Assembly (NCBI GenBank): GCA_000739535.1
Contig: DF820468.1
Location: 96,543-139,728 of the forward strand
Length of the DNA stretch: 43,186 nt
Reading direction: 5' to 3'
Source: Candidatus Vecturithrix granuli
Lineage (GTDB): Bacteria > Moduliflexota > Moduliflexia > Moduliflexales > Moduliflexaceae
In this document: positions 1 to 43,186 of the stretch, piece after piece
Numbering within the stretch: the stretch's first letter is position 1
Layout of the letters: each line of letters opens with the position of its first letter
The notes under the pieces: generated by a model
Told to the model about the DNA's origin: nothing
Database searches by the model: none
What the model saw: the letters and a program-made list of their open reading frames with translations, nothing else
Position numbers and translations under genes: made by a program

Positions 1-61
1 AGCTAACACAGTTAAAAACAATGTATAATATCTGACTTTTTTATATGAGTGCGTAATGTGA

Positions 62-1963
62 GTTAATAATCTGCTTTATGCCTCCACGATTGCGGGCGGA
101 CAGACTATCGTGATTATCACGATGCGCGCCGATTTTTTTGGCAAATGTGCGCTTTACCCGGAATTAGCAGCCCGCTTGCCGGATCGGGATGTTTTGGTAG
201 GCCAGATGGATGGGGATGAACTGCGCCGCGCCATAGAAGGTCCGGCTGAATTGGTCGGGTTACACTATGAAAAAGGGCTGGTAAATACCATCCTGGATGA
301 TTTGGGGCCAGAGCCTGGCCCCGGAGCGTTGCCGTTACTGCAATATACGCTGCTGGAATTATGGGAAAGACGGCGCGGACAATGGTTGACTGTTGACGCC
401 TATCATGAAATTGGAGGCGTCTGGGGGTCGTTAGCGCAGCGAGCCGATGACGTTTATGCGAACCTGACGCCGTTACAGCAAATTGCCGCCCAATGGATAC
501 TCCTACAGTTAACGCGGTTTGGCGAGGGGACGGAAGATACGCGCCGCCGCGCAACAATGACGGAATTATTGCCTTATCAGGGACATGCGGCGGACATCGA
601 AATCGTGGTCCAAAAACTCACGGATGCGCGCCTGTTGACCACCAATCAGGGTGAAACTGGTCATGAAGCCGTAGAAGTCTCCCATGAGGCGTTAATCCGG
701 GGCTGGCCTCGTTTGCGGGAATGGATTAATGAAAATCGCACTGATCACCTGATCCACGAGCAATTAAGGGAAATAGCTGCTGAATGGGACAAGCACCAGC
801 GCGACCATGGCTATCTTTATCAAGGAACTCGCTTTAAAGAAATTCATCAATGGGTAAAAACCCATGAGAGCGATTTAAGCCAATTAGAACAGGAATTTCT
901 ACAAGATTGTCGAAGAAGCTATCGGCGTGGACAGATAAGACGGATCGGCGTTGGCTTGATGACCCTGGTGTTAGCAGTGTTACTCATTGGCGGAGTGACG
1001 ATGATGGTGACCGAACGCGGGCCTTTTGCACCTCGTATTGTCTGGTCGTCAGTCCTGGATTTTGAGGGAATGACGGTTTCATGCTTGAAGTGGGGAGCAG
1101 ACAGGACGATGTATGTGGGGTTTACAGGGGGGACTATGAACTCGAACATCGCCCGTAGTCGTGATGGCGGCGCAGTCTGGGAGTTCCTTGATCTGCGAGG
1201 CAGGTTTGTGTGGGAAATTGCGCCTGATCCTCAGCGTGCTGACGTTATTTATGCTGCTCTGGGGCCAGAAACTCCTAATTTACCGCGTAATCAGGAAGAT
1301 GGCTTGTATCGGAGTCAGGATGGCGGGGAGAGTTGGATACGGATTGGCAATGATTTGCCTATCTCGATAGTTGGCGCGCTGGAGGCGTCACCTACAGGGA
1401 TCTTGTACGCTGGCAGCTCTGATTACACCACACCTACTCAGGTGTACGCCAGCAATGATCAGGGCGAAACCTGGTCTCCCCTGCAAGATTCTCCCCAAGC
1501 GGCGGTTTATCATTTGAATTGGACTGATGGCCGCTTGTTGATAGGAACGATGCAAGGATTATGGCAATGGATTGAGGATGGCCGGTGGGTGCATTTATTG
1601 AAAGAAGAAAGGGTTGTCGTGATGGCGGCGGTTAGCGCTAAAGATGTGGTATTTGCCGGGGGAACAGGGATTTTTGAATTACGCAGCGGCAGAGAACCGC
1701 GCAAAATTTCAGACGAAAGAGTTCGGACTCTTGATGTGATGCCAGGAAGTCCCCCATCATTTGTAGCCAGCACAACAGGCGGCACAATAGTGCAATGGGG
1801 CTTAGATGCTCAGATACGTACCATTGCCTATCATGATGCTTTTGGCAAAGCGACATTTATCTATTTCGTCCGCGTGCAGCCAGATGTTTCAGGACAATTT
1901 TGGGTTGGCACAAATAACGGGTTGTACCAGGGGAAGATGAAACGCTGGTTTGAGAGATTATGA
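62..1963 (+). pseudogene. nSTAND1 ATPase-propeller protein, 5'-truncated
   Basis: This is the C-terminal two thirds of an nSTAND1 (WD40-associated STAND NTPase) protein. The reading frame is homologous from about base 65 but is closed by TGA at 59-61, and all three frames above it are stopped, so the Walker A and B parts of the ATPase are missing. What remains, counted from the GTG at 110, is the sensor-2/helical part (MRADFF at 5, PGALPLLQ at 71-78, VSHEALIRGWPRLREW at 200-215), a transmembrane helix at about 289-305, and a beta-propeller with Asp-boxes (SRDGGAVW, SQDGGESW, SNDQGETW at about 350, 402 and 448). The family uses ATP-driven oligomerisation to pass a sensed signal to an effector. 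Translation could restart at GTG 110 and make a protein without an ATPase core. Codon use is normal and no stop has entered the remaining 617 codons, so the loss looks recent or the remnant is still used. Confidence 0.8.
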
Positions 1964-2034
1964 CCCTGAACAGCATAAGAGGGGAATCGAGTCGTAATTT
2001 CAGCTCAAATCAATTTATTAAGGAGGGATTGGAT

Positions 2035-3852
2035 ATGGAAAAAAACAAAACAGAACAAGTCCAGTACCAGGGAGAAATTGAAACACCTGGCGATCAAAAA
2101 CCAGATGAAGGTATAAAGGAACCTAAGAAACCTATCGAGGTTTTTAAAAATCGCTTGAGATGGTCTATTCAACCTCATGAAACCCTTGATGTGTATTCAC
2201 ATATCCATGAATCGATCGGCAATGTCGAGTATCTGGTTGGACCCGATCTAGCCCAGGGCAAATGGTTATCTGATACGCCTGAAAACTGCGCTCGGCAATT
2301 CTTGCTTGAACAATCAGAACTTTTTGGACTCCTGCGTACGGAGTTTGAACTGCGACTTTTTCGGAAACACGTACTTCACAGTCAGATGGGAACCCATTGC
2401 ATTTTTGGCCTGCGCTATGAAGGCAAAGAGGTCGAAGGACACAGTTTCAGTGTCCATATCGATCACGATATGCGCGTCGTCATGGTAACGAGCGTCTATA
2501 ATCCAAATACCCCTGAGATGGTTGTACAATTATTGAAGGAAATCGACGAAGCTAAGAAGATAGAGAAATTTTCCGAGGAGAATCTCAAGGAAATATTGCA
2601 AAGCAAACTACCGACCGTAAAAATAGAGAAAATAGAATCAATGTTGGTTGAGCGGTATGATGAAAAGCAAAACTGTGAACTTCGTTCCGGCTGGCAAATT
2701 AAATGCGTTTCTGAGAACGGTGGCTTTGTGATGTGGGTTACCCGTGACAAAGAAGGAAAAATTGACTACAACAGAGAGCCATATCCAGTGTCGGCGAAAG
2801 TTGGTCAGGAATGGGTGGGCTTAGGGAAAGTATTTCAAGGTTTTTGGGACGGTGAAGACTCGGTCTCTGTTTCTGCAATCTTTGACCGAGAAACCAGATC
2901 AGTTATATTACGCGGCCTGAAATCTCACAATGAATTGCTGGGGCGGTATGTGAGAGTACGTGATACTCTTACTACCCGGGCGCAGGGAGTGCCTTCAACA
3001 GACACTCCTTTGAATTTCTGCCCCGATACGGATTTAACTACATCGCTATTTGATCGGGTGATGGCGTATTACCACATTGACCTGATTCAGCGCTTTTTCC
3101 GCGAGTTGGGCTTAGATATTCTCGATGACGAAGCCTATCCGCAATTTAACCCCATGGAAGTTATTTTAGGAAACACAGAAACATCCTACTGTACGAATCA
3201 ACAACGCATCTATTTCCAAAGACGCACCGAAAATTATAATTGTACTGATGCACGTGAAGCCCGTATTGTGTATCATGAGTTTGTTCATGCGGTCACGGAC
3301 GCGCTAGCTCGCATGCACCGCCACGATACGAAAGATAAGGATAGCCTGCGCTACCGTCAGATACTAGAAGCCGAGGCTATGGATGAAGGTTTGGCGGATT
3401 ATTTTGCCTGTAGTCTGGCTGAGCGTTACGGAATGAAATGCGCTCGCTTTTATCCTTTAAGGAAGATTGTTTCTGATGAAAACCAAGAATACTTCGACCT
3501 ACAAGATTATCGAAACGTGGAAGGCGTATTATCCGGACTTGAAACATATCCTTTCGGCATTGGGAATGACCAACTCAAAGAGATGAACTATGGTGAGATT
3601 AAAGACGGTCTTATATATTCCTGGGGCGAGCGATGGAGTCGTTACTTGTGGGGTTTACGTGGTAAATTGGGGGCTGAGGTTGCTGATATGATCATTGCGC
3701 ATAGCATCTTTTTTCTCACCCGTTGGGCGACGTTTGGCATGGGGATTCTGGCCATCATGTTGGCTGATCGGTTATTATTTCGCGGAGTTCACAAAGGTGA
3801 CATTTTACCGGATTCAAAGGTTCCAAAAGAATGGAGCAATTGGGACAAATGA
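2035..3852 (+). CDS. FTP-domain gluzincin metallopeptidase (M4/M36-like), no signal peptide
   Basis: The 605-residue protein carries a zinc-peptidase signature HEFVH at residues 414-418 with the third ligand in DEGLAD (Glu about 451), the HExxH...ExxxD pattern of gluzincins such as thermolysin (M4) and fungalysin (M36). Residues about 85-150 look like an FTP propeptide: a GLLRTEF stretch, then GLRYEGKEVEGHSFSVHID. The start is placed at ATG 2035 because AAGGAGG lies 8 bases before it; the frame is open further up to 1960 but that stretch is not protein-like. The first 50 residues are charged (many K, E, P and Q) and show no signal peptide or membrane segment, which is odd for a family that is normally secreted. 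It starts 72 bases after the nSTAND gene on the same strand, so it could be that protein's effector or partner. Substrate unknown. Confidence 0.8.
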   Translation: MEKNKTEQVQYQGEIETPGDQKPDEGIKEPKKPIEVFKNRLRWSIQPHETLDVYSHIHESIGNVEYLVGPDLAQGKWLSDTPENCARQFLLEQSELFGLLRTEFELRLFRKHVLHSQMGTHCIFGLRYEGKEVEGHSFSVHIDHDMRVVMVTSVYNPNTPEMVVQLLKEIDEAKKIEKFSEENLKEILQSKLPTVKIEKIESMLVERYDEKQNCELRSGWQIKCVSENGGFVMWVTRDKEGKIDYNREPYPVSAKVGQEWVGLGKVFQGFWDGEDSVSVSAIFDRETRSVILRGLKSHNELLGRYVRVRDTLTTRAQGVPSTDTPLNFCPDTDLTTSLFDRVMAYYHIDLIQRFFRELGLDILDDEAYPQFNPMEVILGNTETSYCTNQQRIYFQRRTENYNCTDAREARIVYHEFVHAVTDALARMHRHDTKDKDSLRYRQILEAEAMDEGLADYFACSLAERYGMKCARFYPLRKIVSDENQEYFDLQDYRNVEGVLSGLETYPFGIGNDQLKEMNYGEIKDGLIYSWGERWSRYLWGLRGKLGAEVADMIIAHSIFFLTRWATFGMGILAIMLADRLLFRGVHKGDILPDSKVPKEWSNWDK

Positions 3853-3959
3853 CGTTTAACTCAAAAAGGATTGTGAGAAAGTGGCAGGCATGCGGTGCAA
3901 GATCTTCAACTGCACGCTGCCTGGCAAGTTCTATAACCCACAACAAGGAGGAGAAAATA

Positions 3960-4481
3960 ATGAACTGGAAAATTCAAGAAATAAACGTACGATTAGAGTT
4001 TGCTATTCAGGCATATGAAGCGGCCCAATCCTTTCCTATTGCTGCGGGTAGGTTTGAATCCACTGACACGGTAGACGACGATATGTTAAATAACGCTGTG
4101 TTAGGGTTGCAATTTATGGAGGCTGGTGGTAACCGCTCCTATATACTCTATCGTCGTGATGATCTTAGCGCCTTTAAGCCTGAAACGATGCTCAAGACCG
4201 CAATTAGAATCAATTTTACTGCGATTGAACCGGCAAACCCTGACAACTGCGTTGAAGGGACAACCTATTATCCTATACTTCAAAATGAAGATCATTTATG
4301 TCCTACAATACCAGATAAACCGTGGAGTTTCCTTCTGCTTAAAGAAGATACTGAATACCGGTTAATTCATATCAGACCAATAGGACCAGGGCCAGGCGGT
4401 CTATGCAGTGGTTGTTATGATCCCTATATTTCTCCTGAACGTTGGTGGGAGTGTTTGCTTAATGGGTGTTATGGTTTTTGA
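3960..4481 (+). CDS. Hypothetical protein with Cys-rich aromatic C-terminal tail
   Basis: A 173-residue protein I do not recognise. The start at ATG 3960 is fixed by AAGGAGGAG eight bases upstream. The N-terminal 130 residues look like a soluble alpha/beta domain with no signal peptide. The tail changes character: a PGPGG turn is followed by about 25 residues holding four cysteines (CSGC, WWECLLNGC) plus Trp and Tyr, ending GCYGF. This could bind a metal, form disulfides, or be a processed peptide. It follows the metallopeptidase by 107 bases on the same strand and is closed by a hairpin at 4489-4512, so the two are probably co-transcribed. Being a substrate, inhibitor or partner of the peptidase is a guess from position only. 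Confidence 0.65.
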   Translation: MNWKIQEINVRLEFAIQAYEAAQSFPIAAGRFESTDTVDDDMLNNAVLGLQFMEAGGNRSYILYRRDDLSAFKPETMLKTAIRINFTAIEPANPDNCVEGTTYYPILQNEDHLCPTIPDKPWSFLLLKEDTEYRLIHIRPIGPGPGGLCSGCYDPYISPERWWECLLNGCYGF

Positions 4482-4488
4482 TTTAAAT

Positions 4489-4512
4489 GAGCGCAAAGGT
4501 TTCTTTGCGCTC
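4489..4512. terminator. Hairpin between convergent genes
   Basis: A perfect 10-bp stem (GAGCGCAAAG / CTTTGCGCTC) with a GTTT loop sits in the 32 bases between the convergent ends at 4481 and 4514. A short T run follows on the minus-strand side of the context (the complement of AAA at 4485-4487), none on the plus side. It probably ends transcripts from both sides. Confidence 0.6.
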
Positions 4513-4513
4513 C

Positions 4514-6352
4514 TCATAACCGGGCTGGTGCAAAGAAAATCTCCATGACACACGTTTCACAATCGAAACGTAACAGATACTTCTGCCCATGTTCGTCAAC
4601 CAGGGAGAGCGGTTCGGTGAAATTGGCTGCAATGGTGGAATTTTGGGCGCACAGCCCGAGTTGTTGGCGCAGGCAGTATTTGCTGGTCATCACTTTTTTG
4701 CCGTGCAGGTCGAGGCCGGATTCGGCCGCAGGCTCAATGCGGGTCACGCCATGCCGGAGGTAAAGGGCTTCGGCCTGTTGGTTCAGGACATTGCCAAGAT
4801 AAGAGAGTGCTCTTTCAGGATACGGAACGCTATTTTTCAGAATGCTTCCCTGAATCCTGGGTCGCTGTTGGGCGCGGAGGGTCGTAAGTTTTTCCAGCAC
4901 CTCGCGGCGTAAAGCATTGAGTTGCGCTACCGGTAAAAAGTAGGGTTCTGACAGTTTAATTTCAAGGTTCGTACACTCGAATTCCGTTGCGCCGAATTTT
5001 GTCAATTGTTTGCGCAGACTGTTCATGGCCTGTTCTTTGTTCCGGGCCGGTGCTTTTTCACAGGCCAATTCATGCCCGACCTGATTGCTATCTTCATCAA
5101 TCGCGCTTACAAAGAATCCATAAGGCGTTTCGCAGAATATCAGCCGTACTCCGATTTTGCGTTCAATGCGGCTGTTGCTGAGTTGAGTGATAAATGCGTG
5201 ATCGTAATTGCGGTAAATCACCATGCCTCTGCTAATTCCCTCCATGCTGGCCGGGAAAATTCTTTCTGCTTGTACTGAATTAATCTGTGTGCCTTGAAGT
5301 TCCCGGCTCGTATCGAAAAAACAAATCCCATCGCCATTGTGCAGGATAGCAGGCGTATCAAGCATGAAATACCGTTTATTGACCGTGAGCACCTGCCCGA
5401 TTTTTTCGCCGATGGATTTGGGCGTATCGATCGAGGCGACCGCTTCATCCCGGCGGCCTGTCAGAAAATAGTTCGTATAACCCCGGTTAAAGGTTTTGAC
5501 CGGATCTGGTGTGAAATTGATGCGGGATGTCCCGGAAGAGCTTTTGCGCCAATCACCGCCAGCAAGTACGGCATCGAGGCGCTGGCGGTAATAACTGACG
5601 ATATTTTTGACATAAGCCTCATCTTTCAAGCGACCTTCGATTTTAAACGAGGTGATACCTGCATCAAGCAGTTCGCGCAGATAGTCGGCGCGGTGCATGT
5701 CTTTGAGCGAGAGCAGATAGCGATTGTGGCTGAGAATCTGGCCGTCGCGATCCTTGAGCGTGTATTTTTTGCGGCAGGGTTGCGCGCATTGCCCGCGATT
5801 CCCGCTGCGTCCGCCAATGGCGTAACTTAGATAACATTGACCGCTGTAGCAGACGCACAAAGCTCCATGCACAAAACATTCAAGCTCAATGACAGAAGTC
5901 TGGCGACGAATCTCCCTGATCTGGTCGAGGCTCAGTTCACGCGCCAGGATGACGCGCTGAATGCCAACCTGTTCCAAAAAGGCGACTTTCTGCGGGGTAT
6001 TGTTGTGCATCTGAGTGCTGGCAATCAGCGGCAGCGGCGGCAGATCGCACTCTAACAAGCCCATATCCTGAATAATCAGACCATCAATTCCGGCTTCATA
6101 CAATTGGGTGATCAAAGCGACGGCTTCGGGCAATTCATGATCGTAGAGCAGCGTATTGAGTGTGACATACACTCTCGCCCAATATTTATGGGCATAGTGC
6201 GCCAGACGTTCAATATCCTGCACGCTGTTGCCGGCGTTTTCGCGCGCTCCAAACTGTCTGGCGCCGATATAGACGGCATCTGCGCCGCAATTTACCGCCG
6301 CGATCCCGGCGTCAATATCTCTGGCTGGAGCTAAAAGTTCAACCTGTTTCAT
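4514..6352 (-). CDS. U32 peptidase-family protein (RlhA/YdcP-like), long form with C-terminal domain
   Basis: A 612-residue protein of the U32 family. The N-terminal half is the TIM-barrel-like catalytic domain, opening with VELLAPARD. The family signature at 157-195 is complete: E-CFVHGALCVCYSG, then GGRSGNRGQCAQPCR, with Cys166, Cys173, Cys189 and Cys193 as expected iron-sulfur ligands. Residues about 390-610 form the extra C-terminal domain (DUF3656 type) seen in the long forms. The best studied long member, E. coli RlhA, hydroxylates C2501 of 23S rRNA using prephenate-derived chemistry; others in the family act on tRNA, and the old protease label is doubtful. Its ATG overlaps the stop of the upstream YbaK-type gene as ATGA (6349-6352), so the two are translationally coupled. 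Both are RNA-quality functions, which fits a shared translation-related role. Confidence 0.88.
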   Translation of the reverse strand: MKQVELLAPARDIDAGIAAVNCGADAVYIGARQFGARENAGNSVQDIERLAHYAHKYWARVYVTLNTLLYDHELPEAVALITQLYEAGIDGLIIQDMGLLECDLPPLPLIASTQMHNNTPQKVAFLEQVGIQRVILARELSLDQIREIRRQTSVIELECFVHGALCVCYSGQCYLSYAIGGRSGNRGQCAQPCRKKYTLKDRDGQILSHNRYLLSLKDMHRADYLRELLDAGITSFKIEGRLKDEAYVKNIVSYYRQRLDAVLAGGDWRKSSSGTSRINFTPDPVKTFNRGYTNYFLTGRRDEAVASIDTPKSIGEKIGQVLTVNKRYFMLDTPAILHNGDGICFFDTSRELQGTQINSVQAERIFPASMEGISRGMVIYRNYDHAFITQLSNSRIERKIGVRLIFCETPYGFFVSAIDEDSNQVGHELACEKAPARNKEQAMNSLRKQLTKFGATEFECTNLEIKLSEPYFLPVAQLNALRREVLEKLTTLRAQQRPRIQGSILKNSVPYPERALSYLGNVLNQQAEALYLRHGVTRIEPAAESGLDLHGKKVMTSKYCLRQQLGLCAQNSTIAANFTEPLSLVDEHGQKYLLRFDCETCVMEIFFAPARL

Positions 6353-6816
6353 CGAGTTATGACATGCACTTCGCCATCGGTCAATTTAAGTAGATCGCCG
6401 AATCGAAGTTCCAGAGTTTTCGTGTTTTTGCCGCTCCCGCAGTAAATGGTTTCAAGAGCATTCAAATGATGATCAAAGATGACCTTCACATCCTTGTTTA
6501 CAGGAAATGGCCCCACGCCGCCGATTTCAAAGCCTAATTCCGCCTGTACCTGCCCGGGCGAAAGGCTGCGTAATTGCCGCCGGTTGACGCCTAACACGGA
6601 TGCAAGTTTGCGATAATCCACGCGATCACAACTCCGCACGCCAGCCAGCACCCACTCGCCATCTTTGATCTGAAACGCAATCGTTTTAATCAGGTTGCGT
6701 ACCAGATCTGGTGCTTTGTCTTCAGCATCTTCAATGGTTCGCACAGCATCGTGTTCGTGAATTCTATATGGAACCTGGTGTTGCGTCAACAATTGTAAAA
6801 TCTTATCGTATGCCAT
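6349..6816 (-). CDS. YbaK/ProX-type aminoacyl-tRNA deacylase
   Basis: A 155-residue protein of the YbaK/ProX editing family, whose members hydrolyse mischarged tRNAs such as Cys-tRNA(Pro) or Ala-tRNA(Pro). The sequence shows the family's typical flow: an N-terminal helix (LLTQHQVPYRIHEHD), the segment around LVRNLIKTIAFQI with the conserved Lys, VDYRKLASVLG, then GGVGPFPV and the closing CGSGKNTKTLELRFGDL. The start is taken at 6816, preceded by AGAAGGAAAG. The frame remains open upstream to 6876, but those 20 residues are repetitive (G, R, K, A) and not part of the family. It overlaps the next gene by four bases (ATGA). The exact mischarged substrate cannot be told from sequence. Confidence 0.85.
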   Translation of the reverse strand: MAYDKILQLLTQHQVPYRIHEHDAVRTIEDAEDKAPDLVRNLIKTIAFQIKDGEWVLAGVRSCDRVDYRKLASVLGVNRRQLRSLSPGQVQAELGFEIGGVGPFPVNKDVKVIFDHHLNALETIYCGSGKNTKTLELRFGDLLKLTDGEVHVITR

Positions 6817-7057
6817 CTTTCCTTCTGCCCTTTGCCTTGCTCCCCGTGCCTTTCGCCCGTCACCTTGCGCCTTCAATACTCAACTCTCTATTGCGATTGG
6901 CGTAAAACCTGTAAAGAAAAATTTTCATAAAACAGACGAAAAAGTCATTTCCCTGGCTCTGCTTGTCTTTTTCCTTGACTTCGTAAAACGGTTGAAATAA
7001 TTTTTACATAAAAGGTTCAATACCTGACAGATTCTTCTGTTTTTGCATGAACATGGG

Positions 7058-7138
7058 GACAACAACGGATTGGGGGAATCACCGGATGTGTTCCGGGAGT
7101 CTCCTCATATTCGTTTATTCCTGAAATCCGTTGTTGTC
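7058..7138. repeat. Perfect 14-bp inverted repeat with inner hairpin
   Basis: GACAACAACGGATT (7058-7071) and its exact reverse complement (7125-7138) enclose 53 bases. Inside lies a second small hairpin, CCGGA-TGTGT-TCCGG at about 7083-7097. It occupies the gap of about 420 bases (6817-7235) between the YbaK-type gene and the nucleotidyltransferase gene. In the rest of that gap I see only a short open stretch ending at 7238 (HIEEVLSKRL..., about 26 residues), which looks like the tail of a lost gene. The repeat could be a miniature mobile palindrome or a structured RNA. Confidence 0.6.
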
Positions 7139-7235
7139 TTTGTGGAAGGCACTGACACATTGAAGAAGTACTGAGCAAACGTCTGGTCATGCAGGAAATT
7201 TTTACTCAGATGGAACGAATTGAGGAAACAGAAGA

Positions 7236-7565
7236 ATGATGGAGATTCAACATGCAAACATCATCAAAGACTTTGCAAAAGAGACAAAAGAGATTTTACA
7301 GGATAATCTGGTTGCAGAATATTTGTTTGGCTCGTGTGCCAGAAACGAGCAACCCGAGTTGTCTGATATAGATATTCTAATTATTGTGAAGCATTTTGAT
7401 TCCGAGATACGAGGAAAACTCAGCGATCTCTCTTCAGAGTACTCCGTAGAAAAAAATATCTTGCTTTCCTCGGTGATTAAGGATATTCAGATATGGGAGA
7501 AGAATCGAAAATATAATACCTTATTTTATCAGGAAGTCACAAGGGATGGAATCAAGCTATCATAG
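7236..7565 (+). CDS. MNT-type nucleotidyltransferase (antitoxin-like)
   Basis: A 109-residue minimal nucleotidyltransferase. The active-site pattern GS-x10-D-x-D is present: LFGSCARNE at 30-37 followed by SDIDIL, with Asp44 and Asp46 as metal ligands. In HEPN-MNT modules this protein is the antitoxin and modifies (AMPylates) the HEPN RNase toxin. Two ATG codons lie in tandem at 7236 and 7239; GAGGAAA is eight bases upstream. The HEPN partner directly after it is only a stub, so the module has lost its toxin and this gene may now be an orphan. Confidence 0.8.
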   Translation: MMEIQHANIIKDFAKETKEILQDNLVAEYLFGSCARNEQPELSDIDILIIVKHFDSEIRGKLSDLSSEYSVEKNILLSSVIKDIQIWEKNRKYNTLFYQEVTRDGIKLS

Positions 7566-7690
7566 ATCAACAGGCACTCGATTTATCCGAATATCGGTTG
7601 GAAAAAGCGAAAGACTTGTTGTCTCAGTCCGAGTTATTGTTGCAGAATCACAAACCTGATGCGATTGATCTGCCTGGCAATAGGCGTTGA
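7559..7690 (+). pseudogene. HEPN toxin remnant (N-terminal stub)
   Basis: The frame reads DQQALDLSEYRLEKAKDLL then SQSELLLQ, which matches the first helix pair of HEPN-domain toxins, where an AYYAIFH-type helix normally follows. Here it breaks after about 40 residues and stops at TGA 7688-7690. No ATG, GTG or TTG start lies at its head; it begins in the stop region of the nucleotidyltransferase gene. The RNase motif (R-x4-6-H) is gone, so no active toxin can be made. Confidence 0.6.
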
Positions 7691-8028
7691 TATTTGCACA
7701 ACAAATTGCTCAACATCCTGCGACCCACAATTTGATAGCGGAAGAGCATCTGGGGGAAGCAGAAGCTATTATTATCGCGCTTCGTGCTGAACATCGCCGT
7801 GACCTCTTATTGATAGATGAGTTTGCTGCACGAGTTGTTGCCAGGCAAGCTGGAGTGAACCTTTCGGGTTTTCCTGGCGTCTTACTTTCAGCGGTGCAAA
7901 GCAACCTTATTTCAGCGGAAGAACTGAAAGTCCGTTTAGAAAAATGTCGTGAGCAAGGCACACATTATGGTATCGCCTTTATTGAAAACATGTACGACAT
8001 GGCGAAACAACGCCGGAGGAAGTTATGA
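7687..8028 (+). pseudogene. DUF3368-type PIN-domain toxin, N-terminus missing
   Basis: The frame matches the C-terminal two thirds of DUF3368 PIN-like proteins: LGEAEAIIIALRAE, DLLLIDEFAARVVARQAG, then SGFPGVLLSA and a helical tail. Full members are about 160 residues and open with a strand carrying the first acidic residue (VSNTSPLI type); that part is absent. A TAG at 7681-7683 closes the frame just above, and TTG 7687 is the only possible start, with no ribosome site. The junction with the HEPN stub is within 15 bases, so two toxin genes were fused by a deletion. Probably an inactive remnant. Confidence 0.65.
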
Positions 8029-8252
8029 ACACAAAAACAGTCCATGAACCTGAAGCCACACTGATGAGCGCTGAAGAGGCCTGGGATGACGCGCAGCATC
8101 TTGCTGAATTATTACAACAAAACGCTGCCCAGACCGAGCCGGTTATCCATCTGGATATCCCGTTCTCATATTTTGTGTCGGTCTTGGATACCCTCAACCG
8201 GAATGAGTTGATCATCCTGCACAAACAGATCGAAGAACGTCTGGCAGTTTAA
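8025..8252 (+). CDS. Small protein after PIN remnant, possible antitoxin
   Basis: A 75-residue acidic protein I cannot assign. The ATG overlaps the stop of the PIN-domain remnant (ATGA at 8025-8028), the coupling typical of toxin-antitoxin pairs, and GGAGG lies six bases before it. The first half is acidic and likely disordered (SAEEAWDDAQHLAELLQQ). The second half predicts two helices (FVSVLDTLNRNELIILHKQIEERL). Normal DUF3368 partners (UPF0175) are encoded upstream and contain a helix-turn-helix, which is not seen here. Confidence 0.55.
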   Translation: MNTKTVHEPEATLMSAEEAWDDAQHLAELLQQNAAQTEPVIHLDIPFSYFVSVLDTLNRNELIILHKQIEERLAV

Positions 8253-8328
8253 TTCTCTAAAATTCTGAAATGTGAGACATGAACACTTCCTACAACGATA
8301 TCTGGAAAAGTTATTTCGTCTGTAATGC

Positions 8329-9516
8329 TTACCATACTTTGCACACCAGCCCTTTGAGATAATGCCCTTCCGGGAAATTCAGGGCGACCGGGTGATCCGC
8401 GGACTGCGAGAGCTGGTGCAGAATCTGGGTGTCGCGCCTGGCGTCGAGCGCGGCGTCGGCCACGATTTTTTGAAACAGGTCTGGCTCCATCAGGCCGGAA
8501 CAGGAGAAGGTGAACAAGATGCCCCCGGGCCGCAGCAATTTCATGGCGAGCAGATTGATGTCTTTGTAACCGCGGCTCGCACTTTTCAGTTGGCTGCGGG
8601 ATTCGGCAAATTTCGGCGGATCAAGGATGATGACATCAAACTGCCGTCGGGCGTCTCGAAATTGACGCAGACGTTGAAAGACATCGCCTTCAATTTGCTC
8701 TGATCGGGTGTCATCTAAATCATTGAGCGCGATTTGACGCTGCAACAATTGCAGGGCCGCGGCTGAGGTGTCAATATTCACCACGCTTTTCGCGCCGTAT
8801 TTTAGCGCGTAAATGCCGAATCCGCCGGTATAGGCGAAACAATTCAACACATCTTTGTGCTGCACATACTGCGCCAGATATTGGCGATTTTCGCGTTGGT
8901 CAAGGTAAAATCCGGTTTTGTGCCCCTGCTGAATCTCGACCAAAAAACGCAGCGCGCCTTCTTGAATCTGCACAACCTCAGGGGGCGTTTCCCCTGCCAG
9001 AACGCCCGTGCAGAGCGGCAAACCTTCTTTAGCGCGCACATCCACGTCAGAACGCTCGTAAATGCCGGTACACGGAAACAGGTCTTGCAACTGGCTGACA
9101 ATCTCCTGCTTCCAATATTCGGCTCCGGCTGCGAGAAACTGGCAGACCAGAAACGCATCGTAACGGTCAACAATCAGACCTGGCAAGCCGTCTGATTCCG
9201 CATTGATCAGGCGGCAGGCCGTTAACTGTTCCGACGCGATCAGTGCCTGGCGTCCGGCAATTCCGCGCTGCAAGCGCGTTCGAAAAAATGTTGATGAAAT
9301 CTCTTCGTCCGGATCAAACGACCACATTCGAACCACAATTTGCGAATGCGGAGAATATGCGCCGCGCCCTAACAATTCTCTCTGAGAAGATATCACCTCA
9401 ACTGTCTCTCCGATTTGCGGGCTGCCTTCCACCTGAGCAACAGCCCCGGTAAAGACCCAGGGATGGCGGCGAAGCAGCGATTTTTCACGTTGGGGTTTCA
9501 GGATGATAATAGCCAT
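8329..9516 (-). CDS. rlmI: 23S rRNA m5C1962 methyltransferase RlmI family
   Basis: A 395-residue class I SAM-dependent methyltransferase. Residues 1-75 form a PUA RNA-binding domain, the middle part an EEHD-type domain, and the C-terminal half a Rossmann fold. Seen motifs are NCFAYTGGFGIYALKYGA (SAM motif I, about 235-252), LDPPKFAESR (299-306) and FTFSCSG with the likely catalytic Cys339. Length and domain order match E. coli RlmI, which makes 5-methylcytosine at position 1962 of 23S rRNA. It stands alone in its transcription unit, separated from the upstream gene by a repeat hairpin. The exact target base is inferred from family membership. Confidence 0.9.
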   Translation of the reverse strand: MAIIILKPQREKSLLRRHPWVFTGAVAQVEGSPQIGETVEVISSQRELLGRGAYSPHSQIVVRMWSFDPDEEISSTFFRTRLQRGIAGRQALIASEQLTACRLINAESDGLPGLIVDRYDAFLVCQFLAAGAEYWKQEIVSQLQDLFPCTGIYERSDVDVRAKEGLPLCTGVLAGETPPEVVQIQEGALRFLVEIQQGHKTGFYLDQRENRQYLAQYVQHKDVLNCFAYTGGFGIYALKYGAKSVVNIDTSAAALQLLQRQIALNDLDDTRSEQIEGDVFQRLRQFRDARRQFDVIILDPPKFAESRSQLKSASRGYKDINLLAMKLLRPGGILFTFSCSGLMEPDLFQKIVADAALDARRDTQILHQLSQSADHPVALNFPEGHYLKGLVCKVW

Positions 9517-9523
9517 ATTTTAA

Positions 9524-9587
9524 GTGTTTGAGTGTTTGAGTGTTTAAGAGCTCTCCAAAACACTTAAACACTCAAACACTTAAACAC
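9524..9587. repeat. Heptamer-repeat hairpin (GTGTTTGA units)
   Basis: The left arm 9524-9546 is built of three GTGTTTGA-like units in tandem. The right arm 9565-9587 is its reverse complement with one mismatch in 23 bases, separated by 18 bases. It fills the 77-base gap between the minus-strand genes ending at 9594 and starting at 9516. It can fold into a long stem without a T run, so it is either a dispersed repeat or a boundary element rather than a classical terminator. Confidence 0.75.
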
Positions 9588-9593
9588 GACAAT

Positions 9594-12191
9594 CTATTTT
9601 TGGGGAACTACTGCGTTTCGTAAAAAGGGTTCCTGAAAGGGTGCGCCAAAGTATTCGACTGGTTCCAAATCTTCGGGATTAATCTGCGGAATCATCTCAA
9701 ATTCGGTAAACGCTTCATCGCGCTTTCCCTCATAAAATAGCTTCTGCCCGGCGAGGTTGTGCGTGGTGGCCGCCTCATAACGGTCCAGGGTTGCCAGAAT
9801 GTCTTCCGGCGTTTCACGACCACGATCTAAGTGCGTCAAATAGGCTTTCACTGAGGTGCGGTGCGCTAACAGTTCCATATAATTGTCGTAGCTGGTTTGC
9901 CAGCGATTGACCGCTCGCCCCGAGATATATTCGACCGCCATGTTGTTATCGGTGTGTAATGGCACTCCTTTGACAAATTCGCCCACAGCTTCGTTGGCAA
10001 ACAGAAAATAGTCCAGAATTTTATAGGGCGAATCAGTTTGAATTTCCCGCAGATCAGCCGCAACTTCAGGAATCTGAAGTTTTTCTTCCATTACGGCATA
10101 ATTGATCTGCGGACGACCGAGTGTGCCAATCACGATGACATACGAGTTGAGGGTACTGTTTACAAACCAGACCGAGGTGTTCGGAAATACTTCGTAAAAA
10201 CTCCTAATAATCATTTTGAAATTTTCGGGCGTGACGCTGTAAAACGGCAGCCATTGCGACACTACGCCCCCGATGTTGAGCCGTTCTTTTAAGAGTTGAT
10301 AATATTCATACGTATAAAGACTGCCATTGCCGCTGAAGCGAGGATGAATCGAATCTGAGAGGATGACATCATATTTTTCAGGGCTTGCCAGGACTTTATT
10401 TCTACCATCGGTAAATTCAATCTTGAGACGCGGATCTTCCAGCACATGATGGTTCACATCGAGAAAATAGTCGGCGGCTTTCTGGATCACGCTTTTGCTG
10501 ATTTCTGCAATCGTGATCTGTTTGACAGGGTAACGCGACACGGCATACGCTGTCCCCCCGCTGCCAAAGCCTATGTGCAGCACCTTTTGCGGATCATGGT
10601 GTAAAAGCAGCGGTAAGTGCCCTTGTAATTTCTGAATCGTGAACAATTCGCAAGAAGTCCCGGCCACATTAGTGCCATTCATGCTTAACTGCCGCCAGGT
10701 TCCGCGCACATCCGTGTGTTCTTCAACCGAGACTGTCGCATAAATATCTTCTTCAAAGGCGATCACGTTCACCAGGTTCTGCTCTGTATCTTGAAACACC
10801 CCGGCAGTCAGAATGACCTGATCCTGATAGGTAAAAAGGGCATAACCGCCATAAAATACGATGAGTGATGCAATAATCGTCACAAGCTTTTGATTACGGG
10901 GCATTGAACTGCGTGTAAGCAGATAGATCCCGATCAGCAGATTCATTGAGGCAATCAGCAGCAAACCGCGCTGCGCCCCGATCAGTGGAAGAATGAGAAA
11001 GCCTGTGCAAAATGATCCGCAAATATTTCCGAGAGTATTACTGGCATAAAGCAGTCCGGTTTCCCGTCCGATTTCTTTGGAACGTTCAACAAAAAGGGTA
11101 ATCGCTAAAGGAAAACTGGCCCCAAATAATAGCGTCGGGAGAATCAGTACTTGAAAGACGCCAAAAAACAATAAGAGGATATGTGAAGCATGGCTCTTCA
11201 CCCCGAGTAGTATTTCCATCGTTGCCATAACGCTTGACAGTGTGTCGAATTGGTTAATCACAAGGATCAGGTCGAACGCCAGGAGCAATTGAATAACGGC
11301 AAAGGTCAGGAGCGGTCGGGTAATTTTCGGAATGTAATGGCTCATCATCGCCGAGCCGAGAGTGACGCCCAGCAGATAAACAACAAGCAGCACACTGTAG
11401 GCATAGACGCTGCTGCCTAAGTGCAGTACAAGAATTCGATTCCAAAGCACCTCATAGGCAAGCGCAGCAAATCCACAAGCGAAATACACCGCAAGCATCC
11501 ACGAATGGGGATGTTGGGTGCGAGTTATTCTGAAAAGCCCCTGGATTTGAAATCGCACAGATTCTCCTTGTGTCAGCAAAACAGCTATCAGGAGAATCAG
11601 AATGCTCAGTGATACGGCAATCAGCACGGTAATGCGCAAGCCAAAGGCAGGGATGAACACAAAGCCAGACAGAAACGTCCCGAGCCCAGCACCCAATGTA
11701 TTAATGGCATATAAAACGCCAATGCGCGTTCCCACGGCCTGGCTATCAGCAGTAAAATGTTTTGCCAGGAGCGGCAAAGTGCCGCCCATGCAGATGGTTG
11801 GCGGCCAGAGAATCAAAAACGCCAGGAAAAATTTCCAGACGCCCATCATCGCGGTATCGCCGCCGCTAAAGGTATATAACGGCACATACAGCGTCGGAAG
11901 ATACGCAAAAATCAAAGGAGTCAACAATCCATAGAAACCGGTGGCCCCTTCCAGAATCCCATATAAGCGCAGGGGGGAATCAATTCGGTCGGCGACACGG
12001 CCAAACAGCCAGCTTCCGAGAGCCAGACCAGCCATAAATGTAGTCAGAAGTGTGCTCACGGCCCAGACCGTATTGCCAAACACCAGGACCAGGTTTTTGA
12101 GCCATACAACCTGGAAAATAAGTGAGACTAAACCGGAACACAAAAATAAAATCAGAGCAATCGATGTTTGCGCAGTTCTCTTCATTCTCAT
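9594..12191 (-). CDS. Membrane-fused spermidine-synthase-like protein
   Basis: An 865-residue fusion. Residues 1 to about 480 hold some 14 membrane helices arranged as two similar halves (the first begins LILFLCSGLVSLIFQVVWLK; the second, about residue 232, begins YFACGFAALAYEVLWNRIL), a fused transporter-like module common in this family. Residues about 530-700 are a SAM-type Rossmann domain of polyamine aminopropyltransferases (VLHIGFGSGGTAYAVSRYP, then VILSDSIHPR and YEYYQLLKERLNIGGVVSQW). The usual catalytic DxxD region is altered here, so aminopropyl transfer is not certain. The C-terminal 120 residues are helical and end in a TPR-like pair (NLAGQKLFYEGKRDEAFTEF). GGAGTAGA precedes the start; a second ATG two codons in is equally possible. 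Substrate unknown. Confidence 0.85.
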   Translation of the reverse strand: MRMKRTAQTSIALILFLCSGLVSLIFQVVWLKNLVLVFGNTVWAVSTLLTTFMAGLALGSWLFGRVADRIDSPLRLYGILEGATGFYGLLTPLIFAYLPTLYVPLYTFSGGDTAMMGVWKFFLAFLILWPPTICMGGTLPLLAKHFTADSQAVGTRIGVLYAINTLGAGLGTFLSGFVFIPAFGLRITVLIAVSLSILILLIAVLLTQGESVRFQIQGLFRITRTQHPHSWMLAVYFACGFAALAYEVLWNRILVLHLGSSVYAYSVLLVVYLLGVTLGSAMMSHYIPKITRPLLTFAVIQLLLAFDLILVINQFDTLSSVMATMEILLGVKSHASHILLLFFGVFQVLILPTLLFGASFPLAITLFVERSKEIGRETGLLYASNTLGNICGSFCTGFLILPLIGAQRGLLLIASMNLLIGIYLLTRSSMPRNQKLVTIIASLIVFYGGYALFTYQDQVILTAGVFQDTEQNLVNVIAFEEDIYATVSVEEHTDVRGTWRQLSMNGTNVAGTSCELFTIQKLQGHLPLLLHHDPQKVLHIGFGSGGTAYAVSRYPVKQITIAEISKSVIQKAADYFLDVNHHVLEDPRLKIEFTDGRNKVLASPEKYDVILSDSIHPRFSGNGSLYTYEYYQLLKERLNIGGVVSQWLPFYSVTPENFKMIIRSFYEVFPNTSVWFVNSTLNSYVIVIGTLGRPQINYAVMEEKLQIPEVAADLREIQTDSPYKILDYFLFANEAVGEFVKGVPLHTDNNMAVEYISGRAVNRWQTSYDNYMELLAHRTSVKAYLTHLDRGRETPEDILATLDRYEAATTHNLAGQKLFYEGKRDEAFTEFEMIPQINPEDLEPVEYFGAPFQEPFLRNAVVPQK

Positions 12192-12290
12192 TCTACTCCT
12201 TCCTGAAAACCCTTTGTGATCATAGTTGACAGGGATAACGAATCTTTTACACTAATAGGCAAAACGAAGGATTAAAAAGTAAAAAGCCTC

Positions 12291-14945
12291 CTACATTTTT
12301 CTAAGCAACTGGGGTTGTTGAGATTTTTGGGGAGGAAGCGCACTCTGTTCCGAAGTTGGTAAAATTGAAGGTTCCTGCGGAATCATAAATCGTTCAACCT
12401 GGTGCATTAAGTTCTCTGCCTGATCCGTGAGTTCGTCTGCTGTTTGCGCAAGTTCTCTCACAGTCGGCACATTTTGTTCGACCAGCGCGATTACATCTTC
12501 CATAAATTCCGTGACATGTCGGGTGCTTTGCTGCTGTTCCTGGGTTGCCCGAAACACCTGCATCGCCAGGGCATGCATATTTTCAACCACCTCAAAGAGC
12601 TGCGTGGAATTTGTTTCTTGTTCATGCGTAGCCCGGGTGATTTCAGCACTCATATTGGCCACGTCGTTGATCGATTCTGCAATCCGGGTGCTCGCAGTCG
12701 TCTGTTGCCGAACAAGCACCGCGATTTCTGCTGCAACTTGTGAAGAATTCTGCGCGCTCTGCCGAATCTTTTCCAGGGCCTCTCCCGCCTGTTGAGCAAC
12801 CACCACGCCGCTGTCAACTTCTTGTTGTCCCCGGGCGATGGCATTGACCGCCTCAGAGGAATCGCGCTGCACGCGTTTAATAATTTTTGCAATTTCATTG
12901 GTTGAGGTTCCAACCCGTTGCGCGAGTTCTTTGATTTCATTGGCAACAACCGCAAACCCTCGTCCGTGAACCCCAGCCTGAGCCGCAATGATGGAGGCGT
13001 TTAGGGAGAGCATCGATGTCTGGTCGGCCACTTCATCAATCACATCTAAAATCCTGCCGATATCGGTCGAACGTTGCTCTAACCCTAAAATGATCTCAGA
13101 AATATCCCGGGTGATTTGCGAAATCGCCTGCATCTTTTCAATCATTTGCTCAACAGCGTCCTGGCCTGACGTGGCGTCATTGGTCGTGGTGGCCGAAAGA
13201 GCTTTGGAATGTTCAGTTTGTTGCGCCACTTTTTCAAGCGACTCAACAACCTGCGCAACGGTGGCAGAGGTCGTTCCTGACAATTTCGAGAGCTTCCGAG
13301 AATTTTCAGCGATATGCGAGATCGATGCAATCATCTGATTTATAGATGCGCTCGTTTGTTCCACAGAAGAACTTAACTGTTCGGTGTTCATGCGAACTTC
13401 TTCAGCGCTCGCACTCACTTCTCGCATTGCAGAAGATGTCACTTCCGCAGCAGTTCCAATTTTTTCGAGTGCCTGGGAGTTTTCGACGGCAGTACCAAAA
13501 ATCTGCTGGCTGACTGAAGAAATGTATCCAGCGCCAGAGCGGATTTCGGTAATTAAGGCGCTCAGCCCTTTTTGCATCTGAATAAATACGCTCCCAAGTT
13601 GATCCTGCTCAGATCTCATGGCGATCTGCTGCCGCAGATCACCATGCGCAACATGATTGGCCATGTCGGCAATATTTTTCAAATAGAGAATCATCTGTTG
13701 AAATTGGTTTCCGAACACATCTTTTTCAGATCGAGGTTGAATCTCCAAATCAACATGGCCCTGGGAAATTTGGGTGGCTGTCGCGGCCATTTCTCGAAAA
13801 TAGGCAATCAACCGCATAAATGCCTGGGAAAGGTCACCGATTTCATCTCGATGCGGAATCTCGCGGATGCCACAGCTAATATCGCCATTGGCCAATTGCG
13901 CGGCACTTCGGGATAAATCAAGTAATGGTCGGGTCATCCACCGTGTAATCAACCAACTAATCATTAAGATTAGAAGAATAGTCACAGTTAACGCCAGCAT
14001 AATTCCCCGGGCATTCCCAATGACCGACGCCACATGATATTGAAGCTTTCCGGATGCCTGCGCGATTTCTGAATCTTTTGCCTGTATCATTGCGAGAATG
14101 TCCGCCTGAATATCTGCCAGAATCAGCATGTCTTCTCGAGCGGTTTGAAGCTTTGCATAAAAGTTCAGGACATGCGATTGATAGGTGCGTACCAGGGTCA
14201 CAAGTTGTTCCCCATCGTTCGCAATATCCTGGTCTGCTGCGAGAAGAATTTGCAATTTTAAATGAAGCTCTTGAAACAAAGCAGGGAGTGCCGGATATAT
14301 TTTCTCGAGTGCTCGCAGTTCCTGCTGGGCTGATGCCCCCTGGCTTCCTGAAACTTCCTGACGAATTTTGACAAGGATAATCGTGATTTGACGTAAAAGA
14401 TCGCGGTAATTCGGTATGAAAACGCGGATTTGCGTCAGGTTTGAAGTCTCTTGATTCTGCATTGTTAAGGGAACTAATTTGTCAGCAATCCTTTCTTCTA
14501 ACTGGTTTAGCAGCGAAAGAAGTGTGTCGTTACTGGCCTGTATCTGCTGCCAATCTGCAAGTATGGCGATTTCCTGTTCAATAAGCGTTTGTAATATCTG
14601 TAAAAATTTCAGAAATTGGGTGTGTAAACGTTCATCTATCGTCTTCGAAATCAAATTTTGGCCAATACTGAGCAATTCCTGACCCTTAGTTCGGAAAAAT
14701 TCTTCTTCATTGTGAATTGCGCCAAGAAACAAAGCCGTTCTGGTAAAAAGGTAATGAAGTTCTCGACTCAACTGAGTATTCTCAATGACCTGCTTCACAT
14801 CTTCATGAATGATTATTGAAAGCGAACGATCAATTCTTTCAAACGATGCGTTCACGACAAAAATAATGGCGCCGATAATGAGAAAAATGACGACATTCAT
14901 GAGCAAGAGCTTGGTGGTAATACTCCAATAGAAATGTGACTTCAT
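12291..14945 (-). CDS. Methyl-accepting chemotaxis protein, large outer domain and two HAMPs
   Basis: A chemoreceptor with the classic layout. From the ATG at 14945 it has a membrane helix at about 12-32, about 290 residues of helical outer (sensory) domain, a second membrane helix at about 324-343, a HAMP domain ([19 protein letters not shown]) and a second HAMP-like unit, then a long signalling coiled coil. The hairpin tip is present: [20 protein letters not shown] then [16 protein letters not shown], which binds CheA and CheW. Two starts are possible. GTG-free ATG 15008 has GGAGGG only two bases away, too close; ATG 14945 has GAGAAG at better spacing and gives a normal N-terminus, so it is used here. 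No che genes are in the window, so the receptor is an orphan. No CheR-docking pentapeptide is visible at the C-terminus. Ligand unknown. Confidence 0.9.
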
Positions 14946-15069
14946 GCTTCTCAGCGTGCTATGGTCTCCATCTACCCTTTCGTCGAAGAAAGAAGGATAT
15001 GGAGACATGCCCTCCGAAATCAGGAATGATCAGTAACTTGATAGATGATAATTTATAACAAAATTTTTC

Positions 15070-15183
15070 GGTAGTGGTTCCATGGTAAGTGATGCGTTCC
15101 CTGAGCGAAGTCGAAGGGAACGGTGATCGGCTCGTTTCGACTTCGCTCAACGAGCGCGCATCACTTACCATGGAACCACTACC
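15070..15183. mobile_element. MITE-like palindromic element with 8-bp target duplication
   Basis: A 114-bp element whose ends are perfect 27-bp inverted repeats (15070-15096 and 15157-15183; outermost bases GGTAGTGGTTCCATGG). The core carries a second inverted pair, GAGCGAAGTCGA and TCGACTTCGCTC. It is flanked on both sides by the same eight bases AATTTTTC (15062-15069 and 15184-15191), the mark of a transposition event. It has no coding capacity, so a transposase elsewhere would have to move it. It sits in the gap of about 470 bases between the divergent chemoreceptor and apbE genes. Confidence 0.85.
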
Positions 15184-15306
15184 AATTTTTCTAACATGTA
15201 CATGGTTTGAACTTGTGATGTCAAGCAATATCTTTTGAAACTTGAAGACCCCTTTCCAGATTTTTCATGAGCAGTGGGTGCGTTTCTAAAATCCTAAGAA
15301 AGAATC

Positions 15307-15335
15307 TTGACAAAATTTCCTGTATCAAATAGCAG
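15307..15335 (+). promoter_or_regulatory. Candidate promoter for the apbE-rnf operon
   Basis: TTGACA at 15307-15312 is a perfect -35 box. Seventeen bases further on lies TAGCAG (15330-15335), a weak -10 match. It is about 80 bases upstream of apbE, with no other gene between. The strength of the -35 and the right spacing are the only support. Confidence 0.35.
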
Positions 15336-15412
15336 ATGTGCATAAGTGCAAGTCATTTTTTCTTCATAATTTCAGTGGATTGTCAGTGAGAGTTGCTTGA
15401 GGTATTGAGGCT

Positions 15413-16432
15413 GTGGGAAGAGGAAAGACGATACGAGTTCTGATTGTTGGTGCGGCGTTCGTGAGCGTGTTAGTTCTTTGGATGCGTTCTCAGGGAAAAG
15501 CCGCGCCAGGGCTGTATCGACAATCGCAATTTTTGCTCGACACACTTGTCGAAATCACGGTTGTTTCGCCTGATGAGCACGCAGCGCATCAGGCGATAGA
15601 GGCGGCTTATGCAGAAATCGGTCGGATTGAATCACTCCTGAGCCGCTATTCCCCGGAAAGCCAGATTTCTCTGGTGAATCAGTCTGCTGGAAAAGAGCAA
15701 TTTACCCCCGTAGTACAAGAGGTGTATGCCATTGTACAGCGTTCTCTGCACTATACCGACATGACCGGTGGAGTGTTTGACATCAGTATTGGGCCGGTAA
15801 TTGATGTGTGGGGAATCGGAACGCAGCACGAACGCATCCCTGATCAAGAGGAATTACAACAACTCCTGCAATTGGTAGATTATAAAAAGATTATCTTAGA
15901 TCATGAGCAGGGGATCCGTTTACCTGATCCTAACATGACCTTAGATTTAGGAGGGATTGCTAAAGGGTATGCGATTGATCAGGCAATTGCGGTGCTGCGC
16001 CAGCATGGTGTGACGATGGCGTTAGTCAACGCGGGCGGCGATATTCGTTGCCTTGGAACAAAAGCTGATGGAACGCCGTGGCGGATTGGAATCCAGAACC
16101 CAAGAAAGAACGCCGCCATTGTCGGTGTGGTGAACATCAGCGATGCGGCGGTTGCGACATCAGGCGACTATGAACGCTACTTCATGCAGCAAGGCATCCG
16201 TTATCATCACATCTTTGACCCTGCAACCGGAATGCCTGCGCGTGAGTGTCAGAGCGTGACCATTGTTGCTCCTACCGCTGAACAGGCCGATGTGATGGCG
16301 ACAGCGATCTTTGTGATGGGACCCGAGCGCGGATTGACATTTCTCAACGAACAAGCGGACATCGAGGGAATGATTGTCCGGGCAGACGGGAAATTGCTCT
16401 TTTCTGATGGGTTTGCACTTCAACCTCAATAA
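15413..16432 (+). CDS. apbE: FAD:protein FMN transferase ApbE
   Basis: A 339-residue ApbE. It has an N-terminal membrane segment (about 7-24) without an obvious lipobox cysteine. The catalytic core follows: FLLDTLVEITV, IGRIESLLSRYSPESQIS, DLGGIAKGYAIDQA, LVNAGGDIRCLG, VATSGDYERYF and HHIFDPATGMPA. ApbE takes FMN from FAD and links it to Ser/Thr in a DxxTGAT-type motif of target proteins. Its place 64 bases before rnfC says its targets are RnfD and RnfG, which both carry such motifs. The start is a GTG at 15413; the TTGAGG just before is a poor ribosome site. The enzyme acts on the outer face of the inner membrane. Confidence 0.92.
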   Translation: MGRGKTIRVLIVGAAFVSVLVLWMRSQGKAAPGLYRQSQFLLDTLVEITVVSPDEHAAHQAIEAAYAEIGRIESLLSRYSPESQISLVNQSAGKEQFTPVVQEVYAIVQRSLHYTDMTGGVFDISIGPVIDVWGIGTQHERIPDQEELQQLLQLVDYKKIILDHEQGIRLPDPNMTLDLGGIAKGYAIDQAIAVLRQHGVTMALVNAGGDIRCLGTKADGTPWRIGIQNPRKNAAIVGVVNISDAAVATSGDYERYFMQQGIRYHHIFDPATGMPARECQSVTIVAPTAEQADVMATAIFVMGPERGLTFLNEQADIEGMIVRADGKLLFSDGFALQPQ

Positions 16433-16496
16433 ACGGAACATGATCATTGTGATCCGGATCATTGCCAATTCACTCTTTAACAGTGTTGGGAACATA

Positions 16497-17813
16497 ATGG
16501 AACTCAAAACGTTTAAACACGGGATTCATCCTGAGTACTACAAGGAACTGACCCAGGACCTGGCGACAGTGCCCATGCCGCTTCCCAAACAAATCATCAT
16601 TCCCCTCCAACAGCACATTGGTGTTCCCTGCCAGCCAGCCGTGCAAGTGAAGGATGAGGTTCGTGTTGGGGATATTGTCGGGAATTCTGAAGCCTTTGTG
16701 TCAAGTCCTGTCCACACAAGTATGTCAGGTGTTGTCAAAAAAGTTGAACCATATCCGCATCCCGGCGGAGCAATGGTCAACTCTGTAATTATTGAGGCGA
16801 ATGAACAAGACCAATCATTCCCTCCGAAAAAGGAACAACGTGAGGCGGCCTCCTATTCGGCCGAGGACATCCGAACCGCTGTGAGAAAAGCGGGGCTGGT
16901 CGGATTGGGAGGCGCAGGTTTTCCCACGCATGTCAAATTGACCCCGCCCAAAGATAAGCCTATTGATACAGTCGTGATTAACGCCGCCGAGTGCGAACCC
17001 TACCTGACCTCTGATCACCGTATGATACTCGAGCAGCCTGAAGAGGTGATTTATGGAACGCAACTCATCATGAAGGCGGTTGGGGCCAAAAAAGGGTATA
17101 TTGGGATCGAAGCCAATAAACCCAATGCGCTTGAGATACTCCGTCCCTTGCTTTCTGCTGCAGACCAGATCGAGCTGCTCGCCTTAGAAGTTAAATATCC
17201 GCAAGGAGCAGAGAAAATGTTGATTAAGGCCGCTGTGAATCGTGAGGTACCTGCAGGTGGTCTTCCAATGGATGTCGGGGTCAATGTCAATAACGTAACA
17301 GGCGCGGTCGCAGTTGCCAAAGCTGTACGCGACGGTTTACCTGTGCTTGAGCGGATTGTGACAGTGACCGGTAAAGGCATCCGTGAACCTAAAAACGTTC
17401 TGGTCAGAGTGGGAACGCCGATTAAAGAGGTAATTGAATTTTGCGGCGGTTTTACGCCATCGGCCAGGAAAATCATTCTTGGCGGCCCCATGATGGGGAT
17501 TGCCCAGACTACCCTGGATGTGCCGGTGATTAAAGCGACGGGCGGGATTCTGATCTTGACGGATGAGGAGATTTCAGAACTCAAGCCTCATACCTGCATC
17601 CATTGCGGAAAATGTGTGCATGCCTGTCCAATGGGATTGATCCCGTCTAAACTAGGTGCCTTAGTTGAACGCGAACTCTATGAGAAACTCCCGGAATACA
17701 ATGTAAATGATTGTATGGAGTGTGGGTGTTGTGTCTATGTTTGTCCGGCGAAACGACCGATGGTACACTGGATCAAAGTCGGCAAAGCTGTACTTCGTTC
17801 ACGTAAAAAATAA
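16497..17813 (+). CDS. rnfC: Rnf complex subunit RnfC (NADH:ferredoxin/flavin module)
   Basis: A 438-residue RnfC, the peripheral subunit that exchanges electrons with NADH in the ferredoxin:NAD oxidoreductase pump. GLGGAGFPTHVKL (136-148) is the nucleotide/flavin-binding loop. NAAECEPYLTSDHR follows at 162-175. Two 4Fe-4S sites sit near the C-terminus: Cys367, 370, 373, 377 and Cys406, 409, 412, 416. The protein ends soon after the second cluster, so it lacks the long repetitive tail of gammaproteobacterial RnfC. The start is the ATG at 16497 (MELKTFKHGIHP), where family homology begins; the ribosome site is weak. The order C-D-G-E-A-B is the common one. Confidence 0.93.
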   Translation: MELKTFKHGIHPEYYKELTQDLATVPMPLPKQIIIPLQQHIGVPCQPAVQVKDEVRVGDIVGNSEAFVSSPVHTSMSGVVKKVEPYPHPGGAMVNSVIIEANEQDQSFPPKKEQREAASYSAEDIRTAVRKAGLVGLGGAGFPTHVKLTPPKDKPIDTVVINAAECEPYLTSDHRMILEQPEEVIYGTQLIMKAVGAKKGYIGIEANKPNALEILRPLLSAADQIELLALEVKYPQGAEKMLIKAAVNREVPAGGLPMDVGVNVNNVTGAVAVAKAVRDGLPVLERIVTVTGKGIREPKNVLVRVGTPIKEVIEFCGGFTPSARKIILGGPMMGIAQTTLDVPVIKATGGILILTDEEISELKPHTCIHCGKCVHACPMGLIPSKLGALVERELYEKLPEYNVNDCMECGCCVYVCPAKRPMVHWIKVGKAVLRSRKK

Positions 17814-17834
17814 CTCAAATAGGAAAGAGACGTT

Positions 17835-18800
17835 ATGGAAGAACAACTATTTGTGATTTCATCCGCACCTCATGTAAACTCGGAAGAAACGATTCCGAAA
17901 ATTATGTACACGGTGGTGCTCGCCCTGATTCCGGCTATGCTTTGTGCCGTCATTTTCTTCGGATTTCGGGCGGTTTTGTTGATTGCAACCTGTGTGATTG
18001 CGTGTGTTCTCACCGAGTATGTGTTTCAGCGAACCAGAAAAAAGGACGTTACAATTACTGATGGGAGTGCGATTATTACTGGCATTTTACTGGCGCTGGT
18101 GTTGCCTCCGAAGTTATCCCTTCTTTCGGCCGTTTTAGGTTCGGTTGTGGCGATTGCTCTTGGAAAGCAGGTATTCGGAGGGCTTGGACACAATATTTTC
18201 AATCCGGCTCTGGTAGGCCGCGCCTTTTTACAAGCAACCTATCCCGTTGCCATGACCACCTGGGTGAAGCCGTTTTTTTATGTTGGCTCCCCGGATGCCA
18301 TTAGTACAGCGACTCCCCTGGCCTTGATGAAATTTGAGAGCCAGGCGACCGCCTATTGGAAACTATTGATTGGGTATAGCGGCGGATGCCTGGGAGAAAC
18401 CTCAGCTCTTGCGCTTCTGCTGGGCGGAGCTTATTTGCTCTATAAAGAGTGCATCGAGTGGCGGATTCCAGCGGCCTATCTCGGCACCGTGTTTATTTTG
18501 GGCAGCGTGTTCTGGCTGGCCGATTCCAGCAAATATCCTGACCCGATTTTTCAATTGTTTGCTGGCGGCCTGATGCTGGGTGCGTGGTTTATGGCGACCG
18601 ATATGGTGACATCGCCAGTTACGCCATTAGGGTGTTGGATTTTCGGCATTGGGGTCGGAATTATGGTGATTATTATTCGCTTATTTGGCGGACTTCCCGA
18701 AGGAGTGATGTATTCCATTCTCATGATGAATGCGATCACCCCCTTACTGAATCGCTATACAAAACCGAAAGTCTTTGGAAGTCGAAAAGGAGGAGAATAA
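17835..18800 (+). CDS. rnfD: Rnf complex membrane subunit RnfD
   Basis: A 321-residue integral membrane protein with about nine to ten helices. The flavin attachment motif is DAISTATPL (154-162): it fits Dxx(S/T)xAT with Thr160 as the likely FMN-bearing residue, although the usual Gly before Ala is Thr here. GLGHNIFNPALVGRAFLQ at 116-133 is the conserved family loop. AGGAAAGAG lies before the ATG, 21 bases after rnfC. RnfD carries covalent FMN placed by ApbE and helps route electrons across the membrane. Confidence 0.92.
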   Translation: MEEQLFVISSAPHVNSEETIPKIMYTVVLALIPAMLCAVIFFGFRAVLLIATCVIACVLTEYVFQRTRKKDVTITDGSAIITGILLALVLPPKLSLLSAVLGSVVAIALGKQVFGGLGHNIFNPALVGRAFLQATYPVAMTTWVKPFFYVGSPDAISTATPLALMKFESQATAYWKLLIGYSGGCLGETSALALLLGGAYLLYKECIEWRIPAAYLGTVFILGSVFWLADSSKYPDPIFQLFAGGLMLGAWFMATDMVTSPVTPLGCWIFGIGVGIMVIIIRLFGGLPEGVMYSILMMNAITPLLNRYTKPKVFGSRKGGE

Positions 18801-18802
18801 GC

Positions 18803-19456
18803 ATGAACGTCACGAAACAGATGGTGCTTGTGTTGACCGTTGTCGGCGTTATATCAAGCCTGCTGATGGCGGCGTCGGATACGCTGACAAGACCCTTGAT
18901 TGAACAACACAAACGTGAAGAACTCCAACAGGCAATTTTTGAAGTGTTGCCTGAGGCCAAAGAGTGTGAACGCGATGGGGGGCAGGAGTGTAAAAATATC
19001 GGCACAGACGAACTGCGGGTGTATAAAGGTCTTAATGCCGCTAATGAGATTGCCGGGTATGCCTTTGTGGCTGAAGGTCCTGGATTTCAGGGGACAATCC
19101 AGATGATGATTGGTATTTCTCCTGATTTATCCCAATTATTCTCCATGAAGGTGTTAGCGCAAGTTGAGACTCCGGGCTTAGGGGCAAGAATTGCTGAGGA
19201 GACCGACAAGAAGGATTTTTTTGAACAGTTTGCGGGATTACAAGCGCAAGGAATGGATAGCGTCAGTGCTGGTTCTCAAAAGTATCAGGGGCAGCCAACA
19301 ACCGCAGAAATTCCAAATTTTATTCAATCGGTCAAGAATGAAACGCCCGATGAACCGAATGAAATTCAAGCCATTACCGGCGCGACGATCTCGTCAAAAG
19401 CTGTGGTGAGTATTATTAATCAGAGTCTTTTCAAGCTCAGGCAGATTATTCAATAA
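18803..19456 (+). CDS. rnfG: Rnf complex flavoprotein RnfG
   Basis: A 217-residue subunit with one N-terminal membrane helix (about 7-25) and an outer FMN-binding domain. The attachment motif is QAITGATISSKAV at 189-201, with Thr195 as the FMN site. The Asp usually found three residues before the TGAT is Gln. GPGFQGTIQMMIGIS and VLAQVETPGLGARI are conserved features. The start is ATG 18803, preceded by AGGAGGAG, and lies only two bases after the rnfD stop. The frame runs open far upstream inside rnfD but that part is not RnfG-like. Confidence 0.92.
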   Translation: MNVTKQMVLVLTVVGVISSLLMAASDTLTRPLIEQHKREELQQAIFEVLPEAKECERDGGQECKNIGTDELRVYKGLNAANEIAGYAFVAEGPGFQGTIQMMIGISPDLSQLFSMKVLAQVETPGLGARIAEETDKKDFFEQFAGLQAQGMDSVSAGSQKYQGQPTTAEIPNFIQSVKNETPDEPNEIQAITGATISSKAVVSIINQSLFKLRQIIQ

Positions 19457-19463
19457 TTGGTTT

Positions 19464-19494
19464 TGTAGAATAAAACCGCAGGTTTTGTTCTACA
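19464..19494 (+). promoter_or_regulatory. Stable intra-operon hairpin between rnfG and rnfE
   Basis: TGTAGAATAAAACC (19464-19477) and GGTTTTGTTCTACA (19481-19494) form a 14-bp stem with one G-U pair and a three-base loop. The sequence GCGTTTTTG follows. It lies just after the rnfG stop and 28 bases before rnfE. It could act as a partial terminator, an mRNA processing or stability element, or be a dispersed palindrome that landed here. Confidence 0.65.
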
Positions 19495-19521
19495 GCGTTT
19501 TTGCGTTGCAGGAGTATTATC

Positions 19522-20148
19522 ATGGCAGAAAAAGCAGTACAGCAAACCACAGGGATTCCCTTTCTCCACGAGTTAAAACGTGGGGTCTGGTTAGAAAACC
19601 CTGTTTTCCGTCAAATTCTTGGAACCTGCCCAACTTTGGCCGTGACCAATACGGTGAAAAATAGTCTGGGAATCGGTCTGGCCACGTCATTTGTGTTGAT
19701 TACCTCAAGCCTTATCGTCTCATTGATTCGAAAATTGGTGCCAGGTCAGGTTCGGATTGCCACATTTACGGTGATTATTGCGGCATTCGTGACTATTGCC
19801 GATCAATTTTTAGCCGCCATGTTCCCGGCAATTAGTAAAAGCCTGGGACCCTTTGTTCCGTTGATCGTCGTCAATTGTATTATTCTTGGACGGCATGAAG
19901 CCTTTGCGTCAAAGAATCCGGTGAAAGCGTCTTTGGTTGACGCCATTGTGATGAGTTGCGGCTTTATCACGACCGTGGTGTGTCTTGGCATCGTGCGTGA
20001 ACTGTTGGGATCAGGATCGATTTTGGGAATTCAAATTCTGGGAGAGTGGTTCAAGCCCTGGGTCGTCATGATACTGCCCGCCGGGGCCTTCCTGTCGTTA
20101 GGAATTGGCTTAGGTCTGATGAATCACCTTGCCAGGAAAAAAGCATGA
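19522..20148 (+). CDS. rnfE: Rnf complex membrane subunit RnfE
   Basis: A 208-residue RnfE/NqrD-type protein with about six membrane helices. It opens GVWLENPVFRQILGTCPTLA, a hallmark of this subunit, and contains VPLIVVNCIILGRHEAFASK. RnfE and RnfA are related, inversely inserted subunits that together hold a membrane iron-sulfur centre; a conserved cysteine is seen in each near the first and fourth helices (GTCPTLA, VNCIILGR). The start is ATG 19522 with GCAGGAG nine bases upstream; a TTG at 19501 in frame is not needed. Confidence 0.92.
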   Translation: MAEKAVQQTTGIPFLHELKRGVWLENPVFRQILGTCPTLAVTNTVKNSLGIGLATSFVLITSSLIVSLIRKLVPGQVRIATFTVIIAAFVTIADQFLAAMFPAISKSLGPFVPLIVVNCIILGRHEAFASKNPVKASLVDAIVMSCGFITTVVCLGIVRELLGSGSILGIQILGEWFKPWVVMILPAGAFLSLGIGLGLMNHLARKKA

Positions 20149-20155
20149 GGATGCT

Positions 20156-20728
20156 ATGAAATATTTGACAATTTTTATTTCAGCCTCAGTGGTGAATAAT
20201 TTCGTTCTCTCATATTTCCTGGGGATTTGCCCGTTTATCGGAGTGTCAAATAAAATAGATTCAGCCATTGGCATGGGGATGGCAGTGACGTTTGTGATGT
20301 CGCTCACCGCATGCATTAGCTGGCTCATCAACCATTTCGTGCTCATCGGGTTAAACCTTCCATTTCTGGAATATGCGGCATTTATTCTTGTGATTGCCTC
20401 GCTGGTCCAGTTAGTTGAGATGTTTATTAAAAAGACGGCGCCAGCCCTCTACCAGGCTCTGGGAATTTATTTGCCGCTGATTACGACCAACTGCGCCATT
20501 TTAGGACTGGCGTTATTAGGCGTTTTGCGAGAATATACGCTGGTAGAAAATTTGTTTTTCGGGGTAGGGGCCGGCGTTGGTTTTACATTAGCGTTAATCA
20601 TTATGGCAGGCATACGCGAAGAATTGGAACTAGCGGATGTCCCGGTTTCGTTACAAGGAGCGGGGATTACTTTGATCACTGCAGGATTATTAGCCCTGTC
20701 GTTCATGGGATTCGCTGGGATCATTTAA
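20156..20728 (+). CDS. rnfA: Rnf complex membrane subunit RnfA
   Basis: A 190-residue RnfA/NqrE-type protein with about six membrane helices. Family features are VVNNFVLSYFLGICPFIGVS near the start and LPLITTNCAILGLALL in the middle, the two Cys-containing segments that pair with those of RnfE. The ATG at 20156 is eight bases after the rnfE stop with GAGG before it. The family match begins at this codon. Confidence 0.92.
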   Translation: MKYLTIFISASVVNNFVLSYFLGICPFIGVSNKIDSAIGMGMAVTFVMSLTACISWLINHFVLIGLNLPFLEYAAFILVIASLVQLVEMFIKKTAPALYQALGIYLPLITTNCAILGLALLGVLREYTLVENLFFGVGAGVGFTLALIIMAGIREELELADVPVSLQGAGITLITAGLLALSFMGFAGII

Positions 20729-20730
20729 TT

Positions 20731-21540
20731 ATGACAACGATAATTTTAGCCATTCTGAGTATGGGGGGGATGTGTGCCCTTCTGTCATTTTTATTAGCAG
20801 GAGCTGATAAAAAACTGCGGGTTGAGCAGGACCCGCGAGTAGAAAAAGTGCTCGCCGCGCTGCCAGGCGTCAATTGCGGTGGCTGTGGTTTCCCGGGCTG
20901 CTCTGCATTTGCAGAACATGTGGTGGCAGGGGATGCGCGCATTAATGGGTGTGCGCCCGGAGGTCAGGCAACCGCTGAGAAAATTGCGGCGATTATGGGA
21001 GTTGAAGTTGGGTCTATGGAAAAGCAAGTCGCGGTCGTCTTGTGTCATGGCGGGACCAAAGAAGCCGCGAGAAGCGCAGTGTATAACGGCGTCAAAACCT
21101 GTCGTGCCGCCATGTTCATTGGCGGCGGCGGAAAACTGTGCTACTATGGCTGTATGGGCTATGGCGATTGCGTGACCGTCTGCCCGTTCGATGCGATTGC
21201 GATGAACGATAACTTGCTCCCCGTCGTTGATCCGCAAAAGTGTACGGCTTGCGGAAAGTGCGTCGAGGCGTGTCCGCGTCATCTGATCGAACTTCATCCG
21301 ATTAATCATACCATGTTTGTCTTCTGCAAATCCCAGGATAAAGGGCCGGCAGTCAAAAAAGCTTGCAGCGTCGGCTGTATTGCCTGTCGGGTGTGCGTCA
21401 AAAATAGCCCGATTGAAAATGGGATCGTGATGAATGGGAATCTGGCCTCGATTGATCATGCGATCTGCCCACCCTCTGACATCGTGGTGGAAAAATGTCC
21501 GATGAAGACGATTCAGATCGTCAAGTATGATCTGAAGTAG
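20731..21540 (+). CDS. rnfB: Rnf complex ferredoxin-like subunit RnfB
   Basis: A 269-residue RnfB. After an N-terminal membrane helix (2-22) comes a 4Fe-4S motif with Cys49, 52, 57 and 74 (NCGGCGFPGC...NGCAPGG). A second cysteine-rich region from about 108 has CYYGCMGYGDCVTVCP and then CTACGKCVEACPRHL, giving two ferredoxin-type clusters. The extra C-terminal stretch (VGCIACRVCVKNSP...CPPSDIVVEKCPMK) holds further cysteines and suggests additional clusters. RnfB takes electrons from reduced ferredoxin. Its ATG is two bases after the rnfA stop. Confidence 0.93.
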   Translation: MTTIILAILSMGGMCALLSFLLAGADKKLRVEQDPRVEKVLAALPGVNCGGCGFPGCSAFAEHVVAGDARINGCAPGGQATAEKIAAIMGVEVGSMEKQVAVVLCHGGTKEAARSAVYNGVKTCRAAMFIGGGGKLCYYGCMGYGDCVTVCPFDAIAMNDNLLPVVDPQKCTACGKCVEACPRHLIELHPINHTMFVFCKSQDKGPAVKKACSVGCIACRVCVKNSPIENGIVMNGNLASIDHAICPPSDIVVEKCPMKTIQIVKYDLK

Positions 21541-21544
21541 AAAT

Positions 21545-21640
21545 AGTGAGTAGTGATCAGTAATCAGTCCGTCAGTGATCAGTGATTACTTGTCAGTCAG
21601 GACACTAATTACTGATCACTGCTCACTGAACGGACTGACA
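21545..21640. repeat. Imperfect palindromic repeat after rnfB
   Basis: AGTGAGTAGTGATCAGTAAT (21545-21564) pairs with ATTACTGATCACTGCTCACT (21608-21627) with one mismatch in 20 bases. TCAGTCCGT and ACGGACTGA form a second, overlapping pair. The region is full of the tetramer GATCAGT in both orientations. It probably ends the rnf transcript or is a dispersed repeat. The remaining bases to 21788 are T-rich and show no gene. Confidence 0.6.
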
Positions 21641-21788
21641 ACAGATTCTTTCCGAGAAGTTCACAAGAATTTTTCATTTTTTTTCTTCCTCACCTCTTGC
21701 TTTTTTTTCAGGGTGGTCTATAATGAGGTTGTGGTAAACATGATAGCCTCGAGAGGTTGTCGAGTATGCCTTAAGGAGGAAAATCATC

Positions 21789-22244
21789 ATGATTTCAGAA
21801 ATCGGACGTGTGACAAAGCTCAACAACGGAAAGGCCTGTGTCGAAATTGAGAAGCGCAGCGCATGCGCTGATTGCCATGCCGGCTGCGTTTGCGACCTGG
21901 GAAAAAGCGTCATGCTGATTGACGCCTCAGACCCAATCGGAGTCCATGAAAATGACACAGTTCAACTCTCCATCCCGACTGAGAGCGCGTTACGAGCGTC
22001 GTTTGTAGTGTATGGAATCCCGCTCATCGCACTCATCTCAGGCGTGCTTGGAGGGGAATATCTTGGCAAAATCCTTGGAATTTCTACAGTTTTAGAAATC
22101 CTGGGAGGATTTACGTTCCTGGGAATTTCTCTGGTGTTTATCAAATTGTATGATAACGTGTTCAGGCAAAATCGTAAAAATCAGCCTGTCATAACAAAAG
22201 TGATCCATGAACATGTCAATTGGCAATTGGGAGTTGACAATTGA
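21789..22244 (+). CDS. rseC: RseC-family protein (SoxR-reducing system)
   Basis: A 151-residue RseC/MucC-family protein. The N-terminal soluble part holds the family's cysteine cluster SACADCHAGCVCDLGK (C-x2-C-x3-C-x-C), followed by two membrane helices at about 72-92 and 95-117. TAAGGAGGA lies before the ATG. In E. coli RseC works with the Rsx (Rnf) complex to keep SoxR reduced, so its location 250 bases after rnfB is in keeping with a role in Rnf maturation or electron flow. The final residues are encoded within an AATTGACAATTGAG repeat and are probably an accretion. Confidence 0.85.
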   Translation: MISEIGRVTKLNNGKACVEIEKRSACADCHAGCVCDLGKSVMLIDASDPIGVHENDTVQLSIPTESALRASFVVYGIPLIALISGVLGGEYLGKILGISTVLEILGGFTFLGISLVFIKLYDNVFRQNRKNQPVITKVIHEHVNWQLGVDN

Positions 22245-22260
22245 GAATTGACAATTGAGA
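22234..22260. repeat. Short tandem repeat TTGACAATTGAGA
   Basis: The 13-mer TTGACAATTGAGA occurs at 22234-22246 and again at 22248-22260, and CAATTG variants precede it. The repeat overlaps the end of the rseC coding sequence and supplies its last codons and stop. Confidence 0.7.
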
Positions 22261-22279
22261 CAAAGGGGGGCTGAATTCC

Positions 22280-22894
22280 ATGCTCATTCTAAAAAACGGG
22301 GAGGTTCAGCATCTAACAGTAGGAGAACATACCAAATATAAGAATGTCGTGTTTTCCGATGATATCAAAATCGAACTGACCAATGATAAGAAACTCCCAT
22401 TTCGATTGATGGAAGGCGATAATCCAGGTTTGACATATATTGATCTGTTCGCCTTAAATTTTGGCTATAAAGAACGGTTAAAAAAACGCGACAGCACCGG
22501 ATGGACGAAAATTTATTACGGATGTTCCCGATCCGTGCGGGACGAAATTCTGTTTTTGCGAGAGGAAGAAATTATTGAGGTTTTTTCAACCCAGAATTGT
22601 CATCAACAGGCTTGCCAATATTGGTCGAATCCCACCGGGTTAACCGACCGGCGCTATGCCTTTAATTGTATTCTGGCCCGGTATCGCACGATGAACCATA
22701 TCGGTCTGAAAGAAGGGTTTACCCTGGAAGAAGTCGGACGCATTTACGCCTGTACCCGCGAACGTATTCGTCAGATTGAAGAAAAAGCGCTGCGTCGTAT
22801 GCGCCATAAATCGCGGATCGACCGTTTTAAGATCTTCAAAGAAAAAGTCCTCAATTACAACGATTACACCTACGGCAAATTTCAAACCTCGTAA
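22280..22894 (+). CDS. Protein with stand-alone sigma-70 region 4
   Basis: A 204-residue protein. The C-terminal 70 residues match sigma-70 region 4, the helix-turn-helix that reads the -35 box: [20 protein letters not shown] (about 150-169) then [14 protein letters not shown]. Regions 2 and 3, needed for core binding and -10 melting, are absent. The first 120 residues match nothing I know; they contain [18 protein letters not shown] and a Cys/His group near 107-113. A strong AAGGGGGG lies before the ATG. It could be a co-activator that borrows the sigma DNA-binding fold, or a diverged partial sigma. Position after rnf and rseC is not proof of a regulatory link. Confidence 0.75.
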
Positions 22895-22931
22895 AAAAAA
22901 TAGCCCTGACAGGGAAGGAATCCCTGTCAGG
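22895..22931 (-). terminator. Rho-independent terminator on the minus strand
   Basis: An 11-bp perfect stem (22905-22915 with 22921-22931, CCTGACAGGGA) has a five-base loop. Read on the minus strand it is followed by CTATTTTTTTTAC, a full T run; read on the plus strand it has none. It thus suits a transcript coming from the right on the minus strand. The plus-strand gene that ends at 22894 stops just before it. Confidence 0.6.
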
Positions 22932-22943
22932 CAGCAAGGCGTG

Positions 22944-23192
22944 TTACGAACTCGGCAGGTAACACTTTGAAAGTCTCGATCTTATTTCAATCAGGCTCAA
23001 TTTCGAAAAACCTGATTTCCCGAGGTGTTTAGTCACGTGCTTTCCGCAGCGTTCAATCTTGACGGAAAGCTGCTTGTGGCTGGAATGGCTGGAGATTAAA
23101 TCCACTAAAATTTTGATTTGCGATAATGCCTGATGTGATCGACAGGTATTACGTAAACGCTGCCTCAAATCATTTATCTGTACAAAACCCAA
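22944..23192 (-). CDS. Possible small basic protein, minus strand
   Basis: An open frame of up to 82 residues reads LRQRLRNTCRSHQALSQIKI and later KHVTKHLGKSGFSK, rich in Lys, Arg, His and Ser. It ends 13 bases before a strong minus-strand terminator, which is the main reason to list it. The start is unclear: only TTG codons are available (23192 or a few codons later) and none has a clear ribosome site. It may be a decayed gene or an untranslated RNA. It occupies most of the gap between the sigma-region-4 gene and the exported hydrolase gene. Confidence 0.25.
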   Translation of the reverse strand: MGFVQINDLRQRLRNTCRSHQALSQIKILVDLISSHSSHKQLSVKIERCGKHVTKHLGKSGFSKLSLIEIRSRLSKCYLPSS

Positions 23193-23206
23193 AAGGAGAG
23201 TGTGTT

Positions 23207-24232
23207 ATGAAAATATACAGACAAGGGATATTTTTTACGATACTCATGATGCTCGCGCTGAGCATCACCTTTCCCGGTTTTTGTCAAACCACCACTCCGC
23301 CGACCTCGCCGGTGCGGCTGATTTTTATCCACCATTCCACTGGCGGGCACTGGCTGGCAGCAACCCCCAGTGAATACGGACCGTCTGGCGACCTGGGAGA
23401 AGCCTTGATGAACAACAACTACTATGTCAGCGCCACGAATTACGGATGGGGACCAGATGGCATCGGTTCAAGAACAGATGTTATCAATTGGCCGGAGTGG
23501 TTTACTGGCCCCAATCGGAATACCATTATGGCGGCAGTGTATGCCGAAACCGGTCAGAATATCAGCGGCGACTATGGGTCATTCGGAGATTGGCCCCGGC
23601 TGGCGACAAATCCGGGCGGGGAAAACCAGATTATCATGTTCAAATCCTGCTTTCCGAACTCGGATATCTATGGCAATCCGACCGATCCTCCGGCCGCTTT
23701 GCCCAACGATGAAATGACGGTCGCCAACTTCAAAGCCGTGTACAATAACATTCTCCAGTATTTTGCCACCCGGCAGGATAAGCTGTTTGTGGTGATTACC
23801 GCGCCGCCCATGTCAGAAGCCGGCTATGTGAACAATGGTACCGAACCGCCGGCCGCAACACGCGCCGCCAATGCCCGCGCATTTAACAATTGGCTGGTGA
23901 ACGACTGGCTGGATGACTATGCCTACAACAATGTTGCAGTCTTCGATTATTACAACGTGCTCACCAGTAATGGCGGCGATTACGATACCAATGACGCCGG
24001 ACGGGCGACCGGTAATCACCATCGCTGGTGGAATAATCAAGTGCAGCATGTTCAGGGCCTGGTCAACAATTATTCGGCATACCCGACGGATGAGATTTAT
24101 GGTTGGGATGATCACCCCCGAACGGCGGGGCAGCAGAAAGCCACCGCGGAGTTTGTGCTGCTGCTCAACTATTTTTACAACCGCTGGAAGGGTAGCAGTG
24201 CCACATCCTCGTATCTATTGTGGACAAAATAG
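23207..24232 (+). CDS. Exported SGNH-type hydrolase-like protein ending SYLLWTK
   Basis: A 341-residue exported protein. AAAAGGAG precedes ATG 23207. The first 25 residues are a signal peptide (KIYRQG, a hydrophobic run, then PGFCQ). The mature part starts RLIFIHHSTGGHWLA, followed by GDLGEALMNNNYYVSATNYG, and ends with DDHPRTAGQQKATAEF, a DxxH-like block as in SGNH/GDSL hydrolases. The first block would hold the nucleophile Ser (HHSTGG) in that reading. Family assignment is from pattern only. The C-terminus is a short Ser-rich linker and SYLLWTK, identical to the end of the convergent neighbour. Confidence 0.65.
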   Translation: MKIYRQGIFFTILMMLALSITFPGFCQTTTPPTSPVRLIFIHHSTGGHWLAATPSEYGPSGDLGEALMNNNYYVSATNYGWGPDGIGSRTDVINWPEWFTGPNRNTIMAAVYAETGQNISGDYGSFGDWPRLATNPGGENQIIMFKSCFPNSDIYGNPTDPPAALPNDEMTVANFKAVYNNILQYFATRQDKLFVVITAPPMSEAGYVNNGTEPPAATRAANARAFNNWLVNDWLDDYAYNNVAVFDYYNVLTSNGGDYDTNDAGRATGNHHRWWNNQVQHVQGLVNNYSAYPTDEIYGWDDHPRTAGQQKATAEFVLLLNYFYNRWKGSSATSSYLLWTK

Positions 24233-24244
24233 GCCGTGTTAAGC

Positions 24245-24273
24245 TGTCCGACGTCCAAAGCGGCCGTCGGACA
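24245..24273. terminator. Bidirectional hairpin between convergent exported-protein genes
   Basis: TGTCCGACG (24245-24253) and CGTCGGACA (24265-24273) form a 9-bp stem in the 49-base gap between the convergent genes ending at 24232 and 24282. There is no long T run on either side. Confidence 0.6.
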
Positions 24274-24281
24274 ACGTGTTA

Positions 24282-26489
24282 TTATTTCGTCCAGAGCAGA
24301 TAGGAATTTGACGCTGCGGCTGAGACTTGCCATACGTGGATCACCGGGTTTTCATACTCTATGCCATCTCCATACGCCCGATTTTCTGCCATATACAACA
24401 GACCGTGTGTTTCATCAAACGCCACTTCGCCCACCACGTTACACAATTCTTCGAACGCATCTTCCGTGATCGGCTTAAAGAGTACATGGCTCACATCCAG
24501 CGCCGCATACGGCTGCGGTCCGTAGGGCTGTTGACTGCCTTGCGCCACTGCCGCCAAATCCGCCGGATCGTAAAACAGGAACAGGCCGTCATGACTGTTC
24601 GCTATCGGGCCTTTTTCACCATAGACGCCATAAGCCGGTTCGAACTCCGGGACCAGCGGCAGAATATCATCGTAATAGCGCGTCCCATCCCGATAGCCGT
24701 ACCAGGTTTCGCCAAACGCTTTGGACGTGGAGATCATCACGGCGGCTTGACTGCCGGCGCTGAGCCATTCGGCCCCGCGGTAGCGGCTGCCGTCATCCTG
24801 GATAAAGCCGTCCACATAGTGCGTACCGCCATCATTGTCATACCGCAGCAGCGTGATATAATTCAAGGCCGCGCCGGCGGCCGGCCAGGGGGTGCCGTCC
24901 ATCCAGGGCGCAATGGCATACAGCGCCGGACCATGCGGCCAGTTGCCATAGCGCGAATTGCCGGTCAACAACGGGCGGCCTCCGGTATAGGCGTCGGCCC
25001 AACTCTGAGGCGCAGCAAACATGTAACGGGCCAGGGTATTGAACGGCGGATTATTCCCCGCCACAGGACCAACAGACCAGGCGCCGACCGGATTGGTGAG
25101 ATTCAGGTCACAGGCGCCATTGGTGACTTTCTTTTGATCCGGATAGTAGTAGTCGCCGAACGCCGTGTACAACTTGCCGGAAGTCTGCCCCGATTGCGCA
25201 GGCAAGTATTCCAGCGCGGCGCCCATGGCAAGATACGGCTCATCCGGATATGCAGGGGGGTAGTGAATATTGGCCGGCTTAACATCCGTGAAGTTCCGTA
25301 AAGTCGTGGCCGTATTCAGCTCATTCGGATTTTTCGTGGCGGAAATCACCGGAACCGGAATCCCGATTTCGGCCACATACCCATAGCTCTCTTGCTGGAC
25401 AAAACCGCTGAGATAGAGCGAGCCGGGATACGCGTCGGTATTGCCGGGATCGCCGGACGGATAATAGGCCAGATCCCCTTCCCGGTATGTCCAGGGATTG
25501 CTTACTAACGTGAACGGATGACCCGTATTCGGCGGCAGTTTAAACGCGCCGAGGTACTGGAACCCCGCAAACGGATTGATGACCGAACTCTTGCCCCGAT
25601 ACGAAGCGGTTGAGCGCGTAGCAGCATTGGACTGTCCGCTTTCATTGCCGAACCCATCGAACGCCGTCACTCTGTAGGTATAGGAGGTGGACGGCGTGAG
25701 CAGCGCATCAGTATAGCTGGTGGTGGACGAAGTGTTCACGAACAGACCGTTGCGATAGATGCGATAGTGCGTGACCGCTGTGCCATCGGTCGAAGCGTTC
25801 CAGGTCAAATTGATTTTGTTGTCGGGCTGTGTGGGATGCGCCGCGGTTGACAGGTTGGCAGGCATCGTCGGCGCAGTAATATCCGCCGCTGCCAATTCGA
25901 TTTTATCAATCAAAAGCCCCGCCTGAGTCGTATTCATGCAGACATTGACAATCGTATAATTCCCGGCGCTAGGCGGCAGATCCGTTGGTGCGGTGGAACT
26001 ATTCGTAAAATCGTAATAGGTCCGCACGGTCGCGCCAGGCGCAAATTCATTTATCCCGGCATGATAGGTCGCCAAATTTTTCATCCCATACCACCGCGGC
26101 TGACCAGGCGAGTTCACCGGCGAGTTGGCGTCCGTAAAACTGACCAGCGGCGTAAAATCCGACAACCAATTGCCTGAATTATTATACCAGGTGACGAGAA
26201 TGCGTTCACCGTACCCAAATGACCGGCTTATGCCTTGTACGCCCTGATAGTTGCTGTATTCACTGCCCGTCGTTTCCAATAATAGTCCGTCCGGGCCGAC
26301 GCTGGAATACGAGGTGGTTGGCGTCAGGTCTTTGAGTACAGTTGTCCAACCAGCCAGGCCAAACACATTAGCCCCGGCTGTGGCTCCAAAATCAACCAAC
26401 ACGCTTGCTGGAGCGTCTTGGTTCCACAAAAGAAGCGTCATCAGCATGAACACAACCACACGATACCATAAATTTCCTGAATGATTCAT
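24282..26489 (-). CDS. Exported FN3-domain protein ending SYLLWTK
   Basis: A 735-residue protein with a signal peptide (VVVFMLMTLLLWNQDAPAS). Residues about 30-210 resemble a jelly-roll carbohydrate- or cell-surface-binding module. A fibronectin type III domain covers about 212-300 (INLTWNASTDGTAVTHYRIY, then YTYRVTAFDGFGNES). The remainder, from FAGFQYLGAFKLP at about 310, looks like a propeller-type domain of unknown role with many aromatic residues and YDPADLAAVAQG near the end. It ends in AAASNSYLLWTK; the last seven residues equal those of the convergent neighbour. Only the signal peptide and FN3 are certain. Probably surface-attached or secreted. Confidence 0.75.
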   Translation of the reverse strand: MNHSGNLWYRVVVFMLMTLLLWNQDAPASVLVDFGATAGANVFGLAGWTTVLKDLTPTTSYSSVGPDGLLLETTGSEYSNYQGVQGISRSFGYGERILVTWYNNSGNWLSDFTPLVSFTDANSPVNSPGQPRWYGMKNLATYHAGINEFAPGATVRTYYDFTNSSTAPTDLPPSAGNYTIVNVCMNTTQAGLLIDKIELAAADITAPTMPANLSTAAHPTQPDNKINLTWNASTDGTAVTHYRIYRNGLFVNTSSTTSYTDALLTPSTSYTYRVTAFDGFGNESGQSNAATRSTASYRGKSSVINPFAGFQYLGAFKLPPNTGHPFTLVSNPWTYREGDLAYYPSGDPGNTDAYPGSLYLSGFVQQESYGYVAEIGIPVPVISATKNPNELNTATTLRNFTDVKPANIHYPPAYPDEPYLAMGAALEYLPAQSGQTSGKLYTAFGDYYYPDQKKVTNGACDLNLTNPVGAWSVGPVAGNNPPFNTLARYMFAAPQSWADAYTGGRPLLTGNSRYGNWPHGPALYAIAPWMDGTPWPAAGAALNYITLLRYDNDGGTHYVDGFIQDDGSRYRGAEWLSAGSQAAVMISTSKAFGETWYGYRDGTRYYDDILPLVPEFEPAYGVYGEKGPIANSHDGLFLFYDPADLAAVAQGSQQPYGPQPYAALDVSHVLFKPITEDAFEELCNVVGEVAFDETHGLLYMAENRAYGDGIEYENPVIHVWQVSAAASNSYLLWTK

Positions 26490-26698
26490 ACCCTATTCCT
26501 CAACAGGAAAAACAACCCACGAAAAAATGTTGACCAGAGCAAAGAACAATAAGACGATAATGGCCGCCTGAAGCCTTTGCCGTAAACAATTATTCGACAG
26601 GATTTTCTGGAAGAAATATAATATACCCTTAGTTTATTATAAATAACCGACCGGTTTCTTTAAGTCAAGCATTTTTTGTTGCTGTAAATAATTCTGTG

Positions 26699-26778
26699 CC
26701 GGAGTACGAAAGTTTTACTTTCGCAAGCGAGTTTGCTGGAAAACTGACACACGCAAAAGTAGAACTTTTGCACTCCGG
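26699..26778. repeat. Three-armed palindromic repeat
   Basis: Outer arms CCGGAGT (26699-26705) and ACTCCGG (26772-26778) enclose two hairpins, CGAAAGT-TTT-ACTTTCG and GCAAAAGT-AGA-ACTTTTGC. The whole folds into a cloverleaf-like structure. It lies in the 300-base gap between the FN3 gene start (26489) and the end of the next minus-strand gene (26790). It may end that gene's transcript (T-rich on one flank) or be a mobile palindrome. The rest of the gap is AT-rich with no gene seen. Confidence 0.7.
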
Positions 26779-26789
26779 TTTTTGTTCTG

Positions 26790-28445
26790 TCAACGGGAAA
26801 TATACACAATCTTATATCTTGGAATTTGAAGCACATCAAAACCAATAACAACAAGCTCAGCATGTTGTTGCAAGACCTCATGAACGCGTTCATACGGAAT
26901 GCGCTCTTCATAAACCGGAGTTTCTTCAATGGGGAGTGATGCTAACTGGCTGCGAATTTCGGCTTTTGACACCCAGTTGCCCATCGTTTGAGGGGTTATC
27001 TCAATCCAACGTTTGATGTGCCGGACAAAATCCATCATGTCCAATACAGACGTTTTGCGAGGATACACCACAGCAAACACATCAGAGAACAAATCGGTGT
27101 AATCAGGCTCGCCCCGGTAGAAACGAAGAGAATTGATGGGTTCAGCCTGCGCAATTGCCTCAATAGCGTGTTGAGTGAGTTCGGAGATTTCATGCACGCC
27201 TGAATCAATGATGTTTTCTGCTGGTGCTCCCCATAATTCTTGCTGTTTTTCCCAGGAAAACGCGCCGATATCTTTGAAGATAAAAAATCCCTGGGTTCCA
27301 TCTAACGTCGCATGATCTCCTCCGGGATAATAACTGAACGCGCCTTCTTGTGGAATATAATATTTTTCACATTTGATTCTGATAAAATTTTCTATCAATT
27401 CTCTGGCTTTTTCTTTCTGCTCTTGTGAGGCATCTTGCCAGATATAGCGTGTCAGCAGTGCTATGCTCTTTGGCGTTTTCAAATTCCATTCATGTAATTC
27501 ATCCAACTCGTCATCACGAGGCACGGGGTCGGATAAGGCCGCAAGCACTGAATCAAACAGTTCCCGTTTGTACCGCAAAGGAAAGGATTTGTGAATCGTA
27601 TTTCCCTGTTTATCCACAAACGCTTTTATAATTGACGCCGTATTGTTCAAATCTTTTTTCACCAGTTTGCCATGTTTTGACTTTGGTCCCCACAATCCTG
27701 TTTCAGAGTCCTGATGTTCCCAAAACCATCGGAGCATGGCCTGTTTCCATTCAGGGGAGAACTGGTATAACTTGTTGTTTTGAATCACGAAATCAACCTC
27801 ATTTTCATGATAGTTGACAGGGTCGCTGGCTAAGCTGAGCAGATCGCGGGCATTATGGAAGGTGGTTTGCGGAAACTTTGACGCGATCCATCCAACCGTA
27901 GAGACCTCATCTAAAAACGCGATCAATTTTTCCGGAGTATTGATCTCATCCAGGTATTTCAACGGATATTTCAGGCGGAGGGGTCGTCCGATGTCTCGCG
28001 CCAACGCGTCGAGGTGCAATAAGACATTCTCTGTGGGGCCATGATACGTGCATAACGGATAGGAATCGTCCATAAAAGCGCCAGTGCGGGGATTTTGCAA
28101 GTTTAAGTAGAATTCAAACTCATCTTCTTTGCTGGTAAATTCGGGCATTTTAATCAGATGCTCTCTGGACTGTAATTGCGCGTGAAGCCGGTTAAGCAGT
28201 GAGAGCGACGTGTAGTAGTGACCTTTATCCAGATGATAGGCGAGTCCGAGCATCTTGAATTCGAACTCCGCCATGTAATAATTTTGTTCTTGAAGCTCTT
28301 TATTCATTCGAAAGAGGTCTCGTATTTGGGTCTTGGTACGATAGGCGATGAGCATTCCTGAAACGCCTAAAGCTCCTAACAAAACCAGCGTTGTAAGAAT
28401 GCACATTTTCTTGCTGAAATATGCGTGCTGACATCTATTTTGCAT
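26790..28445 (-). CDS. Membrane-anchored helical-barrel-like protein of unknown function
   Basis: A 551-residue protein with one N-terminal membrane segment (about 14-34, CILTTLVLLGALGVSGMLIA) and a short coiled coil after it. The rest is helical and carries motifs seen in alpha/alpha barrel proteins, such as NPRTGAFMDDSYP and DSETGLWGP, which resemble the repeats of terpenoid-cyclase-like and bacterial polysaccharide-degrading barrels. No catalytic set is evident. AAGGAAGG precedes the start. A role at the outer face of the membrane is inferred from the anchor. The next gene upstream on this strand encodes a 7-TM regulator. Confidence 0.6.
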   Translation of the reverse strand: MQNRCQHAYFSKKMCILTTLVLLGALGVSGMLIAYRTKTQIRDLFRMNKELQEQNYYMAEFEFKMLGLAYHLDKGHYYTSLSLLNRLHAQLQSREHLIKMPEFTSKEDEFEFYLNLQNPRTGAFMDDSYPLCTYHGPTENVLLHLDALARDIGRPLRLKYPLKYLDEINTPEKLIAFLDEVSTVGWIASKFPQTTFHNARDLLSLASDPVNYHENEVDFVIQNNKLYQFSPEWKQAMLRWFWEHQDSETGLWGPKSKHGKLVKKDLNNTASIIKAFVDKQGNTIHKSFPLRYKRELFDSVLAALSDPVPRDDELDELHEWNLKTPKSIALLTRYIWQDASQEQKEKARELIENFIRIKCEKYYIPQEGAFSYYPGGDHATLDGTQGFFIFKDIGAFSWEKQQELWGAPAENIIDSGVHEISELTQHAIEAIAQAEPINSLRFYRGEPDYTDLFSDVFAVVYPRKTSVLDMMDFVRHIKRWIEITPQTMGNWVSKAEIRSQLASLPIEETPVYEERIPYERVHEVLQQHAELVVIGFDVLQIPRYKIVYISR

Positions 28446-28586
28446 AATAACACCTTCCTTTTGTTCCTTTACGTTGTAATAAAATTTTTCAGATCAATCG
28501 CATCAGTTTCGAGGGTCAAGATACGCAGGTGTTATGAAAAACGTCAATCGTTCATCAGGATGATTTTTGAGGAGAAGCATACAGAA

Positions 28587-29555
28587 TCATACTTTGGTAT
28601 GAGCTGATTTGTCCTGGGGATTTTTAAAACGGATGATTAATTCGTAGCGGCTTTTGACGTCAACTTTTTGATAGATATTGCGAAGATGGGTTTTGATTGT
28701 GCTCAACGAAACATATAATGTATCTGCAATTTCCTGGTTGCTGCGGCCTGCTAACACCAGATTCACGACGTCTTGCTCTCGGGGAGAAATATTGTAGTGT
28801 TGAAACAGGGTTTCATCGGAAACGTGAAATGTCGAAACGTCGGGCGTCTCTTCCGGTAAAGCTTCCGGCGATGAGGGTAACGCCGGTGCGTGACCGAAAA
28901 CGTGCATAAAAAGGTGCACTGTGAATATGATACTGATACTGCTGTACAGAATTGGGAACACAGGCAGCGGAAAGATCGAATGAAACCACAGTTCGTCTAT
29001 AATGCCTGGCAAGCAGAATCCCACAGTGATGATGATGTACATGGCAAGCTTTTTTTTGACGGGATTTTTGAGTTGCCAGGAATAATACAGTCCCATCGCC
29101 ACAGTATAGAGAAGAATCGTGGTAAACACAGCATTCTTCAGGATATGAGCACTCTGAGGGAGGAGGCTGTTCTGCCCAACAACATTCGACATAAGCTCCA
29201 AAATAGCTGTGACGCCGATAAGACCCCAAACAATCCGATTTCGTATTTTCGCCTGTGGGAAGGCAATAAACTCATGGAGAAAGAGAGGAATGGTGAACAT
29301 GAGCGCATATTTGGCAAGATCCCCTTCGACATACTCCATGATGCCGACAAGAGCAGGGGGGATAGCGAAAAGGCTGGTATCGTGATAGAGAAAAAACATG
29401 CGTGAGAAGACGGCCAGCGTAAAAGCGATGTGAAAGTAAAGATAATAGCGGAGGAATTTTTCTTGTGTTTTATAAGAGGCAACCGCTGTGATCCCCAGGG
29501 TTGCCATCCCGATCGAAAACGTCATCAACACATAAAACAAATGCCATTGTTTCAT
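28587..29555 (-). CDS. LuxR-type regulator with seven-helix membrane domain
   Basis: A 322-residue protein. Residues about 5-215 hold seven predicted membrane helices. A Pro/Glu linker follows, then a LuxR-type helix-turn-helix at about 250-310 (SPREQDVVNLVLAGRSNQEI, then VSLSTIKTHLRNIYQKVDV). The layout is of a membrane-bound one-component regulator sensing something in or outside the membrane. The start is taken at ATG 29555, where the first helix begins; a TTG at 29600 is in frame but has no better ribosome site. Target genes are unknown; the helical-barrel gene downstream, 141 bases away, is the nearest candidate. Confidence 0.85.
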   Translation of the reverse strand: MKQWHLFYVLMTFSIGMATLGITAVASYKTQEKFLRYYLYFHIAFTLAVFSRMFFLYHDTSLFAIPPALVGIMEYVEGDLAKYALMFTIPLFLHEFIAFPQAKIRNRIVWGLIGVTAILELMSNVVGQNSLLPQSAHILKNAVFTTILLYTVAMGLYYSWQLKNPVKKKLAMYIIITVGFCLPGIIDELWFHSIFPLPVFPILYSSISIIFTVHLFMHVFGHAPALPSSPEALPEETPDVSTFHVSDETLFQHYNISPREQDVVNLVLAGRSNQEIADTLYVSLSTIKTHLRNIYQKVDVKSRYELIIRFKNPQDKSAHTKV

Positions 29556-29835
29556 ATCGTTTGCAGAGATGCTCCAATAGCAATCAAAACGATCTGGCAA
29601 GAGAAGTCGCTTACATTTTTCATAAGTGATTACAAATAATTTTTCTGGACTTTATTGAGGTAAAACAGTTGTTTTCAGGCAGCATTCAGATATCCTTTGC
29701 TTATCTCTTATCCTTGTAGTTACTTAGTTCACCCACAACGACTTGCATCCAAAGATTTGTCAAACTATTTTTTCCTTAACCACCCAACGTGTTTTCACGG
29801 TAAGTTTCCAGGTCTTGCGGCGAAATCGTCATAAC

Positions 29836-30705
29836 TCACAGATACCGAACGACGCCATCCTGTACACAGCCCGGTGGTAGTGCCTTGACGACCAAATCTA
29901 CTGCTGTCGTCACATCGGCGACGGCATCAAGAAAGTTTCCCCCTCCATCAAAAACCAGGTAATACAGCCTGGTGTGTTGGTCAATGAGCTGCGATATCTC
30001 TTGCATGTCTCCAATACTTATGACTCGACCGTTTCTGCTGAGTTTAAATCCTCCCTTCCCAAACTCAAGCTCCAGGCCCGCTTCACGCAATGGTATCTCT
30101 CGAATGCGCTGCCTCTCTGCGGGAGAGATATTTCTAAGAGCTACAGAAAATGACCTCACAGGGCAGATACGCTCAACACCAGGACAATCGTTCAACCATG
30201 GAAGTCCTGGACTGCGACTGAAGTGGAAAGCCCGGTGGGAGGTCGCCCAATACAACTGGCGCAAAATCGGGTGCTCTTTCGCAGCCTCGAAGAATGGATT
30301 CAATTCAAAGAACACATAAGGCGCAAACTCAAGCCAATGCGTTTCAACGAACCGCCGGAGGTCCTCTTGAGTTGGTTCTACTCCTGCCTGTACTGTTATG
30401 AACGGAAACCCCTTTGCCATTTGAGTAACGCCCACTTTGCGTTTAATCCAAACCTGCAAAGCTTGCGCAAGGCTAGAGGGCACATCAGTTTGAGCACGCG
30501 CCATCACGAACCTGCTCTGCTGAAAACAGACTTCGAACAGTGCCTTGCCTCTTTCTTCAAGGGCAGGGCTTATTTGGGCAAAGCGTGAATTTTCATATAT
30601 GACGCCCCCACCAATCACAAAGCCTTTCTCCGTGACCTGTAGGCCTGCACCAATACTCGAGAGTTCATTCCTGAGCTCGTCAAGAAATACATTTATAGAT
30701 TTCAT
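29836..30705 (-). CDS. Hypothetical protein
   Basis: A 289-residue soluble protein I do not recognise. No signal peptide or membrane segment. The N-terminal part (VFLDELRNELSSIGAGLQVTE) and the C-terminal part (LELEFGKGGFKLSRNGRVIS) both carry a short strand-turn-strand pattern around Gly-Phe, so a repeated fold is possible. There is a Trp-rich middle stretch (RQLYWATSHRAFHFS). The start could be ATG 30705 or GTG 30723; neither has a clear ribosome site. Confidence 0.6.
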   Translation of the reverse strand: MKSINVFLDELRNELSSIGAGLQVTEKGFVIGGGVIYENSRFAQISPALEERGKALFEVCFQQSRFVMARAQTDVPSSLAQALQVWIKRKVGVTQMAKGFPFITVQAGVEPTQEDLRRFVETHWLEFAPYVFFELNPFFEAAKEHPILRQLYWATSHRAFHFSRSPGLPWLNDCPGVERICPVRSFSVALRNISPAERQRIREIPLREAGLELEFGKGGFKLSRNGRVISIGDMQEISQLIDQHTRLYYLVFDGGGNFLDAVADVTTAVDLVVKALPPGCVQDGVVRYL

Positions 30706-31106
30706 TGTCCATTCAACGCACACGATGTGCCGTCGCCTCTAAATCCATTCAAAACACATTTTCTCCTCATCCTCAATTGTTTCTATTACTTTGAAACTCC
30801 TTTTATGTTCTCTTTATTAAATTCATAGGGTCCTCCTTGTTTATGAGAAAGGATACTGTTTTTTGCAAAACATGCCTTTCTTGCTCATTGGAAAACTCTT
30901 TTCAAGGTTTTATTTCAAAAACTGTCCGAAGTATTGTATCTATTGGACCATACGAACAAAATTTACGCATAATCGAATTGTCTCCTTCATGAATTATCTG
31001 AATCGCTCAGATTCTTCTGCTGAGTGATTCATCGCAACAATACCTGCCGTCAATTCTTGATAAAAATAACTCTGCCGAAGTGTCAAGTGAAATTCATCAA
31101 TTTCGA
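30706..31106. other. Gene-free stretch, no feature seen
   Basis: About 400 AT-rich bases between two minus-strand genes. I see no open frame with gene character, no long inverted repeat and no RNA gene. It presumably carries the promoter of the gene to its left. Confidence 0.5.
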
Positions 31107-31853
31107 TTACGAAAGGCCGAGTAATTTCGCCGCCATGATCAGGATTGCAGCGGCCAGGGTAGAGCGAATGATTTTCTCGCCGCCTTTGACTGAAAAATGT
31201 GCGCCCCACCAGCCTCCAAACGCATTGCCGGCCGCCAGACATAACCCAAACACCCAATTGACGTTGCCGGTTGCGAGAAAAATGAGCAGGGTTGGAATCA
31301 TATAAATTAAGATGATAAAGACTTTGTGCATATTCACATAGACCAGATCCAATTTTAAGATATGATAGAGAGCGGCCATAAAGATAAACCCCACGCCAAC
31401 CTGAATAAAGCCGCCGTAAAAGCCGATGCCAAACATCACCGGATATATCACCCAGGTTTTCTGCCCTTCAGCCGATGTCTCGTATTGATCTTTTTTGGTT
31501 GGGAAAAACATGGAAATCACAATACCAATCAGCACAATTGAGAGGATACGTTGGAACCAGACATCGCTGATTTTTATGGCAACCAATGCGCCCAGAATGG
31601 CCCCCGGCAGCGTCATGAGCGATAGTTGCAAGCTGCGCTGATATTGCTGAAATTTCCGTTTCCGGAACGACATGACCGCCGACACATTCTGGAATACCAG
31701 GGCAATCCGGTTTGTACCGTTTGCCATGGCCCCATCCAACCCCATAAAAATCAACGCCGGTAAGGTCAAGCTTGATCCCCCGCCGGCCATCACATTCATC
31801 AATCCCGCAATCGTCCCAACCCCAAATAACAGCAGCACCTTGATCAAATCCAT
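31107..31853 (-). CDS. TauE/SafE-family sulfite/anion exporter-like permease
   Basis: A 248-residue membrane protein with about eight helices in two similar halves. The family's repeated signature is present in the first half (TIAGLMNVMAGGGSSLTLPA, then NGTNRIALV) and in a looser form in the second (GGFIQVGVGFIFMA, then KVFIILIYMIPTL). Members move sulfite, sulfoacetate or other small anions. The start is ATG 31853 with GGGAGG five bases upstream. No sulfur genes adjoin, so the substrate is open. Confidence 0.85.
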   Translation of the reverse strand: MDLIKVLLLFGVGTIAGLMNVMAGGGSSLTLPALIFMGLDGAMANGTNRIALVFQNVSAVMSFRKRKFQQYQRSLQLSLMTLPGAILGALVAIKISDVWFQRILSIVLIGIVISMFFPTKKDQYETSAEGQKTWVIYPVMFGIGFYGGFIQVGVGFIFMAALYHILKLDLVYVNMHKVFIILIYMIPTLLIFLATGNVNWVFGLCLAAGNAFGGWWGAHFSVKGGEKIIRSTLAAAILIMAAKLLGLS

Positions 31854-31940
31854 GAAATCCTCCCCTCTCAATGTAGCTCGAAATAGTGATTTTGCTCCTG
31901 GATACATGGTGCTTTGGAACTGAAGTTCTTACTAACAGAG

Positions 31941-31979
31941 ATTGTCGGACATTGTCGGACAAGTCTGAGTTGTCCGGCA
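31941..31979. repeat. Tandem ATTGTCGGAC repeat in degenerate DNA
   Basis: ATTGTCGGAC occurs twice in tandem (31941-31960) followed by AAGTCTGAGTTGTCCGGCAA, a related inverted unit. The surrounding 31854-32230 stretch has no convincing gene. Read on the minus strand it gives a possible 100-residue frame ending in LPDNSDLSDNVRQ, but that part is the repeat itself. Confidence 0.55.
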
Positions 31980-32229
31980 AAGCCACCTCAACTAAGGATC
32001 TCCGAAGTATTAAAAACTTCTGTCCCAGAGCAGTAACATTTTCATGCAGCATACGCATCGCAACTTCAACTTCACCGCCGATAAACTCTTTCCACTTGCA
32101 ATGGCATTGCATATCATCCTTGTGAACTATTCTCTCGTCAAGAGAATTATGCCAACTATAAAAATTCCCCATTTTTAAAAAATGGATGGTATTTTTGTCG
32201 TGTTGATGTTAAAATAGGGAGAATTACTT

Positions 32230-32868
32230 TGCAGAATCAACCTTGTATCGCAAAAGATTGCTTACTGCCTTTCATCCGAGGATCAATGGCGAGGTAGAGC
32301 ATTATTTTTCGGTGTACGAGACCGTGAACAGTTATGTGACACCGCAAGGCTTAAACATGCAACCTATCCTTATGAAATACTGCGAATATATTTGCCAGCG
32401 CGGATTCAAAGCCTTTGACACCGAACATCTCAAAGAAGGGCGAGAGAGCAGAAGGCGTGTCATCTCCCGTATCCAGGATTCAAAGCCTTTGACACCGAAC
32501 ATCTCAAAGAAGGGGCCTGGCATTATTCACTGGATGGGTTTATCAACTTCTTTATCGAACGTCTCGGCGGACATACCTCTATTGAAACGCCCGCCGGACG
32601 AGGCCGCACTGATATTTTGATCCTCGATCGCATGCACACATACCTCATCGAAACCAAAATTTTTACTGATCATAGCTATCTTCAAAAAGGCAAACGGCAA
32701 TTAGCCGAATATCTGGCCTCGGAAGGTCTGGCAGAGGGGTATTACGTGGTGTTCAGCAGCAAACATACAGAATACAAGCAACTTGACTTTGAAGAAGAGA
32801 TCAACAGCAAACGGATTTCTACCTTCATTATCTGCACCCGGTTCGAGCACCCGACCGATATAGCATAA
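32230..32868 (+). pseudogene. PD-(D/E)XK nuclease-like protein, truncated and frameshifted
   Basis: The fragment matches the C-terminal part of AAA-ATPase/PD-(D/E)XK proteins: CEYICQRGFKAFDTEHLKEG, WHYSLDGFINFFIERLGG, then the nuclease core RGRTDILIL...YLIETKIF (Asp then Glu-x-Lys) and LASEGLAEGYYVVFS. The ATPase half is missing upstream. A 39-bp exact duplication (32402-32440 and 32476-32514, offset 74) shifts the frame by two, so the parts before and after it cannot be read together. Its end runs into a convergent fragment of a membrane hydrolase gene. No function is expected. Confidence 0.8.
32402..32514 (+). repeat. 39-bp direct duplication inside nuclease-like pseudogene
   Basis: Copies at 32402-32440 and 32476-32514 (beginning GGATTCAAAGCC) are identical over 39 bases and separated by 35 bases of unrelated sequence. 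The intact relative has one copy. The duplication is the frame-breaking event. Confidence 0.9.
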
Positions 32869-33148
32869 GATAACTGACGACAGCGATGAGCTGCGTGATA
32901 TGCTGCACTTTTTCTTCTGGTTTGGGTAATTCAAAATAGGACCACAACCACCTTCCGAAAACACCGATCCCGTAGCCGACAGCCAGGGCAAATCCGGAAA
33001 TCACGCCTTGAATGATGTTCGCGCGCGGCAGCAGCGTCGGCGTCATTGACAGCGCAAAGAACAACAACGTGCCAACCATCAATCCGGTTGAACAAAAATA
33101 GCGCTGCACCCACAATTTGAATTGCAGCAATGCTTGAGATAATTTCAT
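32828..33148 (-). pseudogene. Alpha/beta-hydrolase N-terminal membrane domain, truncated
   Basis: The first 95 residues match the membrane domain at the head of Abhydrolase_9 proteins: GLMVGTLLFFALSMTPTLLP, then NIIQGVISGFALAVGYGIGV, GRWLWSYFELP. Full proteins run to several hundred residues with a C-terminal alpha/beta-hydrolase. Here the frame leaves homology near residue 95 and stops at 32828, inside the convergent nuclease-like remnant. The hydrolase part is not in the window. The ATG at 33148 overlaps the end of the upstream small gene. Confidence 0.7.
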
Positions 33149-33155
33149 AGTCCGC

Positions 33156-33398
33156 TCAGCGCCGCAGGCGGGCAAGCTCCCGTAAAACGCCTTGTTCGAA
33201 GGCGATTCTGCGTTCCTGTACTGTTAACTCATGAAAATGGCGTCTCGGATTCCCGCATAAAGAACAGGAGCAGGGGGTTGGAGTATCAACAACTTTTCCT
33301 TGCTCATCTTCTGTCAAAATTCTTCCGAAATGCCACCTTCTCTTCTTTTTCAGACGCTCACGATGATGGCGTCGAATAGCTCTTTTGAATTTTACCAT
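33156..33398 (-). CDS. Small conserved basic protein with CxC-x2-C motif
   Basis: An 80-residue very basic protein: AIRRHHRERLKKKRRWHFG, then PCSCSLCGNPRRHFHELTVQ and a helical tail. It belongs to a widespread but uncharacterised group of small proteins that share HHRERxKxK and CSCxxCGNPR. The cysteines suggest a metal site and the basic head nucleic-acid contact. Start at ATG 33398. It ends eight bases inside the region where the truncated hydrolase gene begins. Confidence 0.65.
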   Translation of the reverse strand: MVKFKRAIRRHHRERLKKKRRWHFGRILTEDEQGKVVDTPTPCSCSLCGNPRRHFHELTVQERRIAFEQGVLRELARLRR

Positions 33399-33442
33399 GG
33401 GTATTATCCTACACATAGGGTTGAAGATGCGGGATCAATTCA

Positions 33443-33482
33443 GGGATTGTCAAGAAAAAAGACGGAAACTTTTGACAATCCC
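33443..33482. repeat. 11-bp inverted repeat at the edge of IS200-like remnant
   Basis: GGGATTGTCAA (33443-33453) and TTGACAATCCC (33472-33482) pair perfectly around an 18-base loop. It lies about 70 bases before the transposase remnant, where IS200/IS605 elements carry a structured left end, and could also be the terminator of an unknown transcript. Confidence 0.5.
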
Positions 33483-33539
33483 GGGAATGTGAAAGACCCT
33501 CGTGTTGTGAACCGCTCAAAGTTTACAATATGGAGGGCG

Positions 33540-33984
33540 TCTCTGGACCCGTCCCAGAGTGTACGCCATACGAAATGGGAGTGTAGGTATCATCTTGTCT
33601 GGCTTCCCAACTAGTGCAAGAAAAAATTGGTTCATAATCTCACAAAAGAATTGGAAGCCGTGTTGCGAGAATGGGCGCGACAGAAAGAGGGTGAAATTCT
33701 GGACGGCCCTTGGCTTCCCGATCCTGTTCCTCTGCTGATCGCCATGCCCCCCCAAAAGTCTGTTGCCCAGGTGGTGGGGGCTTCAAGGGAAACGCGCGAG
33801 GTATCTTGTTCGCCCCTTCGGGCGTCAGCGCAATTTTACGGGGCAACACTTGTAGGCTCGCGGCTATGGTGTTTCGACCGTTGGCCGAGATGAACAGGGG
33901 ATCCGCGCGGATATTCAGTCTCAAGAGGCTGAAGACCAGCGATTGGATCACCTGCACCTGTTCAACCAATCGCGGCCACCTTGA
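33540..33984 (+). pseudogene. IS200/IS605 Y1 transposase (TnpA) remnant, catalytic residues lost
   Basis: Three frames together give a TnpA-like protein. The first reads SQSVRHTKWECRYHLVWLPN, stops at TAG 33612, then continues LVHNLTKELEAVLREWARQK, LPDPVPLLIAMPPQKSVAQV. In active relatives the second block is DHVHMLI; here both His of the HUH motif are Pro (codons at 33723 and 33729). After two frame changes the sequence reads RQRNFTGQHL, stop, ARGYGVSTVGRDE, IRADIQSQEAEDQRLD, where Asp at 33910 stands at the place of the catalytic Tyr (IRxYI). Thus the element is dead three times over. Confidence 0.8.
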
Positions 33985-34027
33985 GGTGGCTCCTCAATAA
34001 TCGCTTTGAGCGGTTCACAGAACCAGG

Positions 34028-34051
34028 CCTCCGGCTTTGCCGGAGGTTTTT
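34028..34051 (+). terminator. Hairpin with T run after transposase remnant
   Basis: CCTCCGGC-TTT-GCCGGAGG is a perfect 8-bp GC-rich stem followed by five T. It has the form of a rho-independent terminator and is typical of the right end of IS200-like elements. Confidence 0.75.
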
Positions 34052-34054
34052 GAC

Positions 34055-34381
34055 TTTTCTCCTCTTGAATTATCGTTGAACAAAAAGTCCAGGACAAAAG
34101 TCGTAGTGAATCCATATCTGCCTGGAACAAGAATAAACGTGTTGAATCAGAGTTATTCTTATCTCGTTATATTTATATGCTTGTGTCAGTTCGAAAACTT
34201 GTCAAGGCAGGTAATAAAAAAGTGAGCTTTTTCGCAGATTGAAGGATAACAAATATTCAAGCCTCATGTCAGAAAATCAGCCTTGACACCCTAATGAATT
34301 GTGGTGTTGACTCAATAAGCACAGGAATAGTTACAGCAACAAGTTTTTTTAGAAGAATCCGGTTTTTTTACGCCAGACTCT
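34055..34381. other. Gene-free stretch, no feature seen
   Basis: About 325 AT-rich bases between the IS remnant and the end of the minus-strand oxidoreductase gene. No open frame with gene character, no strong inverted repeat. Confidence 0.5.
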
Positions 34382-35152
34382 TTACTCAACATAAATCATT
34401 TTCTTGGTCATGCCGCCGTCAATGACGATATTTTGCCCGGTGATGAATCCGGCCTCGTCGGAAATCAGAAACGCGACCATCGCGGCAATATCGTTTGGAA
34501 CACCCACGCGCCCAACCGGATGTTGTTCACGGTCGAGCAGGCTGTGTTCCGGCGTCTGGCGCACTGCCTGCTTTTTCCAATCGCGCACTTCGATCCAGCC
34601 GGGGCTGATGCAATTGACGCGAATCTGCGGGCCTAAACTGATCGCCAGAGCGTGGGTCAGAGCTACGATCCCGCCTTTTGAAGCCGCATACGCTTCGGTA
34701 TTGGCTTCGGATTGCAGGGCGCGGGTTGAGGCGATATTCACAATCGCGCCGCACGTCTGGCGCAAATGCGGCACCGCATATTTGGCGCACAGAAAATAAC
34801 CTGTCAGGTTTGTGGCGATCACTTTGTTCCAGGCGTCGAGGGTCAGATTTTCAACAGGCGCGTTCGCCGGATTCGCAATACCGGCATTATTGACCAGCGC
34901 ATCCAGGCGTCCGTAATAGTCAATGGTTCTGGCAACCGCCTGCTGCACCGACGCTTCATCAGTCACATCCAGAGAAACGAACCGAATATCGCCCAGGGCT
35001 TGATATTCCTGCGCGGTTTCTTCCCCGGCTTCTGCGTCAAGATCCGCAATGACGACCGCCATGCCTTTGTGCAGCAGATAGTGCGCAATGCCTTTGCCAA
35101 TGCCCTGCGCGCCGCCCGTAATCAGCGCAACGGTTTTGTGTGCAACTACCAT
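34382..35152 (-). CDS. SDR-family NAD(P)-dependent oxidoreductase
   Basis: A 256-residue classical short-chain dehydrogenase. The cofactor loop is TGGAQGIGKG (13-22) with Asp36-Leu-Asp after the second strand, favouring NAD(H). LVNNAGIANP follows at about 86, the catalytic Ser lies in NIASTRALQ and the Tyr/Lys in YAASKGG (about 154-158). PGWIEV and DGGMTKK are the closing features. GAAAGGAG lies before the ATG. It stands alone, so the sugar or alcohol substrate is open; it resembles glucose- or sorbitol-type dehydrogenases only in general form. Confidence 0.88.
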   Translation of the reverse strand: MVVAHKTVALITGGAQGIGKGIAHYLLHKGMAVVIADLDAEAGEETAQEYQALGDIRFVSLDVTDEASVQQAVARTIDYYGRLDALVNNAGIANPANAPVENLTLDAWNKVIATNLTGYFLCAKYAVPHLRQTCGAIVNIASTRALQSEANTEAYAASKGGIVALTHALAISLGPQIRVNCISPGWIEVRDWKKQAVRQTPEHSLLDREQHPVGRVGVPNDIAAMVAFLISDEAGFITGQNIVIDGGMTKKMIYVE

Positions 35153-35435
35153 GTTCTCTCACTCCTTTCTCCTCTGTCATTCATTGTTTTGAACCTTCTT
35201 AGGGCATGTATGGGCGATCTGTCAAGGGGAATTTCACCTCGAATTTTCTTGACAGAATGTCTGTATTTAGCCTTTTGTATCTCAATATAGCCACTTTTCG
35301 CTAAATAGGGCCATACATTTTGGCAGCCTGATAAAAAGTTAAAGCGGCGACCCACCGTCGTTCCGCATCGTCAGTGGCGGGGGGACAGCTTATTCCGCGC
35401 CCGTCAGGATAACCCTTCACAAAGGAGGCAGGATC

Positions 35436-36077
35436 GTGCAAATTGAATGTATTATTGGAATGAGTCTCGATGCACGAATTGATTGGATCAAGAATCCACA
35501 AGAATTACAAGAAATCTACTACGGTATTGTGATGCAATCACAATATGACGGCATGATCTGTGGAAGTTCAACGATGCTGAAGGCGTCGTATGATGAAAAC
35601 ACTACCGTGAAATACTCAGACCAGCAGTTAATTGTTGTTGATAGCGGAGGAAAAATCAGAAATTGGCCTGTCATCAAGAAACAAGCCTGGTGGAATGAGA
35701 CTCCCATCGTCCTTTGCTCAAACACGACAACGCCCGAATACCTGAACCAATTGGAAAAGGAACAGGTCAACTATCTGATTACTGGCAAGCATAAAGTTGA
35801 TCTAAAAGAGGCTGTTACCGTATTAGAAAAGGAATATGGGATTCACCGTCTGCGAATTGACAGCGGGGGAAGATTATTAGGCCAGATGTTACGAGAAAAG
35901 CTGGTTCATGCTATTACGACAATTATTATGCCTCAGATGACGGGAGGAATAACGCCCCAAAGTATTTTTGTAGCGGATGATCTTGAAAATTTAGAAGGGG
36001 TTATTTCCTTAAAATTAAAAGACTACCGGATAGTAAAAGATCACTATGTGGTATTGAATTATGAAGTTCAACAGTAA
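35436..36077 (+). CDS. RibD C-terminal/dihydrofolate-reductase-like protein
   Basis: A 213-residue protein of the RibD-C (pyrimidine reductase) type. It opens with a strand and the family's SLDARID turn, has MICGSSTMLKAS (usual GrxT/GGxT substrate loop replaced), KYGIHRLRIDSGGRLLGQML-like cofactor loop (DSGGRLLGQMLRE at about 141-153) and a C-terminal strand block. Start is GTG 35436 with AAAGGAGG seven bases before. Known relatives reduce a ribosylamino-pyrimidine in riboflavin synthesis or act on other substrates with NADPH. No riboflavin genes adjoin, so a lone reductase or resistance-type role is possible. Confidence 0.8.
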   Translation: MQIECIIGMSLDARIDWIKNPQELQEIYYGIVMQSQYDGMICGSSTMLKASYDENTTVKYSDQQLIVVDSGGKIRNWPVIKKQAWWNETPIVLCSNTTTPEYLNQLEKEQVNYLITGKHKVDLKEAVTVLEKEYGIHRLRIDSGGRLLGQMLREKLVHAITTIIMPQMTGGITPQSIFVADDLENLEGVISLKLKDYRIVKDHYVVLNYEVQQ

Positions 36078-36175
36078 CCAGAATAAAAGAAATCGTTATA
36101 AGGTATTTGCAGGCGACTGCGAAGGGCGGTCGGGAAAATGGGCTGCCGCCCCTCGAATTGACTGAAACGCGGTTG

Positions 36176-37420
36176 TTAGACGGGTTCTCCGTTAAATTCT
36201 TTGATGGCGTCGAACATGGCGACGACATTGGCGGGCGGCACGTTCGCCAGAATATTGTGAACTTGCTGGAACACAAATCCGCCGTGAGGGGCGAAAATTT
36301 CCAGACGTTCGAGCACGTGCTGCCGCACTTCGGCCGGCGTCGCTTTCGGCAGCACCGTCTGTGTATCACAGCCGCCGCCCCAAAAACAGAGCCGGTCGCC
36401 GAAATCGCGTTTTAATCCGGCCGGTTCCATGCCTTTGCAACTGGTCTGAATCGGGTTGGTCGCGTCCAGTCCGGCGTCGAGCAGATCATCGAGTAACGGT
36501 CGAATACCGCCGCAGCAGTGCAACATCACTTTCACCGGTGCCAATTCTTTAGCCCGTTTCCACAGCGCTGCGTGGCCGGGTTTAAAAAATTCGCGGTACA
36601 TTTTGGGTGAAATCTGCGGGCCGCCTTGCGTCCCTAAATCATCTCCAAACAGGATGATGTCAATGTACGGCCCAACCGCTTCCAGAAATTGTTCCAGATT
36701 CTTGAGATGCACCTCAACGAGCGCATCCAGCAAGCGGCGCACGGTATGCGGTTCTGAAGCGAGCAACATCAGAAACTTATCAATCCGGCAGAGAAATTGA
36801 GGGATTTCAAACATATTACCGCCAAACAACCCGATAATGGCGCGATCGGTGGATGCGCGCAGCTTTTTTGCGCCAGCGATGAACGCCGCATCATCCACTT
36901 CAGCCCGATTCGGCGGCGTGGCTACCGCCCACATCACGCTCCCAATCGCCTCGGCCAGGCCAGATAAATCTGCCGGAACCCCGTCAAGATACGGCCAATA
37001 GGTTTGATCGAAAAAGTTCATCCCCGGTTTCTGCACGCCGACCGGTCTGGGCGGTGTGCCACTGTATAAGACCCAGTTCGCGCCTTCCCGGCGCACATCT
37101 ATATAGGCCGGAATCAGGCACGCCGTTCCATCCGTGAGGGTCCAGGGCTTCCAATCCTGGTCGTTGAGGCTGAATCCACGCCCCAATTCAATCGTATCCA
37201 CCCCAAAACGATCCAGCACATCCCCGTCCAGAATCGCGAGTTGCTGCACCATATCATACACTTTGATCGGACGCTGCGGTAATCCCAGATATTGCCGCAG
37301 TTTGCGGTAGGTTTCGGGATTGATCCCGCTGCTGCGATGTCCGCTGAAATCTACCGGGATTTTGTCCGGCTGCACATGATTCAGCGCGTCAAGCACACGT
37401 TGTCTGCTAGTGGTTGTCAT
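36176..37420 (-). CDS. Uroporphyrinogen-decarboxylase-like protein (corrinoid methyltransferase-type)
   Basis: A 414-residue protein of the UroD/MtaA/CmuA fold. Seen features are RQRVLDALNHVQPDKIPVDF at the head, then FGDDLGTQGGPQISPKMYRE and MLHCCGGIRPLLDDLLDAGL, GGGCDTQ near the C-terminus. In this subfamily the His/Cys cluster (LHCCGG) holds zinc and the proteins move methyl groups to a corrinoid or thiol, not porphyrin decarboxylation. It is the last gene of the lacI-binding protein-permease run, 14 bases after permease 2. A link to methylated or methoxylated sugar breakdown is inference from this location. Confidence 0.8.
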   Translation of the reverse strand: MTTTSRQRVLDALNHVQPDKIPVDFSGHRSSGINPETYRKLRQYLGLPQRPIKVYDMVQQLAILDGDVLDRFGVDTIELGRGFSLNDQDWKPWTLTDGTACLIPAYIDVRREGANWVLYSGTPPRPVGVQKPGMNFFDQTYWPYLDGVPADLSGLAEAIGSVMWAVATPPNRAEVDDAAFIAGAKKLRASTDRAIIGLFGGNMFEIPQFLCRIDKFLMLLASEPHTVRRLLDALVEVHLKNLEQFLEAVGPYIDIILFGDDLGTQGGPQISPKMYREFFKPGHAALWKRAKELAPVKVMLHCCGGIRPLLDDLLDAGLDATNPIQTSCKGMEPAGLKRDFGDRLCFWGGGCDTQTVLPKATPAEVRQHVLERLEIFAPHGGFVFQQVHNILANVPPANVVAMFDAIKEFNGEPV

Positions 37421-37434
37421 GCTTATAACCTCCT

Positions 37435-38259
37435 TTATTTTTCCGTGTTAATGGTAAATCCTCTCACAAAATGACGTTGTAACGACAACAGGATGATGAT
37501 CGTGGGCAGCGAGGCGATCAGCGCGCCAGCAATTAAAACTGTGGGTGGAACAGCCCCGCGTTGGCCTGCCAATCTTGATAACGCAGTCATAATCGGACGA
37601 TGCCGCTCGGACAACACTAAGCCGAAGAGCAAATCATTCCACGTCCAGATGAACTGAAAGATAAAGACCACGATAAACGCGGCTCTGGACAGGGGCAGAA
37701 AAATTCGCAGATAGGAATGCCAGTTTGACGCCCCGTCCACTTTTGCGGATTCGAAGAGTTCCTTTGGGATGGTATAAGCGTAGTTCCGGTACACAAAGAG
37801 CGCGAACGGGATGCAGATGCCGACATAGACGATCGCCAGACCCAGACGAGTATCATACAACCTGACGGTATTTAAGAACAAATACAAGGGGATCAGGAAC
37901 ATCTGAAAGGGAAAAATGTTGCCGATAAAAATGCCGAAAAACCAGCCCTGCGGCGCGCGGACCTTGAGATGAACTAGCGCATACCCTGCCAGCGACGCGA
38001 TGAAGGCCGAGCCGATGCCAGCCATCGCAGCGAACAGCAGACTATTAAGGAAATTGCCCCCTAACTCAGCCTGTACCAGGGCGAGATGAATGTTATTGAC
38101 CATATTCCCCGGAATTTTACTGAGCGCAGGCAGGCCCCAAAACCCTAGCATGGTAAAGTCATCATTGCTCTTTGTAACCATGACCAGGGCGGAAACCATC
38201 GGAAAGACCCACAGGATGGCAAAGATCGTCAGGATCAGATAGGTAATGAATTTCCACAT
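37435..38259 (-). CDS. ABC sugar transporter permease (MalG/UgpE type)
   Basis: A 274-residue permease with six membrane helices. The ABC contact loop EAA is present in form (FESAKVDGASNWHSYLRIFLP). The start at ATG 38259 follows AAGGAG, five bases after the stop of permease 1. It pairs with the other permease and the binding protein. No ATPase (MsmX/UgpC-like) gene is found in the operon, so a shared ATPase encoded elsewhere must serve it, as is common for this class. Confidence 0.9.
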   Translation of the reverse strand: MWKFITYLILTIFAILWVFPMVSALVMVTKSNDDFTMLGFWGLPALSKIPGNMVNNIHLALVQAELGGNFLNSLLFAAMAGIGSAFIASLAGYALVHLKVRAPQGWFFGIFIGNIFPFQMFLIPLYLFLNTVRLYDTRLGLAIVYVGICIPFALFVYRNYAYTIPKELFESAKVDGASNWHSYLRIFLPLSRAAFIVVFIFQFIWTWNDLLFGLVLSERHRPIMTALSRLAGQRGAVPPTVLIAGALIASLPTIIILLSLQRHFVRGFTINTEK

Positions 38260-38264
38260 GACGA

Positions 38265-39119
38265 TTATCTCCTTTCTTCACGGATGGCGAGCAAATATCG
38301 GGCGGTTAAGATCAGCGTCAAGAGGGAAATCACGACCGCAATTGCCGAGCCAAGTCCCATTTTAAACAATAGAAACGATTCTCTATACAGCGAAATCGCC
38401 AGAGTTTCCGAGGCGCGTCCGGGGCCGCCCTGAATCATCACCCAGGGAATATCGAACATGCGCACCGAGTTAATGGCCGCATTGGCCACGACCACTAACG
38501 TGATCGGACGCAGCAGCGGCAGCGTCACATGATAAAACACCTGCCAGGCGTTCGCGCCGTCAATCCTCGCCGCTTCGACCGGCTCGGACGGTACGGTCTC
38601 TAACCCGACCAGAAACAGGATGAGATTGAGTCCGAAATATTGCCAGGTCCAAACCGCGATCATCACGTAGGTATTAATCTTCGGGTTGGTAAAAAACTGG
38701 ATCGGCGCAAGCCCTAACGTGACCAGAATCGCCTCGACCGCGCCTTTTTCACTGGCAAGCACCCGTTTCCAAATCACCCCGGCGACCGTTGGCGACAACG
38801 TGGAGGGAATAAAGAAGATGGCTTTAAACAGCCATTTGAATTGAATGTTGTTCAGCAGCACCGCAATACACAGAGACAGGCCGACCGAAAAGATTAGCGT
38901 GCCAAGCACCCATAACACCGTATTTTTGAGCGCGTGGAGTAAATCCGGATTGGAAAAGACCTGAATATAATTGGCAAGCCCAATCCATTTGGGCGGATTG
39001 ATCAAATCCCATTCCATGAACCCAAGATAACCGGTATAAATCGCCGGTACAATCTCGGCCAGAAACACTAATGCCACCGCCAGGAGTAAAAACAGGTACG
39101 GATTGTCACGGTTCATCAT
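38265..39119 (-). CDS. ABC sugar transporter permease (MalF/UgpA type)
   Basis: A 284-residue permease with six membrane helices and the contact loop EPVEAARIDGANAWQVFYHV at about 196-215. NMM tandem ATGs lie at 39119 and 39116; AAGGGG precedes the first, so 39119 is used. A TTG at 39137 is in frame but has no such site. It follows the binding-protein gene by 60 bases, which hold a hairpin. Confidence 0.9.
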   Translation of the reverse strand: MMNRDNPYLFLLLAVALVFLAEIVPAIYTGYLGFMEWDLINPPKWIGLANYIQVFSNPDLLHALKNTVLWVLGTLIFSVGLSLCIAVLLNNIQFKWLFKAIFFIPSTLSPTVAGVIWKRVLASEKGAVEAILVTLGLAPIQFFTNPKINTYVMIAVWTWQYFGLNLILFLVGLETVPSEPVEAARIDGANAWQVFYHVTLPLLRPITLVVVANAAINSVRMFDIPWVMIQGGPGRASETLAISLYRESFLLFKMGLGSAIAVVISLLTLILTARYLLAIREERR

Positions 39120-39139
39120 CGTCAGGTTCCCCTTCAAAA

Positions 39140-39166
39140 CCCTGAGGGTCTTCGAAACCCCCAGGG
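39140..39166 (-). promoter_or_regulatory. Stem-loop between binding-protein and permease genes
   Basis: CCCTGAGGGT (39140-39149) and ACCCCCAGGG (39157-39166) form a 10-base stem with one mismatch and a seven-base loop. It lies between the binding-protein stop and the first permease. Such hairpins after binding-protein genes commonly protect the upstream mRNA and lower permease output; here that is inferred by position. Confidence 0.55.
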
Positions 39167-39179
39167 ACTCGGTTTTGTC

Positions 39180-40439
39180 TTAATACTGGACGCCGTATTT
39201 CGGCCAAATTTCTTTGGCTTTGGCTTCGATACTGTTGATCACGTCCTGGGCTTTGCTCGGGTCAGTCCGCATATTGTTGAACTCATCCACCGCATGTTCG
39301 ACGATTTCCACTGGCGTCGCTTCCCAGAACCGGATCAGGGCTTTCGGATAGTTTTTGATCAGCTCCAGTTCTTGCGCCAGCGTGGGGTCTTGTTTGGCGA
39401 TTTCTTCGGCGGAAATATGCGTGGTCGTGACGACAAAATGGAATTTCTCCCACAAGAATTGCGCCGCTTTCGGAGATGTGGCAAACCATTCAAACCATTT
39501 TTTGGCGTCCGCCACATCCGGCGAATTTTTCCCGACCACTAACGGCGACATTTCGAACACAATCGCGCCTTCGCCTGCCGGAGTGATCGCCGGCGGGATA
39601 AACACGCCGTAATCTTTATCCGAAACCAAGCCTTGTTGCTGCAGAATTCCGCCATACCAATCGCCGAACGGCGCAAACGCTAATTTGCCTTCTTTGAACA
39701 GGCGTGGGAAATCAGAGGTATATTCCAAATCCATTGGGGCAAAATACCCTTTTTCAAGCATATCCTTCCAAATGTCCATCGCCTGCGCGACTTTCGGATC
39801 TGTCCAATGAATTTTCCCATTCACCAGGTCATTGTAGGCGTTGACATCAATCCGGTAGAGAATCTCTTCGAAGACAATAAACGAGGTCCAGCGCGACGTG
39901 CCAATCGAGTTGCCGATGCCGTAGATGCCTTTCGCCTTCAAGTCAGCTAAGAGCTTCATGAATTCATCCCAGGTCGTTGGCAGCGTCAAGCCCTCTTTTT
40001 CGAACAGCGGTTTGTTGTAATACCAGACCCAATAACTGATGAGCAGCGGGAACGCATAACTCATCTGATCCTGGCTTAAGCCTTCACGCACGCCGGGCGC
40101 GAAGTTACTGCCGACCTTATCCCACACATCATTGAGATCCTCTAACAATCCGGCTTTGATCAATTCCTGGGCGCGATAGCCGAACCACCATTTAAAGATC
40201 GCCGGCGCGCGGGAGGTTGTCAGATCAACTTTGATGCGCGATTTATAGACTTCGGTTTCCAAATCCGTAGGCACTAACTGCACGCCGATTTCCTGACCAG
40301 ACAAGTCGCCAAATTCCTGCCAGAGTGTCTGCCACTCCGGATTATCATGGAAGAGCTTCACCTCTTTGGCAACCCCTGGATTCGCGATCAGCAACAAGGA
40401 TGCCGCAACAATCAACACTCCGATGGCTAATTTTTTCAT
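39180..40439 (-). CDS. ABC sugar transporter substrate-binding protein
   Basis: A 419-residue family-1 (MalE/UgpB-like) binding protein. ATG 40439 is preceded by GGAGGG; upstream in-frame codons (to 40583) encode nothing like it. A signal peptide (MKKLAIGVLIVAASLLLIAN, then PGVAKE) is clear. VLFKEGKLAFAPFGDWYGGI-like blocks (here PRLFKEGKLAFAPFGDW) and FEWFATSPKAAQFLWEK are usual in the family. The acidic and aromatic residues suit a sugar ligand, which cannot be named. Confidence 0.9.
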   Translation of the reverse strand: MKKLAIGVLIVAASLLLIANPGVAKEVKLFHDNPEWQTLWQEFGDLSGQEIGVQLVPTDLETEVYKSRIKVDLTTSRAPAIFKWWFGYRAQELIKAGLLEDLNDVWDKVGSNFAPGVREGLSQDQMSYAFPLLISYWVWYYNKPLFEKEGLTLPTTWDEFMKLLADLKAKGIYGIGNSIGTSRWTSFIVFEEILYRIDVNAYNDLVNGKIHWTDPKVAQAMDIWKDMLEKGYFAPMDLEYTSDFPRLFKEGKLAFAPFGDWYGGILQQQGLVSDKDYGVFIPPAITPAGEGAIVFEMSPLVVGKNSPDVADAKKWFEWFATSPKAAQFLWEKFHFVVTTTHISAEEIAKQDPTLAQELELIKNYPKALIRFWEATPVEIVEHAVDEFNNMRTDPSKAQDVINSIEAKAKEIWPKYGVQY

Positions 40440-40473
40440 ACCCAAACCCTCCATAGTTCCAAAGGTTATTTGT

Positions 40474-40488
40474 AGGACACACTGTCCT
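40474..40488. promoter_or_regulatory. Small palindrome upstream of binding-protein gene
   Basis: AGGACACACTGTCCT is a 15-base inverted repeat (6-bp arms, 3-base centre), 35 bases above the binding-protein start. It could be a site for a regulator of the transport operon. Support is the symmetry only. Confidence 0.35.
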
Positions 40489-40624
40489 GTAACATGCTGA
40501 TATGACCCCTGTATGCAACGATTCCGACGAACATGGTCAGAATCAGGAAATTCGGAAACGAGGTCGGTTTTCCGAAGTGCCATTTTTCGTAGTTATGCGA
40601 TGATACCACCTCCCTTTATTCGAT

Positions 40625-41659
40625 TTATGCCCGCTTGACTTGTTGGCACGATCCGCGTTCCACAAGCGTTTGATTCACCTTTAACACGTGCATGTCTTCC
40701 TGATCGTGCTGCAAACGTTTCAACATCATTTCCCCGGCCAGCGTACCGAGTAAGCTGGTATTAATCCGCATGGTGGTGATCCGGGGGATAAAGACTTGAT
40801 TGTAATCCAGCGTATCGCCTGGCGCAATGATTGATACGTCTTGCGGCACCTGAATCCGAAGACGCTGAAGCGTCACAATGACCTGTGCCGCAAGGTGATC
40901 ATCATGCACAAATAGAGCCGTCGGATGGCTGTGCGCTTCGAACATCTTGCCCAATGCTTGCTCCAGTTCTTCCATGTTAAAGAGCATCACCGTCGCTCGA
41001 TCCATTTCGGTAAACGGGATGTGTGCTGCATCTAATGCGGTTCTGAACCCGGCCAGACGATCTTTCAGCACGGCCGGTGCATCCGGCCGGTGATATTCAA
41101 CATACCCGAACCGCCGATGCCCTAAACCAAGCAGATATTGCGTGCCTTCGTAGGCCCCCTGGAAATCGTCCACGCAGACAGAATAAAACTGATTCTGAAA
41201 ATTGCTGTTATTAACGATGACCACCGGGATGCTCTGCTCTTCGAGGTGTTGGAAGAGTTCGGCGTTGCCATAATGAATCGAAAAAAGCCCGCCGACCCTG
41301 GCGAGCACGACTTTCTCAAGGATTTCGTTCGTCTCCTCATCCAGGCGCACCGGGATGATGACCGGATAATACTGGTCTCTGGTAATCACCGTTTCCAGAT
41401 TGATAATCATCTGGCGGATAAAGTGCCACTCAAACGCTTTTTCATAATCTTCGTGCACGAGGATGGCAAGATGGCTGAGGCGATTGGTGGCAATCGAAGC
41501 GCCATAGACCGGTTTGATATACCCAAGCTGCTTGGCGACTTTATAGACTTTCGCGCGCACGTCTTGCGAGATGCGTTTTTTACCGCTTAACACTAATGAA
41601 ACCGTCGAAATGGAGACTCCCGCTTCCTTCGCAATATCTTTCAGCGTGGCGCTGCTCAT
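40625..41659 (-). CDS. LacI-family transcriptional regulator
   Basis: A 344-residue LacI/GalR regulator. The helix-turn-helix and hinge are at 5-60 (TLKDIAKEAGVSISTVSLVL, then SGKKRISQDVRAKVYKVAKQ). The rest is a periplasmic-binding-protein-like ligand domain (VDDFQGAYEGTQYLLGLGHR, DHLAAQVIVTLQRL). The start is ATG 41659; a TTG at 41686 also lies in frame. It is first in the run lacI, binding protein, permeases, UroD-like, and likely represses these until the sugar ligand is bound. Confidence 0.9.
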   Translation of the reverse strand: MSSATLKDIAKEAGVSISTVSLVLSGKKRISQDVRAKVYKVAKQLGYIKPVYGASIATNRLSHLAILVHEDYEKAFEWHFIRQMIINLETVITRDQYYPVIIPVRLDEETNEILEKVVLARVGGLFSIHYGNAELFQHLEEQSIPVVIVNNSNFQNQFYSVCVDDFQGAYEGTQYLLGLGHRRFGYVEYHRPDAPAVLKDRLAGFRTALDAAHIPFTEMDRATVMLFNMEELEQALGKMFEAHSHPTALFVHDDHLAAQVIVTLQRLRIQVPQDVSIIAPGDTLDYNQVFIPRITTMRINTSLLGTLAGEMMLKRLQHDQEDMHVLKVNQTLVERGSCQQVKRA

Positions 41660-41689
41660 GGTGCTGCTCTGCAAATTGACGCTCAATCA

Positions 41690-41727
41690 GACCTGACAGG
41701 TTTGGGCCACCTGACAGGTCTGGAAGA
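41690..41727. repeat. CAGACCTGACAGGT-type palindrome
   Basis: ACCTGACAGGT occurs at 41690-41700 and 41709-41719, each itself a near-palindrome, framed by CAG and CTG so that the two form a hairpin. It lies just above the lacI-type gene start. Similar CAGACCTGTCAGGT repeats occur scattered in many environmental genomes (general knowledge). Confidence 0.5.
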
Positions 41728-41755
41728 CGATTCATATTTGAAGAAAGGTAAATAG

Positions 41756-41772
41756 TTGAATCAACATTTGAA
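41756..41772 (-). promoter_or_regulatory. Candidate LacI-type operator, copy 1
   Basis: TTGAATCAACATTTGAA (17 bases) is found here and again exactly at 41899-41915. Within it TCAA-CAT-TTGA is an inverted repeat. It lies about 100 bases above the lacI-type start. A related partial copy is at about 41797-41809 (TTGTCAACATTTT). TTGACA on the minus strand at 41804-41799 could be a -35 box between the two copies. Confidence 0.45.
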
Positions 41773-41898
41773 CGTATTTCCATGAAATAGTTCAAAATTG
41801 TCAACATTTTTCTGCGATATGTTACCTGAATTGAGGAAAAATGAGAAAATGAAACAGCACAATTGACGATTTTATGGGATGTTATAAGGTATGAAATT

Positions 41899-41915
41899 TT
41901 GAATCAACATTTGAA
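41899..41915 (-). promoter_or_regulatory. Candidate LacI-type operator, copy 2
   Basis: Second exact copy of the 17-mer at 41756-41772, 143 bases away. Two operators at this distance would allow repression by looping or by independent binding. Whether the neighbouring LacI-type protein binds it is inference. Confidence 0.45.
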
Positions 41916-41965
41916 TTTCTAATTTGTGAAGGTGAAAGTTTAGCATTGCCTCTGGTAGAATTTTT

Positions 41966-41994
41966 TTGACAGAGGGTGTTATTATTCCCATATT
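41966..41994 (+). promoter_or_regulatory. Candidate plus-strand promoter
   Basis: TTGACA (41966-41971), 17 bases, then CATATT (41989-41994, four of six matches). It stands 46 bases before the short ORF at 42040, which has its own ribosome site. Confidence 0.45.
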
Positions 41995-42039
41995 TTCCCC
42001 TACCCTATGTGTGCAATGTGGTGAAGTTGAGGAGGGAAA

Positions 42040-42201
42040 ATGGCCAAGGCCGCAGGCGGCCGCTGGAATGCGCCGCGGAACGTGGGGAAGCTGGCGTACA
42101 AACGGGTGATAGTGTTGAATCTGCCCGATCTGATTGTCGAACAGGCATACACCCGGGGCGTCATTGTGAGAAAGATCATGGTGATCTTTCGCTACATATA
42201 G
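42040..42201 (+). CDS. Short ORF, 53 residues, running into the box array
   Basis: ATG 42040 follows GAGGAGGGAAA and a plausible promoter. The product starts MAKAAGGRWNAPRNVGKLAY and goes on KRVIVLNLPDLIVEQAYTRG, a basic head then a short hydrophobic strand-helix. It is more GC-rich than its flanks in its first half. The last codons and stop (CGC TAC ATA TAG) are formed by the first of the 12-bp boxes, so the array may have cut off a once longer gene. I do not recognise it. Confidence 0.4.
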   Translation: MAKAAGGRWNAPRNVGKLAYKRVIVLNLPDLIVEQAYTRGVIVRKIMVIFRYI

Positions 42202-42301
42202 CAAATCGAGGTACGAGGAAATTCGCTAGATATAGCGATCGATCTTATCGCTATATCTAGCGATAAATTGCTACATCTAGCGACTTTTTGCTACATATAG
42301 C
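42191..42301. repeat. Array of five 12-bp palindromic boxes GCTAnATnTAGC
   Basis: Boxes lie at 42191-42202 (GCTACATATAGC), 42225-42236 (GCTAGATATAGC), 42250-42261 (GCTATATCTAGC), 42270-42281 (GCTACATCTAGC) and 42290-42301 (GCTACATATAGC). Start-to-start distances are 34, 25, 20 and 20. Boxes 2 and 3 with their flanks are exact reverse complements over 17 bases (42223-42239 and 42247-42263) round a 7-base loop. Near-symmetrical sites spaced by about two helical turns fit a cooperatively bound regulator or an iteron-like origin. It ends about 58 bases above the -10 box of the following gene. Confidence 0.85.
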
Positions 42302-42358
42302 GATGCGTTTTGGCAGCCTAATCCCTGTTAGAACCCGTTAATAAAGAGCAACATACGC

Positions 42359-42364
42359 TATAAT
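42359..42364 (+). promoter_or_regulatory. Perfect -10 box TATAAT before STAS-like gene
   Basis: TATAAT at 42359-42364 is 28 bases before the ATG at 42393. No good -35 box is seen 17 bases above (CGTTAA), which suggests a need for an activator; the palindromic box array lies just upstream. Confidence 0.5.
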
Positions 42365-42392
42365 ACAGAAAGACATTTGAGATAAAGTAAAA

Positions 42393-43067
42393 ATGGATTT
42401 CCAATTTGAAATAAACGATCTGGTTCGGATCAGCGATACCAGATATACGCGAAATTATGGAAAGATTGGCGAGATTATTGGATTTGCTGAAGATGCCTTT
42501 GCTCAACAACCTGGATACGCTCTGCAATTTGATGATGATGAGTTAGTCTATTTTATGCCTGAAGGAGCGATGGTTCCAACAGGAAAGAAAGGGACGCGAG
42601 TGCCACCATCACGGGCATTCTTCTGGGTGAAAGATGCCGAACATCGTGAGCACTGCATCAAAATTCGAGAAAAAGAGGACTTCGAAACACTGCGACCGAT
42701 TATTCACCAGGACGATGATATTCTCATTGTTGAATTACCAGAAACCTATGAATGGGAGTACTGCCATCCCTTCTTTCACCAAGAACTTCCAACTAAGTCG
42801 GTGTTCAACGCCTGTCGTGTGTTCATCATTGATGCCAGCCGAGTGAACACGATTGGGCGATTAGGAATGGGAATGGAAATGCTGGAATGTACGAGTATTT
42901 TCCAACGTATACACGGTCGTCAAGCCTTCTTTGTTGGCATGAAGCCTTACATTTATAAGATCTTATTGACCGTTGTAGGTAAATCATATGGAGCATTTCC
43001 TCACAATATTCCAACATTGAAAGAAGCTCTTCAGGTGGCGAAAGAGAGGAGAATACAGATCATATGA
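42393..43067 (+). CDS. SH3-like/STAS-like protein of unknown function
   Basis: A 224-residue soluble protein. The first 65 residues look like an SH3/KOW-type barrel (DLVRISDTRYTRNYGKIGEI, then YALQFDDDELVYFMPEGA). The last 95 residues resemble a STAS domain as in anti-sigma-factor antagonists: CRVFIIDASRVNTIGRLGMG then FFVGMKPYIYKIL and TLKEALQVAKE. The usual phosphorylated Ser/Thr site after Asp (DxS) is DASRVNTIG here. GAGATAAAG lies before the ATG. The next gene starts inside its stop codon (ATGA), so they are coupled and may act as partners in a signalling switch. Confidence 0.6.
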   Translation: MDFQFEINDLVRISDTRYTRNYGKIGEIIGFAEDAFAQQPGYALQFDDDELVYFMPEGAMVPTGKKGTRVPPSRAFFWVKDAEHREHCIKIREKEDFETLRPIIHQDDDILIVELPETYEWEYCHPFFHQELPTKSVFNACRVFIIDASRVNTIGRLGMGMEMLECTSIFQRIHGRQAFFVGMKPYIYKILLTVVGKSYGAFPHNIPTLKEALQVAKERRIQII

Positions 43068-43186
43068 AAAGCTCCAGGATAGTGAAGAAGGGAATGCAAC
43101 TTGTTGAAAAGACAGGGGTTCTAACGATGCGCATGAACGGCGAGTGCGCTGTATCACGGCGTGATTGGATGACTCTCACAGAGAGT
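43064..43186 (+). CDS. Start of an unknown gene, cut by the window edge
   Basis: ATG 43064 overlaps the previous stop (ATGA). Forty-one codons are visible, starting MKSSRIVKKGMQLVEKTGVL and continuing with TMRMNGECAVSRRDW, with no stop before the window end. Too short to assign. The overlap says it belongs with the STAS-like protein. Confidence 0.5.
   Translation, partial: MKSSRIVKKGMQLVEKTGVLTMRMNGECAVSRRDWMTLTES

Follow-up and report, generated by a model that had tools for sequence, protein, structure and literature searches.

The heptapeptide SYLLWTK closes two unrelated exported proteins that are encoded convergently in a 43,186-nucleotide stretch of the Candidatus Vecturithrix granuli genome (the window, C16:96543-139728), and variants of it end at least 41 proteins of the same assembly. 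The data strongly support a genuine C-terminal tag that is enriched on exported proteins. We tentatively propose that SYLLWTK-COOH is a docking tag acting by strand complementation: after export, the tag would add a β-strand to P0002, an exported repeat protein whose first repeat appears to lack the corresponding strand. The tag itself is well supported; its receptor we infer from sequence comparison. The features concerned are collected in Table 1.

Table 1. Genes and tags discussed in the text. Positions refer to the window unless a contig is named.
Feature	Position	Strand	Description
Exported protein 1, tagged cargo	23126..24232	+	Open reading frame; signal-peptide-like N-terminus; stop codon TAG at 24230-24232
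Tag SYLLWTK of protein 1	24209..24229	+	TCG TAT CTA TTG TGG ACA AAA
Gap of 49 bases separating the convergent stop codons	24233..24281	.	3' flank comparison
Tag SYLLWTK of protein 2	24285..24305	-	TCC TAT CTG CTC TGG ACG AAA
Exported protein 2, tagged cargo, fn3	24282..26489	-	Open reading frame; stop codon TAA at 24282-24284
P0002	C19:5843-6925	-	Signal peptide; same repeats as P0001; adjoins P0001
P0001	C19:7178-10738	-	Signal peptide, beta-helix, choice-of-anchor-D, five ~48-residue repeats

The heptapeptide in the window and across the genome

The preliminary description of the window had noted the common ending of the two proteins, the different codons behind it and the Ser/Ala-rich linkers ahead of it. 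All three observations are confirmed: five of the seven codons differ between the two tags, and the linkers read GSSATS and SAAASN. The tag of protein 1 begins one codon earlier than described, position 24212 being the second codon and 24209 the first. The real start of protein 1 likely lies at 23207, from where the protein begins MKIYRQGIFFTILMMLALSITFPGFC. As for the different folds ascribed to the pair, protein 2 does contain an fn3 domain (PF00041, residues 223-288, E=1.5e-6), whereas the SGNH label given to protein 1 is unproven, since no Pfam or NCBIfam family was found for it. A tagged gene at C18:507593-508549, ending AHLLWTK, looks like a relative of protein 1, judging by eye from the HHSTG-type start common to both. 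Structure prediction without an alignment gave mean pLDDT values of 36 and 31 for the two window proteins and was not usable.

The assembly comprises 8.38 Mb in 21 contigs and is probably a binned genome because of its completeness of 93.8% and contamination of 10.75%. A strict DNA pattern, TAY-YTN-YTN-TGG-ACN-AAR-stop (YLLWTK-stop), matched 26 times genome-wide, against about 0.02 matches expected from a base-count estimate and 0 in the reversed control. Looser patterns and the reading of open reading frames brought the tagged proteins to at least 41, ending [Y/F/M/H][L/I/F][L/I]W[T/M][K/R/Q], and the motif is therefore not confined to the pair in the window. The last residue is K or R, rarely Q, in all 41 proteins. 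All 33 tags of the tightest pattern contain the W, as well as L at -4 and T at -2 when read as amino acids, and several codons are in use at every degenerate position. Because the codons vary freely, the comparison of these tags shows that the motif is held at the protein level. A stop-free [YF]LLWT-x pattern found 42 places, 37 of them the tag followed by a stop, two inside P0001 and three scattered elsewhere; no tag with residues beyond it was seen among the sequences read. The tagged genes lie on at least 10 contigs, which are broadly similar in base composition, and 16 of them form one same-strand block of 28 kb (C18:497060-525422).

Tagged proteins carry export signals far more often than other proteins of the genome, as scored by a simple home-made signal-peptide score rather than SignalP. 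A signal-peptide-like start was called in 32 of 36 tagged proteins compared with 105 of 353 nearby untagged open reading frames (p=3e-12). A signal peptide without further transmembrane segments was called in 30 of 41 compared with 150 of 967 open reading frames from an unbiased 1.2-Mb sample of the genome (p=2e-15), and 35 of the 41 were positive for the signal peptide alone. The association of tag and signal peptide remarked on in the pair holds for most of the set.

The likeness among the tagged proteins is limited to the tag, the remainder being non-homologous: 51 Pfam families are represented among the 39 proteins scanned, each in three members at most. The cargo families include papain, trypsin, clostripain, M28, GH8, GH114, CHAP, FG-GAP, SBBP, beta-helix, fn3, Calx-beta and others, and each of the three papain-family proteins detected in the genome carries the tag. 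The trypsin cargo aligns with solved trypsins over residues 40-270 of 283, after which comes PATSTNSYFLWTK, an alignment that shows the tag as an add-on to this protein. By this alignment and the Pfam diversity, the motif is not the terminus of some larger domain common to the tagged proteins. Cargo domains extend to within about 10 residues of the tag, which is preceded by hydrophilic linkers or the ends of domains. VIRK endings common to several proteins of the same genome served as a control and come with full-length paralogy.

Some side observations concern other sequences. VIRK was considered as a second tag (six signal-peptide-like open reading frames, eight with the VIRKK forms) and rejected as an ordinary case, a tandem array of eight paralogous, substrate-binding-like exported proteins at C17:46003-58913 that all end VIRK or VIRKK. 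A 37-codon fragment resembling a papain cargo, cut within its domain and ending NLLWTK-stop, lies at C12:92715-92751 and is perhaps a deletion remnant. Short exported Ig-like proteins (PF22544) at C20:183715-183984 (L178) and C19:115549-115824 (L185) of this genome (G000) and at C28:49116-49382 of genome G001 (L179) carry an in-frame TGA at equivalent positions, reading AKGG(TGA)GC..., LQSL(TGA)GC... and AKGG(TGA)GC..., respectively, which looks like selenocysteine standing in for the leading Cys of a CGC motif.

Outside this genome, the strict tag was absent from all 58 genomes scanned, among them one relative from the same family and two from the same order, and the looser pattern gave two chance-like matches in those three relatives. 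A collection scan of about 85,000 species required at least 14 specified bases, and hence CTG at one Leu codon, and returned nine stretches, all short chance frames. Since 15 of the 33 tags use CTG, that scan should still have picked up a genome rich in tags. Among relatives found by beta-helix, papain and choice-of-anchor searches, the C-termini read carried neither this tag nor another common one, and a literature search for YLLWTK, LLWTK and SYLLWT found nothing relevant. From these searches, the tag appears private to this genome.

Repeat proteins containing the same strand

The repeat unit of P0001 reads GYLLWARPAAEGKAVLWTLDAGGNFVNGKLYTAGPGYYATGFAHSGTN, with variants, and in both P0001 and P0002 its first strand follows (N)[SGA]YLLW[AT]R; a preceding N is common in tags and repeat strands alike. 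Scored against the tag profile, the strands TNGYLLWTR, TNSYLLWAR, TNAYLLWAR, SNGYLLWAR and TNGYLLWAR reached 16.9-23.1 bits, compared with 11.2 bits for the best internal 9-mer among the 350,855 9-mers of the unbiased sample. In the comparison with nearby open reading frames, repeat strands were likewise the top six matches. The poorer strands PQGRLLWAR and SNGYMIWAR scored 6.9 and 7.4 bits. The repeats had no match in Pfam, NCBIfam or PDB. They are probably four-stranded, and their number and length suggest a propeller-like fold.

The tag corresponds to repeat positions 1-7. Cleavage of P0002 is predicted between AYA and ATEGKAEIW, and the mature start aligns to repeat residues 9-48. The first repeat of P0002 is the only one without positions 1-8 (SYLLWARP), in whose place the signal peptide stands; given the inferred cleavage site, mature P0002 would lack the strand that the tag matches. 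Alternatively, P0002 could be a decayed copy of the array in P0001.

P0001 itself shares a homologous domain with three tagged choice-of-anchor-D proteins and then continues as LLWAR-PAAEGSAVVW where these end in LLWTK or LLWTR followed by a stop. By this alignment, P0001 looks like a natural in-frame fusion of a tagged cargo with a receptor of the P0002 type. Such fusions are often read as a sign of interaction between the two parts. In a relative of P0001 on contig C14, only the last 57 residues remain (54% identity), and it ends PSYLLWTK.

The repeats were found in this genome only among the 289 genomes searched, which are fewer than those searched for the tag, and a single genome underlies the shared restriction of repeats and tag. 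A weak match to the repeats in genome G063 was discarded as a glycosyltransferase-like protein. There were no relatives of P0002 in viral contigs or plasmids.

Docking and the competing explanations

In the proposed docking, the tag would be a strand donated in trans, filling the one missing from the first repeat of P0002. The break in P0002 would fall in the turn ahead of the next strand, which would be why every tag ends at K or R, rarely Q. P0001 would represent the covalent version, in which a choice-of-anchor-D protein runs through LLWAR into complete repeats. An extracellular scaffold would thereby collect the cargo, which comprises proteases, glycosidases, beta-helix and propeller proteins. 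The candidate for holding P0002 there is its C-terminal domain of about 80 residues, which is common to P0001 (46% identity over 79 residues) and shows a weak likeness to InlB-B repeats.

Strand donation would account for the fixed sequence, the end at a hairpin turn, the lack of an enzyme-type anchor and the private distribution. That the tag matches a strand which one of the genome's own repeat proteins lacks points to docking and not to enzymatic sorting. Against docking counts the single receptor gene for about 41 cargos, most of whose genes do not lie beside it. The fuller picture of split-repeat docking that evolved in one lineage, with a propeller-like receptor minus one strand, dozens of plugs and a fused gene adjacent, is possible and is offered here with reserve.

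The main rival is that an outer-membrane translocation or anchoring machine reads the tag and its free carboxylate as a sorting signal, similarly to the final strand in a type IX C-terminal domain (CTD) or the C-terminal β-signal of outer-membrane proteins. The likeness to the repeats would then be incidental or due to shared ancestry. We regard this as somewhat less likely than docking. The strictly C-terminal position, with K, R or Q last in every tagged protein, and the strong enrichment of export signals would suit it. So would the choice-of-anchor-D domain, which the NCBIfam and Pfam scan placed on three tagged proteins and which is named for its occurrence beside different anchors. However, exosortase-type architecture is absent, and the one exosortase of this genome (PF09721) has counterparts in the three relatives of the order, all without the tag. 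In the neighbourhoods read, the genes beside the tagged ones include no recurring family, and an inherited machine should have left its signal in relatives or other phyla, where none was seen. Immediately upstream of the 16-gene cluster, and on its strand, are genes for VanZ-like (PF04892) and DUF401 (PF04165) membrane proteins (C18:525579-527444), which are possibly linked to surface biology; none of these neighbours recurs at the other loci read.

An unlikely explanation is that the tag has no address function and guides quality control or processing, for example by a periplasmic protease or chaperone of the PDZ type. DegS- and Prc-type proteins classically bind short hydrophobic C-termini, but the basic last residue is unlike the known PDZ and Prc ligands, and such a role leaves one fixed heptapeptide on unrelated proteins of a single genome unexplained. 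A reading of the tag as a relic of evolution, left where stop codons after strand 1 removed a repeat array, is very improbable. The tag does equal strand 1, and P0001 does keep an array at that position; yet the 36 flanks read contain no repeat remnant past the stop codons, and a relic would neither stop at the same residue in 41 proteins nor retain W, L and T under codon drift, so this reading is disfavoured. Spread as DNA, by a mobile cassette, duplication or assembly artefact, is barely credible despite the 28-kb block on C18, as the codons differ between copies, the cargo comes from unrelated families on at least 10 contigs of broadly similar base composition, and the 3' flanks are unrelated, among the 36 read as well as in the gap between the window genes, which speaks against readthrough or a mobile cassette.

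Should docking be real, the pair would be of a new kind, a natural counterpart of engineered split-protein tags and a ready seven-residue tag for protein assembly. It would also mean that one lineage can evolve a tag-receptor pair of its own without the transfer of a sorting machine. With P0002 as the candidate receptor, the docking idea is directly testable. If a sorting machine reads the tag instead, that machine would be new to the current list of known ones.

Comparison with known sorting and docking systems

We know of no address tag at the C-terminus of bacterial exported proteins that is anywhere near as short. The preliminary description had likened the motif to PEP-CTERM and type IX signals. 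We place it in the same broad class of C-terminal tags of exported proteins, as a new member that none of the tripartite or type IX kinds fits. The PEP-CTERM/exosortase, LPXTG/sortase, GlyGly-CTERM/rhombosortase and MYXO-CTERM/myxosortase systems resemble the tag in having a short C-terminal homology on many unrelated signal-peptide proteins, and a many-to-one pairing is expected for them, as here; their signals are tripartite, with a motif, a transmembrane helix and a basic cluster (PMC3237569; PMC11980579). The tag, by contrast, is seven residues long, has no helix and is itself the C-terminus, all 41 proteins ending directly in it. No curated C-terminal signal model was among the families listed for the 39 tagged proteins (NCBIfam and Pfam, with 25 of the 51 Pfam families listed). 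The PEP-CTERM comparison accordingly does not hold, with no transmembrane helix present and the single exosortase common to tag-less relatives. This genome does encode PEP-CTERM proteins (...VPEPATFFLIGSGLLGIGALVWRKRKQ) and one exosortase (region of C16:394675-395301, L104; C20:115600; C15:109318-110079), a separate sorting system beside the tag.

The CTD of type IX cargo spans about 80 residues and has an Ig-like fold. Like the tag, it is a C-terminal signal on exported cargo and has a short strand with a basic end. The comparison with type IX signals is nevertheless not supported, for no such domain precedes the tag; cargo domains reach to within about 10 residues of it, and the trypsin homology runs to residue 270 of 283. 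No Por secretion tail was among the families listed for the tagged proteins, and SprA (PF14349) had no match in genomes G000-G003, a search in which no control genome was positive.

A dockerin folds into a Ca-binding domain of about 60-70 residues. The proposed pair resembles dockerin and cohesin in that a C-terminal module on unrelated secreted enzymes would bind a repeat-bearing scaffold non-covalently; unlike dockerin, the plug would be a bare strand and the partner would lack that strand. The completion of one protein's fold by a strand of another is shared with chaperone-usher pili and with PilX-PilY1 of type IV pilus tips, where strand complementation occurs between subunits (PMC13190605). 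Those are subunit-subunit pairs, whereas here one strand would serve as a generic tag on about 41 cargo proteins. Recognition of a C-terminal tail by a propeller in protein trafficking has a parallel in progranulin, whose tail is bound by the sortilin beta-propeller (PMC3115958), although that system is eukaryotic, has one ligand and involves a tail that is not a missing propeller strand. Finally, P0001 and P0002, with five tandem and probably four-stranded units, fall in the length range of the 40-50-residue blades of tachylectin-2 and other newly amplified beta-propellers (PMC9218822), from which they differ in that their repeats have no Pfam or PDB sequence match and P0002 appears to lack its first strand.
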